Positions 1 to 64,000 of a DNA stretch of 64,000 nucleotides are shown here, piece by piece. The first letter of the stretch is position 1, and every line of letters begins with the position of its first letter. Below the pieces are notes generated by a model. That model worked only from the letters and a program-made list of their open reading frames with translations, had not been told where the DNA came from and ran no database searches. Origin of the DNA: an uncultured Oscillospiraceae bacterium (GTDB lineage Bacteria; Bacillota; Clostridia; Oscillospirales; Oscillospiraceae); assembly GCA_947627715.1 (NCBI GenBank), contig CANQXK010000008.1, positions 1-64,000 on the forward strand, given 5' to 3'. The position numbers and the translations under genes were made by a program.

Positions 1-497
1 AGCAGGTCTACGACGGGGAGGACCGCGCCCTGATCCCGTCCCCCAAGGAGTTCCCCACCTACGACCTCATCCCTGAGATGAGCGCCCGCAAGGTGGCGGA
101 CGAGTGCGTCCGGCGCATCGAGTCCGGCAAGTACGACGCCATCATCCTCAACTTCGCCAACTGCGACATGGTGGGCCACACCGGCGTCTTTGACGCCGCT
201 GTCAAGGCCGTGGAGACCGTGGACGAGGGCGTGGGCAAGGTGGTGGACGCCGTCATGCGCGCCGGAGGCATCGCCCTCATCACCGCCGACCACGGCAACG
301 CCGACAAGATGATCGCCGAGGACGGCGAGCCTCACACCGCCCACACCACCAACCCCGTGCCCTTCTTCATCGTGGGCGCGCCGGAGGGGACCACCCTCCA
401 CGACGGCCGCCTGGCGGACATCTGCCCCACCATGCTGGAGCTGATGGGCATAGACAAACCCGCCGAGATGACCGGCACGAGCCTCATCAACCACTGA
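1..497 (+). CDS. gpmI: 2,3-bisphosphoglycerate-independent phosphoglycerate mutase, C-terminal part
   Basis: The 5' end lies outside the window; the reading frame enters at base 3 and gives 164 residues before TGA. The enzyme interconverts 3- and 2-phosphoglycerate in glycolysis using two Mn ions. Visible family marks are RALIPSP near the start, [20 protein letters not shown] and [13 protein letters not shown]; the Asp and His residues of these motifs are metal ligands in the family. eno follows on the same strand, so two consecutive glycolytic steps are neighbours, but a terminator and about 570 bp of repeats separate them, so co-transcription is unlikely. Confidence 0.96.
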
Positions 498-516
498 GGC
501 GCTGAAAAGGAATGTG

Positions 517-550
517 AAACCGCCCTCCCATCGGGAGGGCGGTTTGCTTG
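517..550 (+). terminator. Intrinsic terminator-like hairpin after gpmI
   Basis: A perfect 13-bp stem (517-529 with 533-545) has a 3-base loop and ends in TTT followed by GCTTG. The U tract is short. A near-identical hairpin recurs at 748-774, on the other side of a palindromic repeat element. Confidence 0.6.
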
Positions 551-569
551 TCGAAAAATCCCTGACGGG

Positions 570-745
570 CTTTTTCGACAAGGGGAACGTGCGGGGAACT
601 CCGCCTGAATTTTGCGAAATTCACGCAGAATTTCCCTGCTGTCGCCCTGCGCGCGCCGCAAGCGGCACACTTGGGCGACAAAAGGGATTTTTTCCAAGGC
701 TCATGTCCTTGGAAAAAATATTTGAATTTGAGTTTTTTGACGATC
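570..745 (+). repeat. Mosaic palindromic intergenic repeat, copy A
   Basis: This non-coding element holds several nested inverted repeats in a fixed order. First comes GGGGAACGTGCGG, then a long palindrome centred on TTTTGCGAAATT, then CCCTGCTGTC, a GC-rich hairpin, GGGCGACAAAAGG and a final stem with arms TTTTTCCAAGG and CCTTGGAAAAA. The same order is found at 25185-25385 and, inverted, at 53395-53530. It is flanked by two near-identical hairpins (517-545 and 748-774), which looks like a duplication of the insertion target. Confidence 0.7.
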
Positions 746-747
746 TG

Positions 748-778
748 AACCGCCCTCCCGCCGGGAGGGCGGTTTTCT
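748..778 (+). terminator. Second copy of the gpmI terminator hairpin
   Basis: ACCGCCCTCCC and GGGAGGGCGGT form a perfect stem followed by TTTTC. Apart from the loop it repeats the hairpin at 517-545. Confidence 0.55.
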
Positions 779-792
779 GTGGCAGAGGAAAA

Positions 793-981
793 GCCTTCCC
801 CGCCCTGCGGGGAAGGCTTTTACCTTTGACGGCCCCGTTGCGCGTTAAATGGCTCCCTTGCCGCGAAGCGGGAAGGGAGCTGTCAGCGAAGCTGACTGAG
901 GGTTAAACCGATAATAGATCGGTCCGTTGACGGTGAACCCTCAGTCGCCTGCGGCGACAGCTCCCTTTATCAAAGGGAGCC
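793..981 (+). repeat. Palindromic MITE-like repeat with terminal inverted repeats
   Basis: A short CCTTCCCC/GGGGAAGG hairpin (793-816) precedes a 132-bp element at 850-981. The element is bounded by GGCTCCCTT and AAGGGAGCC, and inside it AAGGGAGCTGTC and GACTGAGGGTT are mirrored by AACCCTCAGTC and GACAGCTCCCTT. A diverged relative lies at 46499-46665. It has no coding capacity. With copy A and the flanking hairpins it fills the whole gap between gpmI and eno. Confidence 0.7.
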
Positions 982-992
982 AAAAAGGTAAT

Positions 993-1020
993 TTGATTTA
1001 TATCCCCCTCCCCGTAAATT
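993..1020 (+). promoter_or_regulatory. Possible promoter of eno
   Basis: TTGATT, 16 bp, TAAATT, ending about 50 bp before the eno start. This is a moderate match to a SigA promoter, in the only non-repetitive part of the intergenic gap. Confidence 0.35.
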
Positions 1021-1070
1021 TACGCAAAAAGTTGGCATACTAACCTTACATTCTGAGAAGGAGGTTTCGT

Positions 1071-2324
1071 ATGAGAAACTACATTGGGATCTGTTCGCTG
1101 ACGGGCCGGGAGATCCTGGACTCCCGCGGGAACCCCACGGTGGAGGCCGAGTGCGTGCTGGAGGACGGGAGCTGCGCCGTGGGGGCGGTTCCCTCCGGGG
1201 CGTCCACGGGGCGCTTTGAGGCGTGGGAGAAGCGGGACGGCGGGGAACGCTTCGGGGGCCTGGGCGTGCTGGGCGCGGCGGAGAGCGTGTCCGGGGAGAT
1301 CTGCAACGCGCTGCGGGGGATGAACGCCCTGGATCAGGCGGGGATCGATCTTGCCATGCGGGAGCTGGACGGGACGGAGAACCTGTCCCGGCTGGGGGCC
1401 AACGCGGTGCTGGCATCGTCCATTGCCGTGGCGCGGGCGGCGGCGGTGAGCCGGGGACTGCCCCTCTACAGCTACCTGGGCGGCGCGGGGGCCAGACGGC
1501 TGCCCATGCCCATGATGAACGTCCTCAACGGCGGGCAGCACGCCGGGAACGACGTGGACATCCAGGAGGTCATGCTGGTGCCTGTGGGGGCGGGGAGCTT
1601 CCGCGAGGCGGTGCGCTGGTGCGCGGAGGTGTTCCACGCGCTGAAAAAGGTGGTGCGGTCCCCCGGCGTGGGGGACGAGGGCGGCTACGCGCCGGAGCTG
1701 GAATCCGACGAGGCCGCCCTGCGGGTGCTGACGGAGGGGGTCCGCGCCGCAGGCTTTGAGCCGGGGCGGGATTTCCTCTTTGCCCTGGACGCGGCGGCCT
1801 CCGAGTGGCAGACGGGGGACGGGTACTTCCTCCCGAAGCGCCGGGAAAAGCTCACTGCGCGGCAGCTCATCGACCGCTGGCACGGCTTTTGCGACAGATA
1901 CCCCATTTTCTCCATCGAGGACGGCCTCTCCGAGGAGGACTGGGAGGGCTGGCGGACCATGACGGAGGAGCTGGGCGGCCGGATAAAGCTTGTGGGGGAC
2001 GACCTCTTTGTGACAAACGCCGGGCGCATCCGAAAGGGCGTGGAGTTAGGGGCCGCCAACGCGGTGCTGGTGAAGATGAATCAGATCGGCACGCTCACCG
2101 ACACGCTCCTGGCGGTGGAGACGGCGAAGTGCGCCGGGTACGTGCCGGTGGTCTCCCACCGCTCCGGCGAGACGGAGGACACCACCCTGGCGGACCTGGC
2201 GGTGGCGGTGAACGCGCCGTTTATCAAGACCGGCGCGCCCAGCAGGACGGACAGGACGGCGAAATATAACCGCCTCATGGACATCGAGGCCCAGCTGGGA
2301 AGGGCCGCCCTCTTCGCGCCTTAA
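1071..2324 (+). CDS. eno: Enolase (phosphopyruvate hydratase)
   Basis: Enolase converts 2-phosphoglycerate to phosphoenolpyruvate in the cytoplasm. The 417 residues are slightly shorter than the usual ~430. Recognisable blocks in order are LDSRGNPTVE, PSGASTG, GNDVDIQEVML, GVGDEGGYAP, ALDAAASEW, SIEDGLSEEDW, VGDDLFVTN, VLVKMNQIGT, SHRSGETED and IKTGAPSRTDR. These keep the expected Mg ligands and the catalytic Glu, Lys and His. Some blocks are divergent (VMLVPVGAG where FMIMPVGA is common), so a second, more typical enolase elsewhere cannot be excluded. A strong GAAGGAGG site sits 6 bp before ATG. Confidence 0.95.
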   Translation: MRNYIGICSLTGREILDSRGNPTVEAECVLEDGSCAVGAVPSGASTGRFEAWEKRDGGERFGGLGVLGAAESVSGEICNALRGMNALDQAGIDLAMRELDGTENLSRLGANAVLASSIAVARAAAVSRGLPLYSYLGGAGARRLPMPMMNVLNGGQHAGNDVDIQEVMLVPVGAGSFREAVRWCAEVFHALKKVVRSPGVGDEGGYAPELESDEAALRVLTEGVRAAGFEPGRDFLFALDAAASEWQTGDGYFLPKRREKLTARQLIDRWHGFCDRYPIFSIEDGLSEEDWEGWRTMTEELGGRIKLVGDDLFVTNAGRIRKGVELGAANAVLVKMNQIGTLTDTLLAVETAKCAGYVPVVSHRSGETEDTTLADLAVAVNAPFIKTGAPSRTDRTAKYNRLMDIEAQLGRAALFAP

Positions 2325-2330
2325 ACCGTT

Positions 2331-2358
2331 CCCCGCGCAAAAACGGGGCGTTTTTTCA
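2331..2358 (+). terminator. Intrinsic terminator of eno
   Basis: CCCCG and CGGGG form a short stem around an A-rich loop, followed closely by six Ts, directly after the eno stop codon. Confidence 0.7.
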
Positions 2359-2458
2359 AAAAAGCCAAATTTTTTCCCGGCGCGGCGTAAGATTCCCCGC
2401 TCTTTTCCGTCATGGTAGGTGAGAAGGACCTCTACCTCAAAGAAAGGATGTGGGGAAA

Positions 2459-3457
2459 ATGAAAAAGAAGCTTTCACTGTTCCTGGCCCTGCTCCTCGCC
2501 CTGACGCTGGCGCTGACCGCCTGCGGGGCGAAGAACGCCGGAGGTGTGGCCTCCGATCAGGCCCTCTGGAACGTGGGGAATGGAAACGCCGCCCCCGGCA
2601 GTACCGGCGGGTCCCAGGAAGCGGCGGTGGAGTCCGGGGGAGGCGACGTGTGGGAAGACGCCACGGAGAGCGTGGGAAACGCCATCAAACCGCAGACCAG
2701 CCTTGCGGAGAAGATCATCTACTCCGCCGACGTGACCGTGGAGACGGTGGACTTTGACGAGGCCCTGGAGAGCGTGGACAGGCTCCTGGAGAAGTACGGC
2801 GCGTTTTTGGAGTCGTCCAGCGTCTCCGGCAAGAGCTACGCCGAGACGTATTACGGGACGCAGACCTATCGCATGGCCCAGTTCGTCATCCGCGTGCCCG
2901 TGACCTCCTTCAAGGACATGACAGCCGATATGGGGACCGTGGGCAGCGTCCTCCAGAGCAGCGTCTACACCGACAACATCACCGAGCGTTACTACGACAC
3001 CCAGTCCCGGGCCGACTCCTATCGGATCGAGCAGGAGCGGCTGATGGATATGCTGGAGAAGTGCGAGACCGTGTCGGAGATGATCGAGATCGAGTCGCGC
3101 CTCTCCGAGGTGCGCTACCAGCTTGAGTCCCTGGAGTCCACCCTGCGGAACTGGCAGAATCAGGTGGACTACAGCACCGTCAACGTGACCCTCAGAGAGG
3201 TGCAGGAGTACACAAAGCGCGTGGAGGTCCACCGCACCTACTGGCAGCAGATCGGCGACGGCCTGTCGAACACCATGAAGAACATCGGGGACTTCTTCAA
3301 GGACGTGTTCAAGTGGCTTGTGGTGAATCTGCCCACCCTCCTGCTCCTGGCGGCATTCCTGGGCGCTGCTGCCGTAGTCATCGCCGCCCTTGTCCGCCGC
3401 TCCCGCGCCAAAAAGGCCCGCCGGGAGTCCCAAAACGGTAGATCCGATACGGAATAA
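2459..3457 (+). CDS. DUF4349-family lipoprotein with C-terminal membrane anchor
   Basis: This 332-residue envelope protein starts with a lipoprotein signal: a lysine-rich N-terminus, a Leu/Ala core and the lipobox LTAC at about residues 19-22. After a Gly/Ser-rich low-complexity linker, the segment from about residue 85 to 260 matches DUF4349, including a Glu-rich helical pair around RLMDMLEKCETVSEMIEIESRL. A hydrophobic segment near residues 285-310 (LPTLLLLAAFLGAAAVVIAAL) is followed by RRSRAKKARR, so the C-terminus should be cytoplasmic. The ATG at 2459 is preferred over the in-frame GTG at 2450 because AAAGGA lies about 10 bp before it and the signal peptide then begins MKKK. The exact role of DUF4349 is not known. 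Confidence 0.85.
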   Translation: MKKKLSLFLALLLALTLALTACGAKNAGGVASDQALWNVGNGNAAPGSTGGSQEAAVESGGGDVWEDATESVGNAIKPQTSLAEKIIYSADVTVETVDFDEALESVDRLLEKYGAFLESSSVSGKSYAETYYGTQTYRMAQFVIRVPVTSFKDMTADMGTVGSVLQSSVYTDNITERYYDTQSRADSYRIEQERLMDMLEKCETVSEMIEIESRLSEVRYQLESLESTLRNWQNQVDYSTVNVTLREVQEYTKRVEVHRTYWQQIGDGLSNTMKNIGDFFKDVFKWLVVNLPTLLLLAAFLGAAAVVIAALVRRSRAKKARRESQNGRSDTE

Positions 3458-3475
3458 AAAGCAGAAAGAAACAGC

Positions 3476-3505
3476 AAAACCGCGCCGGAGACCCGGCGCG
3501 GTTTT
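3476..3505 (+). terminator. Intrinsic terminator after the DUF4349 gene
   Basis: CCGCGCCGG and CCGGCGCGG form a 9-bp stem with AAAA before it and TTTT after it. Confidence 0.8.
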
Positions 3506-3578
3506 CAGTCTGTCGAAAGAGTCCTTTGGCCTTTTACGATAGACTAAGTAAAATTGGACGAGAAATTTGAAAAAATAC

Positions 3579-3607
3579 TTGATAATACTTTGAAAGTATG
3601 CTATACT
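3579..3607 (+). promoter_or_regulatory. Strong orphan promoter with a palindrome in its spacer
   Basis: TTGATA, 17 bp, TATACT on the + strand. The spacer is almost filled by the perfect palindrome ATACTTTGAAAGTAT (3585-3599). No + strand gene follows: transcription would run into the 3' end of the opposing aroQ gene and be antisense to it. The palindrome could be a repressor site. Confidence 0.6.
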
Positions 3608-3647
3608 GTGGATCGACCGGGAGGGGAGAGGTCTCTTCCGGGCGGGG

Positions 3648-4076
3648 CTACAGGGTCTTTACCAGATACCGCAGGGCCTCAAGATAGCCCTCGAAGCCCA
3701 AGCCCTTGACCGTCTTGACACAGGCCATACGGATATAGCTTATTTTCCGAAACTCGTCTCTCGCGTCCGGGTCGGAGATATGCACCTCCACCGTGGGGAT
3801 GGAGACGGCCTTCACGGCGTCCAAAAGGGCCACGGAGGTGTGGGTGTACGCGCCGGGGTTGATGACGATGCCGTCCACGCGCCCGTACGCACCCTGGATG
3901 GCGTCCACCAGCGCCCCCTCGTGGTTGGACTGGAAGAACTCCACCTCCACGCCCAGCCTGTCCGCCTCGGCCTTTATAAGCGCCAGAAGGTCGGCGTAGG
4001 TGGACTTGCCGTAGATGTCCGGCTCCCGAAGGCCCAGCATATTGAGGTTGGGGCCGTTAAGCACGAGTATTTTCAC
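3648..4076 (-). CDS. aroQ: Type II 3-dehydroquinate dehydratase
   Basis: AroQ dehydrates 3-dehydroquinate to 3-dehydroshikimate, the third shikimate step. The 142 residues match the usual ~145. The motifs NGPNLNMLGLREPDIYG, FQSNHEGALVDAI, INPGAYTHTS and VEVHISD carry the active-site Asn, Tyr, Glu and His of the type II family. Translation probably starts at GTG 4076, because GGAG lies 8 bp upstream and family similarity begins at KILVLNGPN; the longer upstream frame is just the aroE-aroK gene read in another phase. The start overlaps the aroE-aroK end by 20 bp, indicating translational coupling. It is the last gene of the aro operon. Confidence 0.95.
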   Translation of the reverse strand: MKILVLNGPNLNMLGLREPDIYGKSTYADLLALIKAEADRLGVEVEFFQSNHEGALVDAIQGAYGRVDGIVINPGAYTHTSVALLDAVKAVSIPTVEVHISDPDARDEFRKISYIRMACVKTVKGLGFEGYLEALRYLVKTL

Positions 4077-5301
4077 AAAAATCACTCCAAATCTTCTGCG
4101 CGGCCTGGTCCAGCGTGCCGTCGTTTTTGATGGTGACGTCGGCGAAGCGGGCGTACAGGGGGTCGCGCTTTTCAAAGAGGGCGCGGAGCGCGTCGATGCC
4201 GCCGGCGGACAGGGGCCGTCCGCGGGTGGAGAGCGCCTCCAGCGCCCGGTCGATGCGGTAGATGCGCCCGGACTGGTGCAGGATGGGGTAATTCTCCGGC
4301 ACGGTGACGCAGCCGCCGCCGGTGGTGATGACCTTGCCCGTCCCGGCGCAGAGGGAGCGGAGGATGTCCGTCTCCACCTTGCGAAATTCCGCCTCGCCCC
4401 GCTCCCGGATAAAGTCGCCGGGGCGGATCCCGGTGCGGGCGGTGACCTCCTTGTCCGCGTCCACCAGCTCCCGCCCGGTCCTGTGGGCGATGAACTTCCC
4501 CACGGTGGTCTTGCCGGAGCCGGGCATCCCGATGAGGACGATGTTGGTCACGTCCCGGAAGAGCCGGTCGGTGACACGCCGGATGGCGCCGTCATCGATG
4601 GACTTGCCGAAAAAATGCTCCTCGGCCAGCTTCGCCTGGGCCACCAGCATGGGAAGGCCCCCGGCGTGGGGGATATGAAGCTCCTCCGCCTGCATGAGAA
4701 GGCCGGTGCGCAGGGGGTTGAACACCACGTCCATGACCCCCTGAAGGCGGGGGAAGGCCCGCAGGTCCACCGGGGCGGCGGGGCAGTTGGGGGACATACC
4801 CACGGGGGTGGTGTTGATGAGGATGTCCGCGTCGGCGTTCTTCTCTAAATTTTCGTAGTTGTCCTCGCCGGAGCGGGAAACCACCCTGATCTCCCGCGCC
4901 CCCAGGCTCTTCGCCGCCGCGACGGCGGTGTGGGAGGTGCCGCCGGAGCCGAGGATCACCGTTTTTTTGCCGGAAAGGTCCAGACCTGCCCGGCGCAGGG
5001 CGTACTCAAGGCCGTATTTGTCGGTGTTGTAGCCGTACAGAACGCCGCCCCGGTTGACCACGGTGTTGATGGCGCCAATCTCCTGCGCGGCGGGGTCGAT
5101 CCTGTCCACGTAGGCGAAAACGTCCCGCTTGTAGGGGATGGTCACGTTCACCGCGCCCAGGTCCGGCCTTCGGAGGAACGCGCCCAGCTCCTCCGGCTCC
5201 AGCTCGTAGAGCCTGTAGCCCCGGCAGCCGAAGGACGCATGGATGGCCGGGGAGTGGCTGTGGCCGAGCTTGCGGCCCACCAGCCCGAAAAGTCTCTTCA
5301 T
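4057..5301 (-). CDS. aroE-aroK: Bifunctional shikimate dehydrogenase / shikimate kinase fusion
   Basis: A single uninterrupted 414-residue frame encodes two consecutive enzymes. Residues 1-~245 are AroE (3-dehydroshikimate + NADPH to shikimate): NVTIPYK with catalytic Lys58, YNTDKYG with Asp94, the NADP loop GSGGTS near 118, and a C-terminal GLPMLVAQA block. Residues ~251-414 are AroK: P-loop GMPGSGKTTVG at 258-268, DADKEV, ITTGGGC and RGRPL, the expected ATP- and shikimate-binding residues. Each half is near full family length, so this is a genuine fusion. It lies between pheA and aroQ in the aromatic operon and would pass shikimate directly from one site to the next. Confidence 0.95.
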   Translation of the reverse strand: MKRLFGLVGRKLGHSHSPAIHASFGCRGYRLYELEPEELGAFLRRPDLGAVNVTIPYKRDVFAYVDRIDPAAQEIGAINTVVNRGGVLYGYNTDKYGLEYALRRAGLDLSGKKTVILGSGGTSHTAVAAAKSLGAREIRVVSRSGEDNYENLEKNADADILINTTPVGMSPNCPAAPVDLRAFPRLQGVMDVVFNPLRTGLLMQAEELHIPHAGGLPMLVAQAKLAEEHFFGKSIDDGAIRRVTDRLFRDVTNIVLIGMPGSGKTTVGKFIAHRTGRELVDADKEVTARTGIRPGDFIRERGEAEFRKVETDILRSLCAGTGKVITTGGGCVTVPENYPILHQSGRIYRIDRALEALSTRGRPLSAGGIDALRALFEKRDPLYARFADVTIKNDGTLDQAAQKIWSDFCENTRA

Positions 5302-5312
5302 GGGGCCTCCCT

Positions 5313-5337
5313 TCCGCCGCCCGGGGCGGCTTTTTTC
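5313..5337 (+). terminator. Terminator-like hairpin on the antisense strand between pheA and aroE-aroK
   Basis: GCCGCCC and GGGCGGC are followed by TTTTTT on the + strand, opposite to the operon. It could stop antisense transcription such as that expected from the promoter at 3579-3607, while acting only as a hairpin in the operon mRNA. Confidence 0.5.
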
Positions 5338-5340
5338 GGG

Positions 5341-6483
5341 TCAGATCTCCTGGTAATTGCCCAGATAGCGCAGGGACCGGCAGGAGTGCTCAAGGCTCTC
5401 CAGCATATCCACCACCTTGGGGTCCCGGACGGACGCCTCGATGTCCAGAAAGAAGAGGAACTCAAAGTCGTGGCCCACCATGGGGCAGGACTCTAACTTG
5501 ATGAGGTTCAGCTCCAGGGCGGAGATGTGGCTGAGAACATCGTAAAGCGCGCCGGGGCGGTGCTCGCAGCTGAGTACCAGGGAGATGCGGTTGGCGCCGG
5601 GGTAGACCACGGGCTTTTTGGAAAGGCAGATAAAGCGGGTGTAGTTGTTGTCGGAGTTCTGGATGCGCCCGGCGTTCAGGGCCTCCAGGCCGTAAAGCTC
5701 GGCGCAGTTGGAGCTGGAGATGGCCGCCACGGAGCGGTCCGGGGACTCGGCCACGAACCGGGCGGCGACGGCGGTGTTGTCCATCTTCTCCACCTCCACC
5801 CTGTCGCCCAGGGACTTGAGAAACGCGCTGCACTGGCCCAGGGCCTGCTCGTGGGAGACGATCTTTTTGACCTCCGAGAGCTTCACGCCGGGCTTCACCA
5901 GCAGCTCGTGGGAGATGCAAAGCCGCTCGGAGCGGACGATGGAGAGGTCCTTCACCTGCAAAAGGTCGTAGACCGCGCGGACAGAGCCGTTGGAGCTGTT
6001 TTCAATGGGGACGATGCCGAAGCGGCACAGGCCGCTCTGGACTGCCTCAAAGACGGCCTCGAAGGTCTTGACGTAGAGGATGTTCCCACGGGGGAACATA
6101 CGGTCCGCGGCCATCTGGGAGTACGCGCCCTCCACGCCCTGACAGGCCACTAATCCCGTCTCCGGGAAAAGCTCCGACACGTCCGACAGGGACTTTTCGA
6201 TGTAGTCCCGGACGGCGGAGCCGGTTTTCAGAAAGCCCCGCTGGAAGGTGCGGCTCAGTTCCAGGACCGTGGAGAAGAGCCGGTGGGAATAAAGCTCGTA
6301 CTCCCCGGACTTGTCCGCCACATCCCGGAGGATCTGCCGCTCCCGCTCCTTGTTGAGGATGGGCAGGCCGTCCCTGGCCTTCACTTCGGCGATCTGGCGG
6401 GACAGCTCCATGCGGTCTAAAAAGAGCTTCAGGAACTGATCGTCGATTCTGTCGATCTTCTCACGAATTTCGGTCATTTCCAT
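5341..6483 (-). CDS. pheA: Chorismate mutase / prephenate dehydratase (P-protein)
   Basis: PheA makes phenylpyruvate from chorismate. The 380 residues contain an AroQ-type helical chorismate mutase domain (about 1-85, starting MTEIREKIDRIDD), a prephenate dehydratase domain (about 105-280, with GVEGAYSQ, IENSSNGSV and the NYTRFI motif whose Thr is catalytic in the family), and a C-terminal ACT domain (about 295-375, with RPGALYDVLSHIS and LESCPM) that normally mediates Phe feedback inhibition. Three in-frame ATGs occur; 6483 is chosen because GGAGGAG lies 7 bp upstream, against 1 bp for ATG 6489. The gene overlaps the aroC end. Confidence 0.96.
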   Translation of the reverse strand: MEMTEIREKIDRIDDQFLKLFLDRMELSRQIAEVKARDGLPILNKERERQILRDVADKSGEYELYSHRLFSTVLELSRTFQRGFLKTGSAVRDYIEKSLSDVSELFPETGLVACQGVEGAYSQMAADRMFPRGNILYVKTFEAVFEAVQSGLCRFGIVPIENSSNGSVRAVYDLLQVKDLSIVRSERLCISHELLVKPGVKLSEVKKIVSHEQALGQCSAFLKSLGDRVEVEKMDNTAVAARFVAESPDRSVAAISSSNCAELYGLEALNAGRIQNSDNNYTRFICLSKKPVVYPGANRISLVLSCEHRPGALYDVLSHISALELNLIKLESCPMVGHDFEFLFFLDIEASVRDPKVVDMLESLEHSCRSLRYLGNYQEI

Positions 6484-7564
6484 ATCCATTCTCCTCCATA
6501 AGTATGTCCAGAATTGTAAAGGCGGCCACGGCCTCGATGACCGGGACGGCGCGAATGGCTACGCAGGGGTCGTGGCGGCCCTTGACGGTCAGCTCCTCCG
6601 GCTCCATGGTGGAAAGGCGCACGCTGCGCTGGGGCTTTCCGATGGAGGGGGTGGGCTTCATGGCGCACCGAAAGACCACGGGCATCCCCGTGGTGATGCC
6701 GCCGGCGATGCCCCCGGCGTCGTTTTTCGCCGTCAAAATCCGGCCGTGTTCCACGGTATAGGGGTCGTTATGCCGGCTTCCCCGCATTTTCGCGGCCTCG
6801 AAGCCCGCGCCGAACTCCACGCCCTTCACCGCCGGAACGCCGAAGAGCGCGGCGGCCAGGCGGTTCTCCATCCCGTCGAACAGGGGGGAACCCAGGCCCG
6901 CGGGGAGGCCCAGGACGGCGCACTCGATAACGCCGCCCACGCTGTCCGCCTCGCTTCTTGCGGCCTCGACGGCGGCGGCCATCCGCGCCCCGGCCTCGTC
7001 GTCGATAACGGGGATGGGCTTTGCGGCGACCTGGGCGAAAAGCGCCGGGGTGGGCAGGAGCGGGAAGGACTCGTCGCGCTCATTCTCCACGCTCAGAAGG
7101 TGCGCGCCCACGTAAATATTCTCTCTCTCCAAAATCTGCTTGGCGACGCCCCCGGCGATGCAAAGGGGCGCGGTGAGTCGCCCGGAGAAGTGCCCGGAGC
7201 CGCGCATATCCACCGCCTCGCCGTAGCGCATTTTAGCGGTGTAGTCGGCGTGGGAGGGGCGGGGCAGATCGGTGAAATCGGCGTAATCGCCGGAGCGGGC
7301 GTCGGTATTTTCAATGACCGCGCACAGGGGCGACCCGGCGGTGACGCCGTCCACAAGGCCGGAGAGAAACACGGGCCGGTCGTCTTCCCGGCGCTGGGTG
7401 GAGAGGCGGCTTGTCCCCGGTTTGCGCCGGGACATGAAGGCGTAAAGGGCCGCCTCGTCGATGCGAAGCCCCGCCGGGAGGCCGTCCACCACCACGCCGA
7501 TGGCTCTGCCGTGGGACTGTCCGAAGACGGAGATTTTCAAAGCTTTTCCGATTTCAGAGGACAT
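6461..7564 (-). CDS. aroC: Chorismate synthase
   Basis: AroC uses reduced FMN to eliminate phosphate from EPSP and form chorismate. The 367 residues include the N-terminal signature GQSHGRAIGVVVDGLPAG, RRKPGTSRLSTQRRE, MRGSGHFSGRLTA, and the C-terminal block MKPTPSIGKPQ. The start at ATG 7564 has GGGAGGGA upstream and places the first family motif at the expected position; the further upstream ATG in frame lies inside aroA. The start overlaps the aroA stop codon by 11 bp and the gene end overlaps pheA by 23 bp, so all three are probably translationally coupled. Confidence 0.96.
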   Translation of the reverse strand: MSSEIGKALKISVFGQSHGRAIGVVVDGLPAGLRIDEAALYAFMSRRKPGTSRLSTQRREDDRPVFLSGLVDGVTAGSPLCAVIENTDARSGDYADFTDLPRPSHADYTAKMRYGEAVDMRGSGHFSGRLTAPLCIAGGVAKQILERENIYVGAHLLSVENERDESFPLLPTPALFAQVAAKPIPVIDDEAGARMAAAVEAARSEADSVGGVIECAVLGLPAGLGSPLFDGMENRLAAALFGVPAVKGVEFGAGFEAAKMRGSRHNDPYTVEHGRILTAKNDAGGIAGGITTGMPVVFRCAMKPTPSIGKPQRSVRLSTMEPEELTVKGRHDPCVAIRAVPVIEAVAAFTILDILMEENGYGNDRNS

Positions 7565-8708
7565 CCGCGATCCCTCCCAGCCGTCTAAATTCGTCAAAAA
7601 AGGTGGGGTAAGACTTGTTCACGGCCTCCGCCCCCAAAATCGTTACAGGCCCATCGGCGGCTGTGGCCAGAATGGCGGCGGCCATGACGATGCGGTGGTC
7701 GCCCGCGCCGTCCACGGTGCAGGAGCGGAGCTTTCCCGTGCTGGTGACGGTGAGGCTGTCCGGCCCCTCCACACACGGAACACCAAAAGCCCGGAGCATA
7801 TTTGCCGTGGAGGCGATGCGGTCCGACTCCTTCATCCGAAGTCTCGCGGCGTTCACAAAGCGCGTCGCGCCCGCCTTCACCGCCGCCATGGCCGCCAGGG
7901 GCGGCAGGAGGTCGGGGATCTGGGACAGGTCCACGGCGTCGGGAAGGGCCTCGCTGTACGCCGCCGCCAGCTTGTCCCCCTGGGGGGAGGCCGGGTCCAG
8001 GCCGAGGACGGCCACGTCGTGCCCCAGCGTCCGGGCGGCGTACCAGAAGCCCGCCTGGGACCAGTCGGCCTCCACGGTGTAATCCGCGGGGACGTACCGC
8101 TGGCCTCCGGGGATGATAAACCGAGAAAAACCCTCGTTATCCACGGAAATTCCGTACCTTTTCAGCACGTCCAGCGTCATGGTCACGTACTCCCGGCTCT
8201 GGAGCGGGGAGGTGACGGCGATCTCGCTGTCGCCGTCTGTCAGCGGCAGGGCGTAGAGAAGGCCCGTGACGAACTGGCTGGACACGTCGCCGGGGAGCTT
8301 ATAGACGCCGGGGGTGAGCTGCCCCATGACGGTAAGCTCGCCGCCGTTTTTTTCAAAGTGGATGTTTTTCTCTCGAAAGAGGTCGAAATACGGCTCCATG
8401 GGCCGATCCATGAGCCGCCCATGGCCCACGAATCGCGCCCCGCCCCGCAGCACCAGCGCCAGGGGGATGAGAAAGCGCAGGGTGGAGCCGGACTCGCCGC
8501 AGTCCAGGACGGGGAAGCCGTCCCCCACGGTCAAAAGCGCCTCCATGCACCGCCGCGTGGCGGCGATGTCCTGAGATTCGGCCAGATTGGCGATCCTGTC
8601 CACGGACCCGGCCAGGTACGCCGCGATCAGCGCCCGGTGGCTGAGGGATTTTGAGGGCGGCGGTGTCACTTCGCCGCGCAGTCTGCCCGGAGTTATGCGT
8701 ATGTCCAC
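7554..8708 (-). CDS. aroA: 3-phosphoshikimate 1-carboxyvinyltransferase (EPSP synthase)
   Basis: AroA transfers enolpyruvyl from PEP to shikimate 3-phosphate. At 384 residues it is shorter than the ~427 of the E. coli enzyme. PPPSKSLSHRALI, CGESGSTLRFLIP, DVSSQFVTGLL, EADWSQAGF, RLRMKESDR and GDHRIVMAAA mark the two inverted alpha/beta domains. The PEP-site loop reads GESGSTLRF instead of the GNAGTAMR of class I enzymes; how this affects inhibitor sensitivity cannot be told from sequence alone. GTG 8708 is preferred: AGGGGAGG is 5 bp away and the start falls one base after the aroB stop codon. Confidence 0.95.
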   Translation of the reverse strand: MDIRITPGRLRGEVTPPPSKSLSHRALIAAYLAGSVDRIANLAESQDIAATRRCMEALLTVGDGFPVLDCGESGSTLRFLIPLALVLRGGARFVGHGRLMDRPMEPYFDLFREKNIHFEKNGGELTVMGQLTPGVYKLPGDVSSQFVTGLLYALPLTDGDSEIAVTSPLQSREYVTMTLDVLKRYGISVDNEGFSRFIIPGGQRYVPADYTVEADWSQAGFWYAARTLGHDVAVLGLDPASPQGDKLAAAYSEALPDAVDLSQIPDLLPPLAAMAAVKAGATRFVNAARLRMKESDRIASTANMLRAFGVPCVEGPDSLTVTSTGKLRSCTVDGAGDHRIVMAAAILATAADGPVTILGAEAVNKSYPTFFDEFRRLGGIADVL

Positions 8709-8710
8709 GG

Positions 8711-9793
8711 TTACCTCCCCTCCATCTTGGCGAGAACGTCCAGCACCTCCGCCCTGGGGAGCTTCAGAGGCCGGACCACGCCCAGCTTTTCCAGCAGGAT
8801 CAGGGTGACCTTGTCCCCGGCGCCCTTCTTGTCCAGGCCCAGGGCCTTCTCGATGTACGAAAAGCCGCAGTCGATCCGGGTGGGGAGGCCCAGGGAGGCC
8901 AGAACGGACTCGATCTTCTCCGGCACGCCGGGGGCGGTGACCCCCAGCTCCACCCCCAGCCGCGCCGCCGTCACCATGCCGGCGGCCACTGCCTGGCCGT
9001 GGGACCACTCCACGTAGTTCCCCGCCAGCTCGTAGGCGTGGCCCAGGGTGTGGCCGAAGTTCAGGATCATCCGAAGGCCGGTGTCCCGCTCGTCGGCGTT
9101 CACCACCTGGCGCTTGATGTCGCAGCAGGTGTAGAGGATGCGCCCGATGTCCGCCATCAGCGCCTCACGGGAGGGCCGTGCGGCCAGAAAATCAAAGAAA
9201 TCCGCGTCCCGGATGCAGCCGTACTTCACCACCTCCGCCATCCCCGCCATAAACACGGGCAGGGGCAGCGTGGCCAGGGTGTCCGGGTCCATGAGGACGA
9301 GGCTGGGCTGGTAGAAGGACCCGGCCAGATTCTTCCCGGCGGGGAGGTCGATGGCGGTCTTGCCGCCCACGGAGGAATCGACCTGGGACAGAAGGGTCGT
9401 GGGGATCTGCACCAGCCCCACGCCCCGCAGGACGGTGGAGGCGGCAAAACCCGCCAGGTCCCCCACCACGCCGCCGCCCAGGGCCGCCACCGCGTCGGTG
9501 CGGGTGACGCCGTGGGCGGTCATCCACTCCCACAGCGCCATTAGGTTTTCCGCGCTCTTGGAGGTCTCCCCGGCGGGGAGGACGTGGGTGTGGACCTCAA
9601 AGCTCTCTATTTCCAGCGAGGCCACGAGGCGCGCCCCGTAGAGGGGGGAGACGTTGGAATCGGTGACCACAAAAAGCCGCTTTGCCATAGGGAGGGCCGC
9701 CCGTATACGCTTGCCGGCCTCATCCAGAAGGCCGGGGCTTATGAGGATGTCGTAGCCGCCGCCGGCGTCCACGTGTAAAGTCATCTCTTTCAT
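8711..9793 (-). CDS. aroB: 3-dehydroquinate synthase
   Basis: AroB cyclises DAHP to 3-dehydroquinate with NAD and a divalent metal. The 360 residues show LPAGETSKS, ALGGGVVGDLAGFAAS, IPTTLLSQVDSSVGGKTAID, EVVKYG and the metal-binding NFGHTLGHAYE. ATG 9793 shares one base with the tyrA stop codon (TGATG) and has GGGAGG 7 bp upstream. aroA begins immediately after this gene. Confidence 0.96.
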   Translation of the reverse strand: MKEMTLHVDAGGGYDILISPGLLDEAGKRIRAALPMAKRLFVVTDSNVSPLYGARLVASLEIESFEVHTHVLPAGETSKSAENLMALWEWMTAHGVTRTDAVAALGGGVVGDLAGFAASTVLRGVGLVQIPTTLLSQVDSSVGGKTAIDLPAGKNLAGSFYQPSLVLMDPDTLATLPLPVFMAGMAEVVKYGCIRDADFFDFLAARPSREALMADIGRILYTCCDIKRQVVNADERDTGLRMILNFGHTLGHAYELAGNYVEWSHGQAVAAGMVTAARLGVELGVTAPGVPEKIESVLASLGLPTRIDCGFSYIEKALGLDKKGAGDKVTLILLEKLGVVRPLKLPRAEVLDVLAKMEGR

Positions 9794-10632
9794 CAGGTGC
9801 CTCCCGCCGTCATTTTCAGCTCCCGGCCCTCCTTGAGAAGGCGGCGGAGAGCCTCCGCGTCCCCGGACGCGATGGCGTCCCGGTACTCGGAAAGGTGTCC
9901 GATCAGCGTGTCCAGCTCCCCGGTGAGGAAGTCCGCGTCCGCCAGGAAGAGCTGGGTCCACATGGCCTCGTCCAGATACGCCACCCGCGTCATGTCCCGG
10001 AAGGAGCCGGCGGAGAAGCCCATATGGGTCTGGGCCGTGGGGGACTTGACAAAGGCGGAGGAGGTGATGTGGCACAGCTGCGAGGTGTAGGAGATGATCC
10101 TGTCGTGCTCCGCCGGGGTGGAGTAGGTGATGGAGGCGAAGCCCAGGGAGAGGAAGAACGCCTTGAGCCGCTCCAAAAGCGGCGCGTCCGCCGTCTCGCC
10201 GGGGGTCAGGATCATGGACGCCCCGGCAAACAGCAGGGCGGTGGAATTTTTAAAGCCCCCGTGCTCCTTGCCCGCCATGGGGTGTCCCCCCACGTAGGAA
10301 AAGCCGTATTCCTCCGCCAGAGGGCAGAGGGCCTCGGCGATGACGCGCTTGACGCCGCACAGGTCCACAAGACAGGCGCTCTTGGAGATGCGCGGGGCGT
10401 TCTCCCGCGCCCAGTCCATCAGCGCCCTGGGGGGCAGGGCGGCCAGGACCAGGTCGCACTCGCCCAGAGTCCCCGCGTCCAGCACGTTGTCGATGGCCCC
10501 GGAGGCGAAGGCCAGGGCCAGGGTGTCCGGGTCCAGGTCCGCGCCGTAGACGGTGTGATCGGTGTGGAATTTGACGGCCTTGGCCATGGAGCCGCCGATG
10601 AGGCCCAGGCCCACAATGCCGATGGTTGACAT
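9793..10632 (-). CDS. tyrA: Prephenate dehydrogenase
   Basis: TyrA oxidatively decarboxylates prephenate to 4-hydroxyphenylpyruvate, the tyrosine branch. The 279 residues begin with the dinucleotide-binding motif IGIVGLGLIGGS and contain GGHPMAGKE and AEHDRIISYTSQLCHI, which carry the family's active-site His residues. There is no C-terminal ACT domain and no chorismate mutase domain, so Tyr feedback on this protein is not evident; control may be exerted by the operon leader and by the N-terminal domain of AroF. It sits 24 bp after aroF. Confidence 0.95.
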   Translation of the reverse strand: MSTIGIVGLGLIGGSMAKAVKFHTDHTVYGADLDPDTLALAFASGAIDNVLDAGTLGECDLVLAALPPRALMDWARENAPRISKSACLVDLCGVKRVIAEALCPLAEEYGFSYVGGHPMAGKEHGGFKNSTALLFAGASMILTPGETADAPLLERLKAFFLSLGFASITYSTPAEHDRIISYTSQLCHITSSAFVKSPTAQTHMGFSAGSFRDMTRVAYLDEAMWTQLFLADADFLTGELDTLIGHLSEYRDAIASGDAEALRRLLKEGRELKMTAGGT

Positions 10633-10656
10633 AATAAACTTCCTTTCCGAATCCGT

Positions 10657-11667
10657 TTAAGCCTGTTCAGCGACGACGCGGTGGATAGCCCGGAGCTTGT
10701 TCGCCAGATGGTCGAACACTTCGGGCTTTAAGGACTGGGGACCGTCGCACAGGGCGTGGGCGGGGTCGTTGTGGACCTCGATGATGAGGCCGTCCGCCCC
10801 CGCCGCCACGGCGGCGCAGGAGAGCGGGTCCACCAGCTCCCACTTCCCGGCGGAGTGGCTGGGGTCGATGATCACGGGCAGGTGGGAGAGCTTCTTGAGG
10901 ACAGGGATGGCGGAGACGTCCAGGGTGTTGCGGGTGTACGTCTCAAAGGTGCGGATGCCCCGCTCGCAGAGGATGACCTTCTGATTGCCGCCGGCCATGA
11001 TGTACTCGGCGCTCATCAGAAGCTCCTCGTACGTGTTGGCAAGGCCGCGCTTTAAGAGGATGGGCTTGTCCACGTGGCCTAAGAGCTTTAAAAGCTCGAA
11101 ATTCTGCATATTCCGCGCCCCCACCTGGATGATGTCCACGTCCTCGAAAAGGGGCAGGTGGGAGGCGTCCATAAGCTCCGTGACGATGGGAAGGCCGGTG
11201 ACCTCCCGCGCCAGCTTCAAAAGCCGGATGCCCTCCCCGTGCAGGCCCTGGAAGGAGTAGGGGCTGGTGCGGGGCTTGAACGCGCCGCCGCGCAGGATGG
11301 TGGCGCCGCTGGCCTTCACAGCCTGGGCCACAGCGACGATCTGCTCCTCATTCTCCACCGAGCAGGGGCCGGCGATGAGGGTCAGGTTCCCGCCGCCGAT
11401 CTTCGTGCCGCCCACCTCGATGACGGTGTCGTCCGGGTGGAATTTGCGGTTGGCGTTCTTGTACGGCTCCTGGATGCGCTTGACATCCTCCACGATGTCC
11501 AGCGCCAGCAGGAGGTCCATGTCCAGCTGGGACGTGTCGCCCACCAGGCCCAGGACGGTCTGATGCTCGCCGATGGAGGTGTGGATCTCAATGCCCTTGC
11601 TCTCAAGCCACGCCATCAGGGAATCGACCTGAGTTTGATTGGGGTTGTCTTTTAAAATGACGATCAT
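10657..11667 (-). CDS. aroF: 3-deoxy-7-phosphoheptulonate (DAHP) synthase, type I beta with N-terminal regulatory domain
   Basis: This enzyme condenses PEP with erythrose 4-phosphate, the entry step of the shikimate pathway. Residues 1-~70 (MIVILKDNPNQTQVDSLM onward) match the ferredoxin-like domain fused to Thermotoga-type DAHP synthases, which is where Phe or Tyr inhibits that family. The barrel carries IAGPCSVENEEQI, RGGAFKPRTSPYSFQG, LLKRG, CERGIRTFETYTRNTLD and DPSHSAGK. It is the first structural gene after the Phe/Tyr attenuator and has AAGGAGC before ATG. Confidence 0.96.
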   Translation of the reverse strand: MIVILKDNPNQTQVDSLMAWLESKGIEIHTSIGEHQTVLGLVGDTSQLDMDLLLALDIVEDVKRIQEPYKNANRKFHPDDTVIEVGGTKIGGGNLTLIAGPCSVENEEQIVAVAQAVKASGATILRGGAFKPRTSPYSFQGLHGEGIRLLKLAREVTGLPIVTELMDASHLPLFEDVDIIQVGARNMQNFELLKLLGHVDKPILLKRGLANTYEELLMSAEYIMAGGNQKVILCERGIRTFETYTRNTLDVSAIPVLKKLSHLPVIIDPSHSAGKWELVDPLSCAAVAAGADGLIIEVHNDPAHALCDGPQSLKPEVFDHLANKLRAIHRVVAEQA

Positions 11668-11688
11668 AATGAAGCTCCTTTTTGCCGT

Positions 11689-11722
11689 AAAAAACCCCCG
11701 CAGTCGGTCTGACTGCGAGGGT
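11689..11722 (-). terminator. Attenuator terminator of the aro operon
   Basis: On the - strand CCCTCGCAGTC and GACTGCGGGGG form an 11-bp stem with a 5-base loop, followed by six Ts. It lies after the aromatic leader peptide stop codon and before aroF, so it is positioned to control read-through into the nine-gene operon. Confidence 0.88.
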
Positions 11723-11745
11723 CAAGGCGTTTTCTTTTCTGCCCG

Positions 11746-11841
11746 TCAACCTTTTTCAGCCAAACCGCTTAAAGCCTTACCAAAAAAATAGGTAAAGCTG
11801 AAAGTGCGGCTAAAATAAGTTTTGCCAGGATTTGCGTTCAT
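11746..11841 (-). CDS. Phe/Tyr-rich leader peptide of the aro operon
   Basis: A 31-residue open frame starts at ATG 11841, preceded by GAGGTGCGAGT, and stops at TGA just before the attenuator terminator. Residues 9-20 read YFSRTFSFTYFF, so seven of twelve codons specify Phe or Tyr; there is no Trp. The RNA across this stretch can form a 9-bp hairpin (AGCTTTACC at 11799-11791 with GGTAAGGCT at 11781-11773) whose loop covers the Tyr-Phe-Phe codons. By analogy with the pheL and trpL leaders, ribosome stalling when Phe- or Tyr-tRNA is scarce should favour read-through. The mechanism is inferred; the peptide, terminator and promoter are seen directly. Confidence 0.85.
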   Translation of the reverse strand: MNANPGKTYFSRTFSFTYFFGKALSGLAEKG

Positions 11842-11872
11842 ACTCGCACCTCACGGGCTTATTCTAAAATGG

Positions 11873-11901
11873 ATAATAGCACTTTATCTGCCAAAAGACA
11901 A
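11873..11901 (-). promoter_or_regulatory. Promoter of the aro operon leader
   Basis: On the - strand TTGTCT, 17 bp, TATTAT, placing the transcription start about 20-25 bp before the leader peptide ATG. No other convincing promoter was seen within the operon. Confidence 0.7.
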
Positions 11902-11976
11902 GATGGCATTTTGCACAAAGTTCATGAAAATCGGGGACAATTTGCCGGGACGGCACGAAAAAGGGGGGCTTGGCCG

Positions 11977-13692
11977 TCACTGGATCCCCGCAAGGTCGTA
12001 CTCCTCCAGCCACCGGGCGGCCTTTTCGCAGACGCCCCGGAGGGTGGCCTCGTCGAAGGGACTCTCAAGACCCGCGTTTTGGAGAAGCTCCGTAAAGACC
12101 CGGCTGCCGCCCTGCTTTGTGTAGGCCATGTACCGCGCCCAGGCGGTCCTTCGGTCCTCCTGCAACAGCGCCCAGAACTCCAGGGACACCGTCTGGGCCA
12201 GGCAGTAGTCGATGTAGTAGAAGGGGCTTTCGTAGATGTGTCTCTGCCGCTGCCAGCCTTCGCCGTCGGCGTAGAAGGGGATGTCCCCGTCTAAGCGCAG
12301 CCAGGGCTGATAGACGCCCAAAAGCCGCTTCCAGACAGCGTGGCGCTGGGCGGGGGTCATCTCCGGGTGCTCGTAGACCTCGTGCTGGAAGTGGTCCACC
12401 ATGGTGCCGTAGGGGATGAAGGTGACGGCCCCGGCCAGGTGGGAATAGCGGAATTTCCGGGCGTCGGACCCGAAGAACTCCTCCGCCCAGGGCCAGGCCA
12501 TGAACTCCATGGACATGGAGTGGACCTCGCAGGACTCCATGGAGGGCCAGATGGAGCTTTGGGGGACGCGGTCACGGTTCATGTACATGGCGAAGGCGTG
12601 GCCGGCCTCGTGGGTGACCACCTCCACGTCGCCCTGGGTGCCGTTGAAGTTGGCGAAGATGAAGGGGACCTTGTACTCCCCCAGGTCCGTGCAGTAGCCG
12701 CCGCCGGCCTTGCCCTCGGTGGAGAGCACGTCCATAAGCTCCCGGTCCAGCATGGTGTCGAAAAATTCTTTCGTCTCCGGGGAAAGCTCAGAGTAGAACT
12801 TCCGGCCCGCCGCCAGGATGTCCTCCGCCGTCCCGCGGGGCCGGGGGTTGCCGGAGCGGAATGCCAGGGCCTCGTCGGCGAAGCTCAGGGGGTAGGGGAC
12901 CCCCAGGCGCTGGGCCTGGCGGCGGTAGATGGCGTCCGCCACGGGCACCAGGTACTTCTGGACGGCCTCGCGGAAGCGTTCCACCTCCGCCTTGCCGTAG
13001 CAGTTGCGGCCCATGCGGTCGTAGCCCAAGGGGATATAGTTTTCATAGCCCAGGTTTTTGCCCATCTGGTCCCGGAGCTTCACCAGCTCGTCATAGATGC
13101 GGTCCAGGTCCGCCTGATGGTCCTTGAACCACCGGCCCTGGGCCTTCCAGGCGGCGAGGCGGCGGGCGTCGTCCGGGTCGGTCTTGAAGGGCGTCATCTG
13201 GGAGTGGGTGTAGGTCTTGCCCTCAAACTCGATCTGCGCCGAGGCGATGAGCTTGGCATACTCCGTAGTCAGCTCGTTCTCCCGCTTCATGAGGGGGATG
13301 TTTTTGGGGTCAAAGGCGCGCAGGGAGATCTCCGCGTTCAGGAACATGAGGTTCCCGTACTCCCGCTCAAAATCCGGGCGGAAGGGGCTATTGAGCATCG
13401 CCAGCGTCCACGCCTGCCCGTACTCGGCAAGCTCCGGGCCGGCCTGATCCCAGAACGCCTCCTCCCCGTCGTAGAAGGGGTCGCGGGTGTCGATGGAGTG
13501 GCGGATGGAGGCCAGGGTGGCGTAGGTGTAAACGTGCGTCTCCCGCTCCTCCTTCTCCAGAAATACGGCCTTCGCCTCCTCATAGCTTTTGGCGTTCTGA
13601 AGCCGCGCGGTGAGGTCCTGGAGCATGGCCTTGATCTTGTCCAGGTCCGGCCGCTCATAGGGCATATCTTTAAATTTTACAGCGTTGCTCAT
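11977..13692 (-). CDS. M3 family oligoendopeptidase
   Basis: This is a 571-residue zinc metallopeptidase of the M3/PepF group, expected to cut short peptides in the cytoplasm. The zinc motif HEAGH is in VEVVTHEAGHAFAMYM, with the downstream SMESCEVHSMSMEFMAW block supplying the third ligand (Glu) as in other M3 enzymes. There is no signal peptide. Length is typical for M3 oligoendopeptidases. It is transcribed away from the GntR-ABC cluster and towards the aro operon leader, about 80 bp before that leader's promoter. A strong GGAGGCGC precedes the ATG. Confidence 0.93.
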   Translation of the reverse strand: MSNAVKFKDMPYERPDLDKIKAMLQDLTARLQNAKSYEEAKAVFLEKEERETHVYTYATLASIRHSIDTRDPFYDGEEAFWDQAGPELAEYGQAWTLAMLNSPFRPDFEREYGNLMFLNAEISLRAFDPKNIPLMKRENELTTEYAKLIASAQIEFEGKTYTHSQMTPFKTDPDDARRLAAWKAQGRWFKDHQADLDRIYDELVKLRDQMGKNLGYENYIPLGYDRMGRNCYGKAEVERFREAVQKYLVPVADAIYRRQAQRLGVPYPLSFADEALAFRSGNPRPRGTAEDILAAGRKFYSELSPETKEFFDTMLDRELMDVLSTEGKAGGGYCTDLGEYKVPFIFANFNGTQGDVEVVTHEAGHAFAMYMNRDRVPQSSIWPSMESCEVHSMSMEFMAWPWAEEFFGSDARKFRYSHLAGAVTFIPYGTMVDHFQHEVYEHPEMTPAQRHAVWKRLLGVYQPWLRLDGDIPFYADGEGWQRQRHIYESPFYYIDYCLAQTVSLEFWALLQEDRRTAWARYMAYTKQGGSRVFTELLQNAGLESPFDEATLRGVCEKAARWLEEYDLAGIQ

Positions 13693-13842
13693 AGGTGCGC
13701 CTCCTTGTAAAAGTTAAATCCCATTATACTTCATCAGGGGAAAAAGGTCAAGGGGGCGGCCTTTGACGCCGGGAAAATCGCGGCTCTTTTCGGGGGACGG
13801 CGGCGGGGGCGAAAAAAATTTCTGCCAGACGATAAATTTCTC

Positions 13843-13882
13843 TTGACAAGCCGTACATACTGTGTATACTGTATATATACAG
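13843..13882 (+). promoter_or_regulatory. Promoter and palindromic operator of the GntR-ABC operon
   Basis: TTGACA (13843-13848), 16 bp, TATACT (13865-13870). The perfect palindrome CTGTATATATACAG (13869-13882) overlaps the -10 end and the expected start point. YtrA-type regulators usually repress their own operon, so this is a plausible autorepression site. Confidence 0.7.
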
Positions 13883-13900
13883 CCGACTGTGAGGGATGTC

Positions 13901-14278
13901 ATGAATATCATCATATCCAATGCCGATCCGAGGCCCATCTATCAGCAGGTGGGCGAGGCCGTGCGGGGCGCGATCATCTCCGGGGAGCTGGCTCCGGGGG
14001 CGGCTCTGCCGTCCATCCGGGGGCTGGCCAAGGACCTGCGCATCTCCGTCATCACCACGAAGCGCGCCTTTGAGGAGCTGGAGCGGGAGGGGTATATCTC
14101 CACCGTCCCCGGCAAGGGCAGCTTTGTGGCGGAGACGGGCGCGGGGCTTTTGCGGGAGCGGAGGCTTGCGCAGATCGAGGAGCATCTGCGCCAGGCGCTG
14201 CGCCTGGGAGGCTCCTGCGGGCTTTCCCGGACGGAGATCGGCGAGATGCTGAAAGTATTAAGCGAGGAGGACGTATGA
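13901..14278 (+). CDS. GntR-family transcriptional regulator, YtrA subfamily
   Basis: This 125-residue repressor-like protein has an N-terminal winged helix-turn-helix (about 10-75: PIYQQVGEAVRGAIISGEL, LPSIRGLAKDLRIS, TTKRAFEELEREGYI) and only a short helical tail, the layout of the YtrA subfamily. ATG 13901 is chosen because GAGGGA lies 6 bp upstream and family similarity starts at residue ~6. The stop codon overlaps the next gene, an ABC ATPase, by 4 bp, the standard ytrA-ytrB arrangement. In the family these operons respond to envelope stress or cell-wall antibiotics; the inducer here is unknown. Confidence 0.92.
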   Translation: MNIIISNADPRPIYQQVGEAVRGAIISGELAPGAALPSIRGLAKDLRISVITTKRAFEELEREGYISTVPGKGSFVAETGAGLLRERRLAQIEEHLRQALRLGGSCGLSRTEIGEMLKVLSEEDV

Positions 14279-15123
14279 ACGCTATCGAGGTTCAGGCTCT
14301 CGGCAAGAAATACCCCGGCTTTGAGCTGAGGGACGTAACTTTCGCCCTGCCGGAGGGCTGCATCATGGGTCTGGTGGGGGAGAACGGCGCGGGCAAGAGC
14401 ACCCTTATCCGCCTCATCATGGGCGCCGCCGGGGCAAACTCCGGGCAGGCGCGGGTCTTGGGCGCGGACGTGGGCGGCCCGGACTTTACGAAAATCAAGG
14501 ACGAGATCGGCGTGGTGCTGGACGAGGCGCATTTCCCCGCCTCCCTGAACGCCCGGCAGATCGGCAGGGTCATGGAGGACACCTACACCCGCTGGGACGG
14601 GGGCGTCTACGAGGCGTATTTAAAGCGCCTGGACCTGCCGGAGAAAAAGCGCGTCCAGGACTTCTCCCGTGGGATGCGCATGAAGCTGGCCCTGGCCTGC
14701 GCCCTGAGCCACGAGGCGAGGCTTTTGGTGCTGGACGAACCCACCGGGGGGCTGGACCCTCTGATGCGGGACGAGATACTTGACATTCTGGAGGACTTTA
14801 CCCGGCGGGAGGACCGCTCGGTGCTCATCTCCTCCCACATCGTCTCGGATCTGGAGAAGCTGTGCGACTACATCGCCTTCCTCCACAAGGGCGAGCTGCT
14901 CCTGTTTGAGGAGAAGGACCGGCTTTTGGAGGAGTACGCCATGGTGAAGCTCCCGGAGCAGGACCTGGCGGACCTGCCGCCGGAGGCGGTCCGCGGCGTG
15001 CGCCGGGGCAGATACGGCGCGGAGGCCCTGGTGAAGCGGGACGGCGTTCGGGGGGAGCTTGCCCTGGAGAAGCCCACGCTTGAGGACATCATCGTATTTT
15101 TCGCAAGGGGGGATCGGGAATGA
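14275..15123 (+). CDS. ABC transporter ATP-binding protein
   Basis: This 282-residue ATPase has Walker A GENGAGKST, an ABC signature written FSRGMRMKL, Walker B LLVLDEPTGGLD and a switch His in SSHIVSDLE. It resembles the YtrB/CcmA type that pairs with ABC-2 permeases. It overlaps the regulator before it and the permease after it by 4 bp each, so the three form one tightly coupled unit. The substrate is unknown. Confidence 0.94.
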   Translation: MNAIEVQALGKKYPGFELRDVTFALPEGCIMGLVGENGAGKSTLIRLIMGAAGANSGQARVLGADVGGPDFTKIKDEIGVVLDEAHFPASLNARQIGRVMEDTYTRWDGGVYEAYLKRLDLPEKKRVQDFSRGMRMKLALACALSHEARLLVLDEPTGGLDPLMRDEILDILEDFTRREDRSVLISSHIVSDLEKLCDYIAFLHKGELLLFEEKDRLLEEYAMVKLPEQDLADLPPEAVRGVRRGRYGAEALVKRDGVRGELALEKPTLEDIIVFFARGDRE

Positions 15124-15740
15124 AGGCGCTTATCAGGAAGGATCTCTATGTGCTTTCCACGCAGTTCAAGCTTCTTGTCCTGGTGATGGTCCTGTTCAGC
15201 GCGATACCCGGCGGACTGTTCGTGCCCTTCACCTTCATCTACGCCACCATGCTCCCCAGCGTCTCCCTGATGAGCATTGACGAGCAGAGCAAGTGGGACA
15301 GCCTGGCGCTGATGCTCCCCTACTCCCGCCGTCAGCTCGTCACCGTGAAATACATCATGGGCTGGCTGGGGATCGCCGCCGCGATGGCGCTCTCCGTGGC
15401 GAGCCAGGCTCTCTGGGCGGCGGTGGGCGTGTCCGACCTGGAGGAGGGCTTCCTGGCGGCGATGTGCGTGTTCGCCGCCGTGGCCCTGGTGGTGCAGGCG
15501 GTGATCGTCCCGGTGAATTTCCGCTTTGGCTTTGCCAAGGGCAGGATCGTGACCGTGGCCGTGGTGGCCTTCTTCGGCGCCATCGTCGGCGCGTCCATAG
15601 GCGACGGGGACGGCTTCTACACGATCCTGAAGGTCACCTCCCGCATCCCCGCCCCCGTCGCTCCCCTCCTGGCCGCCGCCCTGTGCGCCGCCACCATCCC
15701 CCTCTCCACAGCGGGGTATAAGAAGAGGATGGAGAAATAA
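15120..15740 (+). CDS. ABC-2 type permease subunit
   Basis: This 206-residue membrane protein has about six hydrophobic segments, for example LLVLVMVLFSAIPGGLFVPF, GIAAAMALSVASQALWAAVG and VTVAVVAFFGAIVGASIG. It belongs to the short ABC-2 permease group common beside YtrA regulators: the first residues MKALIRKDLYVL and the SLMSIDEQSKWDSLALMLPYSRRQLVTVKY block are characteristic. It would form the membrane part of the exporter with the preceding ATPase. Confidence 0.9.
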   Translation: MKALIRKDLYVLSTQFKLLVLVMVLFSAIPGGLFVPFTFIYATMLPSVSLMSIDEQSKWDSLALMLPYSRRQLVTVKYIMGWLGIAAAMALSVASQALWAAVGVSDLEEGFLAAMCVFAAVALVVQAVIVPVNFRFGFAKGRIVTVAVVAFFGAIVGASIGDGDGFYTILKVTSRIPAPVAPLLAAALCAATIPLSTAGYKKRMEK

Positions 15741-15766
15741 AAGGAGTCTGGAATAATAAAAAGAGC

Positions 15767-15807
15767 CTGGCTTAAAAGGGTAAACCCTTTTAAGCCAGAC
15801 TTTTTTT
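15767..15807. terminator. Bidirectional terminator between the ABC operon and the SLH gene
   Basis: A perfect 14-bp stem CTGGCTTAAAAGGG/CCCTTTTAAGCCAG has a TAAA loop, seven Ts after it on the + strand and CTCTTTTT after it on the - strand. It serves both convergent transcripts. Confidence 0.9.
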
Positions 15808-15816
15808 AAGGGGGCG

Positions 15817-16872
15817 TTATGCGCCGTAGCGGGTGAGCAGGTAGTCCGCCCGGTCCACCGTTTCACGCGGAAGCTCCCGGCCCCAGTGGACGGAGGAATT
15901 ATAATTCCCCTCGGCCACCACGACGGAGTTCTCCCGCACCTCCAGGACCACGACGGCGTGGGTGTCGTTGTTGATGCGCAGAATGTCGCCCACCCGCACG
16001 TCCTCAAGGCGGACGGGGGCTACCTTTTCGGCCTTCGCCTCCCCGAAGGCGGCGTCGCTCAGGAGGAACGCAAAGCCCATACAGCCGTAGCCCACGTTGA
16101 AGATGCCGCCGCGCCAGGCGTAGGAGTTGGCGTTGGTCCACCGGGTCCCCTCCGGGTAGCGGGCCTTCATGGCGAGGATGGCCTCATACGCCGCGCTCTG
16201 CCGGGCATCATCGGTCGGCGCGCCCTCCGGCGGCGCGGAAGGCTCCCGCTCCACCGCGCTCATGCGCATGAGCACCGCGGCGGCCTGGGCGCGGGTCATA
16301 TTCTCCCGCCCGGCGAACACGCCCTGCCCGTCGCACCCCCGCAGGACCCCCATGGCGTAGACGGCCCGGATGGCCTGCTGTTCCCCGGCGGCGTAGGCCC
16401 CCAGGTCGGGCACGCGGACAGCTTCAAGCTCCCGCGCCGCGGGCCATTTCGCCCCGTCCAGCCGCAGGGCGTTGGCGGCGGCCACGGCCAGCTCCAGCCG
16501 GGTCATGGGTTCGTCCGCGCCGGCCCCCAGATCCAGCCGCGTCCCGTCAAAGACGCCCTTTTTCACGCACGTCTCCATATACGGCTCATACCAGGGCCTT
16601 CCGGGGGCGGCCTCCGAAAGCTCCTCCGGGAACAGTGCCCGGACGATCATGGCGGCAAACTCGGCGCGGGTGACGCGCCCCTCCGGCACGAAGAGGCCGC
16701 CGCCCACGCCCTCCACCCAGCCGTGAGCCGCGGCGGCGTCCACATCCCCGGCGGCCCAGTGGGAGTCCGGCACGTCCCGGAAAACCGCCGCCCGCGCCGT
16801 GCCGGCGGCGGACAGGGCGAGGCAGGAGGCCAGAAGGACGGATAAAATACGCGATAAACTATGTTTTTTCAT
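15817..16872 (-). CDS. Secreted SLH-domain protein with a C-terminal cysteine-peptidase-like domain
   Basis: The 351 residues start with a signal peptide (MKKHSLSRILSVLLASCLALSA... cleaved near ARA). Three SLH repeats follow at about 30-210 (FRDVPDSHWAAGDVDAA, RVTRAEFAAMIVRAL, NMTRAQAAAVLMRM), which anchor proteins to the cell-wall surface. The C-terminal ~130 residues hold GYGCMGFAF, a DTHAVVVLEV block and VAEGNYN, a Cys-then-His order like NlpC/P60 or CHAP hydrolases; enzymatic activity is inferred only. The gene lies after asnB in the same direction. Its AGGAGGG site is buried in a hairpin (16879-16918). Confidence 0.82.
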   Translation of the reverse strand: MKKHSLSRILSVLLASCLALSAAGTARAAVFRDVPDSHWAAGDVDAAAAHGWVEGVGGGLFVPEGRVTRAEFAAMIVRALFPEELSEAAPGRPWYEPYMETCVKKGVFDGTRLDLGAGADEPMTRLELAVAAANALRLDGAKWPAARELEAVRVPDLGAYAAGEQQAIRAVYAMGVLRGCDGQGVFAGRENMTRAQAAAVLMRMSAVEREPSAPPEGAPTDDARQSAAYEAILAMKARYPEGTRWTNANSYAWRGGIFNVGYGCMGFAFLLSDAAFGEAKAEKVAPVRLEDVRVGDILRINNDTHAVVVLEVRENSVVVAEGNYNSSVHWGRELPRETVDRADYLLTRYGA

Positions 16873-16878
16873 GAAAAG

Positions 16879-16918
16879 ACCCTCCTTTCCGTACTCAAGC
16901 TTAGTACGTCAGGAGGGT
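16879..16918 (-). promoter_or_regulatory. Hairpin sequestering the SLH gene Shine-Dalgarno
   Basis: On the - strand ACCCTCCT (16918-16911) pairs with AGGAGGGT (16886-16879), and inside it CGTACT pairs with AGTACG around a 7-base loop. The AGGAGGG ribosome site, 7 bp before the start codon, is entirely within the outer stem. Confidence 0.6.
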
Positions 16919-16951
16919 ATTTTCAATGCAAAAATAGTGGCAGAGGCCCCG

Positions 16952-18535
16952 TCATTCCCCGCTGGCGCCGTAGTTTGACAGCACGCGGGCCGAGGGGTCG
17001 TCCACGGCGCAGCCGGGCCAGGAGCGGTTGGGCATCCAGAAGCCCGCGATCATGGCCCCCTGTCCGGGGTAGTACTTCTCAAAAATTTCCCGATAAAGCA
17101 GGCTCTCCTTGGTGAAGGGCGGGCAGTAGTCGTACTTTTTCCGTTTCTCCTCATATTCCTCGTCGGTGTAGAGGGAGGCGGCGTACTCCTTCAGGTCGTC
17201 CACCATGGAGTGGCCCACCGCGTCGGAGAAGGCGGCCTTCTGCCGCCAGAGGATCTGGCCGGGGAGCAGGTCGTCGGCCTCAAAGGCGTGGCGGAGAAGG
17301 TACTTGCCCATGTTGTAACGGTTCATCTTCAGCTCCGGGTCGATGCGCATGACGTATTTCACAAAGTCCAGGTCCCCGAAGGGCACGCGGGCCTCCAGGG
17401 AGTTGACGGAGATGCAGCGGTCGGCCCGGAGCACGTCGTACATATGAAGCTCCCGCACCCGCTTTTGGCTCTCCGCCTGGAACTCCGCCGCGCTGGGGGC
17501 GAAGTCGGTGTATTTGTACCCGAAAAGCTCGTCGGATATTTCGCCCGTCAGCAGGACGCGGATGTCGGTCCGCTCATGGATGGCCTTGCACACAAGATAC
17601 ATACCCATGCTGGCGCGGATAGTGGTGATGTCCCAGGTGCCCAGGGCGCGGATCACCGTCTCAAGGTTTGCGATCACCTCGTCCCGGGTCATATAGACCT
17701 CGGTGTGGTCCGCGCCGATGTAGTCCGCCACCTGCCGGGCGTATTTCAGGTCGATGGCGTCCACGTCCATGCCGATGGCGAAGGTGCGGATCCTCCGGCC
17801 CAGGATCTTGGCGGCGATGGCGCACACAAGGCTGGAGTCCAGCCCGCCGGAGAGGAGGAACCCCACCGGCGCGTCGGAGTCCAGGCGCTTCTCCACGGCG
17901 GCGATGAGCCTGCCCCGGATGCCGGCGCAGACCTGGTAGGCAGAGCCGGAGATGTACTCCCCCTCCACCCGCGTGACGTCGCAGTAGCGGACGAATTTCC
18001 CCTCCGCCCAGTAACAGCCGGGAGGGAAGGGGAAGACCGTTTTGCAGAAGGCGGTCAGGTTCTTCGGCTCGCTGGCAAAGACGATGGAGCCGTCCTCCAG
18101 ATACCCGTAGTAGAGGGGCCGGATGCCGATGGGGTCGCGGGCGGCCACAAGCCCGCCGCGCCGGGCGTCGTAGAGGATCATGGCGAACTCCGCGTCCAGC
18201 CGCTCAAACATCCCCAGACCCAGCTCCCGGTAGAGGGGCAGGATGATCTCGCAGTCGGAATTTGACTGGAAGGCGTACTTTTTCGCCATCCGCCGCCGCA
18301 CCGGGCGGAAGCCGTACAGCTCGCCGTTGCAGACCGCCATGTTCCCGTCCAGGGAGAAGGGCTGCATCCCCTCCTCCGTAAGGTCCATGATGGCCAGCCG
18401 GTGGAACCCCAGCCACCCCTCTCCGGCCTCCACGAAGCGGGACATATCGGGGCCGCGGGACACGGTCTCCTCAAAGCCTTTCCTGGCCAGCGCCAGGGGG
18501 ATGGATCGCTTTTCAAAGCCGATGATCGAGCACAC
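16952..18535 (-). CDS. asnB: Asparagine synthase (glutamine-hydrolysing)
   Basis: AsnB makes asparagine from aspartate, ATP and glutamine. The 527 residues carry the class II glutaminase domain at the N-terminus (nucleophile Cys2 in MCSIIGF, RGPD, HRLAIMD, CNGELYG) and the synthetase domain with the PP-loop LLSGGLDSSL and TGEISDELFGYKY. Size and order match E. coli-type AsnB, though with shortened loops. The start is GTG 18535, placing the catalytic Cys at residue 2 and GGGAG 9 bp upstream. A 26-codon open frame and a terminator precede it, suggesting attenuation. Confidence 0.93.
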   Translation of the reverse strand: MCSIIGFEKRSIPLALARKGFEETVSRGPDMSRFVEAGEGWLGFHRLAIMDLTEEGMQPFSLDGNMAVCNGELYGFRPVRRRMAKKYAFQSNSDCEIILPLYRELGLGMFERLDAEFAMILYDARRGGLVAARDPIGIRPLYYGYLEDGSIVFASEPKNLTAFCKTVFPFPPGCYWAEGKFVRYCDVTRVEGEYISGSAYQVCAGIRGRLIAAVEKRLDSDAPVGFLLSGGLDSSLVCAIAAKILGRRIRTFAIGMDVDAIDLKYARQVADYIGADHTEVYMTRDEVIANLETVIRALGTWDITTIRASMGMYLVCKAIHERTDIRVLLTGEISDELFGYKYTDFAPSAAEFQAESQKRVRELHMYDVLRADRCISVNSLEARVPFGDLDFVKYVMRIDPELKMNRYNMGKYLLRHAFEADDLLPGQILWRQKAAFSDAVGHSMVDDLKEYAASLYTDEEYEEKRKKYDYCPPFTKESLLYREIFEKYYPGQGAMIAGFWMPNRSWPGCAVDDPSARVLSNYGASGE

Positions 18536-18538
18536 AGG

Positions 18539-18619
18539 TCAACACTCCCGATAAAAAAGAGCGCCAATTCGCCCCGATGCCGGAGCAAATCCGCGCCCTT
18601 GCAGATTTGATGGATTCAT
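18539..18619 (-). CDS. Possible short leader frame upstream of asnB
   Basis: A 26-codon frame opens at ATG 18619, about 10 bases after the expected transcription start, and ends at TGA three bases before the asnB GTG. Codons 2 and 5 are Asn (AAT). It spans the leader terminator, so its translation would melt that hairpin. The ribosome site is poor (AAGG directly before ATG), so it may not be translated. Confidence 0.35.
   Translation of the reverse strand: MNPSNLQGRGFAPASGRIGALFYREC
18553..18599 (-). terminator. Leader terminator of asnB
   Basis: On the - strand AGGGCGC pairs with GCGCTCT and, inside a 2x2 internal loop, ATTTGCTCC pairs with GGGGCGAAT around GGCATC; six Ts follow directly. 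It stands between the asnB promoter and start codon. Confidence 0.65.
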
Positions 18620-18634
18620 CCTTCAACAATGGGC

Positions 18635-18663
18635 ATTTTACACCGCCGGACGCGGCTTGTCAA
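18635..18663 (-). promoter_or_regulatory. Promoter of asnB
   Basis: On the - strand a consensus TTGACA is separated by 17 bp from TAAAAT. The expected start near 18628 leaves a leader of about 90 nt before asnB. Confidence 0.85.
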
Positions 18664-18758
18664 GGGCTTTTTTGCAGGATTCACAAGGCCGGCTTGCGTT
18701 TTGGAAAACTGAACAAACAAAGCCGGGAAAACGCGCCCTTTTTGGGCTTAACACAGCG

Positions 18759-18787
18759 TTGACATCCGGCCCTTTTGCGCTTATAAT
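18759..18787 (+). promoter_or_regulatory. Consensus promoter of dapL-carAB
   Basis: TTGACA, 17 bp, TATAAT, an exact SigA consensus, with the expected start about 25 bp before the dapL start codon. It is divergent from the asnB promoter. Confidence 0.92.
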
Positions 18788-18819
18788 CTTTTTAAAATGG
18801 ATGAAAAGGGGCTCTTTAC

Positions 18820-20037
18820 ATGGTAAAAGTCAACGAAAACTTCCAAAAGCTTCCCGGCGGGTATCTCTTCCCGGAGATCGGGCGGCGCACGCGGGCCTTT
18901 CAGGCGACGAATCCCCCTCTGCCCCTCATCCGCATGGGCATCGGCGACGTGACCCGGCCTCTGGCCCCGGCGGTGGTGGAGGCCATGGAGAAGGCCAGCC
19001 GCGAGATGGGCAGTCAGGAGACCTTCCGGGGCTACTGCGAGGAGACCTGCGGGGCCTACGATTTTCTGCGCTTTGCCATCCAGGGCGCGTACAAAAAACG
19101 GGGCGTTGACGTGGCCGACGACGAGATCTTCGTCTCCGACGGGGCCAAATCCGACTGCGGCAACATCGGGGACATCTTCTCGGCGGACAACGTGGTGGCG
19201 GTGTGCGACCCGGTGTACCCCGTCTATGTGGACACCAACGCCATGGCCGGCAGGGCCGGGGATTTTGACGGGGAGCGTTGGACCAACCTCGTCTACCTGC
19301 CCTGCACCGCCGAAAACGGCTTTTTCCCGGCGCTCCCGGAGCAGGTGCCGGACCTCATCTACATCTGCTCGCCCAACAACCCCACCGGCACGGCGGCCAC
19401 GGCGGAGCAGCTGAAGGTGTGGGTGGACTACGCCAATGCGCATCAAAGCGTCATCCTCTACGACTCCGCCTACGAGGCGTTTATCACCGAACCCGGCGTC
19501 CCCCACAGCATCTACGAGGTGGAGGGGGCCAAGACCTGCGCCATCGAGTTTCGCTCCTTCTCCAAAAGCTCCGGCTTCACCGGCAACCGCTGCGCCTACA
19601 CGGTGGTGCCCAAGGCGCTGGTGCGCGGCGGCGTGAGCCTCCGGGATATGTGGAACCGCCGCATGGGCACCAAGTTCAACGGCGTGGCCTACGTCATCCA
19701 GCGGGCCGCCGAGGCCGCCCTCTCCGACGAGGGCTGGGAGCAGTCCATGGAGAACGTGCGGTACTACCTCAACAACGCGCGGGTCATCCGGGAGGCGCTG
19801 GCGGGGCTGGGCCTGCCGGTCTACGGCGGCGTCAACGCGCCCTACATCTGGTGCGGCACGCCGGAGGGCATGGGCAGCTGGGAGTTTTTCGACAGGCTTT
19901 TAAAGGAGGCGTGCGTGGTCACCACGCCCGGCGCGGGCTTCGGCCCCTCCGGGGAGGGGTATGTCCGCCTCACCGCCTTCGGGACATACGAGAACACCTG
20001 CGAGGCCATGGAGAGAATTAAAAAACTGTTGTCATAA
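18820..20037 (+). CDS. dapL: LL-diaminopimelate aminotransferase
   Basis: DapL converts tetrahydrodipicolinate directly to LL-diaminopimelate, by-passing the acylated intermediates of lysine and peptidoglycan synthesis. The 405 residues contain the hallmark [11 protein letters not shown] near the N-terminus, [27 protein letters not shown] and the PLP lysine in [15 protein letters not shown]. These separate it from general class I/II aminotransferases. carA follows 38 bp downstream on the same strand. The downstream CarB fusion carries a DapF-like domain, the fold of the enzyme that would act on DapL's product. Confidence 0.95.
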
Positions 20038-20075
20038 CAACATCATACAACACCAAGGAGAATCGGGGGAAGAGT

Positions 20076-21143
20076 ATGGGGAAAGCGTATTTGATACTGG
20101 AGAACGGCCGGAAATTTCAGGGGGAGTCCTTCGGGAAGGCCGGCACCAGCGTGGGGGAGCTTGTTTTCACCACCGGCATGACAGGCTGCGTGGAAAGTCT
20201 GACGGATCCCAGCTATTTCGGACAGCTGGTAGTTTTTACGTTCCCAATGTTTTGTAATTACGGTGTCGCCGACGCGGACATGGAGAGCTCGTCCATCCAT
20301 GTCCGCGGAGCTGTAGTCAGGGAGGTCTGCGCCGAACCCAGCAACTTCCGCTGTGAGGAGAACATCCAGCACTTCATGGAGCGCATGGGCATCGTGGGCA
20401 TCTCCGGGGTGGACACCAGGGAGCTTACCCAGCTCATCCGGGACGGCGGCGTCATAAACGCCGTGATCACCGATGATGCGGACTACGACTGGCGGACGCT
20501 TCAGAAATACCGGGTAGAGGGTTCGGTGGAGGCCACCTCCATCCGGGAGCCGGAGATCCTCCTGCCGGAGGGCGATGTGAGGCATACGGTGGTGCTGATG
20601 GACTACGGCGCCAAGGGGAGCATCACGGAGAACCTTTTAAAGCGCGGCTGCCGGGTGGTGATTTTGCCCTACGATTCCAGTGTGGAGACGGTCATGAGCT
20701 ATAAGCCCGACGGGATCATGCTCTCCAACGGCCCCGGCGACCCCCAGGACAATACCGGGTGCATCGAGGTCATCCGGGCGCTCTTCGGCAGGAAGCCCAT
20801 GTTCGGGATCTGCCTGGGCCACCAGATGATGGCTCTGGCCGCCGGGGGCAGGACGGTGAAGCTGAAATTCGGCCACCGGGGCGCCAATCAGCCGGTGAAG
20901 GATCTGACCACCGGGCGCGTCTACATCACCTGCCAGAACCACGGCTACGCCGTGGACATGGACTGCCTGGAGGCCATCGGGGCGAAGCCCCGGTTCGTCA
21001 ACGTCAACGACGGCACCTGCGAGGGCGTGGATTACCCGGGGAGGAACGCCTTCTCCATGCAGTTCCACCCGGAGGCCCACGGCGGCCCCAGGGACACCGA
21101 GTGGGCCTTTGACAGATTCATGGACATGATGGAGGTGCGGTAA
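20076..21143 (+). CDS. carA: Carbamoyl-phosphate synthase small (glutaminase) subunit
   Basis: CarA hydrolyses glutamine and delivers ammonia to CarB for carbamoyl-phosphate, used in pyrimidine and arginine synthesis. The 355 residues show the N-terminal CarA domain (ENGRKFQGESFG, TTGMTGCVESLTDPSY) and a class I amidotransferase domain with GPGDPQD, the nucleophile in GICLGHQ and the His-Glu pair in MQFHPEA. Its last base is the first base of carB, so the two are strictly coupled. Confidence 0.96.
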   Translation: MGKAYLILENGRKFQGESFGKAGTSVGELVFTTGMTGCVESLTDPSYFGQLVVFTFPMFCNYGVADADMESSSIHVRGAVVREVCAEPSNFRCEENIQHFMERMGIVGISGVDTRELTQLIRDGGVINAVITDDADYDWRTLQKYRVEGSVEATSIREPEILLPEGDVRHTVVLMDYGAKGSITENLLKRGCRVVILPYDSSVETVMSYKPDGIMLSNGPGDPQDNTGCIEVIRALFGRKPMFGICLGHQMMALAAGGRTVKLKFGHRGANQPVKDLTTGRVYITCQNHGYAVDMDCLEAIGAKPRFVNVNDGTCEGVDYPGRNAFSMQFHPEAHGGPRDTEWAFDRFMDMMEVR

Positions 21144-24100
21144 TGCCTTTAGATAGATCGATCAAAAAAGTCATGGTCATCGGCTCCGGCCCCATCGTTA
21201 TCGGCCAGGCCGCCGAGTTCGACTACGCCGGCACCCAGGCGTGCCGCATCCTGAAGCAGGAGGGAGTGAAGTCCATCCTGGTCAACTCCAACCCCGCCAC
21301 CGTCATGACCGACGGGGACATGGCGGACGCGGTGTACTTGGAGCCTTTGAACGCCGACACCGTCAAGCGCATCATTTTGAAAGAGAAGCCCGACTGCCTC
21401 CTGGCGGGCCTGGGCGGCCAGACCGGCCTCACCATCGCCATGCAGCTCACGCACGAGGGCTTTTTGGCAAAGCACGGTGTGCGCCTCATCGGCACCAACG
21501 CCGAGGCCATCGACAAGGCCGAGGACCGGGAGCTTTTCAAGGAGACCATGGAGCGCATCGGCCAGCCGTGCATCCCCTCGGACATCGCCAACGACGTGGA
21601 GACGTGCGTCGCCATCGCGGACCGCATCGGCTACCCGGTGATCGTCCGCCCGGCCTTCACCCTGGGCGGCGGAGGCGGCGGCGTGGCCTACAGCGCCGAC
21701 GAGCTGCGCCGGGTCGCCTTCGTGGGGCTGGAGACCTCCCCCATCCACCAGGTGCTTATTGAGAGATACATCTTCGGCTGGAAGGAGATCGAGTTTGAGG
21801 TCATCCGCGACGGCGCGGGCAACGTGATCACCGTCTGCTCCATGGAGAACTTGGACCCCGTGGGCATCCACACCGGCGACTCCATCGTGGTGGCGCCGGC
21901 CCTGACGCTGATGGACCAGGAGTACCAGATGCTCCGCTCCGCGGCGCTGGACATCATCACCGAGCTTGGCATCGAGGGCGGGTGCAACTGCCAGTTCGCC
22001 TTAAACCCTGAGAGCTTCGAGTACGCCGTCATTGAGGTAAACCCCCGCGTGTCCCGCTCCTCAGCCCTCGCCTCCAAGGCCACGGGCTACCCCATCGCCA
22101 AGGTGGCGGTGAAGATCGCCCTGGGGTACACCCTGGACGAGATAAAAAACGACATCACCGGCAAGACCTACGCCTGCTTTGAACCCACGGTGGACTACTG
22201 CGTGGTAAAGTTCCCCAAGTGGCCCTTCGACAAGTTCCACGGCGCGGGCCGCAGGCTTGGCACCCAGATGAAGGCCACGGGCGAGGTCATGTCCATCGCC
22301 CCCAATTTTGAGGCCGCCCTGATGAAGGCCGTCCGAGGCGCGGAGATTGGCCAGAGCACCTTAAACCGCGCCCCCGACCCCAAAAAGAGCCTGGAGGAGA
22401 GGCTGGCGGCCATGGACGACCTTCGGATCTTCACCGTCTTTGAGGCGCTGAAGGCCGGGGTCTCCCATGAGCATATCCACGAGGTCACCATGATCGACCG
22501 CTGGTTCCTCTCCAAGCTTCAGAACCTGGCCGACTATGAGGCGTATATCGCCGCCCACGGCATCGACGAAGAGACGTACCTCCGGGGCAAGCGCCTGGGC
22601 TACACCGACGCCGCCCTCCGGGCGCTCTCCGGCCAGCAGGAGATCCCGCACTTGGATCCCGTGTACAAGATGGTGGACACGTGCGCGGCGGAGTTCGAGG
22701 CGGAGACGCCCTATTACTACTCGGCCTACAACGACAAGTGCGACTCCCGGCCCATGCCCCGCCGGAGGATGAGCGTCATCGTCATCGGCTCCGGCCCCAT
22801 CCGCATCGGACAGGGCATCGAGTTCGACTACAGCTCCGTCCACTGCGCCGTCACCCTCAAAAAGCTGGGCTACGACGTGGTGATCATCAACAATAACCCG
22901 GAGACCGTCTCCACCGATTACGACACGGCGGACAGGCTCTACTTTGAACCCCTGACCCCGGAGGACGTGATGGGGGTCATCAAGGTGGAGAAGCCCATCG
23001 GCGTGGTGGTGGCCTTCGGCGGCCAGACGGCCATCAAGCTCACGGAGTACTTAGACCGTGAGGGCATCCGCATCCTGGGCACCAGCGCCGAGGGCATCGA
23101 CCTTGCCGAGGACCGGGAGCGGTTCGACGCGCTCCTGGAGAAAATGGGCATCCGCCGCCCGCGGGGCTTCGGCACCCACACCTTGGAGGAGGCCCTGGAG
23201 GCCGCCGAGACCCTGGGCTACCCGGTGCTTCTGCGCCCCAGCTACGTCATTGGCGGGCAGAACATGGTCATTGCCCACGACGAGCAGGATGTGCGCAGCT
23301 ATATGGCCCTCATCGTGGCCAGCACCGAGCGGGAGGACAACTCCGTTTTGGTGGACAAGTATATGCCCGGCACCGAGCTGGAGGTGGACGTCATCTCCGA
23401 CGGCACGGACGTCTTAATGCCCGGCATCATGGAGCATATCGAGCGCGCCGGCGTCCACTCCGGCGACTCCATCGCCGTCTACCCGCCCTATAACCTCACC
23501 GACAAGATGATGGCGCGGGTGGTGGAGTGCTCCACCCGCCTGGCGCTGGAGCTGGGCACGCGGGGGCTGGTGAACATCCAGTACCTCATCTACAAAAAAG
23601 AGCTTTACGTCATCGAGGTCAACCCCCGCGCCTCCCGGACGGTGCCGTACCTCAGTAAGGTCACCGGCATCCCCATGGTGGACGTGGCAAGCCGGGTCAT
23701 GATGGGCGCGACCTTAAAGGGCCTGGGCTACGAGAAGGTCCTGTGCGACACGCCTCCCTATTACGCCGTGAAGGTCCCTGTCTTCTCCTTTGAGAAGATC
23801 ACCGACGCCAACTCCATGCTGGGACCTGAGATGAAGTCCACCGGCGAGGTCCTGGGACTGGGCCGCACCTTCTCCGAGGCGCTCTTCAAGGGCCTCCGGG
23901 CGGCAGGCTACAACCTGTCCGGGGCCTTCACCCCCGGCCGGAACGGGGTGCTGCTCTCCATTGAGAACCACGACCTCCCGGACGTGGTGGGCCTTGCCAA
24001 GAAGATCAACGACCTGCGCATGGTCCTCTACGCCACCCCCGACACGGCGGCGGTGATCCGCAACCTGGGGCTGGAGGTCAACGAGGTCCGCCACGTCCAC

Positions 24101-25174
24101 GACGCCTACTCCCTCATGGACAACGGGGCCATCAGCTTCATCGTCTACACCGGCGCGCTCTACGACGACACCATGGGCGACTTCATTGACCTCCACGCCC
24201 GCGCCGTCCGCCTGCGCATCCCCTGCATCACCAGCCTTGACACCGCCGACGCGGTGACGGACACCCTGGCAAGCCGCTTCACCAACGAAAATACCGAGCT
24301 TGTGGACCTCAACGATATGCGCAAGATGCGGGAGCTGGTGAGCTTTGCCAAGATGCACACCTGCGGCAGCGACTACATCTTCTTCGACAACCGGGACGGG
24401 CGCATCACAAGCCCGGAGTCTTTGAGCGTCACCCTGTGCGACCGGGTCACCGGCATCGGCGGCGGGGCGCTGGTGCTCATCGAGAACTCCGCCGGCGCGG
24501 ACGCCAAAATGCGCATCTTCAACCAGGACGGCACCGAGGGCCGCATGGCCGCCAACTCCATCCGCTGCGTGGGCAAGTACCTCTTTGACAAGGGCATCGT
24601 CAAGAGCGAGCGCATGACCATCCAGACCGACACCGGCATCCGCTCCCTCCAGCTCTACACCCGCAACGGCCGGGTCAGCACCGTCAGCGTCCACATGGGC
24701 ACCGCCTTCCTGGACGCCCGGAGGATGCAGGTGAACCTCATCGGCAAGTCGCGGGTCATTGACGAGCCTGTCTGCGTGGGCGGGCAGGAGTACCGCATCA
24801 CCCTCTCCACCCTGGGCGTGCCCCACTGCACCGTCTTTACCGACGATCTGGGCGGCGTGGACGTGGAGGGCGTGGGTTCCGCGCTGGTGAACTCCGGCAT
24901 CCTCCCGGAGGGGGCCTTTGTGGAGTTTGTGAAGGTGGTCAACGACGACACCCTGCGCATCCGCGTCTACGCCCCGGACGAGGGGGAGACCCGCGCCAAC
25001 GGAACCGCCGCTTGCGCCGCCGTCATCGCCGCCACCGAGCGCGGCGACCTCAAGAAGGGCCGGGACGTCACCGTGAAGCTCCCCGGAGGGGACGTGGCGG
25101 TCAACTACTCCGACGACTTCGTCACCCTCACCGGCGACGCCGTGATGGTGTTCGAGGGGGTATACGAATATTAA
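21143..25174 (+). CDS. carB: Carbamoyl-phosphate synthase large subunit fused to a DapF-like domain lacking both catalytic cysteines
   Basis: The 1343-residue frame is ~270 residues longer than normal CarB. Residues 1-~1065 are a full CarB: two carbamoyl-phosphate synthetase halves, each with an ATP-grasp fold (MVIGSGPIVIGQAAEFDYAG; VIVIGSGPIRIGQGIEFDYS), and an MGS-like allosteric domain ending near CITSLDTADAVTDTLA. Residues 1071-1343 align with diaminopimelate epimerase over its whole length: MHTCGSDYIFFD, LCDRVTGIGGGALVLI, AKMRIFNQDGTEGRM, SIRCVGKYL, FVEFVKV, LPGGDVAV. Where DapF has MCGN with catalytic Cys this protein has MAAN (Ala1136), and where DapF has ACGTG it has ANGT (Asn1286). 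Epimerase activity is therefore not expected; a regulatory or structural role is inferred. The junction is continuous, with no internal ribosome site seen. Confidence 0.9.
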   Translation: MPLDRSIKKVMVIGSGPIVIGQAAEFDYAGTQACRILKQEGVKSILVNSNPATVMTDGDMADAVYLEPLNADTVKRIILKEKPDCLLAGLGGQTGLTIAMQLTHEGFLAKHGVRLIGTNAEAIDKAEDRELFKETMERIGQPCIPSDIANDVETCVAIADRIGYPVIVRPAFTLGGGGGGVAYSADELRRVAFVGLETSPIHQVLIERYIFGWKEIEFEVIRDGAGNVITVCSMENLDPVGIHTGDSIVVAPALTLMDQEYQMLRSAALDIITELGIEGGCNCQFALNPESFEYAVIEVNPRVSRSSALASKATGYPIAKVAVKIALGYTLDEIKNDITGKTYACFEPTVDYCVVKFPKWPFDKFHGAGRRLGTQMKATGEVMSIAPNFEAALMKAVRGAEIGQSTLNRAPDPKKSLEERLAAMDDLRIFTVFEALKAGVSHEHIHEVTMIDRWFLSKLQNLADYEAYIAAHGIDEETYLRGKRLGYTDAALRALSGQQEIPHLDPVYKMVDTCAAEFEAETPYYYSAYNDKCDSRPMPRRRMSVIVIGSGPIRIGQGIEFDYSSVHCAVTLKKLGYDVVIINNNPETVSTDYDTADRLYFEPLTPEDVMGVIKVEKPIGVVVAFGGQTAIKLTEYLDREGIRILGTSAEGIDLAEDRERFDALLEKMGIRRPRGFGTHTLEEALEAAETLGYPVLLRPSYVIGGQNMVIAHDEQDVRSYMALIVASTEREDNSVLVDKYMPGTELEVDVISDGTDVLMPGIMEHIERAGVHSGDSIAVYPPYNLTDKMMARVVECSTRLALELGTRGLVNIQYLIYKKELYVIEVNPRASRTVPYLSKVTGIPMVDVASRVMMGATLKGLGYEKVLCDTPPYYAVKVPVFSFEKITDANSMLGPEMKSTGEVLGLGRTFSEALFKGLRAAGYNLSGAFTPGRNGVLLSIENHDLPDVVGLAKKINDLRMVLYATPDTAAVIRNLGLEVNEVRHVHDAYSLMDNGAISFIVYTGALYDDTMGDFIDLHARAVRLRIPCITSLDTADAVTDTLASRFTNENTELVDLNDMRKMRELVSFAKMHTCGSDYIFFDNRDGRITSPESLSVTLCDRVTGIGGGALVLIENSAGADAKMRIFNQDGTEGRMAANSIRCVGKYLFDKGIVKSERMTIQTDTGIRSLQLYTRNGRVSTVSVHMGTAFLDARRMQVNLIGKSRVIDEPVCVGGQEYRITLSTLGVPHCTVFTDDLGGVDVEGVGSALVNSGILPEGAFVEFVKVVNDDTLRIRVYAPDEGETRANGTAACAAVIAATERGDLKKGRDVTVKLPGGDVAVNYSDDFVTLTGDAVMVFEGVYEY

Positions 25175-25184
25175 AGCTGGCGAA

Positions 25185-25385
25185 AAATGGCTTTGCCATT
25201 TTTCTGCCATGGGGATACGTGCGGAAACGCCCCCTCGAATTCTGCGGAATTCGAGGGGGCGTTTCCTGCTGTCACGCTGCGCGCACACCCTCCGGCCCTG
25301 AGGGCCGGAGGGCGTACACTTGCGCGACAAAAAGTAAAATTTTCAAGGCGCAGGTCCTTGAAAATTTTATTTGATCAGGGGTTTG
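25185..25385 (+). repeat. Mosaic palindromic intergenic repeat, copy B
   Basis: It fills most of the gap between carB and spo0A (25175-25494). It has the same order of parts as copy A (570-745): GATACGTGCGG, a 19-bp-armed palindrome centred on TTCTGCGGAA, CCTGCTGTC, a GC-rich hairpin, GCGACAAAAAG, and a final stem AATTTTCAAGG/CCTTGAAAATT. The palindrome arms differ in sequence but are compensated, so structure rather than sequence is kept. Confidence 0.7.
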
Positions 25386-25494
25386 CGCCTTGTCAGAAAA
25401 AATATTAAAAAATAGGAGTGAACCCTGCGCCTGAGCGTTCCCGCTTGGCGGGGACGCGAGGTCAAGCTGGTTCCGCGACGACGAAGGCGGAGCT

Positions 25495-26277
25495 TTATTT
25501 TGCCTTTTCACCCTTTTTCTGGAGATAGAGCCTGTCCGCAATCATGGCGATGAACTCGGAGTTTGTGGGCTTGCCCTTGATGCCGGAGACGGTGTAGCCG
25601 AAAAACCGCTGGAGCGTTTCCACGTTGCCCCGGTCCCAGGCCACCTCGATGGCGTGGCGGATGGCCCGCTCCACGCGGGAGGGCGTGGTGCCGAATTTCT
25701 CCGCCACCTCCGGGTAGAGGACCTTCGTGACGGCGTTGATGATGTCCATGTCCTCCACGGTGCGCAAAATGGCCTCCCGCAGATACTGGTAGCCCTTGAT
25801 GTGGGCGGGAATGCCAATCTCGTGGATGATCTCCGTCACCACGGTCTCCAGCTCCGGGTCGCGGGAGACGGTAAGCTCCCGCCGCACAGAGCCGGGCCGC
25901 TCACGGCAGAGCATCCGTATCCGCGCCTCCAGGCAGGTGAGGTCGCAGGGCTTTTGCATGAAGTACGCCGCGCCCGCCATGGAGGCGGAGGTGAGCATCC
26001 GATCGTTGGTGAAGCTTGAGAGGATGACGGCCACCGGGCGGCGCTCCTCCGGGAGCTCCGAGAGCCGTTCGATAAGCCCAAGCCCGTCAAGGCCGGTGAG
26101 CGCCACGTCGGTGAGCAGGAGCCTGGGATGCCGGGCGGCGATCAGCTCCATCGCTTCAAGCCCGCTGCCGGTGCTCCCCACCACCTCCATGTCCGCCTCC
26201 CTGGACAACGCCTCCGACAGGAGCGAGCGGAAATCCTCGCTCTGATCGGCTATGAGAACTGTGATCTTTTCGTCCAT
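25495..26277 (-). CDS. spo0A: Sporulation transcription factor Spo0A
   Basis: Spo0A is the phosphorelay-controlled master regulator of sporulation. The 260 residues have a receiver domain (1-~120; phospho-acceptor Asp57 in LLLTDV, Lys109 in FMQKP) and the DNA-binding effector domain (about 145-260: [63 protein letters not shown]). The acidic pocket reads ADQ where B. subtilis has ADD, and the MPHLDG loop is LTGLDG without Pro, so phosphorylation or Mg binding may differ. ATG 26277 has GGAGG 8 bp upstream. spoIVB lies just upstream, the usual pairing in spore formers. Confidence 0.94.
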
Positions 26278-26322
26278 TGGTAAATCCTCCACGTTCTTAT
26301 TGATTTCTCTCTTGATAGGAAT

Positions 26323-26351
26323 AATTTACCATATCAGGACAAACTTTGCAA
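26323..26351 (-). promoter_or_regulatory. Possible promoter of spo0A
   Basis: On the - strand TTGCAA, 17 bp, TAAATT, about 45 bp before the spo0A start. No clear Spo0A box (TGTCGAA) was found. Confidence 0.5.
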
Positions 26352-26445
26352 GAGCAAATTTACAATTTTTAGAAAACTTTCCGCCGTATTTCTAACTTTT
26401 TAGTGGTTTTCACTGATAAACCCCCACTAAATATTGTGTTAACAT

Positions 26446-26489
26446 AAAAAGCTTCCGAATGCGACATTTTTCGCATCGGAAGCTTTTCA
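26446..26489 (-). terminator. Intrinsic terminator of spoIVB
   Basis: On the - strand AAAGCTTCCGATGCGA pairs with TCGCATTCGGAAGCTTT (one mismatch) and runs into TTTT. It separates spoIVB from spo0A, which has its own promoter. Confidence 0.85.
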
Positions 26490-26491
26490 CG

Positions 26492-27496
26492 TCAGCGTGA
26501 CGAGAGCATATTCTCAAGGAACACGCCGTAGCCCTTTTCCGGGTTGTTGATCAGGACGTGGGTGACGGCGCCGATGAGCTTGCCGTTTTGCAAAATGGGA
26601 CTGCCGGACATACCCTGGACGATGCCGCCGGTGAGGGCGAGAAGGTCGGGGTCGGTGACCTTCAGCATCAGGTCCCGCCCGTCGTCGTTGCCCCGGTAGA
26701 CGCGGGTGATCTCCACGTCATACGTCCGCCGGGTCCCGGAGGCGTCGGAGATGATCTGGGCCTTTCCCGGCTTCACCTCCGAGGAGGCGGCGGTGGGGAC
26801 GGCCTCGTAGCCGCAGAGCGCGCCCTCCGTCTTCCCGAAGATGCCCACGCCGCAGTTTTCGTCGATGGTCCCCAGCACGTGGGAGAAGTCGAAGCGCCCG
26901 CCCAGCTGTCCGGGGGACCCGGCGCGGCTCTTTGTCACGCCTGTCACCTCCGCCTCCAAGATCTGGCCCTCGCCCAACGGCACGGCTGCGCCGGAGACGG
27001 AGTCGGCGATGGAGTGGCCCAGCGCGCCGTATTCGCCGCTGTCCGGGTCATAATAGGTGACGGTGCCGATGCCCGTGAGGGAGTCGCGCACCCAGACGCC
27101 CAGGTACGCCCCGCCGCCGTCCCGATAAGGGGAGAGCGCCGCCTGGCGGGTCTCCTCCCCGCGGGTATAGGTGACGGTCACCGTTTCCCCGGCCCTGTCC
27201 ACCAGCTCGCTCATCCCGGCGGCGGAGTCGAACTCCACGCCGTCGATGGCGGTGATCACGTCCCCCGGCATGAGGCCCGCGTCCCTGGCGGGGGAGACGC
27301 GGCCGGCCTCTGTCTCAAACTCCGACAGCTCCGAGACCATCACGCCCCTGGTCCTGACGGAGATCCCCACGGCCTCGCCCACGGGCACAAGGGCTGCGCC
27401 CGGCTCCGCCGCCCACGCGGCGGTGGAGACTAAAAAAGCGGCGATGGCCGAGACCGCAAGCCCCGCCGCCCGTTTCTTGATTTGTAAAGCTTCCAT
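26492..27496 (-). CDS. spoIVB: SpoIVB signalling serine peptidase
   Basis: SpoIVB is made in the forespore and cleaves SpoIVFA to trigger SigK activation in the mother cell. The 334 residues have an N-terminal signal/anchor (AAGLAVSAIAAFLVSTAAWA), a PDZ domain (about 60-125: AGLMPGDVITAIDGVEF) and an S55 chymotrypsin-like domain with GALGHSI (His) and the nucleophile in VQGMSGSPILQNGKLIGAVTHV. AGGGG lies 7 bp before ATG. recN, its usual upstream neighbour, is instead at 46746. Confidence 0.94.
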   Translation of the reverse strand: MEALQIKKRAAGLAVSAIAAFLVSTAAWAAEPGAALVPVGEAVGISVRTRGVMVSELSEFETEAGRVSPARDAGLMPGDVITAIDGVEFDSAAGMSELVDRAGETVTVTYTRGEETRQAALSPYRDGGGAYLGVWVRDSLTGIGTVTYYDPDSGEYGALGHSIADSVSGAAVPLGEGQILEAEVTGVTKSRAGSPGQLGGRFDFSHVLGTIDENCGVGIFGKTEGALCGYEAVPTAASSEVKPGKAQIISDASGTRRTYDVEITRVYRGNDDGRDLMLKVTDPDLLALTGGIVQGMSGSPILQNGKLIGAVTHVLINNPEKGYGVFLENMLSSR

Positions 27497-27745
27497 TTTC
27501 TACCCCTGCTCCCCATGAATTTAAGGCCCTTCACGGCCCTCCCTTACTATGTCCCGCGGACGTGGGAAGCGGCGTAGCAATAGTTTTCGCTTTTGGACTG
27601 GCGGATATTCACTTTCCGCTTTCCCCGCGGCTTTCGCGCTCCGGCGGGGGAATGATTTGCGTCCGCTTCAGAAAAACGCATGGCCGGACTTTTCCAAAAT
27701 GAAAACGCATAGGATAGGGGGAGAATAAAGAATCGGGAGGTCTGT

Positions 27746-29035
27746 ATGGCTGACTATAAGATCCTGAGACAGGGCGCGCGGGGGCCGTTTGTACAGCTTT
27801 TGCAGCTGGCGCTGACCAGGGCGGGCTTCTACAGCGGGAGCATCGACGGGGCCTTCGGCCCGCGCACCTACGCTTCGCTCAGGGCGTATCAAAACGCCTT
27901 TGGGCTGGCCCCGGACGGCGTGGCGGGGCCGCTCACCTGGGCCTCGCTGGAGAGCTGGCTCACCGGGTATTTTTTCCGCACCGTCCGCCCCGGCGACACG
28001 CTCTACTCCCTTGCCAGGGCCTACGGCTCCACGGTGCTGGCGCTGGAGACCGCCAACCCCGGCCTGGACCCGCTGCGCCTTGGGGTGGGCACGCGCCTGA
28101 CGGTGCCGCGCCCCTTCGACGTGGTCTCCGGGGAGGTGGCCTTCACGCCCGCGTACCTGGACCTGTGCGTCCGGGGCCTGGCGGCCCGCTACCCCTTCAT
28201 CAGGGCCTCCGCCGCGGGGAGCAGCGTCATGGGGCGGCGTCTCCACCTTTTGACCATGGGCAGCGGGTCAAACCAGGTCTTCTATAACGCCGCCCACCAC
28301 GCCAACGAGTGGATCACCAGCCCGCTTTTGATGAAATTTCTGGAAAAATACGCAAAAAGCTACGCCCTGGGGTCCACGGTGTTCGGGCAGAGCGCCCGGA
28401 GCCTTTTTGAGGTGACCACCTTATATATGATGCCCATGGTCAACCCCGACGGCGTGGCGCTGGTGACCGGGGAGTTGGAGGACGGGCCGTATTTCGAGCG
28501 CGCCCGCCAGATCGGGGCGGACTATCCCGCCATCGCCTTCCCCGGCGGCTGGAAGGCCAACATCAACGGCGTGGACCCCAACCTCCAATATCCCGCCGGG
28601 TGGAACGAGGCGCGGGAGATCAAGTTCGCACAGGGGTATGTTACCCCGGCGCCGCGAGATTATGTGGGGGCCGCGCCCCTGGAGATCCCGGAGAGCCGCG
28701 CCGCCTACAACCTCACCAGGAAGCACGATTTCACCCTCACCCTCTCCTATCACACCCAGGGGAGAGTCATTTATTGGAAATATTTAGACTACCTCCCGCC
28801 GGATTCCTATGAGATCGCCCGGCGGTTCGCGGCTGTCAGCGGCTACGCGGTGGAGCTGACGCCCACGGCCAGCGGTTACGCCGGCTACAAGGACTGGTTC
28901 ATCCAGGACTATGACCGGCCCGGCTACACCATCGAGGCCGGGGTGGGGACCGCCCCGCTGCCCCTTTCCCAGCTCCCCGACATCTACGCCGAGAACGAGG
29001 GTATCCTGACCCTGGGCCTGACGGCGACGCTGTGA
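27746..29035 (+). CDS. M14 zinc carboxypeptidase with peptidoglycan-binding and LysM domains
   Basis: The 429 residues consist of a PG_binding_1 domain (1-~70: GPFVQLLQLALTRAGFYSG, DGAFGPRTYASLRAYQ), a LysM repeat (about 78-125: RTVRPGDTLYSLARAYGST) and an M14 domain. The M14 part shows HHANEW (HxxE zinc ligands), YMMPMVNPDG, SYHTQG and the catalytic Glu in YTIEAG. This layout matches gamma-D-glutamyl-L-diamino acid endopeptidase I, which cleaves spore or stem peptides. There is no signal peptide, as in some spore-associated relatives. GGGAGG precedes ATG; it stands alone between spoIVB and upp. Confidence 0.92.
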   Translation: MADYKILRQGARGPFVQLLQLALTRAGFYSGSIDGAFGPRTYASLRAYQNAFGLAPDGVAGPLTWASLESWLTGYFFRTVRPGDTLYSLARAYGSTVLALETANPGLDPLRLGVGTRLTVPRPFDVVSGEVAFTPAYLDLCVRGLAARYPFIRASAAGSSVMGRRLHLLTMGSGSNQVFYNAAHHANEWITSPLLMKFLEKYAKSYALGSTVFGQSARSLFEVTTLYMMPMVNPDGVALVTGELEDGPYFERARQIGADYPAIAFPGGWKANINGVDPNLQYPAGWNEAREIKFAQGYVTPAPRDYVGAAPLEIPESRAAYNLTRKHDFTLTLSYHTQGRVIYWKYLDYLPPDSYEIARRFAAVSGYAVELTPTASGYAGYKDWFIQDYDRPGYTIEAGVGTAPLPLSQLPDIYAENEGILTLGLTATL

Positions 29036-29082
29036 CGCGGTTTGCAAAAAAGGCCCGCGCCCCGGCAGAGGGGAACAGGCAG

Positions 29083-29119
29083 AAAAAATCCGTGAATTTT
29101 GCAAATTCACGGATTTTTT
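29083..29119. terminator. Bidirectional terminator between the M14 gene and upp
   Basis: A perfect 17-bp stem of AAAAAATCCGTGAATTT and its complement has a 3-base loop and ends in T6 on both strands. Confidence 0.9.
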
Positions 29120-29180
29120 ATAGGTTTTTTGGAAACGGTCCGGCCGCCGCGCTCACAGGGGAGAGAGGAACGCCGTCCCC

Positions 29181-29810
29181 TTATTTCGTCCCGAAGATGC
29201 GGTCGCCCGCGTCGCCAAGGCCGGGGACGATGTAGGCGTGGTCGTTGAGCTTCTCGTCCACGGCGGCCACGTAGATGTCCACGTCCGGGTGGTCGCGGCG
29301 GATGACGGCCACGCCCTCCGGGGCGGCGATGATGTCCACTAAGGTGATGTCCTTGCAGCCGTACTCCTTGATGAAGTTGATGGCCGCAGAGGCGGAGCCG
29401 CCGGTGGCCAGCATGGGGTCCACGATGATGACGGAGCTTTCGGCGATGTCGTCAGGCATCTTGCAGTAGTACTTGATAGGCTCGTGGGTGTCCGGGTCGC
29501 GGAAGAGGCCGATGTGGCCCACGCGGGCGGAGGGCAGGAGCTTGAGCATGGGGTCCACCATGCCAAGTCCCGCGCGCAGGATGGGGACGATGGTGATCTT
29601 CTGGTCGCCCAGAGTGCGCACGCGGGCGGTGCCCACAGGCGTCTCCACGGTGGTCTCCACGGTGGGGAGGCCGCGTGTGGCCTCGTAGCACATGAGGGTG
29701 GAGATCTCCGCTACGATCTCACGAAATTCCTTGACGCCTGTGTCCTTGTCCCGAAGGATGGACAGCTTGTGATGGATGAGGGGGTGGTCGAGTACATGAA
29801 GCTCTGCCAT
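29181..29810 (-). CDS. upp: Uracil phosphoribosyltransferase
   Basis: Upp salvages uracil to UMP with PRPP. The 209 residues contain [27 protein letters not shown], the PRPP-binding [11 protein letters not shown] and the uracil-binding [12 protein letters not shown] near the C-terminus, all standard. It lies 40 bp after tsaB in the same direction and may be transcribed with tsaE-tsaB. Confidence 0.97.
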
Positions 29811-29850
29811 GATGGGTTCCTCCGTTTGTGTAGTGATGATTTTTAATATT

Positions 29851-30546
29851 TTATTGATCTTTCAGCTTTTCCAACCGCTCGCGCTCCGCCTGGGAGAGGC
29901 GGAGGTAGTTGGGCGTCAGGTCGTCCGCCGGCTCCGGGGTCCGGCCCTGGGCGGCCCTGGCGACGCCCCAGGCGGTCTGCAAAAGCAGCGGTTCCGGGGC
30001 CAGGCGGGCGGGCAGACTCTCCGCCAGGAATCTATTATAGCACAGTTTCGCGCCGTCTCCAACAAAAAAATACGGAATTTTTTCTTTTTTTGCCTCTGCG
30101 GCCAGCTCGTCCAGGGAGATGGCCCGGTCCTGGGTGAGGCGCAGGGGGGTCTCCCCCTCAAACCGAAAGAGCGCGTTGTAGATCTGGCCCCTCCGGGCGT
30201 CCATGGCGGGGCAGACGATCTCCCCCCCGCGCCCCGCGCCGTGATAGGCCATGGCCTCTAAGGTGGAGACGCCGATGCAGGGCTTGTCCGCGCCCCAGCA
30301 CAGGCCCTTGGCCGCCGCCACGCCGATGCGCACGCCGGTGAAGGAGCCGGGTCCTTTGGCCACCGCCACCGCGTCCACGTCCGAGACGGTCATATCAAGG
30401 CTTGAGAGCAGCTCCTGGGCCATTTTCAGGAGCGTCCGCGAGTGGGTGAGGCCGCTGGCCTGAAAGAACTGGGAGACCAGCGCGCCGTCCTCCGTGAGGG
30501 CGACGCTGGCGGCCCTGGCGGAGGATTCAATAGCCAGTATTCTCAA
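29851..30546 (-). CDS. tsaB: tRNA threonylcarbamoyladenosine biosynthesis protein TsaB
   Basis: TsaB is the non-catalytic partner of TsaD in making t6A37 on ANN-decoding tRNAs. The 231 residues begin [15 protein letters not shown] and contain [30 protein letters not shown] and [15 protein letters not shown], typical of the degenerate ASKHA fold of TsaB. It overlaps tsaE by 4 bp. A TsaD paralogue is encoded at 37359, but a canonical tsaD is not in this window. Confidence 0.95.
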
Positions 30547-30965
30547 AAACGACCGCCTCCCGTGACGACGATTTTGCGGGTCCTCTCGCCGGTTTTCTCA
30601 ATGCGCACGTGAACGGCGTCCTCCGGCATGGCGTCCTCCACATTCTCCGTCCACTCCACACAGCACACGCCGCCCCGCTCCAGGTAGTCCTCCCAGCCGA
30701 TCTCGAAAAGCTCCTCAGAGGAGGCCAGCCGGTACATATCGAAGTGGAAAAGGGGGACCCGTCCGGGGTACTCGTTGACGATGGTGAAGGTGGGGGAGGA
30801 GACCCGCGCCTCGATGCCCAGCCCACGGGCGACGCCGCGGATGAAGGCCGTCTTGCCCGCCCCCAGGTCCCCATGGAAGGCCAGCACGTCGCCGGGCCTC
30901 AGCGCCTGGGCAAGCTCCGCCCCGGCGTCCGCCGTCTCCTCTTCGCAGGCCGTCTCAATAACCAT
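30543..30965 (-). CDS. tsaE: tRNA threonylcarbamoyladenosine biosynthesis ATPase TsaE
   Basis: TsaE is the ATPase that recycles the TsaBD complex. The 140 residues have Walker [35 protein letters not shown] and [12 protein letters not shown], all signature blocks of the family. It is the first gene of the tsaE-tsaB(-upp) group and is divergent from the spoIIIA operon. Confidence 0.95.
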
Positions 30966-31136
30966 GTCCGCACCTCAAAAAACCGCGTGGATTTGCGCGG
31001 AAGGCCCGCCGCCCCCCGCTTTCCCCCTATTATATCAAATCAGGAGGACGGTTACAAGGGCGGCGGACAAAAAATCTTTCCGGCTGAAAGAAAAGGAATC
31101 TTAATAATATATTAATTATTTATACTTAAATACTAC

Positions 31137-31165
31137 TTGACAATACGACGGTTTTGTGGTAAAGT
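31137..31165 (+). promoter_or_regulatory. SigA-like promoter upstream of spoIIIAA
   Basis: TTGACA, 17 bp, TAAAGT. It lies 85 bp before the spoIIIAA start and could give vegetative expression of the long downstream cluster. Confidence 0.55.
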
Positions 31166-31195
31166 AAGCTTGTACCACTTTAAAAGGAATTTTCC

Positions 31196-31224
31196 GTATA
31201 AACCCCCGCCGCGGCGCATAGACT
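31196..31224 (+). promoter_or_regulatory. Candidate SigE promoter of the spoIIIA operon
   Basis: GTATAAA, 14 bp, CATAGACT. The -10 fits the CATACANT pattern except for one base and the spacing is that of SigE promoters; the -35 is only a partial match. The spoIIIA operon is SigE-dependent in B. subtilis. Confidence 0.5.
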
Positions 31225-31249
31225 GGAGCATCACAAAGGAGGCGGGCTT

Positions 31250-32176
31250 ATGACGGACATGGATATGCAGGCGGCCCGGTACGATGCGGCGGTCCTGCTG
31301 CTGCCCCACGCCCTCCGGGAGAGGGCCAGGGAGCTTCCCGTCCACGACAGGGCGGCGGCGGAGGAGCTGCGGCTCCGGGTGGGCAGGCCCCTGAGCGTGC
31401 TGCTGCCCCAGGGGGAGCGGGAGCTGGGGGCGGAGAGCGTCACCCGGCGGGAGCTGGAGCTTTTGGTGGAGATCGCCACGGGGGCGTCGGTCCAGTCGAG
31501 CCGGCGGGAGCTGCAAAACGGCTACATATCCTGCCGGGGCGGCTGCCGCATCGGCCTGTGCGGGAGCGTCTATCTCGATGAGGGACAGATGGCGGGCTAC
31601 AGCGCCTACTCCTCCGCCGCGGTGAGGATCGCCCGGGAGAAGCGGGGCGTGGCGGATGGGCTGCTGCCGGGGCTTTGGCGGGAGGGGCGGTTTCGCTCCA
31701 CGCTGATCATCGCCCCGCCCGGCGGGGGGAAGACCACGCTGCTGCGGGAGCTGGTGAGAAAGCTCTCCACCTCCGGCCCCGCCCGGCCCGGCCTTCGCGT
31801 GGCGCTGTGCGACGAGCGGGGGGAGATCGCGGGCCTGTGGGAGGGGCGGCCCCAGCTGGACGTGGGCGAGCGGACGGACGTTTTAGACGCCTGCCCCAAG
31901 GCCAGGGCCGTCCTGACGGTGCTGCGCTCCATGAACCCCCAGGTCATCGCCCTGGACGAGATCACGGACCCGGAGGACGTGGCGGCGGTGGAGCGGGCGC
32001 GCAACTGCGGCGTGGCGCTCCTTGCCACCGCCCACGCCTCAGACTTGGAGGACCTGACGGCCCGCCCCCTTTACCGGGATATGCTGTGCGGGAACGTCTT
32101 TGAGAACATTGTGACCATCCGCGTCCGCAACGGGCGCAGGGAGTATACGGTAGACAGCGGGAGGCGTGGAAAATGA
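31250..32176 (+). CDS. spoIIIAA: Stage III sporulation protein AA, secretion-type ATPase
   Basis: SpoIIIAA is the mother-cell ATPase of the SpoIIIA-SpoIIQ channel that sustains forespore gene expression. The 308 residues contain Walker A APPGGGKTTLLREL (about 155-168), LCDERGEIAG, and a Walker B-like region RSMNPQVIALDEITDPEDV, as in type II/IV secretion ATPases. AAAGGAGG lies 7 bp before ATG. Its stop overlaps spoIIIAB by 4 bp. Confidence 0.95.
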   Translation: MTDMDMQAARYDAAVLLLPHALRERARELPVHDRAAAEELRLRVGRPLSVLLPQGERELGAESVTRRELELLVEIATGASVQSSRRELQNGYISCRGGCRIGLCGSVYLDEGQMAGYSAYSSAAVRIAREKRGVADGLLPGLWREGRFRSTLIIAPPGGGKTTLLRELVRKLSTSGPARPGLRVALCDERGEIAGLWEGRPQLDVGERTDVLDACPKARAVLTVLRSMNPQVIALDEITDPEDVAAVERARNCGVALLATAHASDLEDLTARPLYRDMLCGNVFENIVTIRVRNGRREYTVDSGRRGK

Positions 32177-32685
32177 GGCTTCTGGGAGCGGCGCTGGTGA
32201 TCCTGGCCACAGGCTCCATGGGGGCGCTGGGCGTGGCGGCTCTGCGCCGGAGGGTGAAGGTGCTGGAGGCGCTGGTGATCTCCCTCCAGCTGATGGAGAG
32301 TGAGATCTGCACCCGCATGGCCACCATGCGGGAGGTGCTGGATATGCTCTCCAGGGAGGCCCCGGTTTGCGTCCGGGGCCTCTATCGGAGGGCCTTCGGG
32401 GGGCTGGCGGCCCTGGGCCGCTGTTCCTTTTCCGCCATCTGGCGCATGGCGGTGGAGAAGAGCCGCGAGCTGCGTCTGAGGCCGGAGGAGGCGGAGACGC
32501 TGACGAGCCTGGGCCTCTCTTTGGGCCGCTACGACGTGGGCGAACAGGCCCAGGCCATCAGCCGGGCCAGAGGGAGGCTGGAGGCCGCCCTCCGCCAGGC
32601 GGAGACGGAGCGGGACCGGGACTGGAAGCTCCACGCCTTTTTCGGGCTGGCGTCGGGGCTTTTCGCGGTGATCCTCCTGCTTTGA
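32173..32685 (+). CDS. spoIIIAB: Stage III sporulation protein AB
   Basis: SpoIIIAB is a 170-residue mother-cell protein resembling a type II secretion F-like subunit. It has an N-terminal hydrophobic segment (LLGAALVILATGSMGALGVAAL), a helical body with LMESEICTRMATMREVLDML and a C-terminal hydrophobic tail (FFGLASGLFAVILLL), the usual arrangement. After it there is an untypical 139-bp gap before spoIIIAC. Confidence 0.92.
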   Translation: MRLLGAALVILATGSMGALGVAALRRRVKVLEALVISLQLMESEICTRMATMREVLDMLSREAPVCVRGLYRRAFGGLAALGRCSFSAIWRMAVEKSRELRLRPEEAETLTSLGLSLGRYDVGEQAQAISRARGRLEAALRQAETERDRDWKLHAFFGLASGLFAVILLL

Positions 32686-32824
32686 GGGCCGCCTGGAGCG
32701 CCCATTCAGCCGCGCCTGCGGCACCATCACAGTCCCCGCCGCCAAAAAGCGCGGCGGGAGAGAAGGAGAGCGGCCAGGTCCCTCCTCCCCGGCGGGGGGC
32801 GGGAGCGGGCCGGCGACGACGGAA

Positions 32825-33049
32825 ATGAACGTAGACCTGATTTTTAAAATTGCCGCCGTGGGGATCCTGGTGGCGGTTTTGAACCTGCTCCTGGGCAGGT
32901 CCGGGCGGGACGAGCAGGCGCTGATGACCACCATTGCGGGGCTTGTGGTGGTCCTGGTGGTCCTGCTGCGGGAGATCTCCACGCTTTTTGACCTGATCAA
33001 GTCCCTCTTCGGCCTTGTGGGCCTGCCGGCAGCGCCATGGAGCTTTTGA
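32825..33049 (+). CDS. spoIIIAC: Stage III sporulation protein AC
   Basis: This small membrane protein of 74 residues (usual ~65) has two transmembrane helices: IFKIAAVGILVAVLNLLLG and TTIAGLVVVLVVLLREIS. The GRDEQALMTT linker is highly typical. The last residues extend past the normal C-terminus and overlap the spoIIIAD start by 13 bp. The ribosome site is weak (ACGGAA). Confidence 0.9.
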   Translation: MNVDLIFKIAAVGILVAVLNLLLGRSGRDEQALMTTIAGLVVVLVVLLREISTLFDLIKSLFGLVGLPAAPWSF

Positions 33050-33432
33050 TCAAAACCGCCGCCGTGTGCGTGCCGGCGGCGCTGATCGCGGGGGCGCTCA
33101 AAAAGGACAGCCCCGTGATGTCCATGCTCATCGCCCTGGCGGCGGTGTGCGTCATCACCTTCTCCGCCCTGGGCGCCGTCCGGGAGATCTCCGCCTTTGT
33201 GGGGGACGTGGCGGAGGAGGCGGGCGTCTCCAACGCGGTCCTGGCGGCGCTTTTGAAGACCGTGGGCATTGCCCTCATCGCGCGTGTGGCCTCCGACCTC
33301 TGCCGGGACGCCGGCCTTGGGGCGGCGGCTTCGGCCTGCGAGCTTGCGGGGACGGCGGGGGCGCTCTATGCCGCCCTCCCGCTGATGCGCGGCGTGTTCC
33401 GCATGATCCGGGAGCTTCTATGGACAAGCTGA
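33037..33432 (+). CDS. spoIIIAD: Stage III sporulation protein AD
   Basis: SpoIIIAD is a 131-residue integral membrane protein. Hydrophobic segments cover about residues 5-22, 28-48, 65-82 and 95-118; KKDSPVMSMLIALAAVCVI and LLKTVGIALIARVASDLCRDAG are characteristic. It overlaps both spoIIIAC and spoIIIAE, so the three are translationally coupled. Confidence 0.92.
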   Translation: MELLIKTAAVCVPAALIAGALKKDSPVMSMLIALAAVCVITFSALGAVREISAFVGDVAEEAGVSNAVLAALLKTVGIALIARVASDLCRDAGLGAAASACELAGTAGALYAALPLMRGVFRMIRELLWTS

Positions 33433-34535
33433 GGGGATTTCGGAGGCTGGCCGCCCTTGCCGCGGCGCTCCTGCTGGCCGCCGCCTGCGCCCCTGCGGCC
33501 CTGGCCGCCGCGGCGGGGCAGGAGGCGGAGGAGATCACCGGCGCGGACGCGCTGCGCCAGGCCCTTCCGGGACAGGCGCGGGAGGTGCTGGAGGGCGGGT
33601 CCTGGACGGATACGGCCGGGGCGCTGGAGCGGACGCTGAAGGAGGCGGCGGAGACCGCCCTCCGGGACGCCTTCCGCCCCGCCCTGGCTACGGCGGTGGC
33701 GGTGCTGGCCGCCGCCATGCTCTGCTCCGTCGCCGGGGGCCTTGCCGGGGAGCGGGAGCAGGGGATAGATTATGTAAACTTAATCGGCGTTTTGGCGGTG
33801 GCCTCCTGCGCCGCCGGGAGCTTCGCCACGCTGATGGGGGAGGCCCAGGCGTTGACGGAGGACCTGACGGACCTGGGGACCATGCTGCTGCCGGTGCTGG
33901 CCTCCTGCTCCGCCGTCACAGGGGCGGCGGCGACGGGGGCGGCGAAGTACGCCGCGTCCTCGCTCTTTTTGAACCTCCTGGGGACGGCGGCGAAAAAGCT
34001 CATCGTGCCGCTGATCTATATGTACCTGGCGGCGTCTCTGGGGCAGGCGGCGTTCGGGGGGAGCGGCGGCGTGGCGGGGCTTATCCAGAAGGCAGTGAAG
34101 CACGCGCTGACGGCGGCGGTGCTGGCCTTCACGGTGTACATCTCCGCCGTGAGCCTCATCGCCTCCTCGGCGGACGCGGTGACGGTGAAGCTGACGCGGA
34201 CCGCCATCTCCACGCTCCTGCCGGTGGTGGGAGGCATGGTGGCCGACGCCTCCGACGCGCTGGCCTCCGGGGTGGGGGCGCTCCGGGGCGTGGCGGGGGC
34301 CGCCGGGGTGGTGGCCGTGGCGGCGGTCTGCGCCGGGCCTGTGCTGAAGCTTCTGCTGAACGCGGCGCTTTTGTCCGCGGCCTCCCTGCTGGCCGGGACC
34401 GTGGCCCCCAAGCCCCTGACGTCGTTCATCGCCGCCGTGTCGTCGGCCTACTCGCTGATGCTGGCGCTGGCGGGGACGGAGGCGGCGATTTTGGCCATAT
34501 CGGTGATCTCCGCGGCCAAGGCCGTGGGGGGTTGA
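33420..34535 (+). CDS. spoIIIAE: Stage III sporulation protein AE
   Basis: SpoIIIAE is a polytopic channel component. ATG 33420 gives 371 residues beginning with a signal sequence (LAALAAALLLAAACAPAALA). After a polar N-terminal region come about seven hydrophobic segments, including FLNLLGTAAKKLIVPLIYMYLA and LPVVGGMVADASDAL. The frame is open further upstream, but only as an alternative reading of spoIIIAD. Overlap with spoIIIAD is 13 bp. Confidence 0.93.
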   Translation: MDKLRGFRRLAALAAALLLAAACAPAALAAAAGQEAEEITGADALRQALPGQAREVLEGGSWTDTAGALERTLKEAAETALRDAFRPALATAVAVLAAAMLCSVAGGLAGEREQGIDYVNLIGVLAVASCAAGSFATLMGEAQALTEDLTDLGTMLLPVLASCSAVTGAAATGAAKYAASSLFLNLLGTAAKKLIVPLIYMYLAASLGQAAFGGSGGVAGLIQKAVKHALTAAVLAFTVYISAVSLIASSADAVTVKLTRTAISTLLPVVGGMVADASDALASGVGALRGVAGAAGVVAVAAVCAGPVLKLLLNAALLSAASLLAGTVAPKPLTSFIAAVSSAYSLMLALAGTEAAILAISVISAAKAVGG

Positions 34536-34553
34536 GGAAAGGGGGAGAGACCT

Positions 34554-35036
34554 GTGCTGGACGCTCTGCGGGGGTGGGTCCTGACCATCACGGCCACGGC
34601 GCTTTTGTGCGCCCTGGCCAGGGCGCTGACGCCGAAAAACGGAAAGAAGGCCGTGGGCGTGGCGTGCGCCTTCGCCATGATGGCGGCCATGCTGGGCATC
34701 TGCGGGGACGTGGACGCCCTGGGCGTGGGGATGTACGTGGAGCAATACCGCGCCCAGGCGGACGAGACGGTAAAAAACGCCCAGGAGCGGGCCAGAAGCG
34801 AGACAAGATTTATCATAGAGGCCCGGTGCGAGGCATATATATTGGACAAAGCCGCCGCGCTGGGCGTACCGCTTGACGGCGTGTCCGTCACGGCCAAATG
34901 GAGCGGCGAGGGGTTTTGGTACCCGGACGGGTGCGCGCTGAGGGGGGATGAGAGCCGTGAGTTGTCGAGGGTCATAGAGGCCGAGCTTGGAATCAGCATG
35001 GAAAAACAGATCTGGAGCACACAGGATGGAACATAA
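34554..35036 (+). CDS. spoIIIAF: Stage III sporulation protein AF
   Basis: SpoIIIAF is a 160-residue membrane protein: two N-terminal helices (LRGWVLTITATALLCALARAL and VGVACAFAMMAAMLGICG) followed by a soluble domain with YILDKAAALGVPLDGVSVTAKW, related to ring-forming secretion domains. It starts at GTG with AAAGGGGGAG upstream and overlaps the next gene by 11 bp. Confidence 0.9.
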   Translation: MLDALRGWVLTITATALLCALARALTPKNGKKAVGVACAFAMMAAMLGICGDVDALGVGMYVEQYRAQADETVKNAQERARSETRFIIEARCEAYILDKAAALGVPLDGVSVTAKWSGEGFWYPDGCALRGDESRELSRVIEAELGISMEKQIWSTQDGT

Positions 35037-35559
35037 GAAATTTTCAGGCCCTCTGTGGGAAAAGCTCAAGGGGGCGAAAGCGCCCCTCATCGTCCTGCTG
35101 GCGGGACTGGCGCTGCTGCTCCTGCCCACGGGGCGGGGCGGCGGCGACGGCGGCGCGGAGGAGAGCCAGGCCCCTGCCGCCGCCGCAGAGGGGGCGGAGG
35201 AGGACCTGGAGGCCCGGCTGGAGGAGGTCCTCTCCCTCATCGACGGGGCGGGCCAGGTCCGGCTCCTGCTGGCTCCCGCCTCCGGCGGGGAACGGGTGCT
35301 GGCGCGGGACTACACCTCCTCCGGGGAGGAGAACGGGGACACGGGGAGAAGCGAGAGCACCGAGTCTGCCGTCATCGTCCAACGCTCCGGCGGCGGAAGC
35401 GAGGCGGTGGAGGTCTCCTACGTCTACCCCCGCTGGCGCGGGGCGGTGGTGGCCGCCCAGGGGGCGGACGACCCAAGGGTGAAGCTGGAGCTTTTGGAGG
35501 CGGTGAAGGCCGCCACGGGGCTTTCCGGGGAAGCCGTGAAAATCGTGAAGATGAAGTGA
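35026..35559 (+). CDS. spoIIIAG: Stage III sporulation protein AG
   Basis: SpoIIIAG forms a large ring in the mother-cell membrane of the feeding channel. The 177 residues have one N-terminal transmembrane segment (APLIVLLAGLALLLLP), a Glu-rich linker, and a ring-building domain with SLIDGAGQVRLLLAP, VSYVYPRWRGAVVAAQGADDP and LLEAVKAATGLSGEAVKIVKM. ATG 35026 is chosen by similarity and by GGAG 9 bp upstream. Confidence 0.92.
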   Translation: MEHKKFSGPLWEKLKGAKAPLIVLLAGLALLLLPTGRGGGDGGAEESQAPAAAAEGAEEDLEARLEEVLSLIDGAGQVRLLLAPASGGERVLARDYTSSGEENGDTGRSESTESAVIVQRSGGGSEAVEVSYVYPRWRGAVVAAQGADDPRVKLELLEAVKAATGLSGEAVKIVKMK

Positions 35560-35575
35560 TATGCAGGAGGTCAAC

Positions 35576-36238
35576 ATGAAGGCTGTGAAAAGAAACGCGG
35601 TGATCCTGACGGTGATGCTGTTTATCTGCGCCGCCGTCTATCTCAACTGGTCGTACAACAAGAGGGTGGAGGAGGCCGCCGGGCTTGAGGCCGGGGATCC
35701 CTCCGGGGAGGAGAAGGACGGGAAGGAGGAGGCGAACGCCCAGGCGGGAGATGCCGGGGCGGTGAGCCTTGGGAACACGGCGGACGAGGGGGACGCGGGC
35801 CTTTACTACACCGTCGCCGGGTCCGGGGAGGACCAGGGCGGTCAGGCTCCCGCCGGGGACGGGGAGAGCGCGGACGCGGGCAAATATGACGAGTACTTCG
35901 CCCAGGTGCGGCTGGAGCGCAGCCAGGCCAGGGACGAGGCGGCCTCCACCCTGACGGCGGTGTCCCAGGCCCAGGGCGCGTCCCCGGAGACGGTGGACGG
36001 GGCGCTTCAGGCCATGACCAGGATGGCCCAGTACGCCGTCAAGGAGGCGGAGCTGGAGAACCTGATCCGGGCCAAGGGCTTTATCGACTGCGTGGTGTAC
36101 CTGACGGACGACTCGGTGAGCGTCACCGTGGCGTGCGAGGGCGGCCTGGACGAGGCCGGCGCTGCCAAGATCACCGACGTTATCGTCAGCAATACCGACA
36201 TGAAGGCCGACGCCCTCCGGGTCACGGAGATAAAATAA
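35576..36238 (+). CDS. spoIIIAH: Stage III sporulation protein AH
   Basis: SpoIIIAH binds forespore SpoIIQ across the intermembrane space. The 220 residues have a transmembrane helix (AVILTVMLFICAAVYLNWSYNKR), an acidic Gly/Ala-rich linker, and a C-terminal YscJ/FliF-like domain (YDEYFAQVRLERSQARDEA, LIRAKGFIDCVVYLTDDSVSVTV). ATG 35576 has AGGAGG 5 bp upstream. It closes the spoIIIA operon; all eight genes are present and intact. Confidence 0.93.
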   Translation: MKAVKRNAVILTVMLFICAAVYLNWSYNKRVEEAAGLEAGDPSGEEKDGKEEANAQAGDAGAVSLGNTADEGDAGLYYTVAGSGEDQGGQAPAGDGESADAGKYDEYFAQVRLERSQARDEAASTLTAVSQAQGASPETVDGALQAMTRMAQYAVKEAELENLIRAKGFIDCVVYLTDDSVSVTVACEGGLDEAGAAKITDVIVSNTDMKADALRVTEIK

Positions 36239-36382
36239 GGATTTTTTGAGAAATTGGCTTTATTTTTCCTGCCGGGTGTGTTAGAATAAAATGAAAGTGT
36301 ATGCCCGCCGGCGGCGGACGCCCCCTTGGGGAGGGCGGGGCCGGAACGGCCGGAGGATCATAATAAAACCAAGGAGGCAGCT

Positions 36383-36748
36383 ATGGGCGAGAACAAGGAT
36401 TACATCACGCACCCGGACGAGAAGGGGAGCATCAACATCTCCGAGGAGGTCATCTCCGTCATCGCCGCGTCTGCGGCGCTGGAGACGGAGGGAGTGGCGG
36501 CGCTCAGCGCCGGACGGGACCTGGGCGAGCTTCTGGGCAAGAAGAATCTCTCAAAGGGCGTTCGCCTCACCGTCGAGGACGAGACGGTGAAGGTGGACCT
36601 GTGGCTGACCGTCAAGCTGGGCGTGTCCGTGAACAACGTGGGCAAGAAGGTGCAGGAGGCCGTGGCCGCCGGCATCGAGTCCATGACGGGCTTCAAGGTC
36701 ACCGAGGTCAACGTCCACATCACCGGCGTCAACCTCCTTAAGAAATAA
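36383..36748 (+). CDS. Asp23/Gls24 family envelope stress response protein
   Basis: This 121-residue protein (YqhY type) has an Asp23 domain across nearly all its length: GSINISEEVISVIAASAALETEGVAAL, VDLWLTVKLGVSVNNVGKKVQEAVAAGIESMTG and VNVHITGVNL. In Firmicutes yqhY sits between accBC and nusB and affects lipid metabolism or envelope homeostasis. Here it is between spoIIIAH and nusB with no accBC. ATG 36383 follows AAGGAGG by 6 bp. Confidence 0.92.
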   Translation: MGENKDYITHPDEKGSINISEEVISVIAASAALETEGVAALSAGRDLGELLGKKNLSKGVRLTVEDETVKVDLWLTVKLGVSVNNVGKKVQEAVAAGIESMTGFKVTEVNVHITGVNLLKK

Positions 36749-36788
36749 GCGCGGTATGGAGCGGCGGGCCAATTCATATTTGTCTGTA

Positions 36789-36810
36789 GGGGCGGGTTTC
36801 AGACCCGCCC
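36789..36810. repeat. Short GC-rich inverted repeat upstream of nusB
   Basis: GGGCGGGT and ACCCGCCC form a perfect stem with a TTCAG loop. No T run follows, so it is not an obvious terminator. Confidence 0.45.
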
Positions 36811-36835
36811 GTATGGAGTTTTCGGAGAGAGTTTT

Positions 36836-37285
36836 ATGAACAGATCGGAAGCGAGAGAGATCGCCGTGCGGCTTTGCTTTGAGCTGTCAAGCCGCGAGTG
36901 CGACGCCAAAGAGGTGCTGAACCAGTTCTTTGACGGGGAGTATTACGCCTCCCTGGCCGGGGAGGACAAGCTGTTTGAGGGGCTGCCCCAGCCCAACCAC
37001 CGGGAGTATATCGAGGAGCTGGTGCTGGGCATCGGAGAACACGCGGCGGAGCTTGACGGGTATGTGGCCAAGTACGCAAGAGGGTGGAAATTCGGCCGCA
37101 TCTCCCGGACGGCGCTGGCCGTCCTCAAGACGGCCATGTACGAGATCATGTATATGCCCCACATCCCCAACGGCACGGCCATCAACGAGGCGGTGGAGAT
37201 CGCCAAGAAATACGACGAGCCGGAGACGGTGTCGTTCATCAACGGCGTTCTCGGCTCCTTTGTGAGGGAAGAGCTGCCGGAATAA
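36836..37285 (+). CDS. nusB: Transcription antitermination factor NusB
   Basis: NusB binds boxA RNA with NusE in rRNA antitermination. The 149-residue all-helical protein begins RSEAREIAVRLCFEL and contains GWKFGRISRTALAVLKTAMYEIMY and AINEAVEIAKKYDEPETVSFINGVLGSFV, its most conserved block. The Firmicutes order Asp23-nusB is kept, but the usual next gene folD is absent. Confidence 0.95.
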   Translation: MNRSEAREIAVRLCFELSSRECDAKEVLNQFFDGEYYASLAGEDKLFEGLPQPNHREYIEELVLGIGEHAAELDGYVAKYARGWKFGRISRTALAVLKTAMYEIMYMPHIPNGTAINEAVEIAKKYDEPETVSFINGVLGSFVREELPE

Positions 37286-37358
37286 ACTGGCGAAAAAAGG
37301 AATTTTTTGCGACGTACACGCCGCCGCAAAAAAATTGACCGATTTTTGAGAGTCTGAA

Positions 37359-38279
37359 ATGAGTAGTATAGCCGTTGCCTTTGACACATCCAATTACACC
37401 ACCTCCTGCGCCTTCTTTGACGGGGAGGGGGGCGTCAACGCGGGACGTCTGCTGGACGTAAAGCCCGGAGAGCTGGGCCTTCGCCAGTCGGACGCCCTCT
37501 TTTCCCATGTCCGAAGGCTCCCCCAGATCGTGGACAGCCTCCCCTTTGACGGGCAGATCGCCGCCGTGGGGGCCTCGGAGACTCCGCGGGAGACGCAAGG
37601 TTCGTATATGCCCTGCTTCCTGGCCGGGGTGGCCCAGGCACGGGCGCTTTCGCATTTTTTGAAGGTCCCGTATTTCGGCTTCTCCCACCAGCAGGGGCAC
37701 ATCGCCGCCGCCGCCTGGTCGGCGGGGCATATGGAGCTTCTGGAGACGCCCCACCTGGCGTGGCACCTGTCCGGGGGCACCACGGAGCTGCTGCTCGTCC
37801 GGCCGGAGGGGGTGGCGGTGCGCTGTGAGATCGTGGGCGGGACCAGGGACGTGTCCGCCGGACAGCTCATCGACCGCACGGGCCAGCTTTTGGGCCTCCC
37901 GTTCCCCGCCGGGCGGGCGCTGGACAAGCTCTCCGGGGAGGCGGCGGAGAGAAAGTCGTACCTCCCCAAAAAGGACGGCTGCCACTTCTCCCTCTCAGGC
38001 GTGGAGCACAAGATGAAGGAGATGCGTGAGCGGGGCGAGCCGGACGGGGAGATCGCGTATTTCTCCCTCTGCTCGGTGGTCCGCGCCGTCCACCAGGCCA
38101 CGGAGGAGGCGAAACGCCGCTTCGGGGACCTGCCGGTGCTCTATTCCGGGGGCGTGGCCTCCAACTCCCTCCTGCGGGAGCTGACGCCGGAGGGGATCTT
38201 CGCCGAGCCCCGCTATTCCACGGACAACGCCATGGGGACGGCCATCCTCACCTGGAGGGCGGTGAACGCCCTTGGATGA
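37359..38279 (+). CDS. TsaD/Kae1-like paralogue (Gcp family, M22-like)
   Basis: This 306-residue ASKHA-fold protein resembles TsaD but is clearly a second type. It keeps the metal-binding His pair in FSHQQGHIAAA (as in HxxxH of TsaD), a phosphate-binding loop HLSGGTTELLLV, YSGGVASNSLLRE, and YSTDNAMG with the metal-ligand Asp. It starts IAVAFDTSNYTTSCAFF. The N-terminus is shorter and much of the body diverges from TsaD. Its placement between nusB and xseA replaces folD. Whether it takes part in t6A formation is unknown; tsaB and tsaE are about 7 kb away on the other strand. Confidence 0.85.
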   Translation: MSSIAVAFDTSNYTTSCAFFDGEGGVNAGRLLDVKPGELGLRQSDALFSHVRRLPQIVDSLPFDGQIAAVGASETPRETQGSYMPCFLAGVAQARALSHFLKVPYFGFSHQQGHIAAAAWSAGHMELLETPHLAWHLSGGTTELLLVRPEGVAVRCEIVGGTRDVSAGQLIDRTGQLLGLPFPAGRALDKLSGEAAERKSYLPKKDGCHFSLSGVEHKMKEMRERGEPDGEIAYFSLCSVVRAVHQATEEAKRRFGDLPVLYSGGVASNSLLRELTPEGIFAEPRYSTDNAMGTAILTWRAVNALG

Positions 38280-39465
38280 CCGAAACGTCATGACGGTGAC
38301 GGAGCTTAACGAGTACCTGAAAAACGTCTTTGACTCCATGCCGCGCCTTGAGAAGATTTACATTCGCGGGGAGCTTTCCAACTACAAGGTCTACCCCTCC
38401 GGGCACCACTACTTCACCATGAAGGACGCGGGCGGGGCGCTTCGGTGCGTCCTGTTCCGCTCCGCCGCCGCGCGCCTGCGCTTCAGGCCCGGCGATGGCA
38501 TGAAGGTCATCGCCTTCGGGCGCGTGTCGGTGTACCCCAGGGACGGGGTGTACCAGCTCTATGTCAACGCCCTCACCCCCGACGGGGTGGGGGACCTGCA
38601 GATGGCCTTTGAACAGCTGCGGGAGAAGCTATACAGGGAGGGCCTTTTCGACGAGGCCCACAAAAAGCCCCTGCCGCCGTTCCCCATGCGGGTGGGCGTG
38701 GTCACCAGCTCCGCCGGGGCGGCGGTACACGACATCATCCGGGTGCTGAGAAAACGCTGGCCGGCGGCGAAGGTGCTCCTTCTCCCCGTGCGGGTGCAGG
38801 GGGAGGAGGCCGCGGCTGAGATCGCGGCGGCGGTGAGATACGCGGGGAAATACGACGTGGCCGACGTGCTCATCGTGGGCCGGGGCGGCGGGAGCATGGA
38901 GGACCTGTGGTGCTTCAACGACGAGCGGGTGGCCAGGGCCATCTATGACTGCCCCATCCCGGTGGTCTCCGGCGTGGGACACGAGCCGGACTTCACCATC
39001 GCCGATTTCGTGGCGGACGTGCGCGCCGCCACCCCCTCCAACGCCGCCGAGCTTGTGTCCCCGGACATCCGGGAGCTGTCGGAGACGGTGCGGGACCTGG
39101 CCGCCCGCGCGTCGGGGGCGCTGGAAAAGCGGGTGGAGCGGGAGCGGGAGAGGCTTTCGGGCTACGCCTCCCGCCGGGTGCTCCAGGACCCGAAAAACTA
39201 CGTGGACCTGTGCCGCCAGACCCTGGATGTGAAGAGCGAGAGGCTGGCGTCCATGATGTCCGCGGCGCTGGCCCAGGCGCGGCGGGGGTACACCGACCGG
39301 GCCGCGAGGCTGGACGCCATGAGTCCGCTGAAGGTCCTGGGGCGGGGCTACGCCATCGCCCAGCGGGCGGACGGACGGGTCATCAGGAGCGGTGAGGACG
39401 TCCAAAGCGGAGACGAGGTGAAGCTCAGGCTCCGAAAGGACGAGATAGACTGCGTCGTCAAGTGA
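38272..39465 (+). CDS. xseA: Exodeoxyribonuclease VII large subunit
   Basis: XseA with XseB degrades single-stranded DNA to oligonucleotides. The 397 residues have an N-terminal OB fold (VTELNEYLKNVF, IRGELSNYKVYPSGHHYFTMKD), a central catalytic region (VGVVTSSAGAAVHDIIRVL, GRGGGSMEDLWCFNDERVARAI, PVVSGVGHEPDFTIADFVADVRAATPSNAAE) and a C-terminal helical part. The start is either TTG 38272, overlapping the previous gene by 8 bp with GGTGA 7 bp upstream, or ATG 38290, which lacks a ribosome site. Confidence 0.95.
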   Translation: MDDRNVMTVTELNEYLKNVFDSMPRLEKIYIRGELSNYKVYPSGHHYFTMKDAGGALRCVLFRSAAARLRFRPGDGMKVIAFGRVSVYPRDGVYQLYVNALTPDGVGDLQMAFEQLREKLYREGLFDEAHKKPLPPFPMRVGVVTSSAGAAVHDIIRVLRKRWPAAKVLLLPVRVQGEEAAAEIAAAVRYAGKYDVADVLIVGRGGGSMEDLWCFNDERVARAIYDCPIPVVSGVGHEPDFTIADFVADVRAATPSNAAELVSPDIRELSETVRDLAARASGALEKRVERERERLSGYASRRVLQDPKNYVDLCRQTLDVKSERLASMMSAALAQARRGYTDRAARLDAMSPLKVLGRGYAIAQRADGRVIRSGEDVQSGDEVKLRLRKDEIDCVVK

Positions 39466-39513
39466 GGCGCGGGCGTTGAGACTGCCGGAGAGGCGGGAGA
39501 AAAGGAGGAGACT

Positions 39514-39747
39514 ATGGCCGCAAAGAAACTGACCTTTGAGCAATCCGTGGCGCGCCTTGACGAGATCGTCAAGACGCTGGAGCGGGGCGACAGGCCCCTG
39601 GAGGAGGCGCTGGCCCTCTTTGAGGAGGGGACGGGCCTCATCCGCGCCTGCGGCAAGGTGCTGGACGAGGCGGAGCAGAAGGTGGTCAAGCTCCAGCGGG
39701 GCGCCGGCGGGGAGCCGGAGGAGCGCCCCTTCACGGAGGAAGAGTGA
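39514..39747 (+). CDS. xseB: Exodeoxyribonuclease VII small subunit
   Basis: XseB is the 77-residue helical-hairpin partner of XseA. LTFEQSVARLDEIVKTLERGDRPLEEALALFEEG is the family signature. AAAAGGAGG precedes ATG. The TGA stop overlaps the ispA ATG by one base. Confidence 0.95.
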   Translation: MAAKKLTFEQSVARLDEIVKTLERGDRPLEEALALFEEGTGLIRACGKVLDEAEQKVVKLQRGAGGEPEERPFTEEE

Positions 39748-40619
39748 TGGAGCTTGAAAGAGAGCTTACGTATCTCAGAGCGAAGGTCGAGACGGAGCTT
39801 GAAAGGTGCTTTACAGGCGATAAGCCCTACAGGAGGCTCTCCCAGGCTATGCGCTACTCCCTGCTGGCAGGGGGGAAGCGGATCCGGCCCATCCTGACGC
39901 TGAAGTTCTGCGAGGCCGCCGGGGGGAGTATGGAGAAGGCCATGCCCCTGGCGCTGGCCTGCGAGATGATCCACACCTACTCCCTCATCCACGACGACCT
40001 GCCGGAGATGGACAACGATGACCTGCGCCGGGGCAAGCCCACCAACCACCGGGTCTTCGGCGCGGGCAGGGCCGTGGTGGCCGGGGACGCCCTCCAGGCG
40101 GCGGCCTTTGAGACGGCGCTGTCGGCCCCCTTCCCGCCGGAGAGGACGGTGGCCGCCGCGGCGTACCTGGCCTCCTGCGCGGGGCTGAACGGGATGTGCG
40201 GCGGGCAGGAGCTGGACACGGCGGAGGAGTCCGACCGCTCCGAGGCGGGCCTTACCCTCATCAACGACCTGAAGACCGGGGCGATGCTCCGGGCGGCCTG
40301 CGTCCTGGGCGTCATCGCCGCAGGCGGGGACGGCGGGGCCAGAAGCGCCGCCGAGGCGTACGGCCTCCATCTGGCCAGGGCCTTCCAGATCCGGGACGAC
40401 ATCCTGGACATCATCTCCACCGAGGCCGAGCTTGGCAAGCCCATCGGCTCGGACGAGGCCAACAGCAAGCCCACCTACGCCTCCCTCCTGGGGGTGGAGG
40501 CGGCGGAGGCCGTGGTGAGGCGCGAGACCCAAAGGGCGAAAAGCGCGGTGCGCGGGGCGTTCCCGGACACGGCGTTTTTTGAGGAGCTGGCCGACAGGCT
40601 GGCGGAAAGAAGGTCCTGA
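39747..40619 (+). CDS. ispA: Farnesyl/geranyl diphosphate synthase (short-chain polyprenyl synthase)
   Basis: IspA condenses isopentenyl and allylic diphosphates, feeding isoprenoid and cell-wall carrier synthesis. The 290 residues have the first Asp-rich motif HDDLPEMDNDDLRRG, the second QIRDDILD, and GGKRIRPIL near the N-terminus. The insertion between the Asp residues of the first motif is typical of bacterial type II FPP synthases. It follows xseB by translational coupling and precedes the structured RNA, oapA and dxs. Confidence 0.94.
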   Translation: MELERELTYLRAKVETELERCFTGDKPYRRLSQAMRYSLLAGGKRIRPILTLKFCEAAGGSMEKAMPLALACEMIHTYSLIHDDLPEMDNDDLRRGKPTNHRVFGAGRAVVAGDALQAAAFETALSAPFPPERTVAAAAYLASCAGLNGMCGGQELDTAEESDRSEAGLTLINDLKTGAMLRAACVLGVIAAGGDGGARSAAEAYGLHLARAFQIRDDILDIISTEAELGKPIGSDEANSKPTYASLLGVEAAEAVVRRETQRAKSAVRGAFPDTAFFEELADRLAERRS

Positions 40620-40655
40620 AGCGGGCTGTTCACGGAAAATTCTCGTTTTGCCCTA

Positions 40656-40684
40656 TTGAAAACGGCGCGGGGATATTGTATAAT
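40656..40684 (+). promoter_or_regulatory. Consensus promoter of the OLE-like RNA
   Basis: TTGAAA, 17 bp, TATAAT. The expected start near 40691 coincides with the first bases of the closing helix of the structured RNA. Confidence 0.85.
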
Positions 40685-40690
40685 GAAAGC

Positions 40691-41340
40691 TCAGCGGCGC
40701 AGTATCCTAGTCGAAGCGGATGTCTCCTAAGAAGGGCCTAAAAATCCTTTGAAGGGCACATCGTTGAAGCCTCTTGTGTCTGCTTGGAACGCCCAGTTCC
40801 GGGTGGGTGCTGGAGGGAGGCGCAAATTGCGTCTGCATCTTCAGGGCGACCGCCAATGGCATGACGGCCCCGACCCTGCTGGTGTGGAGACCCGGCTTCG
40901 TGGTCAGGCGTACTCCCTTTCGCGGTACGCGACCTGATTACGTCCCGGGGTTTAAACCTGTATTGCGGTGCGACTTAATGGAAGAGACTTATTGACTCAA
41001 CCTGTGCTGTGTGCAGAGTAGCCTGCCTTGAGTGGGTCTTGCGGATAGGGGAGCTACGCGCACAGCGCCCCGGCCAGGGCGCTGTGCGATATCCTCTTGA
41101 AATATTTCCTGCAAAAGAGGCTAAAGAGACAGTTTGCTTCGTCATGGAAAACATCTAGGCTGTCAGACGGGCGAACAGGGGATTGCAGTGCGGTCTCAGT
41201 GGCGATCGGGTGGCCGGCAGGGCAACGGCCGGAACGGAGCTTTAATGGGAAACCGCCTTCACGGCAACGGAAGGCAGCGCCGGGGGAAAACCGACCCGAC
41301 CTAAGCCGCAAGATTAATCCTGTTCGCCGCCGCTGCGTCG
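40691..41340 (+). ncRNA. ole: OLE-like (ornate, large) structured RNA
   Basis: This ~645-nt segment between ispA and oapA has no credible protein frame. Its 5' end CAGCGGCG (40692-40699) is exactly complementary to CGCCGCTG (41328-41335), giving a closing helix that begins one base after the expected transcription start. Further structure includes a perfect 12-bp hairpin at 41059-41088 and a 13-bp helix with a 2-base bulge joining 41170-41184 to 41316-41328. OLE RNA of Bacillus halodurans has a similar length and the same neighbours (ispA, then oapA, then dxs). The class is assigned from synteny, length and folding, not from a covariance search. Confidence 0.8.
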
Positions 41341-41464
41341 TCGTGGAAGCCGCGTTCCTCGCCGCAGGGCGAAAGCTTTCAGCTCCCGCCCCACGGCTCA
41401 CACGCTGGCTTCACTCCTCCTTTCAAATCACGACCCACTGCGTTGGGCTCGTGATTTGTGAAAA

Positions 41465-41550
41465 AAGGAATATTTGATTTTTAAAACAGGGGAACGTGCG
41501 AGGGATTTTTTTCAAGGCACAGGTGCTTGAAAAAAATATTGGATATTAGA
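41465..41550 (+). repeat. Mosaic palindromic repeat, partial copy C
   Basis: GGGGAACGTGCG and a final stem TTTTTTTCAAGGCAC...GTGCTTGAAAAAAA match both ends of copies A and B; the central palindrome is missing. It lies between the OLE-like RNA and oapA. A hairpin with arms CAAATCACGA/TCGTGATTTG (41426-41456) stands just before it. The remainder of 41341-41579 shows nothing else I can assign. Confidence 0.55.
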
Positions 41551-41579
41551 TTTTTTAAATCGGGAATATGGAACAGAAA

Positions 41580-41604
41580 TTGCCGCGGAGCGGCAAGTTT
41601 TTTT
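41580..41604 (+). terminator. Intrinsic terminator before oapA
   Basis: TTGCCGC and GCGGCAA form a stem with a 3-base loop, followed by GTTTTTTT. It could end transcripts from the OLE promoter, with partial read-through into oapA-dxs. Confidence 0.75.
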
Positions 41605-41618
41605 AAAAAGGGTTTTGT

Positions 41619-42158
41619 ATGAAGCGAAAGTCAAACATCAGGTGGATCGTTGAAATCGTCCTTATTTCGCTGACCATGTCCGTGACGTTCTCCTTTGTGT
41701 CCTCGGAGATCCTGGACGGGGCGGGGTACGTGGTGGCGTTTGTGCTGCTGCTGGCCTTTATCGCCCTGGGCGTCGTCTTCGACGTCATCGGCGTGGCGGT
41801 CACCTCCGCCACGGAGACGCCGTTTCACGCCATGGCCTCCCACAAGGAGCGGGGCGCCAGGGAGGCGCTGAAGCTCCTGCGCAAGTCCGACCGCGTCAGC
41901 TCCATCTGCAACGACGTGGTGGGCGACATCTCCGGGATCATCTCAGGCGCCACGGCCGCCGCCATCGCCGGGAACCTCACCAGGGACCTTGACGTGAGCA
42001 TGGTGGTGATGTCCCTGCTGGTGACGGGGGTGGTGTCGGGCCTCACCATCGGAGGCAAGGCCGTGGGCAAGACCATCGCCATCAACAAAAACACACAGAT
42101 CATCTTCGCGGTGGGAAAGCTCATGTCCTTCCTGCCCCATCTGAAGAAGAAAAAATAA
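41619..42158 (+). CDS. oapA: OLE-associated membrane protein OapA
   Basis: This 179-residue protein has four predicted membrane segments: about 9-29 (IVEIVLISLTMSVTFSFVSS), 36-58 (YVVAFVLLLAFIALGVVFDVIGV), 100-122 and 126-150. Between the pairs lies a polar loop with ATETPFHAMASHKERGA and LRKSDRVSSICNDVVGDISG. It fits OapA, the membrane partner of OLE RNA, in size, topology and its fixed place between the RNA and dxs. OapA is implicated in membrane localisation of OLE RNA and in stress or Mg responses. The assignment rests partly on the adjacent RNA. Confidence 0.82.
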   Translation: MKRKSNIRWIVEIVLISLTMSVTFSFVSSEILDGAGYVVAFVLLLAFIALGVVFDVIGVAVTSATETPFHAMASHKERGAREALKLLRKSDRVSSICNDVVGDISGIISGATAAAIAGNLTRDLDVSMVVMSLLVTGVVSGLTIGGKAVGKTIAINKNTQIIFAVGKLMSFLPHLKKKK

Positions 42159-42170
42159 CGGAGTTTTTTT

Positions 42171-44057
42171 GTGAGCATACTTGAGACCATATCCTCCCCG
42201 GAGGACATAAAAAAACTGGGAGAGGCGGAGCTTTCGGAGCTTTGCCGGGAGGTGCGCGCCTTTTTGGTGGAGTCCACGTCAAAAACCGGGGGTCACCTCT
42301 CCTCCAATCTCGGCGTGGTGGAGCTGACGGTGGCGATCCACCGGGTATTTGACACCTCCAGGGACAGGCTCCTTTTCGACGTGGGGCATCAGAGCTACGT
42401 CCACAAGATCTTGACGGGGCGGCGGGAGCAGTTCGGCTCCCTGCGCGCCCTGGGGGGGCTGTCGGGTTTTCCCAAGCCGGCGGAGTCGGTACACGACGCC
42501 TTTGTGGCGGGGCACGCCTCCTCCGCCGTCTCCACGGCCCTGGGGATGGCGCGTGCCCGCACCCTGCTGGGGGAGACCTACAACGTCATCGCCGTGGTGG
42601 GCGACGGGGCGCTGACCGGCGGCCTCACTTACGAGGGGCTTTGCGACGCCGGGGACAGCGACGAACCCTTGATCGTCATTCTCAACGACAACGGTATGTC
42701 CATCAACGAGAATGTGGGCGCGATGGCCCGGTATCTGGCCCGGAAGCGCCTGCGCCACGGGTACATCGCCTTTAAAAACTGGTACAGGCGCTTCACGAAG
42801 CGTTTCCCCGGCGGCCAGTGGCTCTACAACGTCTCCCACAGGCTCAAGCAGGCGGTGAAGGAGGCCATTTTCAACTGCTCCATGTTTGAGGACATGGGCT
42901 TCACCTACATAGGGCCGGTGGACGGGCACAACCTCAAGCAGCTGACGGCGGCCCTGAAGATCGCGCGGGACACCCAGGGACCGGCACTGGTACACGTCAT
43001 CACAAAAAAAGGAAAGGGCTACCAGTTTGCCGAGGCGAACCCCGACGCTTTCCACGGGGTGAAGAGCTTCGACCCGGAGACCGGCGTGATCCCCGCCTCC
43101 GGCGAGTGCTTCTCCGCCGTGTTCGGGGAGGAGCTGTGCCGCCTGGCGGGGGAGGACGGGCGCGTCCTTGCCGTCACCGCCGCCATGCCCTCCGGCACGG
43201 GGCTGACGGAATTTGCCCGGACATACCCCCGGCGGTTTTTTGACGTGGGCATCTGCGAGGGCCACGCGGCCTCCATGGCCGGCGGCGCGGCGCACCAGGG
43301 GTGCGTCCCCGTCTTTGCGGTGTACTCCACCTTTTTGCAGAGGAGCTACGATATGCTCCTCCAGGATGTCTGCCTGGGGAACGAGCACGTGGTGCTGGCG
43401 GTGGACCGGGCGGGCCTCTCCGGCGAGGACGGGGAGACCCATCAGGGGTCCATGGACGTGAGCTTCCTCACCTCCATGCCCCACATGACTGTGTGGTCCC
43501 CGGCCAGCTTTGCCGAGCTGCGGGATATGCTCCGCCGCGCCGTTCAGGAGGAGGCGGGGCCTGTGGCCGTCCGCTACCCCAAGGGGGCGGAGGGGAGGTA
43601 CACCGCAGGGGGCGCCGCCCCGGCGGTGAGGCTCCGGGAGGGCGGCGGCTTCACCCTGGTCACCTACGGCATCAGCGTCAACACCGCCCTGGAGGCGGCG
43701 GAGACGCTCCGGGAGCGGGGCATTTTTGTGGACCTTATCAAGCTTGGGCGCATCAAGCCCCTGGACCTGGGCCTTGTGGAGGATTCGGTCCGGCGCACGG
43801 GACGGCTCTTGGTGCTGGAGGAGGCCGTGGCGGAGGGCTGTATCGGCCAGCAGCTGGCGGCGGCCCTTGAGGGGCGGGGCGTTCCGCTGAGGGCGCTGAT
43901 CTTAAAGAATCTGGGCGACCGCTTCATCCCCCACGGCAGCGTGGAGGAGCTGCGGCGGCTGTGCGGCATCGACGCCGGGAGCGTGGCGGAGGCCGTCGTG
44001 GCGAATTTGGGGAGCATTTCCGATACGGGGGACGCAGATGGCAAAGACGAGACTTGA
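42171..44057 (+). CDS. dxs: 1-deoxy-D-xylulose-5-phosphate synthase
   Basis: Dxs joins pyruvate and glyceraldehyde 3-phosphate in the first step of the non-mevalonate isoprenoid pathway. The 628 residues show GGHLSSNLGVVELTVAIHRVFD, the TPP motif GDGALTGGLTYEGL...ILNDNGMSINENVG, the central VGICEGHAASMAGGAA and AVDRAGLSGEDGETHQGSMD. The start is GTG with GGAG 8 bp upstream. It works in the same pathway as ispA across the OLE/oapA interval. Its end overlaps tlyA by 20 bp. Confidence 0.96.
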   Translation: MSILETISSPEDIKKLGEAELSELCREVRAFLVESTSKTGGHLSSNLGVVELTVAIHRVFDTSRDRLLFDVGHQSYVHKILTGRREQFGSLRALGGLSGFPKPAESVHDAFVAGHASSAVSTALGMARARTLLGETYNVIAVVGDGALTGGLTYEGLCDAGDSDEPLIVILNDNGMSINENVGAMARYLARKRLRHGYIAFKNWYRRFTKRFPGGQWLYNVSHRLKQAVKEAIFNCSMFEDMGFTYIGPVDGHNLKQLTAALKIARDTQGPALVHVITKKGKGYQFAEANPDAFHGVKSFDPETGVIPASGECFSAVFGEELCRLAGEDGRVLAVTAAMPSGTGLTEFARTYPRRFFDVGICEGHAASMAGGAAHQGCVPVFAVYSTFLQRSYDMLLQDVCLGNEHVVLAVDRAGLSGEDGETHQGSMDVSFLTSMPHMTVWSPASFAELRDMLRRAVQEEAGPVAVRYPKGAEGRYTAGGAAPAVRLREGGGFTLVTYGISVNTALEAAETLRERGIFVDLIKLGRIKPLDLGLVEDSVRRTGRLLVLEEAVAEGCIGQQLAAALEGRGVPLRALILKNLGDRFIPHGSVEELRRLCGIDAGSVAEAVVANLGSISDTGDADGKDET

Positions 44058-44835
44058 CCTGCTTTTGGTGGAGCGGGGACTGGCGGAGAGCCGGGAGAAG
44101 GCCAGGGCCGTGATCATGGCCGGGGAGGTCTTTGTAAACGGCCAGCGGTCCGATAAGCCGGGGACGGCCTATGACGGCGACGTACCCATCGAGGTCCGGG
44201 GAGGCGGGCTGAAATACGTCTCCCGGGGCGGGTACAAGCTGGAACGGGCGCTGGACTTTTTCGGGGGAAGCCCGGAGGGCCGGGTGTGCCTGGACTGCGG
44301 GGCCTCCACAGGGGGGTTTACGGACCTTATGCTCCAGCGGGGGGCGCGGAAGGTGTACGCCGTGGACGTGGGCTACGGGCAGCTCGCCTGGAGCGTGCGC
44401 AGCGACCCCAGGGTCGTGGTGATGGAGCGCACCAACGCCCGGTATCTGACCCCTGAGCAGTTCCCGGAGAGGCCGGACTTCGCCTCCGTGGACGTGAGCT
44501 TCATCTCCCTCTCCCTGATCCTGCCCGCCGTGCGGCGGGTGCTCACGGAGGACGGGGAGGTGTTCTGCCTTGTGAAGCCCCAGTTTGAGGCCGGGCGTGA
44601 GAAGGTGGGCAAGAAGGGGGTCGTCCGGGAGCCGGAGACCCACGTGGAGGTGCTGGAGGCGTTCCTTGAAAACGCCGCAAGCGCCGGGTTTTATGTGGAG
44701 AATTTGACCTGGTCCCCCATCCGGGGGCCGGAGGGAAATATCGAATATCTGGGCCACCTGGTAAGCGCCCCCTGCGGGCTGAAGGCCGACGTGCGGGCGG
44801 TGGTGGCCGAATCCCATGAGGTTTTGAAGGGGTAA
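44038..44835 (+). CDS. tlyA: TlyA-family rRNA (cytidine-2'-O)-methyltransferase
   Basis: This 265-residue protein has an S4 RNA-binding domain (1-~65: RLDLLLVERGLAESREKARAVI) and an FtsJ/RrmJ methyltransferase domain (LDCGASTGGFTDLML as SAM motif I, VDVSFISLSLILPAV, LVKPQFEAGREKVGKKGVV). TlyA methylates 16S and 23S rRNA in mycobacteria; relatives are also called hemolysin A. In Firmicutes it is always near dxs and argR. Confidence 0.94.
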   Translation: MAKTRLDLLLVERGLAESREKARAVIMAGEVFVNGQRSDKPGTAYDGDVPIEVRGGGLKYVSRGGYKLERALDFFGGSPEGRVCLDCGASTGGFTDLMLQRGARKVYAVDVGYGQLAWSVRSDPRVVVMERTNARYLTPEQFPERPDFASVDVSFISLSLILPAVRRVLTEDGEVFCLVKPQFEAGREKVGKKGVVREPETHVEVLEAFLENAASAGFYVENLTWSPIRGPEGNIEYLGHLVSAPCGLKADVRAVVAESHEVLKG

Positions 44836-44837
44836 GG

Positions 44838-45656
44838 ATGAAAAAGGTCATTCTTTTCGCAAATCCCAAACGGGACCCTGAATTAAGGACCCTCCGCCTG
44901 GTCCAAAAGACCGCAGGGGAGCTGGGCGTATCCTGCGCCGTGGGGGACCTGCCCTGTACGCTGGAGGAGCTGATCCCCGGCGCGGAGCTGGCCGTCACCT
45001 TCGGGGGGGACGGGGCCATCCTCCGCGCCGCCAGGGCGCTCACAGGGACGGACATCCCCATCCTGGGCATCAACCTGGGCCACAAGGGCTTCATGGCGGA
45101 GCTGGAGGCCGGGGAGACGGAGCTTGTCCGCTCGGTGTTCGAGGGGAAGTTTACCTGCGAGGAGCGGATGATGGCGGACGTGACCGTGTTCCGGGAGGGC
45201 GCGGCCATCCACCGGGATTTCGCCCTGAACGAGGCCGTGGTGGGCGGCGTGTCCCGCGTGGTGGGCGTGAACGTCTACGGCGACGGGCGGCGCATCATGG
45301 GCTTTGACGGGGACGGGGTCATCGTCTCCACGCCCACCGGGTCCACCGCCTACTCCCTGTCCGCCGGCGGGCCGGTGGTGGAGCCTACGGCGCAAAACCT
45401 CATCGTGACGCCCGTGTGTCCCCATATGCTCAGCGCCAGGAGCTACGTGCTGTCCCCGGAGCGCACCGTCACCGTGGAGCTTCAGCACCTGGGCAGCAGG
45501 AGCGCCTACCTGAGCGTGGACGGCGGCGAGAGCGTGCCCCTTTGCGATCTGGACCGCATTGAGGTGAGAAAATCCGCCACCGTCACAAGGCTGGTGCGGC
45601 TCACGGGCAGGAGCTTTTATGAGAAGGTCAGCAGTAAGCTGGGGGAGAGTCTCTGA
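44838..45656 (+). CDS. nadK: NAD kinase
   Basis: NadK phosphorylates NAD to NADP. The 272 residues contain VTFGGDGAILRAAR (GGDG motif), INLGHKGFMAELE, ALNEAVVGG and GVIVSTPTGSTAYSLSAGGPVV. It sits between tlyA and argR as in many Clostridia and shares one base with argR. Confidence 0.96.
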   Translation: MKKVILFANPKRDPELRTLRLVQKTAGELGVSCAVGDLPCTLEELIPGAELAVTFGGDGAILRAARALTGTDIPILGINLGHKGFMAELEAGETELVRSVFEGKFTCEERMMADVTVFREGAAIHRDFALNEAVVGGVSRVVGVNVYGDGRRIMGFDGDGVIVSTPTGSTAYSLSAGGPVVEPTAQNLIVTPVCPHMLSARSYVLSPERTVTVELQHLGSRSAYLSVDGGESVPLCDLDRIEVRKSATVTRLVRLTGRSFYEKVSSKLGESL

Positions 45657-46099
45657 TGAACGAACGACAGGAGAAGATCGTGGAGATCGTCTCAAAACGC
45701 CCTGTGGCGACCCAGGCAGAGCTGATGGAGGCCCTGGAGCGGGAGGGCATACACGCCGCCCAGGCCACCCTCTCGCGGGACATCAAGGCGCTGCGGCTGA
45801 CGCGGGAGCGCACCAGCCAGGGCAGGACCCGCTACGTCCTGCCGCGGGAGCGGGCCGTGGACACGGAGGCGCGCCTGCGGGCCATCTTCGCCCAGTGCGT
45901 CACCGGCGTGGACCGGGCGCAGAATTTGGTGGTCATCAAGACCCTGCCGGGCCTGGCCTCCGCCGCCTGCGCGGCCATCGACAAGATGTCCATCCGCACC
46001 CTGGTGGGCACCATCGCCGGGGACGACACCGCCTTTCTGGCGATGCGGGACGACGACGCGGCGGAGGAGCTTGTCCGCCGGATAAGGAAGCTGCTGTAA
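45656..46099 (+). CDS. argR: Arginine repressor ArgR
   Basis: ArgR is a hexameric arginine-responsive regulator (also AhrC). The 147 residues have an N-terminal winged helix (QEKIVEIVSKRPVATQAELMEAL, AQATLSRDIKALRL) and the C-terminal oligomerisation and arginine-binding domain with GLASAACAAID and GTIAGDDTAFL. No arginine operator was recognised in the window. Confidence 0.95.
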   Translation: MNERQEKIVEIVSKRPVATQAELMEALEREGIHAAQATLSRDIKALRLTRERTSQGRTRYVLPRERAVDTEARLRAIFAQCVTGVDRAQNLVVIKTLPGLASAACAAIDKMSIRTLVGTIAGDDTAFLAMRDDDAAEELVRRIRKLL

Positions 46100-46104
46100 G
46101 AGCG

Positions 46105-46163
46105 CCGTGAGCACGGCGGGGGGTTTGCCGTGAGCACGGCGGGGGGTTTGCCGTGAGCACGGC
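46105..46163 (+). repeat. 23-bp tandem repeat, about 2.6 units
   Basis: Two perfect 23-bp copies (46105-46127, 46128-46150) and 13 bases of a third follow argR directly. Each unit contains GTGAGCACGGC and a G run. Confidence 0.9.
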
Positions 46164-46214
46164 AAGAGGTGTCCGCCCGGTGGGCGGGGAGCGCCGGGGA
46201 GGCCCGGCGGGCAT

Positions 46215-46255
46215 TTACTTTCCTCTTTTTGGGTTCCCAAAAAGAGAGAAAGTAA
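46215..46255. repeat. Inverted repeat after argR
   Basis: TTACTTTCCTCTTTTTGGG is mirrored by CCCAAAAAGAGAGAAAGTAA with a small mismatch. It is probably another member of the genome's palindromic repeats. 46256-46409 shows only GC-rich hairpins (for example GGGGGCCTGCGGGCCCCC) and no gene. Confidence 0.6.
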
Positions 46256-46409
46256 CAAAGGAGAAAAAGGAACCAGCGGGGGGCTTTCGATTTTTCCCCC
46301 TTGGACCCCCTTTTAAAAACGACCAGCTTAGGGGGCCTGCGGGCCCCCTGCTGGACACACCCCCGGAGGAGCGCCTTGAAGAGGGCGCGGCTGTTTTATG
46401 GAAAATGCC

Positions 46410-46665
46410 TTCCCCGCAGGGCGGGGAAGGTGTCGCCGGAGGCGACGGATGAGGTGGGAAAACCGATTTTGCACCAGCTCCGTTCCGCGCACCCAAATGG
46501 CGCCCTTGCCGCGAAGCGGGAAGGGAGCTGTCGAGCGAAGCGAGACTGAGGGTTAAAACGACGATAGAGAGGTCCCGTGGGGGCGAACCCGATGATGAAG
46601 CGGTCCCGTAACGGTGAACCCTCAGTCACGCTGGCGCGTGACAGCTCCCTTTATCAAAGGGAGCC
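46410..46665 (+). repeat. Composite MITE-like repeat upstream of recN
   Basis: A CCTTCCCCGC/GCGGGGAAGG hairpin with GTGTCGCC...GGATGAGGTG (46410-46458) resembles the repeats at 60091 and 60266. An element at 46499-46665 then repeats the design at 850-981, with CCCTTGCCGCGAAGCGGGAAG near its start and AAAGGGAGCC at its end, but has a longer middle. Confidence 0.7.
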
Positions 46666-46745
46666 AAAGAGGTAGTTTGATTTACCATTCCCTCCGCCGG
46701 GGGCGGACACCTTTGAGGGGCCTTTCGGCCCAGGAGGCGACGTAA

Positions 46746-48425
46746 GTGCTTTCACTTCTTCACATCGAGAATATCGCGGTGGTCGAGCGGGCCGACATCG
46801 AGTTTGGTCCCGGCCTCAACGTGCTCACCGGCGAGACGGGCGCGGGCAAGTCCATCGTCATCGACTCGCTGGAGGCGTCCCTGGGCTGGCGGACCAGCCG
46901 GGAGCTGGTGCGCACCGGGGCGAAGAGCGCCCTGGTCACCGCCTCCTTTACCGGCGCGGACGTGGCCGGGTGGTGCCAGGAGAACGGCGTGGAGTACGAC
47001 GGGGAGCTGGTGCTCACCCGGCGCATCTCCGAGGACGGGAAGAGCGCCTGCCGGGTCAACGGGGTCCCTGTTTCGGCGGTCCAGCTCCGGGAGCTGGGCC
47101 TGAGCCTCATCGACATCCACGGGCAGGGGGACGGCCAGCGGCTCACCAACGAGCGGTGGCACCTTGCCTATCTGGACGGCTTCGGTGGGTGCGGCGGGGA
47201 GCTTGACGAGTATAAGGCCGCGTACAACGACATGAGGGCGCTGCGGGAGGAGATGGACGCCCTCACCCTGGACGAGGGGGAGCGGGAGCGGCGCGTGGAT
47301 ATGCTGGAATTTCAGGTCCGGGAGATCGAGCGGGCGAAGCTTACGCCGGGGGAGTTTGAGGAGAAGTCCAAAAGGCGGGACTTCCTCCGCTCGGCGGGGA
47401 AGCTCTCCGACTCAGTCCGGGACGCGGGCGCGTGCCTGATGGGGTCCGAGCGGTCCGACGGGGCGGTGAGCCTCATCGAGTCCGCCGCCGGGACCATCGC
47501 CTACGCCCTGCGCTGGACGGACGAGCTTTCCGGGCTTTCCCAGAAGCTCACCGACCTTAAATACGCCGCCGAGGACGCGGCGGAGGAGCTGCGGGACATC
47601 AGGGAGCGGCTGGAATTTTCCCCGGAGGAGCTTGATGAGCTGGATTCCCGGCTGGACGTCCTCAAGCGTGTCACGCGCAAGTACGGCGGGAGCGAGGAGG
47701 CCGCGCTGGAGACCCTGGAGAACGCCAAACGGGAGCTGGAGGAGATCGAGTTCTCCGACGAGAAATTAAAGAAGTTAGAGGTCCGGCTGGAGACCGCCGA
47801 AAAAAAGGCGGCGGCCCTGGCCGAGAAGCTGTCCCGGAAGCGGCGGAAGGCGGCGGAGGCGCTGGCGGAGGCCGTGGAGGGCGAGCTTCACAAGCTGTCC
47901 ATGCCCGGCGCGGCCTTCCAGGTGGAGGTGAAGCCACGCCAGCTGGGGCCGGACGGGGCGGACGACGTGCGCTTCCTGATGGCCGCCAACACCGGCGAGG
48001 GGTTTGGCCGGATCGTGAAGGCCGCCTCCGGGGGCGAGCTTTCCCGCGTGATGCTGGCCATGAAGACGGTCCTGTCCAGGGCGGACAGCGTGGACTCCAT
48101 GGTGTTTGACGAGATCGACACCGGCGTGTCCGGCATCGCCGCCCAGCGGGTGGCGGAGAAGCTCGCCGCCATCGGGCGGGAAAAGCAGGTGATCTGCGTG
48201 ACGCACCTGCCCCAGATCGCCGCGATGGCGGACGGACATTTCTCCATCGCCAAGCGCGTGGAGGGCGGGCGGACGTACACCAGCGTCACAAAGCTGGACA
48301 CACGCGGCCGCCAGGAGGAGATCGCCCGCCTCACCGGCGGCGAGAACGTGACGAAAACGACGCTTCTGTCCGCCGCGGAGCAGCTTGAGGCGGCGGAGAA
48401 ATTCAAGGAGGGGATGGGAAAATGA
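46746..48425 (+). CDS. recN: DNA repair protein RecN
   Basis: RecN is an SMC-like ATPase acting early at double-strand breaks. The 559 residues have Walker A TGETGAGKSIVIDSLEA at the N-terminus, ISEDGKSACRVNG, LIDIHGQGD, two coiled-coil arms (about 165-350), then ASGGELSRVMLAMK and Walker B MVFDEIDTGVSGIAAQRV. The start is GTG with AGGAGG 8 bp upstream. It follows argR as usual, but 646 bp of repeats intervene. Confidence 0.95.
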   Translation: MLSLLHIENIAVVERADIEFGPGLNVLTGETGAGKSIVIDSLEASLGWRTSRELVRTGAKSALVTASFTGADVAGWCQENGVEYDGELVLTRRISEDGKSACRVNGVPVSAVQLRELGLSLIDIHGQGDGQRLTNERWHLAYLDGFGGCGGELDEYKAAYNDMRALREEMDALTLDEGERERRVDMLEFQVREIERAKLTPGEFEEKSKRRDFLRSAGKLSDSVRDAGACLMGSERSDGAVSLIESAAGTIAYALRWTDELSGLSQKLTDLKYAAEDAAEELRDIRERLEFSPEELDELDSRLDVLKRVTRKYGGSEEAALETLENAKRELEEIEFSDEKLKKLEVRLETAEKKAAALAEKLSRKRRKAAEALAEAVEGELHKLSMPGAAFQVEVKPRQLGPDGADDVRFLMAANTGEGFGRIVKAASGGELSRVMLAMKTVLSRADSVDSMVFDEIDTGVSGIAAQRVAEKLAAIGREKQVICVTHLPQIAAMADGHFSIAKRVEGGRTYTSVTKLDTRGRQEEIARLTGGENVTKTTLLSAAEQLEAAEKFKEGMGK

Positions 48426-49450
48426 AACGCATTCGGCTTGGAAAAACGGAACTCATGGTCACCCGCACGGCCTTCGGCACCCTGCCGGTGCAGAGGCGCA
48501 CTAAAGAGGACGGGGCGAGGCTTCTCAGAATGGCCTATGATGCCGGCATCAATTTCTTTGACACCGCCAACGCCTACACCGATTCCGAGGAGAAGATCGG
48601 CATGGGCTTGGCTGACGTGCGCGGCGACATCGTCATCGCCACCAAGTCCGGCGGGAGCGACTACAAGACGGTCAAGCAGCACATCCAGCTGAGCCTGGAG
48701 CGGATGAGGACGGACTACATCGACCTTCTGCAATTCCACAACCCCGCCGTCCTGCCGGACCCGGAGGACCCGGACGGCCCCTACGCCGCGGCGGCGGAGG
48801 CGAAAAAGAAGGGGTATATCCGCCACATCGGCATCACCAACCACCGCCTGGGGGTGGCCCGCGCCGCCATCGAGAGCGGGAACTTCGAGACGCTCCAATT
48901 CCCCTTCAGCTATCTGGCGGGGGAGCAGGAGCTGGAGCTGGTGAAGGCGTGCCGGGAGCACGACATGGGCTTCATCGCTATGAAGGGCCTGGCCGGGGGA
49001 CTGCTCACCAACGTGACCCTGTGCCGGGCGTTTATGAACCAGTTTGACAACGTGGTGCCCATCTGGGGCATCCAGTTTGAGGACCAGCTGAGACAATGGG
49101 TCGAGGCCGAGGAGGCCGAGCCGCAGATGACCCCGGCGCTTTGGGAGGAGCTTCAGCGGGAGAAGAAGGCCCTGGCCGGGTCCTTCTGCCGTGGCTGCGG
49201 GTACTGCCAGCCGTGCCCGGCGAACATCGAGATCTTCACCATGGCGCGGCTGGATATGCTCCTCACCCGCTCGCCCTGGCAGCAGTACATGACCGATGCG
49301 TTCCACGAGAAGGCCATGAGGATGCGGGATTGCATCCACTGCCGCGCCTGCGCCTCCCGGTGCCCCTACGGCCTCGACACCCCGGCCCTCATCGAATACA
49401 ACCTCAAAAACTACGAGAAGTTCTACGCGGAGCATAAAAATCAGGCGTAA
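48422..49450 (+). CDS. Aldo/keto reductase with C-terminal 4Fe-4S ferredoxin domain
   Basis: The first ~270 of 342 residues form an aldo/keto reductase barrel: FFDTANAYTDSEEKIG (Asp and Tyr), IATKSG (Lys) and LLQFHNPAV (His) give the catalytic tetrad. The C-terminus has two cysteine clusters, FCRGCGYCQPCP and CIHCRACASRCPYG, fitting 4Fe-4S binding. This architecture is common in anaerobes and suggests electron transfer between a cluster and NADPH; the substrate is unknown. It overlaps recN by 4 bp. Confidence 0.92.
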   Translation: MKRIRLGKTELMVTRTAFGTLPVQRRTKEDGARLLRMAYDAGINFFDTANAYTDSEEKIGMGLADVRGDIVIATKSGGSDYKTVKQHIQLSLERMRTDYIDLLQFHNPAVLPDPEDPDGPYAAAAEAKKKGYIRHIGITNHRLGVARAAIESGNFETLQFPFSYLAGEQELELVKACREHDMGFIAMKGLAGGLLTNVTLCRAFMNQFDNVVPIWGIQFEDQLRQWVEAEEAEPQMTPALWEELQREKKALAGSFCRGCGYCQPCPANIEIFTMARLDMLLTRSPWQQYMTDAFHEKAMRMRDCIHCRACASRCPYGLDTPALIEYNLKNYEKFYAEHKNQA

Positions 49451-49463
49451 GCCAAAAACATCA

Positions 49464-49492
49464 TTGACAAATCCGAATTTCGATAGTAAAAT
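49464..49492 (+). promoter_or_regulatory. Promoter of the T-box/tyrS operon
   Basis: TTGACA, 17 bp, TAAAAT. The expected start near 49499 marks the 5' end of the T-box leader. Confidence 0.88.
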
Positions 49493-49498
49493 CAGCTT

Positions 49499-49760
49499 GT
49501 CAACGCGAGGAAGGGCGCAAGTAGCCCGGCTTTTTTCCGCACAGAGAGGTCCCGGCTGGTGGAAGGGACCGGGGGGAGCCGGCGCGAATACGGCCCGGAG
49601 CGGCGCACCGAACGCTTTTGCAAGTAGGCTGCGACGGGTGCGCCCGATAGAGCGCGTGGAGTTTCATACTCCGTGAGGCGGCGGCCGCGAGGACGCCGCG
49701 ACCAGAGGTGGTACCGCGTCAAGACGCCCTCTGTTCGGTTTTTCCGGGCAGGGGGCTTGT
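49499..49760 (+). promoter_or_regulatory. Tyrosine-specific T-box riboswitch
   Basis: The leader has a GC-rich stem I with the internal motif GAATACGG holding a UAC (Tyr) specifier at 49589-49591. The T-box sequence AGAGGTGGTACCGCG is at 49704-49718, and a 13-bp terminator (49726-49738 with 49744-49756) ends in TTGTTGTTT. Uncharged tRNA-Tyr should pair with the TGG bulge (49709-49711) and block termination. Regulated genes are the zinc-ribbon frame and tyrS. Confidence 0.93.
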
Positions 49761-49794
49761 TGTTTGAAAGGGGTGATAAGCTACGGAAAAGGAT

Positions 49795-50088
49795 GTGTGC
49801 TTAAAGTGCGGCGGACACATGAAATTTGCGGGGTGCGAAAAGATACAGAGGGGCAAGGCCGGATTTTTCGTTGGCGTGTGGCCCAACATACTGTCCGGGG
49901 CCTATGAGGTGGAGGCGTATGTGTGCGAGAAATGCCACAGGATGGAGTTTTACGCCGCTGAGGACTCCGCGGAGGCGGAGATGGCGGACGGGGGCATCTC
50001 CAGGGTCCTCTGCCCGTACTGCGGCGTGGAGCACGACCTGGACGACGCGGTCTGCCCGCGCTGCGGGAGAAGGCTTCAGGAGCTTTGA
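49795..50088 (+). CDS. Small zinc-ribbon protein
   Basis: This 97-residue protein has four CxxC pairs: CLKC and CEKC form one ribbon, CPYC and CPRC near the C-terminus another. Between them is a hydrophobic stretch GFFVGVWPNILSGAYEVEAYV. No specific function can be given. It lies between the Tyr T-box and tyrS, so it should be induced by tyrosine starvation. The start is uncertain: GTG 49795 has AAGGA too close, while a good AAAGGGGTG would suit an ACG codon at 49783; TAA at 49777 limits extension. Confidence 0.75.
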   Translation: MCLKCGGHMKFAGCEKIQRGKAGFFVGVWPNILSGAYEVEAYVCEKCHRMEFYAAEDSAEAEMADGGISRVLCPYCGVEHDLDDAVCPRCGRRLQEL

Positions 50089-50132
50089 TCCCCCTGAAAA
50101 AACGATAAAGAAACTTTTTTAAGGAGAAAGAT

Positions 50133-51353
50133 ATGGAGATTTATGAGGAGCTGGTGGCCCGCGGGCTTATCGCCCAGGTCACCGACGAGACGGAAATTCG
50201 CAAGATGATCAACGCCGGAAAGGCCACCTTTTATATCGGCTTTGACTGCACGGCGGACAGCCTCACGGCGGGGCATTTCATGGCGCTGACGCTGATGAAG
50301 CGCCTCCAGATGGCGGGGAACCGCCCCATCGCCCTCATCGGCGGCGGCACCACCATGATCGGCGACCCCTCCGGGCGCTCGGATATGCGGAAAATGCTCA
50401 CCCGCGAGGACATCGACCACAACGCCACCTGCTTCAAGCGCCAGATGGAGCGGTTTATCGAGTTCGGCGAGGGCAAGGCCCAGATGGTGAACAACGCCGA
50501 CTGGCTCTTAAACCTCAACTATGTGGAGCTTCTGCGGGAGGTGGGCGCGTGCTTCTCCGTGAACAATATGCTCCGGGCCGAGTGCTATAAGCAGCGCATG
50601 GAGAAGGGCCTGTCGTTCTTGGAGTTCAACTACATGATCATGCAGTCCTACGACTTCTACCACCTCTTCCAGCACTACGGGTGCAATATGCAGTTCGGCG
50701 GCAACGACCAGTGGTCCAACATGATCGGCGGCACCGAGCTTATACGGCGCAAGCTGGGGCGCGACGCCCACGCCATGACCATCACGCTCCTGACGGATTC
50801 CAACGGCAACAAGATGGGCAAGACCGCCGGGAACGCCGTGTGGCTGGACCCCAACAAGACCAGCCCCTACGACTTCTACCAGTACTGGCGCAACGTGGGC
50901 GACGCGGACGTGGTGAAGTGCCTGAAGATGCTGACCTTCCTGCCCCTGGACGAGATCGCGGAGATGGAGACGTGGCAGGACAGCCGCATCAACCGCGCCA
51001 AGGAGATCCTGGCCTTTGAGCTTACGAAGCTGGTCCACGGCCAGGAGGAGGCCGAAAAGGCCCAGCAGAGCGCCCGCGCCCTCTTCGGCGGCGGGGACTC
51101 CGGGGAGATGCCCACCGTGGAGCTGACGGAGGCCGACCTTGCCGGCAGCGGGGCGGACATCATGACGCTTTTGGTGAAGGCGGGGCTTGTGGCCTCCAAA
51201 TCCGAGGCACGGCGGAACATCCAGCAGGGCGGCGTCACGGCCAACGATGAGAAGGTCGCCGACATCGGCAAGACCTTCACCGCCGGGGAACTCAAGGACG
51301 GCGTGGTTTTGAGGCGCGGCAAGAAGAGCTTTATGAAGGTGATCTTAAAGTGA
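50133..51353 (+). CDS. tyrS: Tyrosyl-tRNA synthetase
   Basis: TyrS charges tRNA-Tyr. The 406 residues have the class I nucleotide-binding region (FYIGFDCTADSLTAGHFMAL, in place of HIGH), QFGGNDQWSNMIGG, and the KMSKS loop written KMGKT. An S4 domain (ASKSEARRNIQQGGVTANDEKV) ends the protein. It belongs to the TyrRS branch with YIGFD and KMGKT. AAGGAG is 6 bp before ATG. Confidence 0.96.
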   Translation: MEIYEELVARGLIAQVTDETEIRKMINAGKATFYIGFDCTADSLTAGHFMALTLMKRLQMAGNRPIALIGGGTTMIGDPSGRSDMRKMLTREDIDHNATCFKRQMERFIEFGEGKAQMVNNADWLLNLNYVELLREVGACFSVNNMLRAECYKQRMEKGLSFLEFNYMIMQSYDFYHLFQHYGCNMQFGGNDQWSNMIGGTELIRRKLGRDAHAMTITLLTDSNGNKMGKTAGNAVWLDPNKTSPYDFYQYWRNVGDADVVKCLKMLTFLPLDEIAEMETWQDSRINRAKEILAFELTKLVHGQEEAEKAQQSARALFGGGDSGEMPTVELTEADLAGSGADIMTLLVKAGLVASKSEARRNIQQGGVTANDEKVADIGKTFTAGELKDGVVLRRGKKSFMKVILK

Positions 51354-51378
51354 TATTATTTTTAAGGAGGTCAGAAAA

Positions 51379-51897
51379 ATGGACGTATTGAAAGCCATGG
51401 AGACGCGCTTTTCCACCCGCGACTATACGCCGGAAAAGCTGACGGAGGCGGAGCTTGACACGCTCCTGACGGCGGGCCTGCAGGCCCCCACGGCCACCAA
51501 CCGGCAGGAGCTGCACTTCACGGTGCTCAGCGGGGACGCGCCGGTGCTGTTTGCCATCCAGGAGGCCATGGGCACCCGCAAGAGGCCGGAGAAGAACTTT
51601 TGGTACAACGCCCCCACGGTCATCGTCATCAGCGGCGAGACGGCCTTCGGCTGGACGGCGGTGGACGCGGGCATCGCCGTGGAGAACATCGCCCTGGCCG
51701 CCGAGGCCCTGGGGCTGGGGAACGTCATTCTGGGCTGCCTCAAGGGGGCGATGCTGGGGGAGAAGCGGGACGAGTTCGCCAAGGCCCTGGGCTTCCCGGA
51801 GGGGTACGACTTCCAGATCGCCGTGGCCGTGGGCCGCAAGGCCGCCGGCAAGGAACCCCACAGCTTCGATCGGGAGAAGCAGGTGACGGTGCTGTGA
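51379..51897 (+). CDS. Nitroreductase family protein
   Basis: This 172-residue flavoprotein-like enzyme starts with VLKAMETRFSTRDYTPEKL and contains GLQAPTATNRQELHF, VDAGIAVENIALAAEALGLGNVILGC and VAVGRKAAGKEPHSFDREK, all typical for FMN-dependent nitroreductases. Substrates cannot be inferred. It is 25 bp after tyrS with AAGGAGG upstream and may share the transcript. Confidence 0.92.
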   Translation: MDVLKAMETRFSTRDYTPEKLTEAELDTLLTAGLQAPTATNRQELHFTVLSGDAPVLFAIQEAMGTRKRPEKNFWYNAPTVIVISGETAFGWTAVDAGIAVENIALAAEALGLGNVILGCLKGAMLGEKRDEFAKALGFPEGYDFQIAVAVGRKAAGKEPHSFDREKQVTVL

Positions 51898-51929
51898 CCG
51901 CCGCCTCCCGGAGCTGAAATACGCGGAAT

Positions 51930-51972
51930 GCCCCGCGCCGTTATCGGCGCGGGGCAAATTTGCGGTTTTTTA
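51930..51972 (+). terminator. Terminator after the nitroreductase gene
   Basis: GCCCCGCGCCG and CGGCGCGGGGC form a perfect 11-bp stem with a TTAT loop; a T6 run follows after about ten bases, so efficiency may be reduced. Confidence 0.65.
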
Positions 51973-52051
51973 TAGTTTCACGGAACATTTTCCGCTCCCT
52001 GTGGATATTAAGGGTGAATGGGCCATTCGGAAATCGAAAAGAGGTGAGACG

Positions 52052-52516
52052 GTGACGCACGGGGAATTTGCCAGGGCTGTGGAGGCATACGCCGATATGG
52101 TCTTTCGGGTGGCGTTCAGCTCCCTTGGGCGGTGGGAGGACGCGGAGGACGTGACCCAGGAGGTGTTTTTGAAGCTTTGGCGGTCGGACAGGAGTTTCAC
52201 GTCCCAGGAACACACGCGGTTTTGGCTGATCCGTGTCACCGTCAACGAGTGTCACAGGGCAGTGCGGTGGTATCGGCGCAACGTGCTTGTGGAGGATGTC
52301 CCCGAAAGGCCGGACGCGCCGGAAAGCCGGGAGCTTCTGGACACGGTGATGGACCTGCCGGAAAAGCTCCGGGTAGCGGCGTATCTCTTCTATTACGAGG
52401 GGTATTCCACCCACGAGATCGCGCGGCTGGTGTCCGTGCCGGAGGCCACGGTCCGCTCAAGGCTCGCAAGGGCGCGGGAAAAACTACGGGAAATTTTGAA
52501 GGAGGAAGACAGATGA
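52052..52516 (+). CDS. ECF-type RNA polymerase sigma factor
   Basis: This 154-residue sigma factor has region 2 (about 5-70: FARAVEAYADMVFRVAFSSLGRWEDAEDVTQEVFLKLW) and region 4 (about 95-150: LPEKLRVAAYLFYYEGYSTHEIARLVSVPEATVRSRLARAREKLREIL). GTG 52052 follows GAGGTGAG by 4-7 bp. GGAAC at 51981-51985 with TATTA downstream could be a self-recognised promoter, which is uncertain. It overlaps the next gene by 4 bp, the typical sigma/anti-sigma coupling. Confidence 0.92.
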   Translation: MTHGEFARAVEAYADMVFRVAFSSLGRWEDAEDVTQEVFLKLWRSDRSFTSQEHTRFWLIRVTVNECHRAVRWYRRNVLVEDVPERPDAPESRELLDTVMDLPEKLRVAAYLFYYEGYSTHEIARLVSVPEATVRSRLARAREKLREILKEEDR

Positions 52517-53367
52517 AAAACAGGGCGTTTGAAAAGGCGTTCTCGGACCTGAAGCTGTCCGGGGACGTGCGGGAGAGGATTCTGGACGCGGCATTGGAGA
52601 GTGATGATAAGGTGAAGGTACGCCGGAGCGCAAGGCCCCTGCGCCTTGCGGCGGTGGCGGCGGCGGTGACAGCGGCGGTATGCCTGATGGCCGGGACGGC
52701 CCTGGCCGTGGCGTATGTCTCCGGCAGGTTCGACACGGTGGAGGTCATCGGCGGCGGCGAATACGCCAACGGCTACAGACTCTCCGGCGGAGAAAACCAG
52801 CTTTTGCCCCTGGACGTGTTGTCCGACGGGGTGATGGCCATGTCCGAAGAGAGGCCGGAAGGGGAGGCAGTCAGGGAGTTCCAGGGAGAGAACTGGAAGG
52901 CGGCGCAGGAGTTTTCCGGGGTGGTCCTGCCTGAAAACAGCGCCATTGACGCGCTGCCTGTGGGCGGCAGCGCGCTGAAGGTGGACTCCAGGGGCGAAGG
53001 CCCTGCGCGTCTGACCTTCATCCAGTGGACAGACGGACTTGAGATGAGCTTCGGCGAATACAGCAGTCAGTCCATGGGGGCGGGCACGACCGTGACCGCC
53101 GAACTCTACACCGAGCTTGCTGAGAAGGTCCCCACACAGGACCGTTACTACGCCTTCTACGACTGCACCGTGGAGGAATATACCTCTGTAAACGGCGTGA
53201 ATGCCGTGATCACCCGCCTCACGCCCAACGAGCCGGAACGGGAGGAGAAGCTCTTGGCGGACATCAACATGGGAAGTTGCCTCTTCCACATTGAATCCAG
53301 TGTGACCAGCTCTTCGGAGGAAGCTCTGAAGGAGCTGTACAGGCTGGTGGACGGCTTCGCGGGATAA
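52513..53367 (+). CDS. Putative membrane anti-sigma factor with DUF4367-like domain
   Basis: The 284 residues comprise a short N-terminal cytoplasmic part with LKLSGDVRERILDAAL, one transmembrane helix near residues 48-68 (AAVAAAVTAAVCLMAGTALAVAYV) and an extracytoplasmic domain. The end of this domain (TFIQWTDG..., VNGVNAVITRLTPN, LLADINMGSCLFHIESSVTSSSEEALKELYRLVDG) resembles DUF4367. Being coupled to an ECF sigma factor suggests it inhibits that factor until an envelope signal arrives; this is inference. GGAGGAAG precedes ATG. Confidence 0.8.
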   Translation: MKNRAFEKAFSDLKLSGDVRERILDAALESDDKVKVRRSARPLRLAAVAAAVTAAVCLMAGTALAVAYVSGRFDTVEVIGGGEYANGYRLSGGENQLLPLDVLSDGVMAMSEERPEGEAVREFQGENWKAAQEFSGVVLPENSAIDALPVGGSALKVDSRGEGPARLTFIQWTDGLEMSFGEYSSQSMGAGTTVTAELYTELAEKVPTQDRYYAFYDCTVEEYTSVNGVNAVITRLTPNEPEREEKLLADINMGSCLFHIESSVTSSSEEALKELYRLVDGFAG

Positions 53368-53394
53368 GGCGAAAAAGGTGATTTTTGCGGCGGT

Positions 53395-53530
53395 ATGTTT
53401 GTCACAAAATCACCTTTTGTTTTGCGGAGTGTGCGGCCCTTCGGGCCGTGCGCGGAGCAAAGCAGCAGGGAAACTCCGCGTGAATTTCGCAGAATTCACG
53501 CGGAGTTTCCCGCACGTTCCCCCTTAATTG
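53395..53530 (-). repeat. Mosaic palindromic repeat, copy D (inverted)
   Basis: Read on the - strand it gives GGGGAACGTGCGGG, a palindrome with 16-bp arms centred on TTCTGCGAAATT, CCCTGCTGC, a GGCCCGAAGGGCC hairpin and a final poly-purine stem, the same order as copies A and B. It ends the anti-sigma region and adjoins the MIF-family gene, whose 3' side has a hairpin GAAAAAGCC/GGCTTTTTC (53531-53556). Confidence 0.7.
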
Positions 53531-53555
53531 AAAAAGCCTTTTCGGGCTTTTTCAA

Positions 53556-53897
53556 TTAAAATAGTTCCCCGTTCCAGGCCCAGTTCTCCACCGGGTGGAA
53601 GGTGATATAGACGCGCTCCCCGGGGATGGACAGCTCGCCGGACAAAATGTCGGTGATCTCTGCGGCCATTTTGCCGCAGTCTGACCTGGACGGCGCGCCG
53701 AAGGCGGAGACGGAGACGTAAGCGCCCTTCTCCAGCTTCTCCCCGGCGAACCAAAGGTCCTTCCTGTCCTCGACGCCCACCATCAGCCAGCTCTCCGGCT
53801 TGTGGAGCAGGGAGACGGCCTTGCCGAATCTGGCCTTGAGGACCTCTTTCTTCTCAGGCGTCACAGGCACTGTGACTTTTGCTTCAATGTATGGCAT
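53556..53897 (-). CDS. MIF-family tautomerase
   Basis: This 113-residue protein resembles macrophage migration inhibitory factor. It begins MPYIEAKVTVPVT, so Pro2 would become the catalytic N-terminal proline after Met removal; LLHKPESWLMVGVEDRKDLWFAG, SAFGAPSRSDCGKMAAEITDIL and IPGERVYITFHPVENWAWNGELF align with the second half of MIF including the VYI(N/T)...WN...F end. MIF proteins tautomerise phenylpyruvate or dopachrome. It is the last gene of a three-gene operon; AGGAGG precedes ATG. Confidence 0.88.
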   Translation of the reverse strand: MPYIEAKVTVPVTPEKKEVLKARFGKAVSLLHKPESWLMVGVEDRKDLWFAGEKLEKGAYVSVSAFGAPSRSDCGKMAAEITDILSGELSIPGERVYITFHPVENWAWNGELF

Positions 53898-53912
53898 TTC
53901 AATTCCTCCTTT

Positions 53913-54518
53913 TTATGATGCGGCCGTTCCCGTGCCGTTGAAGCGGACCAGCGAGAACTCGCCGCCGTCAAAATCCAGCTCCGTCACCGTGGCGTAGTCG
54001 TGGGAGAACCTGTGCCACTGGTGGGGGTCCGTCCCGGTGACGCGGCAGAGAAAGGCGCTTGTGACGCCCATGTGGGCGGTGACGGCCAAGGTCCCCCGGG
54101 TTTTCCCCAGAATGTCCCGGAGGGCGTTTTCAAACCGTTCCCCGGCGGCCTCCAGATTTTCGCCCCCCGGCGGCGTCAAAAGGTCCCCCAGGACGCGCTC
54201 CGGGAGCTGGCCGGGATAGAGGCGGTCGATCTCCTGGGTGGTGAGGCCCTCCCAGTCCCCCAGGTCAAATTCCCGCAGTCCGTCGTGAAGGAAAATCTCC
54301 GTATTCCCGCCGGACATGAGCTGCGCCGTCTCCCTGGCGCGGGCCAGGGGGCTTGACCAAAGGGCGTCGATCCCGGCGCTTTCAAAAAACGGGCGGCGCG
54401 CCGCCGCCTGTTCCCGGCCCCGTTGGCTCAGGGGCAGGTCGGTGCGGCAGCCGATGCAGAGCCAGACGCCGCCGGGGAAGTCCGGCTCGCCGTGGCGGAC
54501 GATGTACACCTTGCGCAT
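53913..54518 (-). CDS. Histidine phosphatase (phosphoglycerate mutase-like) family protein
   Basis: The 201 residues carry the phosphohistidine motif VYIVRHGEPDF, SPLARARETAQLM, LREFDLGDWEGLT and the second catalytic His in AVTAHMGVTSAFL. Similar proteins act as alpha-ribazole phosphatase or broad phosphatases; the substrate is unknown. ATG 54518 has GGAGG 7 bp upstream and overlaps the stop of the preceding amidohydrolase gene. Confidence 0.9.
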   Translation of the reverse strand: MRKVYIVRHGEPDFPGGVWLCIGCRTDLPLSQRGREQAAARRPFFESAGIDALWSSPLARARETAQLMSGGNTEIFLHDGLREFDLGDWEGLTTQEIDRLYPGQLPERVLGDLLTPPGGENLEAAGERFENALRDILGKTRGTLAVTAHMGVTSAFLCRVTGTDPHQWHRFSHDYATVTELDFDGGEFSLVRFNGTGTAAS

Positions 54519-55363
54519 CATGAGTCCTCCCATCCAAGAAGTCTTGCGGCGTTGCCGCCGGTGACGGCCTCCAGCTCCTCCGGGGAGAGGCCGGAGGAGC
54601 GGACGGCGGCCAGCGCCTCCGCCTCGTCCGACCAGGGGCTGTCGGAGCCGAAGAGCACCCGGTCCGCGCCGTGGGCGCGGACGGCGCGGACAAAGCGGTC
54701 CGGGTCCATGGGGGCCTGGGGCGAGAGTTGGCCGTTTTGCCGCCGCCAGGGACCCATGGCCACGGCGGTGTCCAGGAAGCAAGGCGCGCCGTAAAGCGCC
54801 TCCGCCTCGTCCCACGAGGCAAAGCCGCCCATGTGGGCCAGGACGATCCCGCGGTGGGGCACCCGGCGCAGAAGGGCGGCGAGCCTTCCGGGCGAGGCGT
54901 AGTCGAGGCCGGGGAAATTGGGGTCCGCCCCGGCGTGGATCAGTACGACCATGTCAAGCTCCGCTGCCAGCTCCACGATACGCACGGTCCGTGGGTCGTC
55001 GGCGGGCACGCCCTGAAAGAGGGGGTGGAGCTTGATGCCGGGGAACCCCTGCCCGGCCAGGGAGCGCAGGAGCTTCTCCGGCTCCGGCGTGTCCGGGTGG
55101 ATGCCGCCCAGGGACAAAAGGCCCGTTTCGCGGGTGTGGGCGTTGATCTCCGCGGCGGCGCGGTTGACGCCCTCCGTCTGGTGGGGTTTTGTGACCACCG
55201 GGGCCAGGACGGCAAGGCCGATCCCCGCCCGCGCCATGGAGGCCCGGAGGCCGGACGCGGTGCCGTCGGAGTAGTTCTTCATATCCGCCCCCGCCGCCAT
55301 GCCGGCCACGGCACGCGGGGCCAGCGCGTCGGGGAAGGTGTGGGTGTGAAAGTCGATGACCAT
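54518..55363 (-). CDS. Amidohydrolase family protein (TIM-barrel metal hydrolase)
   Basis: The 281 residues start MVIDFHTHTFPD, the HxH metal motif of amidohydrolases, with IKLHPLFQG, VLIHAGAD, VLAHMGG and LFGSDSPW supplying the later His and Asp ligands. It belongs to the amidohydrolase_2 group (decarboxylase or hydrolase types); the substrate cannot be named. It heads the operon with the histidine phosphatase and MIF-like genes. Confidence 0.88.
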   Translation of the reverse strand: MVIDFHTHTFPDALAPRAVAGMAAGADMKNYSDGTASGLRASMARAGIGLAVLAPVVTKPHQTEGVNRAAAEINAHTRETGLLSLGGIHPDTPEPEKLLRSLAGQGFPGIKLHPLFQGVPADDPRTVRIVELAAELDMVVLIHAGADPNFPGLDYASPGRLAALLRRVPHRGIVLAHMGGFASWDEAEALYGAPCFLDTAVAMGPWRRQNGQLSPQAPMDPDRFVRAVRAHGADRVLFGSDSPWSDEAEALAAVRSSGLSPEELEAVTGGNAARLLGWEDS

Positions 55364-55433
55364 GGTTTTTGCCGCCTCCAGTGGGACTTGCCGTTCTTTG
55401 GGAGAGGGAAGGGCGCGGGGCCTTCAAAAGGAA

Positions 55434-55457
55434 CCCGGAAGGCGCGGGCCTTCCGGG
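55434..55457 (-). terminator. Hairpin after ackA
   Basis: CCCGGAAGGC and GCCTTCCGGG form a perfect 10-bp stem in the gap after ackA. On the - strand TTCCTTTT follows, a weak U tract. Confidence 0.5.
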
Positions 55458-55472
55458 CTGCCGGCAGATTTT

Positions 55473-56666
55473 TTACTTTGCCAGGGCGGCGGTGTCCATG
55501 GCGATCATCAGCTCCTCGTTGGTGGGGATGACGAACACCTTTACCTTGGAGTCGGCGGCGGAGATCTCCTCCTTGCCCCGCGTGGCGTTGCAGTGGGGGC
55601 AGATCTTCACGCCCATGTACTCAAGGCCGGAGGCGATGCGCAGGCGCATATCCGCGTCGTTCTCGCCCACGCCGGCGGTGAAGACGATGGCGTCCACCCC
55701 GCCCATGGCGGCGGCGTACGCGCCGATGTACTTCTTCACCTCATAGGCGAACTTGTCCAGGGCCAGGGCGGCGCGCTCGTTGCCCTCCTTCGCCGCGGCG
55801 GAGAGGTCCCGGAAGTCGGAGCTGACGCCGGAGATGCCCAGCACGCCGGACTTCTTGTTGAGGACATTCAGCATCTCCTTGATGTCCCAGCCGTAGCGGC
55901 CCATGAGATACTCCATGATGGTGGGGTCGATGTCGCCGGAGCGGGTGCCCATGGGGAACCCGGCGAGAGGCCCAAGGCCCATGGAGGTGTCCACCACCTT
56001 GCCGTCCACGATGGCGGCGAGGCTGGAGCCGTTGCCCAGGTGGCAGGAGATGATCTTCGTCCCCTCAGGGTGGCCCTCGCGCCCCAGCGCCCGGAGGGTC
56101 TGGCCGGCGATGTACTTATGACTGGTGCCGTGGAAGCCGTAGCGGCGCACGCCGTCCTTCTCGTAGTACTCGTAGGGCAGGGCGTAGATGTACGCCTTGG
56201 GGGGCATGGTCTGATGGAAGGCGGTGTCAAAGACGGCCACCTGCTTTTTCCCCGGCATGGCCTCCATGCAGGCGCGGATGCCCATGAGGTTGGCGGGGTT
56301 GTGGAGAGGCCCGAAGGGGATGCACCGCTCGATGGCGGCGATGACCGAGTCGTCGATGACGCAGCTGGCGGCAAACTCCGCGCCGCCGTGCACCACGCGG
56401 TGGCCCACCGCGTCGATCTCGTCGGTGGAGGCGATAACGCCGCGCACCGGGTCCACCAGCGCGTCCATGACGGACTTGATGGCCTCGTTGTGGGTGGGCA
56501 TGGGGATGTCCAGCTTCACGTCGTCCCGGCCGGGGACCTTGTGGGTGAGCCGCCCGTCGATGCCGATGCGCTCGCAAAGGCCCTTGGCGAAGACCTCGCC
56601 GGAGTCGGAGTCCATGAGCTGATATTTGAGCGAGGAGGAGCCGGCGTTGATAACAAGAATTTTCAT
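55473..56666 (-). CDS. ackA: Acetate kinase
   Basis: AckA makes ATP and acetate from acetyl phosphate, an energy-yielding fermentation step. The 397 residues have MKILVINAGSSSLKYQLMD, VGHRVVHGG, FDTAFHQTMPP, RRYGFHGTSHKY, HLGNGSSLAAI and VFTAGVGEND, all family signatures. pta is not adjacent. It is divergent from tmcAL, whose product uses acetate. Confidence 0.97.
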   Translation of the reverse strand: MKILVINAGSSSLKYQLMDSDSGEVFAKGLCERIGIDGRLTHKVPGRDDVKLDIPMPTHNEAIKSVMDALVDPVRGVIASTDEIDAVGHRVVHGGAEFAASCVIDDSVIAAIERCIPFGPLHNPANLMGIRACMEAMPGKKQVAVFDTAFHQTMPPKAYIYALPYEYYEKDGVRRYGFHGTSHKYIAGQTLRALGREGHPEGTKIISCHLGNGSSLAAIVDGKVVDTSMGLGPLAGFPMGTRSGDIDPTIMEYLMGRYGWDIKEMLNVLNKKSGVLGISGVSSDFRDLSAAAKEGNERAALALDKFAYEVKKYIGAYAAAMGGVDAIVFTAGVGENDADMRLRIASGLEYMGVKICPHCNATRGKEEISAADSKVKVFVIPTNEELMIAMDTAALAK

Positions 56667-56720
56667 TTTTCGTACCTTCCCTTGTAAATTTGTTGGCGAG
56701 GGGTTAATATAGATACATCT

Positions 56721-56749
56721 ATTTTAAACCATAATTCCCGATTCCACAA
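56721..56749 (-). promoter_or_regulatory. Promoter of ackA
   Basis: On the - strand TTGTGG, 17 bp, TAAAAT, about 55 bp before the ackA start codon. Confidence 0.6.
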
Positions 56750-56819
56750 TAGGGAAAATGAAAAAAAGCGGCCGCCGGTCCCGGCGGCCCGTCCCGGAGG
56801 GGCCGGGGGAGGTCGGAAA

Positions 56820-58031
56820 ATGAACGTCGTGGGCATCATCTGCGAATATAACCCCTTCCATCTGGGGCATCTGCATCAGATGGAGGCCGCCCGCCGCCAG
56901 GCGGGGGAGGACGCCGCCGTGGTGTGCGTGATGGGGGGCAACTTCGTCCAACGGGGGGAACCGGCGCTGGTGTCCAAGCACGTCAGGGCCGGGATGGCCG
57001 TATCGTGCGGGGCCGATTTGGTGCTGGAGCTGCCGGTCCCCTGGGCGCTGGCCTCCGCCGAGCGGTTCGCCGCCGGGGGCGTGGCCCTTTTGGACGCCGC
57101 CGGGGCGGACTTCCTCTCCTTCGGGGCGGAATGCCCGGAGGAAACGCGCCTCTCCGCCCTGGCGGGGGCGCTGCTCAGCCCGGAGTACGGGCCGCTTCTC
57201 AAGGGGGAGCTGGCCGCCGGGGCGTCCTTCGCCGCGGCCAGGGAGCGGGCGGCGGCAAGGCTCGTGGGCCGGGACGCGCTGCTGCTCCGGGAACCCAACA
57301 ACATCCTGGCGGTGGAATACTTAAAGGCCATCGCCCTCCGGCGGTCGGCGCTGCGGCCCCTCCCCGTCAAACGGGCCTTCGCCGCCCACGACGGCGGGGA
57401 GAACGGGGACTTTGCCGGGGCGGCCAGGATCCGGGAGCTGGCGGCCTCCGGCGGGGAGTACGGCAGATTCATGCCGGACGCCGCCCGCGCCCTTTTAGAC
57501 CGGGAGCTGGCGGCGGGCCGGACGCCGGACCCGGACCGGGTGGACGCCATGGCGATGTACCGGCTGCGGACCATGACCGCCGGGGAGTTCCAGGCCCTGC
57601 CCGACGCGGGGGAGGGGCTGTGGTCGCGCTTCATGCGCTGCGCCGCCGCCCAGCCCACGCTGAAGGAGACGCTGGACGCCGTCAAGACGAAGCGGTACGC
57701 CTACGCCCGGCTGCGGCGGATGGCTATGGCGGCGCTCCTGGGGATCACCGCCGGGATGCAGCAGGGCGAGCCGCCGTACCTCCGGGTGCTGGCCCTGGGG
57801 GAGCGGGGCCGGGAGGTCCTCCGGCAAATCAAGCGCCGCTGCCCCCTGCCCGTTGTCACAAAGCCCGCCGCCGCCAGGCTCCTGCCGGAGGAGGCCGGGA
57901 GGCTCTTCCGCCTGGAGGCGAGAGCGGGGGACGTCTACGCGCTGACGCTGAAGGATCCCGCGGAGCGCCGGGGCGGGAGCGAGTGGCGCACAAGCCCCGT
58001 GACGCTGGCGGGAACAGGGGAAACGCCGTAA
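56820..58031 (+). CDS. tmcAL: tRNA(Met) cytidine acetate ligase TmcAL (YlbM family)
   Basis: TmcAL acetylates C34 of elongator tRNA-Met using acetate and ATP. The 403 residues begin VVGIICEYNPFHLGHLHQM, a nucleotidyltransferase HxGH motif, followed by VMGGNFVQRGEPAL, FGAECPE, REPNNILAVEYLKAI and a C-terminal helical RNA-binding part. It is divergently paired with ackA, a frequent neighbour. GGAGGTCGG precedes ATG. Confidence 0.93.
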   Translation: MNVVGIICEYNPFHLGHLHQMEAARRQAGEDAAVVCVMGGNFVQRGEPALVSKHVRAGMAVSCGADLVLELPVPWALASAERFAAGGVALLDAAGADFLSFGAECPEETRLSALAGALLSPEYGPLLKGELAAGASFAAARERAAARLVGRDALLLREPNNILAVEYLKAIALRRSALRPLPVKRAFAAHDGGENGDFAGAARIRELAASGGEYGRFMPDAARALLDRELAAGRTPDPDRVDAMAMYRLRTMTAGEFQALPDAGEGLWSRFMRCAAAQPTLKETLDAVKTKRYAYARLRRMAMAALLGITAGMQQGEPPYLRVLALGERGREVLRQIKRRCPLPVVTKPAAARLLPEEAGRLFRLEARAGDVYALTLKDPAERRGGSEWRTSPVTLAGTGETP

Positions 58032-58050
58032 AACAAAAGTAAAAATGCAT

Positions 58051-58066
58051 TGTTTCACGTGAAACA
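58051..58066. promoter_or_regulatory. parS chromosome-partitioning site
   Basis: TGTTTCACGTGAAACA is a perfect 16-bp palindrome matching the ParB/Spo0J parS consensus TGTTNCACGTGAAACA. It stands in the 53-bp gap between the ends of tmcAL and spoIID, outside any gene. No second copy was noticed in the window. Confidence 0.93.
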
Positions 58067-58084
58067 TTTTGATAATATAAAGTA

Positions 58085-59107
58085 TTATGCGCCGGGGAAC
58101 GCCTCCCGGCCCAGCTCCGTGCCGGGGTAGTAGTTTTCCAAAATCTCCTCAAACGAGGCCCCGTTCAGGGCCATGACCTGCGCCCCGTACTGGCTCATGC
58201 CCACGCCGTGGCCGTAGCCGGAGGAGGTCATGGTGACGGTGGAGGGGCCGGCGGTGAGCTGGATGGCGGTACTGCGCAGGCCGAAGAGGGAGCGAAGCTC
58301 CGTGCCCCGCACCGTGGCGCCGCCCACCGTCACCGTGCTCAAGCGCCCTGAGCCGGAGAGCACGGGGACGCCGAGCCACGTCTGGGGGTCCCCGGAGAGG
58401 TCCGCCTCCGGGTGGGCGGCCAGGACGGTGTTTTTGAATTCCTCCGCCGACACGGTAACGGAGGTGACGAAGTTCGGCACCGTGTCCGCCGACTCCGGGC
58501 TTTCCACGCTCACCAGGTACGGCTCGCCGCCGCCCCAGACCTGGGAGGCGTCCTCGGTCATGCCGGGGGAGGAGGAGTGGAACACCGCCAGGATCGGCTC
58601 GCCTTCGTAGGAGAGGGTCAGCCCGTCCGTGCCGTCCACGGCGGAGGCGATTTTGGAGAAATTGGCGTCGAAGTCCGTGCCCCACTTCTCCCGCAGAAAA
58701 TCCACGTCCTTCCACGCCGCGCAACAGGCGGAGTCGGAGCAGATGTCCGCCTCCGGGTGGGCGGAGGAGGGGGAGAGAAGCTTGCGCATAAGGTACGTGC
58801 GCAGCGCCACCGCCTGGGCCTTCAGGGCCTCCGGCTCAAAGGAGGCGGGCATCTCGGCGGCCACGGCGCCCAGAAGGTAGTCCCGCACGGACAGGGTGAC
58901 CGTCTCCGCCCCGTCCAGAAGGGTGACGGACGCGGCGCTGTCCGCGGGGGCGGATTCCGCCGGGGCCACGAAGAAAAGCCCGTCCCCGCCGTCCCCGGCG
59001 GGCGTGTCCGGGAGCCTGGCGGGAGCCGGGGCGTTCCAGGAGGCCGCCACGGGGAAAATGAGGGAAAAGAGGGCGAGAGCGACGGAAATGATGAGAATGA
59101 CTTTCAC
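58085..59107 (-). CDS. spoIID: Stage II sporulation protein D
   Basis: SpoIID is a lytic transglycosylase that with SpoIIP and SpoIIM degrades septal peptidoglycan for engulfment. GTG 59107 gives 340 residues with an N-terminal anchor (VILIISVALALFSLIFPVA) and the SpoIID domain: VRDYLLGAVAAEMPASFEPEALKAQAVALRTYL, the Cys pair region ICSDSACCAAW, VFHSSSPGMTEDASQVWGG and GYGHGVGMSQYGAQVMA. GGAGG is 6 bp before the start, closer than for the upstream in-frame ATG. Confidence 0.93.
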   Translation of the reverse strand: MKVILIISVALALFSLIFPVAASWNAPAPARLPDTPAGDGGDGLFFVAPAESAPADSAASVTLLDGAETVTLSVRDYLLGAVAAEMPASFEPEALKAQAVALRTYLMRKLLSPSSAHPEADICSDSACCAAWKDVDFLREKWGTDFDANFSKIASAVDGTDGLTLSYEGEPILAVFHSSSPGMTEDASQVWGGGEPYLVSVESPESADTVPNFVTSVTVSAEEFKNTVLAAHPEADLSGDPQTWLGVPVLSGSGRLSTVTVGGATVRGTELRSLFGLRSTAIQLTAGPSTVTMTSSGYGHGVGMSQYGAQVMALNGASFEEILENYYPGTELGREAFPGA

Positions 59108-59125
59108 ACAGGGCCTCCATTCGTC

Positions 59126-59155
59126 TTGACTTGTGGGGAACATATGTTGTACAAT
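59126..59155 (+). promoter_or_regulatory. Promoter of the 59226 gene with a LexA-like spacer
   Basis: TTGACT, 18 bp, TACAAT. The spacer contains GAACATATGTTG, one base from the Gram-positive LexA core GAAC-N4-GTTC. Downstream at 59160-59192 GGAAGCTT occurs twice as a direct repeat. Confidence 0.55.
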
Positions 59156-59225
59156 AGGGGAGCTTGATCGGAAGCTTCAATCGGAAGCTTGACCATACAA
59201 TTCTTATTGAAGAGGGTCGCGGAAT

Positions 59226-60029
59226 ATGCGAAAGTTACGCTTGATACCGCCGGTGTTTCTGATACTGGGACTCATCGGCGCGGCTCTGCGCCGCGTGGAG
59301 CTGAGGACTGTCTTTGAGCCGGTCACGGGCCTTGCCAGGCGCGGTGCGCCTGTCAGCGTGGCGCTGCTGCTGCTCTCGGCGGGCGCTTTTGCCGTGGCGC
59401 TGGCGCTGGCAGTCGCGCTCTCCCGGCGGCTTGAAGCGCCGGAGGGGTTCAAAAGGGCCTATTATACGGGCAGCTACGGCGCGTTCGCCGTCAAGGCGCT
59501 GCTGGGCTTCACCCTCGCCGTCTGCGCCGTCCTCCTTGCCGTCACACGGGCAAAGTTTCTGGAGCTTTCAGGCGCCGCGCGGTGGATATTCCTGCTCTTC
59601 CTGGTCCTGGCGGGGCTGGGCATGGCCGCGATGGCCTATCACTCGTACACCCTCAAGGAGACGCCCCTGCTCCAGCCGGGGAGCCTGATGCCGTCCGTCC
59701 TCTACTGCTACTGGATGGTCTCCATCTACCGGGTGAACGCGGGGAACCCGGTGCTTTTGGAGTACAGCTACAGCTGCCTGGCGTTTGCCGCCGCTGCGGT
59801 GAGCGCCTATTATACCGCCGGCTACGCCTTCGGCAGGAAGAATCTCATCGGCGCGTTGAGCATGGGCTTCGCCGCGTCGTACCTCCTGCCCATCGCCGCC
59901 GTAAGTCCCGCCCCTCTGGCGCTGAGGGCGGCGATGCTGGCCACGGCCGTTTATATCACCGTGAACACCGTGCAGCTCCTGGGTTCCCTCAAGGTGAAGG
60001 AGGCCCAGGGGGAAAAGGAGGAGCCGTGA
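59226..60029 (+). CDS. Polytopic membrane protein of unknown function
   Basis: I do not recognise this 267-residue protein. It has about eight hydrophobic segments, near residues 5-22, 43-66, 84-107, 118-137, 155-170, 178-200, 207-225 and 229-250, with short loops and a charged C-terminus (LKVKEAQGEKEEP). Conserved-looking polar residues within membrane regions include YYTGSYGAFAVKA and SVLYCYWMVSIYRVN. It is monocistronic, divergent from spoIID, with its own promoter. No transporter or enzyme motif was found. Confidence 0.75.
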   Translation: MRKLRLIPPVFLILGLIGAALRRVELRTVFEPVTGLARRGAPVSVALLLLSAGAFAVALALAVALSRRLEAPEGFKRAYYTGSYGAFAVKALLGFTLAVCAVLLAVTRAKFLELSGAARWIFLLFLVLAGLGMAAMAYHSYTLKETPLLQPGSLMPSVLYCYWMVSIYRVNAGNPVLLEYSYSCLAFAAAAVSAYYTAGYAFGRKNLIGALSMGFAASYLLPIAAVSPAPLALRAAMLATAVYITVNTVQLLGSLKVKEAQGEKEEP

Positions 60030-60090
60030 GGGGGACGCGCCCGCGTGCCGGGGACCCCTTCCGCCCCGCGGGGAAGGAATAGCAAAAAGG

Positions 60091-60203
60091 CCTTCCCCAC
60101 TTGTGGGGAAGGTGGCCCGAAGGGCCGGATGAGGCCGACGATTGCCAGGGTTCCCACCTCATCCGTCGCCTGCGGCGACACCTTCCCCGCCCCGCGGGGA
60201 AGG
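60091..60203 (+). repeat. 113-bp palindromic repeat, copy 1
   Basis: The element starts CCTTCCCC and ends GGGGAAGG. Internal parts GGCCCGAAGGGCC and GTCGCCTGCGGCGAC form hairpins, and GGATGAGG is mirrored by CCTCATCC. It is identical base for base to 60266-60378. Confidence 0.9.
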
Positions 60204-60265
60204 CATTTTTTTGACGGAGGCGTGTCCTTCATACGCCGACTGACCCGTATCTGCGGAGAAAAAAG

Positions 60266-60378
60266 CCTTCCCCACTTGTGGGGAAGGTGGCCCGAAGGGC
60301 CGGATGAGGCCGACGATTGCCAGGGTTCCCACCTCATCCGTCGCCTGCGGCGACACCTTCCCCGCCCCGCGGGGAAGG
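60266..60378 (+). repeat. 113-bp palindromic repeat, copy 2
   Basis: An exact duplicate of 60091-60203, separated by 62 bp of non-repeated sequence. A related half element lies at 46410-46458. The whole gap 60030-60418 consists of these repeats and a further GC-rich hairpin at 60054-60078. Confidence 0.9.
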
Positions 60379-60418
60379 CATTTGCGCTAAATTCCCCGCC
60401 CTTTGGGCGGGGATTTTT

Positions 60419-60976
60419 CTATTCCTTTCGTCCCTTGACGGGGGTTTTGCCCAAACCGTCCTCCCAGAGGGTGATCCTGCCGCTGGACAGGGTGGCCGGG
60501 AGGTCCAGCACCCGCTGGTTGCGGGAACCGCGAAAGCGCAGGGAGATGTCCTTCTGCGCCAGGATAAATTTCCCGTCCACTAAGACGTCAATCATCGACA
60601 GCAGCTCGTCCGTCACCTCGCACCGGGGGTGGGAGCCGTCGGTGAGAAGCTCCTCCAAGGTGAAGCCGGAGTAGCACCACACGGTCTTATCCGGGTACGT
60701 CTCCCGCACCCGCCGGACGAAGGGCAGAAGCGCCCGCTGGTTCTGAGGCTCCATGGGTTCGCCGCCCAGAAGCGTCAGCCCGTTGATGTAGGAGGGGGCC
60801 AGCATGGTGAGAAGCTCGTCCTCCGTCTCCCTGGTGAAGGGCTTGCCGAAGTCAAAGTCCCAGGTCTGGGGCTGGAAGCACCCCTCGCAGTGGTTGGTAC
60901 AGCCGGAGACAAAGAGCGTCACCCGGACGCCCTGTCCGTCGGCAATGTCGCAGTTTTTGATCTCACCAAAGTTCAT
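60419..60976 (-). CDS. nrdG: Anaerobic ribonucleotide reductase activating protein
   Basis: NrdG is the radical-SAM enzyme that installs the glycyl radical on NrdD. The 185 residues have the cluster motif SGCTNHCEGCF (CxxxCxxC) and LTLLGGEPMEPQN; this length is typical. GAGGAG precedes ATG. It lies 66 bp after nrdD and is presumably co-transcribed. Confidence 0.95.
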   Translation of the reverse strand: MNFGEIKNCDIADGQGVRVTLFVSGCTNHCEGCFQPQTWDFDFGKPFTRETEDELLTMLAPSYINGLTLLGGEPMEPQNQRALLPFVRRVRETYPDKTVWCYSGFTLEELLTDGSHPRCEVTDELLSMIDVLVDGKFILAQKDISLRFRGSRNQRVLDLPATLSSGRITLWEDGLGKTPVKGRKE

Positions 60977-60995
60977 TTTTTCTCCTCACATATCA

Positions 60996-61035
60996 ATATT
61001 CCCGAGGCGTTGGCCCCGGGAATATGTTTTTTTTT
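60996..61035 (+). terminator. Terminator-like hairpin on the strand opposite nrdD-nrdG
   Basis: ATATTCCCGAGGC and GCCCCGGGAATAT (one mismatch) are followed by GTTTTTTTTT on the + strand. It lies between nrdD and nrdG, which are on the - strand, where the same bases would be a hairpin with an A tract. It may stop antisense transcription or stabilise the nrdD mRNA. Confidence 0.55.
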
Positions 61036-61042
61036 GAACGGT

Positions 61043-63241
61043 TTACAGGTGCAGGACCCGGTCGCGGATCTCCTGGGTGCGGCCCTGGTTCCAGAACTGG
61101 GTGCCGATGTAGCCGCAGGTCCGGCGGGCGACGTTCATCTTGTTCTGATCGGTGTTGCCGCACTTGGGGCAGCGCCAGATGAGCTTGCCGTCCTCCTCCA
61201 CGATGTCGATCTCCCCGTCCCAGCCGCACTCTTGGCAGTAGTCGGACTTGGTGTTCAGCTCGGCGTAGATGATGTTGTCGTAGATGAACTTCATCACCTG
61301 CAGCACCGCCTCCAGGTTGTTCTGCATATCCGGCACCTCCACGTAGCTGATGGCGCCGCCGGGGGAGAGGGCCTGGAACTCGGACTCGAACTTGAGCTTG
61401 GTGAAGGCGTCGATCTCCTCCGTGACGTGGACGTGGTAGGAGTTGGTGATGTAGCCCTTGTCGGTGATGCCCTCGATGATGCCGAAGCGCCGCTGGAGGC
61501 ACTTGGCGAACTTGTAGGTGGTGGACTCCAGGGGGGTGCCGTAGAGGGAGTAGTCGATGTTCTCAGCGGTCTTCCACTCCTTGCACTTGTCGTTCATGCG
61601 CTGCATGACGGCCAGGGCGAAGGGGGTGGCCTCCGGGTCTGTGTGGGATTTGCCGGTCATGTACTTGACGCACTCATAGAGGCCGGCGTAGCCGAGACTG
61701 ATGGTGGAGTAGCCGCCGTAGAGCAGCTTGTCGATGGGTTCGCCCTTTTTAAGGCGCGCCAGCGCGCCGTACTGCCAGAGGATGGGGGCCACGTCGGAGG
61801 GGGTGCCCAGAAGCCGCTCGTGACGGCAGCGAAGCGCCCGGTGGCAAAGCTCCAGCCGGTCGTCAAAGATCTTCCAGAACTTGTCCATGCTGCCGCCGGA
61901 GGAGAGGGCCACGTCCGGGAGGTTGATGGTGACCACGCCCTGGTTGAAGCGGCCGTAGTACTTGTGCTTGCCCGGCTCGTAGTTGCCGGCGTTGGCGATG
62001 TTGCCCACGCCCGCGTCGGTGAAGCGGTCGGGGGTCAGGAAGGAGCGGCAGCCCATGCAGGTGTACACGTCGCCCTTGAGCTCCAGCATCTTCTTCTCGG
62101 AGATGTAGTCGGGGACCATCCGGCGGGCGGTGCATTTGGCGGCCAGCTTCGTCAGCTCCCAATACCGGGACCCCTCGGTGATGTTGTCCTCCTCCAGCAC
62201 GTAGATGAGCTTGGGGAAGGCCGGGGTGACCCAGACGCCGTCCTCGTTCTTGGTGCCCTCGTAACGCTGCTCCAGGACCTCCCGGATGATGAGGGCCAGA
62301 TCCTCCCGCTCCCGCTCATTGCGCGCCTCGCCCAGGTACATGAACACGGTGACGAAGGGGGCCTGTCCGTTGGTGGTGAGGAGGGTGACCACCTGATACT
62401 GGATGGTCTGGACGCCGCGGCGGATCTCCTCGTGAAGGCGGTCCTCCACGATCTTCTGGATCTTCTCCTCCTCCGGGTTGACGCCCAGAGTCACCAGCTC
62501 GTTTTCAACCACCTTGCGAATCTTCCGGCGGGAGATGTCCACGAAGGGGGCCAGGTGCGTCAAGGAGATGGACTGGCCGCCGTACTGGTTGGAGGCCACC
62601 TGGGCGATGATCTGCGTGGCGATGTTGCAGGCGGTGGAGAAAGAGTGGGGCCGCTCGATGAGCGTCCCGGTGATGACCGTGCCGTTCTGGAGCATATCCT
62701 CCAAGTTCACCAGGTCGCAGTTGTGCATATGCTGGGCGTAATAGTCCGTGTCGTGGAAGTGGATGATGCCGGCCTCGTGGGCCTCCACGATGTCGCGGGG
62801 CAGAAGGATGCGCTCGGAGAGGTCGCGGCTGACCTCGCCCGCCATGTAGTCGCGCTGGGTGGAGTTCACCACCGGGTTCTTGTTGGAGTTTTCCTGCTTG
62901 GCCTCCTCGTTGCAGCACTCGATGAGGGAGAGGATCTTCTCATCCGTGGTGTTGCTCTGGCGCACCAGGGAGCGGGTGTAGCGGTAGGTGATGTAGTTCT
63001 TGGCCACCTCAAAGGCCCCGTGGGCCATGATCTGCTTCTCCACCAGGTCCTGGATCTCCTCCACGGAGGGGGAGCGGCCCATGGCCTCGCAGTCCAGCGC
63101 CACGGACTCGGAGATGCGCTTGATCTGGAGGGGCGTCATCCGGGAGGTCTCCTCCACGGACATATTGGCCTTGCTGATGGCGTTTTCGATCTTCCTGATG
63201 TCAAAGTCCATCTCAGCGCCGTTTCGCTTGATTATTTTCAT
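61043..63241 (-). CDS. nrdD: Anaerobic (class III) ribonucleoside-triphosphate reductase
   Basis: NrdD reduces NTPs to dNTPs without oxygen using a glycyl radical. The 732 residues contain an ATP-cone (1-~95: IKRNGAEMDFDIRKIENAISKAN), the catalytic barrel with HFHDTDYYAQHMHNCDLVNLEDML and NIANAGNYEP, a zinc-binding pair CQEC...CPKC near the C-terminus, and the glycyl-radical region RRTCGYIGTQFWNQGRTQEI. The ATP-cone implies dATP feedback. GGAGAG precedes ATG. It reflects strictly anaerobic growth. Confidence 0.96.
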   Translation of the reverse strand: MKIIKRNGAEMDFDIRKIENAISKANMSVEETSRMTPLQIKRISESVALDCEAMGRSPSVEEIQDLVEKQIMAHGAFEVAKNYITYRYTRSLVRQSNTTDEKILSLIECCNEEAKQENSNKNPVVNSTQRDYMAGEVSRDLSERILLPRDIVEAHEAGIIHFHDTDYYAQHMHNCDLVNLEDMLQNGTVITGTLIERPHSFSTACNIATQIIAQVASNQYGGQSISLTHLAPFVDISRRKIRKVVENELVTLGVNPEEEKIQKIVEDRLHEEIRRGVQTIQYQVVTLLTTNGQAPFVTVFMYLGEARNEREREDLALIIREVLEQRYEGTKNEDGVWVTPAFPKLIYVLEEDNITEGSRYWELTKLAAKCTARRMVPDYISEKKMLELKGDVYTCMGCRSFLTPDRFTDAGVGNIANAGNYEPGKHKYYGRFNQGVVTINLPDVALSSGGSMDKFWKIFDDRLELCHRALRCRHERLLGTPSDVAPILWQYGALARLKKGEPIDKLLYGGYSTISLGYAGLYECVKYMTGKSHTDPEATPFALAVMQRMNDKCKEWKTAENIDYSLYGTPLESTTYKFAKCLQRRFGIIEGITDKGYITNSYHVHVTEEIDAFTKLKFESEFQALSPGGAISYVEVPDMQNNLEAVLQVMKFIYDNIIYAELNTKSDYCQECGWDGEIDIVEEDGKLIWRCPKCGNTDQNKMNVARRTCGYIGTQFWNQGRTQEIRDRVLHL

Positions 63242-63322
63242 CGTTATCTCTCCTGTTCAACATCGTCTTGCGGGCGGCCGGGCCGCCTTCGTTCCCGTCT
63301 GAAAAACCCGGAAGTACAATCA

Positions 63323-63351
63323 AGTCTATCACCAAATCGGGGGGTTGTCAA
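63323..63351 (-). promoter_or_regulatory. Promoter of nrdDG
   Basis: On the - strand TTGACA, 17 bp, TAGACT, about 80 bp before nrdD. Confidence 0.7.
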
Positions 63352-63358
63352 GCCCAAA

Positions 63359-63407
63359 ACAGCATATATTGTGTTTTTGACATTTGGCATAACACAATAT
63401 ACAGGGA
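63359..63407 (-). promoter_or_regulatory. Two NrdR boxes upstream of nrdD
   Basis: Two 16-bp sites, 63359-63374 and 63392-63407, resemble the NrdR palindrome ACACWATATATWGTGT (about 14 and 13 matches of 16). Both contain ACACAATATA in opposite orientation. Their starts are 33 bp apart, close to three helical turns, as usual for NrdR pairs. They lie just upstream of the -35. The rest of 63408-63561 shows nothing I can assign. Confidence 0.7.
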
Positions 63408-63561
63408 TTTGCGCCGGACCAAACATTTTTTCGGTGAAACCGGCCAAAAAAGGATTTTTTTCGCGTTTTTTCGCAGGAAAGGCCGATGAAAAAGTGACAA
63501 CTGGCAGTATTTGATAATTTTTTGACAGGGGAAACCCCCAGGGAAGCGGGGCCGGGGCGGC

Positions 63562-64000
63562 TCACAGGACGATCCTGACCTCCCGGCGGGATTCGATGCT
63601 GTCCGGCGTGACGCGGCAGTCCAGGGCCAGGAGGCGGACGCCGGCGTCGGAGGCGGCCTTCAGCGCATCGGCGAAGGCGGGGTGGGCGGCGCGATTGGGG
63701 GTGAAGAAGCGGACGTCCTCCATCTGGACCACGAACACGGCCCAGGCGGAGTAGCCCGCCGCGACGCACCGGGCAAGCTCCCGGAGGTGCCGGACGCCGC
63801 GCTGGGTGGGCGCGTCGGGGAAGAGGACAACGCCGTCCTGCTCCAGGGTCACGCCCTTGACCTCGCAGAACGCACGCTCGGCGGCGTTTTCCACATAGAA
63901 GTCCAGCCTTGAGCTGCCGAAGGGCGTCTCAGGCCGGATGAGGGTGGGGGAGGGCAGCAGGAGGCCGGCGGCCAGATACTCCCCAAAGACCCGGTTGGGC
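63562..64000 (-). CDS. sfsA: SfsA family protein, partial (N-terminus beyond the window)
   Basis: The last ~145 residues of SfsA, named for sugar fermentation stimulation, with nucleic-acid-binding or nuclease-like features in the family. PNRVFGEYL, SSRLDFYVE, CEVKGVTLE, FPDAPTQRGVRHLREL, FVVQMEDV and FTPNRAAHPAFADAL match the conserved core, including the catalytic-looking Asp-Glu-Lys series. The frame continues past base 64000; the GTG at 63894 is internal. Confidence 0.93.
   Translation of the reverse strand, partial: PNRVFGEYLAAGLLLPSPTLIRPETPFGSSRLDFYVENAAERAFCEVKGVTLEQDGVVLFPDAPTQRGVRHLRELARCVAAGYSAWAVFVVQMEDVRFFTPNRAAHPAFADALKAASDAGVRLLALDCRVTPDSIESRREVRIVL

Follow-up and report, generated by a model that had tools for sequence, protein, structure and literature searches.

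An OLE RNA-OapA locus of an uncultured Oscillospiraceae-like bacterium and its comparative setting within one genus

OLE is among the largest structured bacterial RNAs with an unsolved biochemical function. Its mechanism and the stress phenotypes connected with it were described in other species (PMC12265935, PMC12286853, PMC9723947, PMC12054373, PMC10898510). A 2024 survey of GTDB R214 documented 2,822 OLE-bearing genomes of Bacillota, including the gut clades TANB77 and RF39, with frequencies of about 60% for OapB and about 45% for OapC; an anticorrelation of OLE with MpfA across Bacillota was published there as well (PMC11332333). According to a published idea, OLE together with OapA does part of the Mg2+ work of MpfA. 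No paper combining 'OLE RNA' with 'Oscillospiraceae' was found in the literature searched.

Here we describe an OLE locus in a stretch of 64,000 nt (the window) from an uncultured Oscillospiraceae bacterium. A first-pass annotation of the letters alone had proposed an OLE RNA with OapA and had expected that its presence would widen the physiological context of the RNA. The latter expectation is not supported: OLE had previously been described in gut Bacillota (PMC11332333), and therefore the locus alone widens no known physiological range. The locus itself is ordinary and well preserved, and its interest lies in the comparative setting. The genus holds OLE-bearing genomes as well as others in which an MpfA-type protein was found and OLE, OapA and OapB were not, and thus offers a tight comparison for the idea relating OLE-OapA to MpfA.

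Identity, borders and structure of the OLE RNA

The Rfam covariance model of OLE is matched over its whole length by 672 nt of the window (E = 1.9e-115, cut-off 50 bits; Table 1), which establishes the proposed identity as a full-length match. It is one of two Rfam matches over cut-off within the 64 kb, and a single OLE copy was found in the genome (2.64 Mb, 100 contigs, 99.6% complete). The synteny described earlier, with the RNA between ispA and a membrane-protein gene followed by dxs, is confirmed by the positions and by the NCBIfam matches of ispA and dxs. Farther along the window, an ordinary T-box leader was observed at 49499-49734 (93.5 bits, cut-off 93), and the 406-aa gene downstream of it, at 50133, looks by eye like a tyrosyl-tRNA synthetase.

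Table 1. Features of the ole-oapA region, in window coordinates
Feature	Position	Strand	Evidence or remark
ispA-type farnesyl diphosphate synthase, upstream neighbour	39744..40619	+	NCBIfam FPPsyn 290.3 bits, cut-off 275
Sigma-70-like ole promoter, TTGAAA-17-TATAAT	40656..40684	+	11/12 consensus positions
OLE RNA, probable full-length class	40678..41349	+	Rfam RF01071, model 1-616, 400.6 bits
Closing helix P1, 5' strand	40692..40699	+	Covaries with 41328-41335
P4 and A-rich loop	40735..40747	+	Identical 13 letters in 99/107 OLEs
k-turn, 5' strand: UC, bulge GUU, GA	40761..40767	+	Core C-NNN-GAA in 107/107
P5 loop with GCCCA	40789..40795	+	GCCCA in 99/107 OLEs
P6 loop with UGGC	40853..40860	+	AAUGGC in at least 91/107 OLEs
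k-turn, 3' strand: GA then GA	40887..40890	+	GAG[AG]C in 107/107
P9 loop, self-complementary GGCC	41072..41075	+	GGCC in 102/106 distinct rows
P13 end loop	41261..41270	+	CGGCAACG-type loop retained among relatives
Closing helix P1, 3' strand	41328..41335	+	Covaries with 40692-40699
Dispersed repeat directly after OLE	41345..41451	+	Partial copies on contigs C4, C46, C40, C20, 74-83% identical
Spacer hairpin repeat	41501..41556	+	Copies: window 683-737, 25340-25375, contig C16
Terminator-like hairpin and T run ahead of oapA	41580..41603	+	22 nt before oapA
oapA, 179 aa	41619..42158	+	CNNM 29.1 bits, cut-off 28.4; next to OLE
DxxxD codons (D99 to D103)	41913..41927	+	Both D invariant in 16/16 aligned OapA
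dxs, downstream neighbour	42171..44057	+	NCBIfam TIGR00204 652.5 bits, cut-off 465.95

For comparison, 107 OLEs (106 distinct) were aligned with MAFFT and the Rfam structure was overlaid on the window and the other rows. The set comprises 31 related-genome loci, 69 of 80 named loci and seven further stretches; left out were the ten named loci whose OLE is cut or partial and L108, which has no match. Counts over the 107 OLEs are not independent because the two overlapping collections hold some genomes twice.

The complementarity of the two ends, noticed in the first pass, is exact over 8 bp. This terminal pairing is unpaired in the Rfam model, yet it covaries: in the 106 distinct rows it is paired in 90.3% of cases, compared with at most 81.1% in 200 shuffles and 25-42% when the partners were slid, and two-sided changes were found in seven of the eight pairs. 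By position, we assign it to P1 of the published model. The distance from P1 to P1 (40692-41335) is 644 nt and, like the 672-nt span of the covariance model, is consistent with the unit of ~645 nt claimed before; the RNA probably extends from about 40691 to 41335. Covariation among homologous loci, on which the annotation had staked its reading, was found for the whole structure as well. Over the 154 Rfam pairs, 89.4% of the cells of the 106 distinct rows are paired, against a mean of 74.3% in 30 shuffles and 39-47% when the partners were slid by one or two columns, and two-sided changes occur in 118 of the 154 pairs (shuffled mean 92.6). The window RNA itself forms 139 standard and 15 non-standard pairs.

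The letters of the dimer contacts in P4, P5/P6 and P9 are present in the window OLE. In the published structures the A-rich loop of P4 is a dimer contact, the GCCCA of the P5 loop kisses the UGGC of the P6 loop, and the GGCC of the P9 loop is a self-kissing contact in cryo-EM (PMC12265935, PMC12286853). By analogy, the P5 GCCCA of the window can be expected to be able to kiss its P6 UGGC. Four of the 106 distinct rows depart from GGCC in P9: GTAC and AGCT are self-complementary, ATAC is not, and one row has a gap. The end loop of P13 lies within the region bound by OapB in other species (PMC9723947). Judged by its sequence, the stretch is an intact and ordinary OLE locus of a known family.

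The consensus promoter claimed ahead of the RNA holds with 11 of 12 matches. A survey of promoters used CTAGTC as an anchor, so that the 11 OLEs without it were excluded; at least nine of 12 positions were matched just upstream in 69 of 96 anchored OLEs, compared with four of 412 control windows farther upstream. Between ole and oapA lies a spacer of 269 nt in the window and of 6-384 nt over the loci. The spacer was also considered as a part of OLE, which was rejected since dispersed repeats lie inside it (Table 1); the repeat copy on contig C40 adjoins what by eye appears to be a tRNA gene. Taken in the window alone, the terminator-like hairpin ahead of oapA is not above chance, with two such sites observed in the region for 2.5 expected and a terminator-like hairpin in 14 of 100 shuffles of the spacer. 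Among the 31 related-genome loci, 13 have a similar hairpin at a distance of 20-23 nt from oapA, five have one elsewhere in the spacer, and 13 have none. We infer that the long-spacer lineage would make ole in excess and obtain oapA by read-through.

Instead of an independent RNA, the same arrangement could be read as an oapA-dxs operon with a long leader or attenuator. The RNA directly precedes oapA on one strand, a terminator-like hairpin stands ahead of the oapA start, the gap between OLE and oapA is merely 6-18 nt in several loci, and the ole cluster of H. halodurans was reported to be transcribed as one polycistronic RNA (PMC12265935). This reading is nevertheless very unlikely: a leader is at odds with the full-length OLE match, closing helix P1 included, and with OLE being known in other species as a separate, membrane-bound RNA. 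Moreover, in an unusual locus of Oscillibacter (L139, 561-2888) a frame of 776 aa, apparently a lipoprotein, splits OLE from oapA.

OapA, OapB and the k-turn

The identification of the gene at 41619 as oapA, made earlier from its setting, is substantiated by synteny, by homology (45% identity to the OLE-adjacent protein of Alteribacillus) and by the DxxxD motif, which is distinctive of OapA and missing from CNNM domains (PMC11332333). CNNM is the only Pfam match of the product and is barely over its cut-off, and the OapA profile gave no match at E<=1 against solved structures. By homology, the product of 41619-42158 is OapA. oapA was found downstream of OLE in all 31 related-genome loci, and OLE lies upstream, whole or cut, in 79 of the 80 named OapA loci (the best 80 of 579 records). 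The remaining one, L108 (1-567), has oapA with no OLE in the 567 nt upstream up to the contig end. The best-matching named OapA records among these 80 of 579 come from uncultured Oscillospiraceae, mostly 'Lapin' isolates, a name which we read as rabbit gut, and rumen sets; the list may omit the window's own record.

OapB was at first taken as absent, as a search for KOW domains returned only L24 and NusG, and this was overturned by using the OapB of Alteribacillus as query. A gene of 92 aa directly after map, on contig C22 of the same genome and hence on another contig than ole, encodes OapB; the position after map is common to the window genome and Alteribacillus. Searched against the PDB at E<=10, the own-genome protein matches a single entry, 7k9b (OLE-associated protein B; E = 1.6e-6), which the Alteribacillus query itself matches with E = 8.9e-33.

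OapC was assigned by a rule of our own, applied by hand: an L7Ae match had to score at least 23 bits, start at profile position 9 or beyond and reach at least position 83. No OapC (YbxF-type) was found in the window's genome, where the sole L7Ae-type match is YlxQ between ylxR and infB, and the rule yields no YbxF/OapC-type match in any of the 34 genomes from the genus, the window's own among them. Outside the genus, the same rule finds OapC in 40 of 64 OLE-bearing genomes; the tally includes 50 of the 80 named loci (best 80 of 579), the remainder being related genomes. Decay of the k-turn where OapC is missing was considered and rejected. All 107 OLEs, that of the window among them, keep the core intact (C-NNN-GAA with GAG[AG]C), and the differences outside the genus are not significant: 29 of 40 OapC-positive and 14 of 24 OapC-negative genomes retain an intact second C-helix pair (p = 0.28), and the GAU bulge is seen in 31 of the former 40 and 15 of the latter 24 (p = 0.25). 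The bulge in the 24 OLEs of the window's genus is GUU in 17, UAU in six and GAU in one; the genus gives no usable signal on k-turn against OapC because it is one lineage.

YlxQ reportedly binds k-turns, as a 2012 paper by Baird et al. indicates in its title. In three OLE RNA papers that mention YlxQ, the name comes from citing that work. As the k-turn forms in protein-free cryo-EM as well (PMC12286853), its retention neither needs nor proves a protein partner. YlxQ would be the likeliest k-turn partner, if any exists, and is put forward as a candidate. G045 (L015), a 98% complete genome, has OLE, OapA and OapB, but a search at E<=1 matched no L7Ae-type protein there, be it OapC or YlxQ, which speaks against a general need for an L7Ae-type partner.

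The window RNA might also be a remnant or reduced variant of OLE without function, a reading to which we give hardly any credence. The 15 non-standard pairs of 154, the failure to find OapC in the genome and the missing 3' U run of the family consensus would fit it. They are outweighed by the 400.6 bits over all 616 positions, to be set beside the 390 which the survey gives for full-length OLE under a different model (PMC11332333), by the preserved loops and k-turn core, and by intact OapA and OapB.

Contig ends and the distribution of OLE and MpfA-type proteins

Scoring the presence of OLE in metagenome draft genomes is affected by an assembly effect. In ten of the 80 named loci (best 80 of 579; L069, L070, L071, L104, L108, L110, L111, L113, L120 and L140), a contig ends within 720 nt upstream of oapA, in the OLE region, and in none of the 80 within 720 nt downstream. 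Counting 3 kb to both sides, these best 80 of 579 have 28 contig ends, ten of which fall within the upstream 720 nt (binomial p = 0.001); in one of the ten, L108, no OLE was found. OLE is split over two contigs in G030 (L224, L225), with an exact overlap of 77 nt, and in G032 (L226, L227), with 51 nt. Such exact overlaps are left where a de Bruijn assembly branches. Presumably, species living together have stretches of OLE in common, as is the case for rRNA. Because contig ends and OLE coincide in assemblies from metagenomes, a draft genome cannot safely be scored as lacking OLE. An apparently missing or broken OLE in five members of the genus (G001, G003, G017, G030, G032) was accordingly dismissed, as their contigs end inside OLE.

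Among 60 genomes, own included, OLE and OapA were both found in 43 and neither in 17. The raw matches were 41 for the OLE model and 44 for OapA. One OapA match (G058) was dropped as it lies inside a 478-aa frame of a CorC_HlyC protein, and G001 and G003, which have OapA and no OLE family match, were counted among the 43 with both, the 3' part of OLE sitting at a contig end in each. CorC_HlyC, marking MpfA-type proteins, is over cut-off in one of 43 OLE-bearing and 15 of 17 OLE-less genomes (Fisher p = 4e-11, kinship ignored). CorC_HlyC alone was searched in all 60 genomes, so that CNNM-CBS proteins without it are uncounted. The two OLE-less genomes without it are G027 (74% complete) and G040 (55%); the match in G038 is below cut-off, and the window's genome has none at E<=0.001. 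In the four proteins checked (G007, G013, G015, G023), CNNM, CBS and CorC_HlyC domains are all present, while G009 has its CorC_HlyC match in a frame of 423 aa beside a CNNM-CBS gene. The lone OLE-bearing genome with CorC_HlyC over cut-off is G007, the only one of 60 with both systems: it carries a full-length OLE-OapA (L027) and an MpfA-type gene (L267, 4402-5727), and therefore the two are not strictly exclusive.

Within the window's genus, CorC_HlyC was found in one of 29 OLE-bearing and four of five OLE-less genomes (p = 5e-4, kinship ignored), and OapB in 26 of 29 and none of five (p = 2e-4, kinship ignored). The published anticorrelation therefore extends inside one genus, which is what is newly added here; the word 'genus' does not occur in PMC11332333. 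These patterns suggest a natural swap of OLE for a magnesium-transporter-like protein among relatives.

Two trees bear on the position of the OLE-less members. In a tree of NusA and InfB (31 rows), G015 and G023 pair (95/97) within the genus clade (100/99), with G015 represented by only 45% of the columns, and the branch placing them among OLE-bearing members is weak (87/75). G027, in which both systems are missing, adjoins an OLE-bearing genome in this tree and is therefore probably a gap. In a CTP-synthase tree (15 rows), G013 joins G015 and G023 (98/96), and this trio groups with eight OLE-bearing members of the genus (97/95). G020, also OLE-bearing, falls outside on a long branch, so that nesting is likely, not firm. 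G007 lies near the trio, the branching order being without support. Three of the five OLE-less members thus form one clade inside the genus.

The exchange within the genus might be an artefact of incomplete or mis-binned draft genomes, which we regard as doubtful, though well short of negligible. Completeness is 72-87% for the five members of the genus without OLE, the trio may represent a single event, and the branch nesting G015 and G023 is weak, as noted. On the other hand, neither OLE nor OapA nor OapB was detected in any of the five, and oapB and ole lie on separate contigs in the window genome; four of the five have MpfA-type proteins, with the three domains confirmed in G013, G015 and G023. 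Moreover, 11 of 12 OLE-less genomes outside the genus also have CorC_HlyC, the eleven being 93-100% complete, and the survey reports the same pattern across Bacillota (PMC11332333).

Taken as a real exchange, the pattern leads to a tentative proposal, rather unlikely in all its parts together: the genus would run the OLE particle without OapC and with YlxQ on the k-turn, a subclade would have swapped OLE, OapA and OapB for an MpfA-type transporter, and G007 would be a possible intermediate. If this is true, the function of OLE could be read by comparing sister species.

Working model and comparison with known systems

We consider it highly likely that an uncultured Oscillospiraceae-like bacterium carries a full-length ole-oapA unit at this locus and that the particle model holds as a whole. 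In this model, the sigma-70-like promoter (40656-40684) would start an OLE RNA of ~645 nt closed by P1, whose 5' domain is predicted to dimerise via the loops of P4, P5/P6 and P9, as in the published structures of relatives. OapA would hold the RNA at the membrane, as work on other species suggests, and OapB, encoded after map on another contig, may bind the P12.2/P13 region. The particle appears to run without OapC in the genus while the k-turn is kept, YlxQ being the likeliest partner, if any. The spacer hairpin may attenuate oapA. By analogy, the particle would most likely serve divalent-metal and stress homeostasis, a role that an MpfA-type transporter may take over in OLE-less relatives.

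Compared with full-length OLE of family RF01071 (H. halodurans, C. acetobutylicum, C. botulinum), the window matches the whole model and shares the loop letters of P4, P5, P6 and P9, the k-turn core, P1 and the downstream oapA. It differs in longer inserts of P7 and P8, in the missing 3' U run, in the 269-nt repeat-bearing spacer before oapA, and in the k-turn bulge, which is GUU here and mostly GAU in OLEs from outside the genus. The anti-Shine-Dalgarno mimic CCUCCU is missing from P6 of the window and was found in P6 of none of 107 OLEs (CCUCC in 12 of 107). This is weak evidence on the interaction of OLE with bS21: OLE mutants with a changed mimic and retained pairing were reported to bind bS21 still (PMC12054373).

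With the known gut OLE group, the window has the gut setting and OLE with OapA in common. In that group, however, parts of P7-P9 are shortened or missing and OapB is largely missing, whereas the window has P7, P8, P9 and OapB. With the Mg2+ transporters MpfA, CorB and CorC (CNNM-CBS-CorC_HlyC), the OapA of the window shares the CNNM-type membrane domain; unlike them, it is a protein of 179 aa with CNNM as its only Pfam match, and it carries DxxxD.
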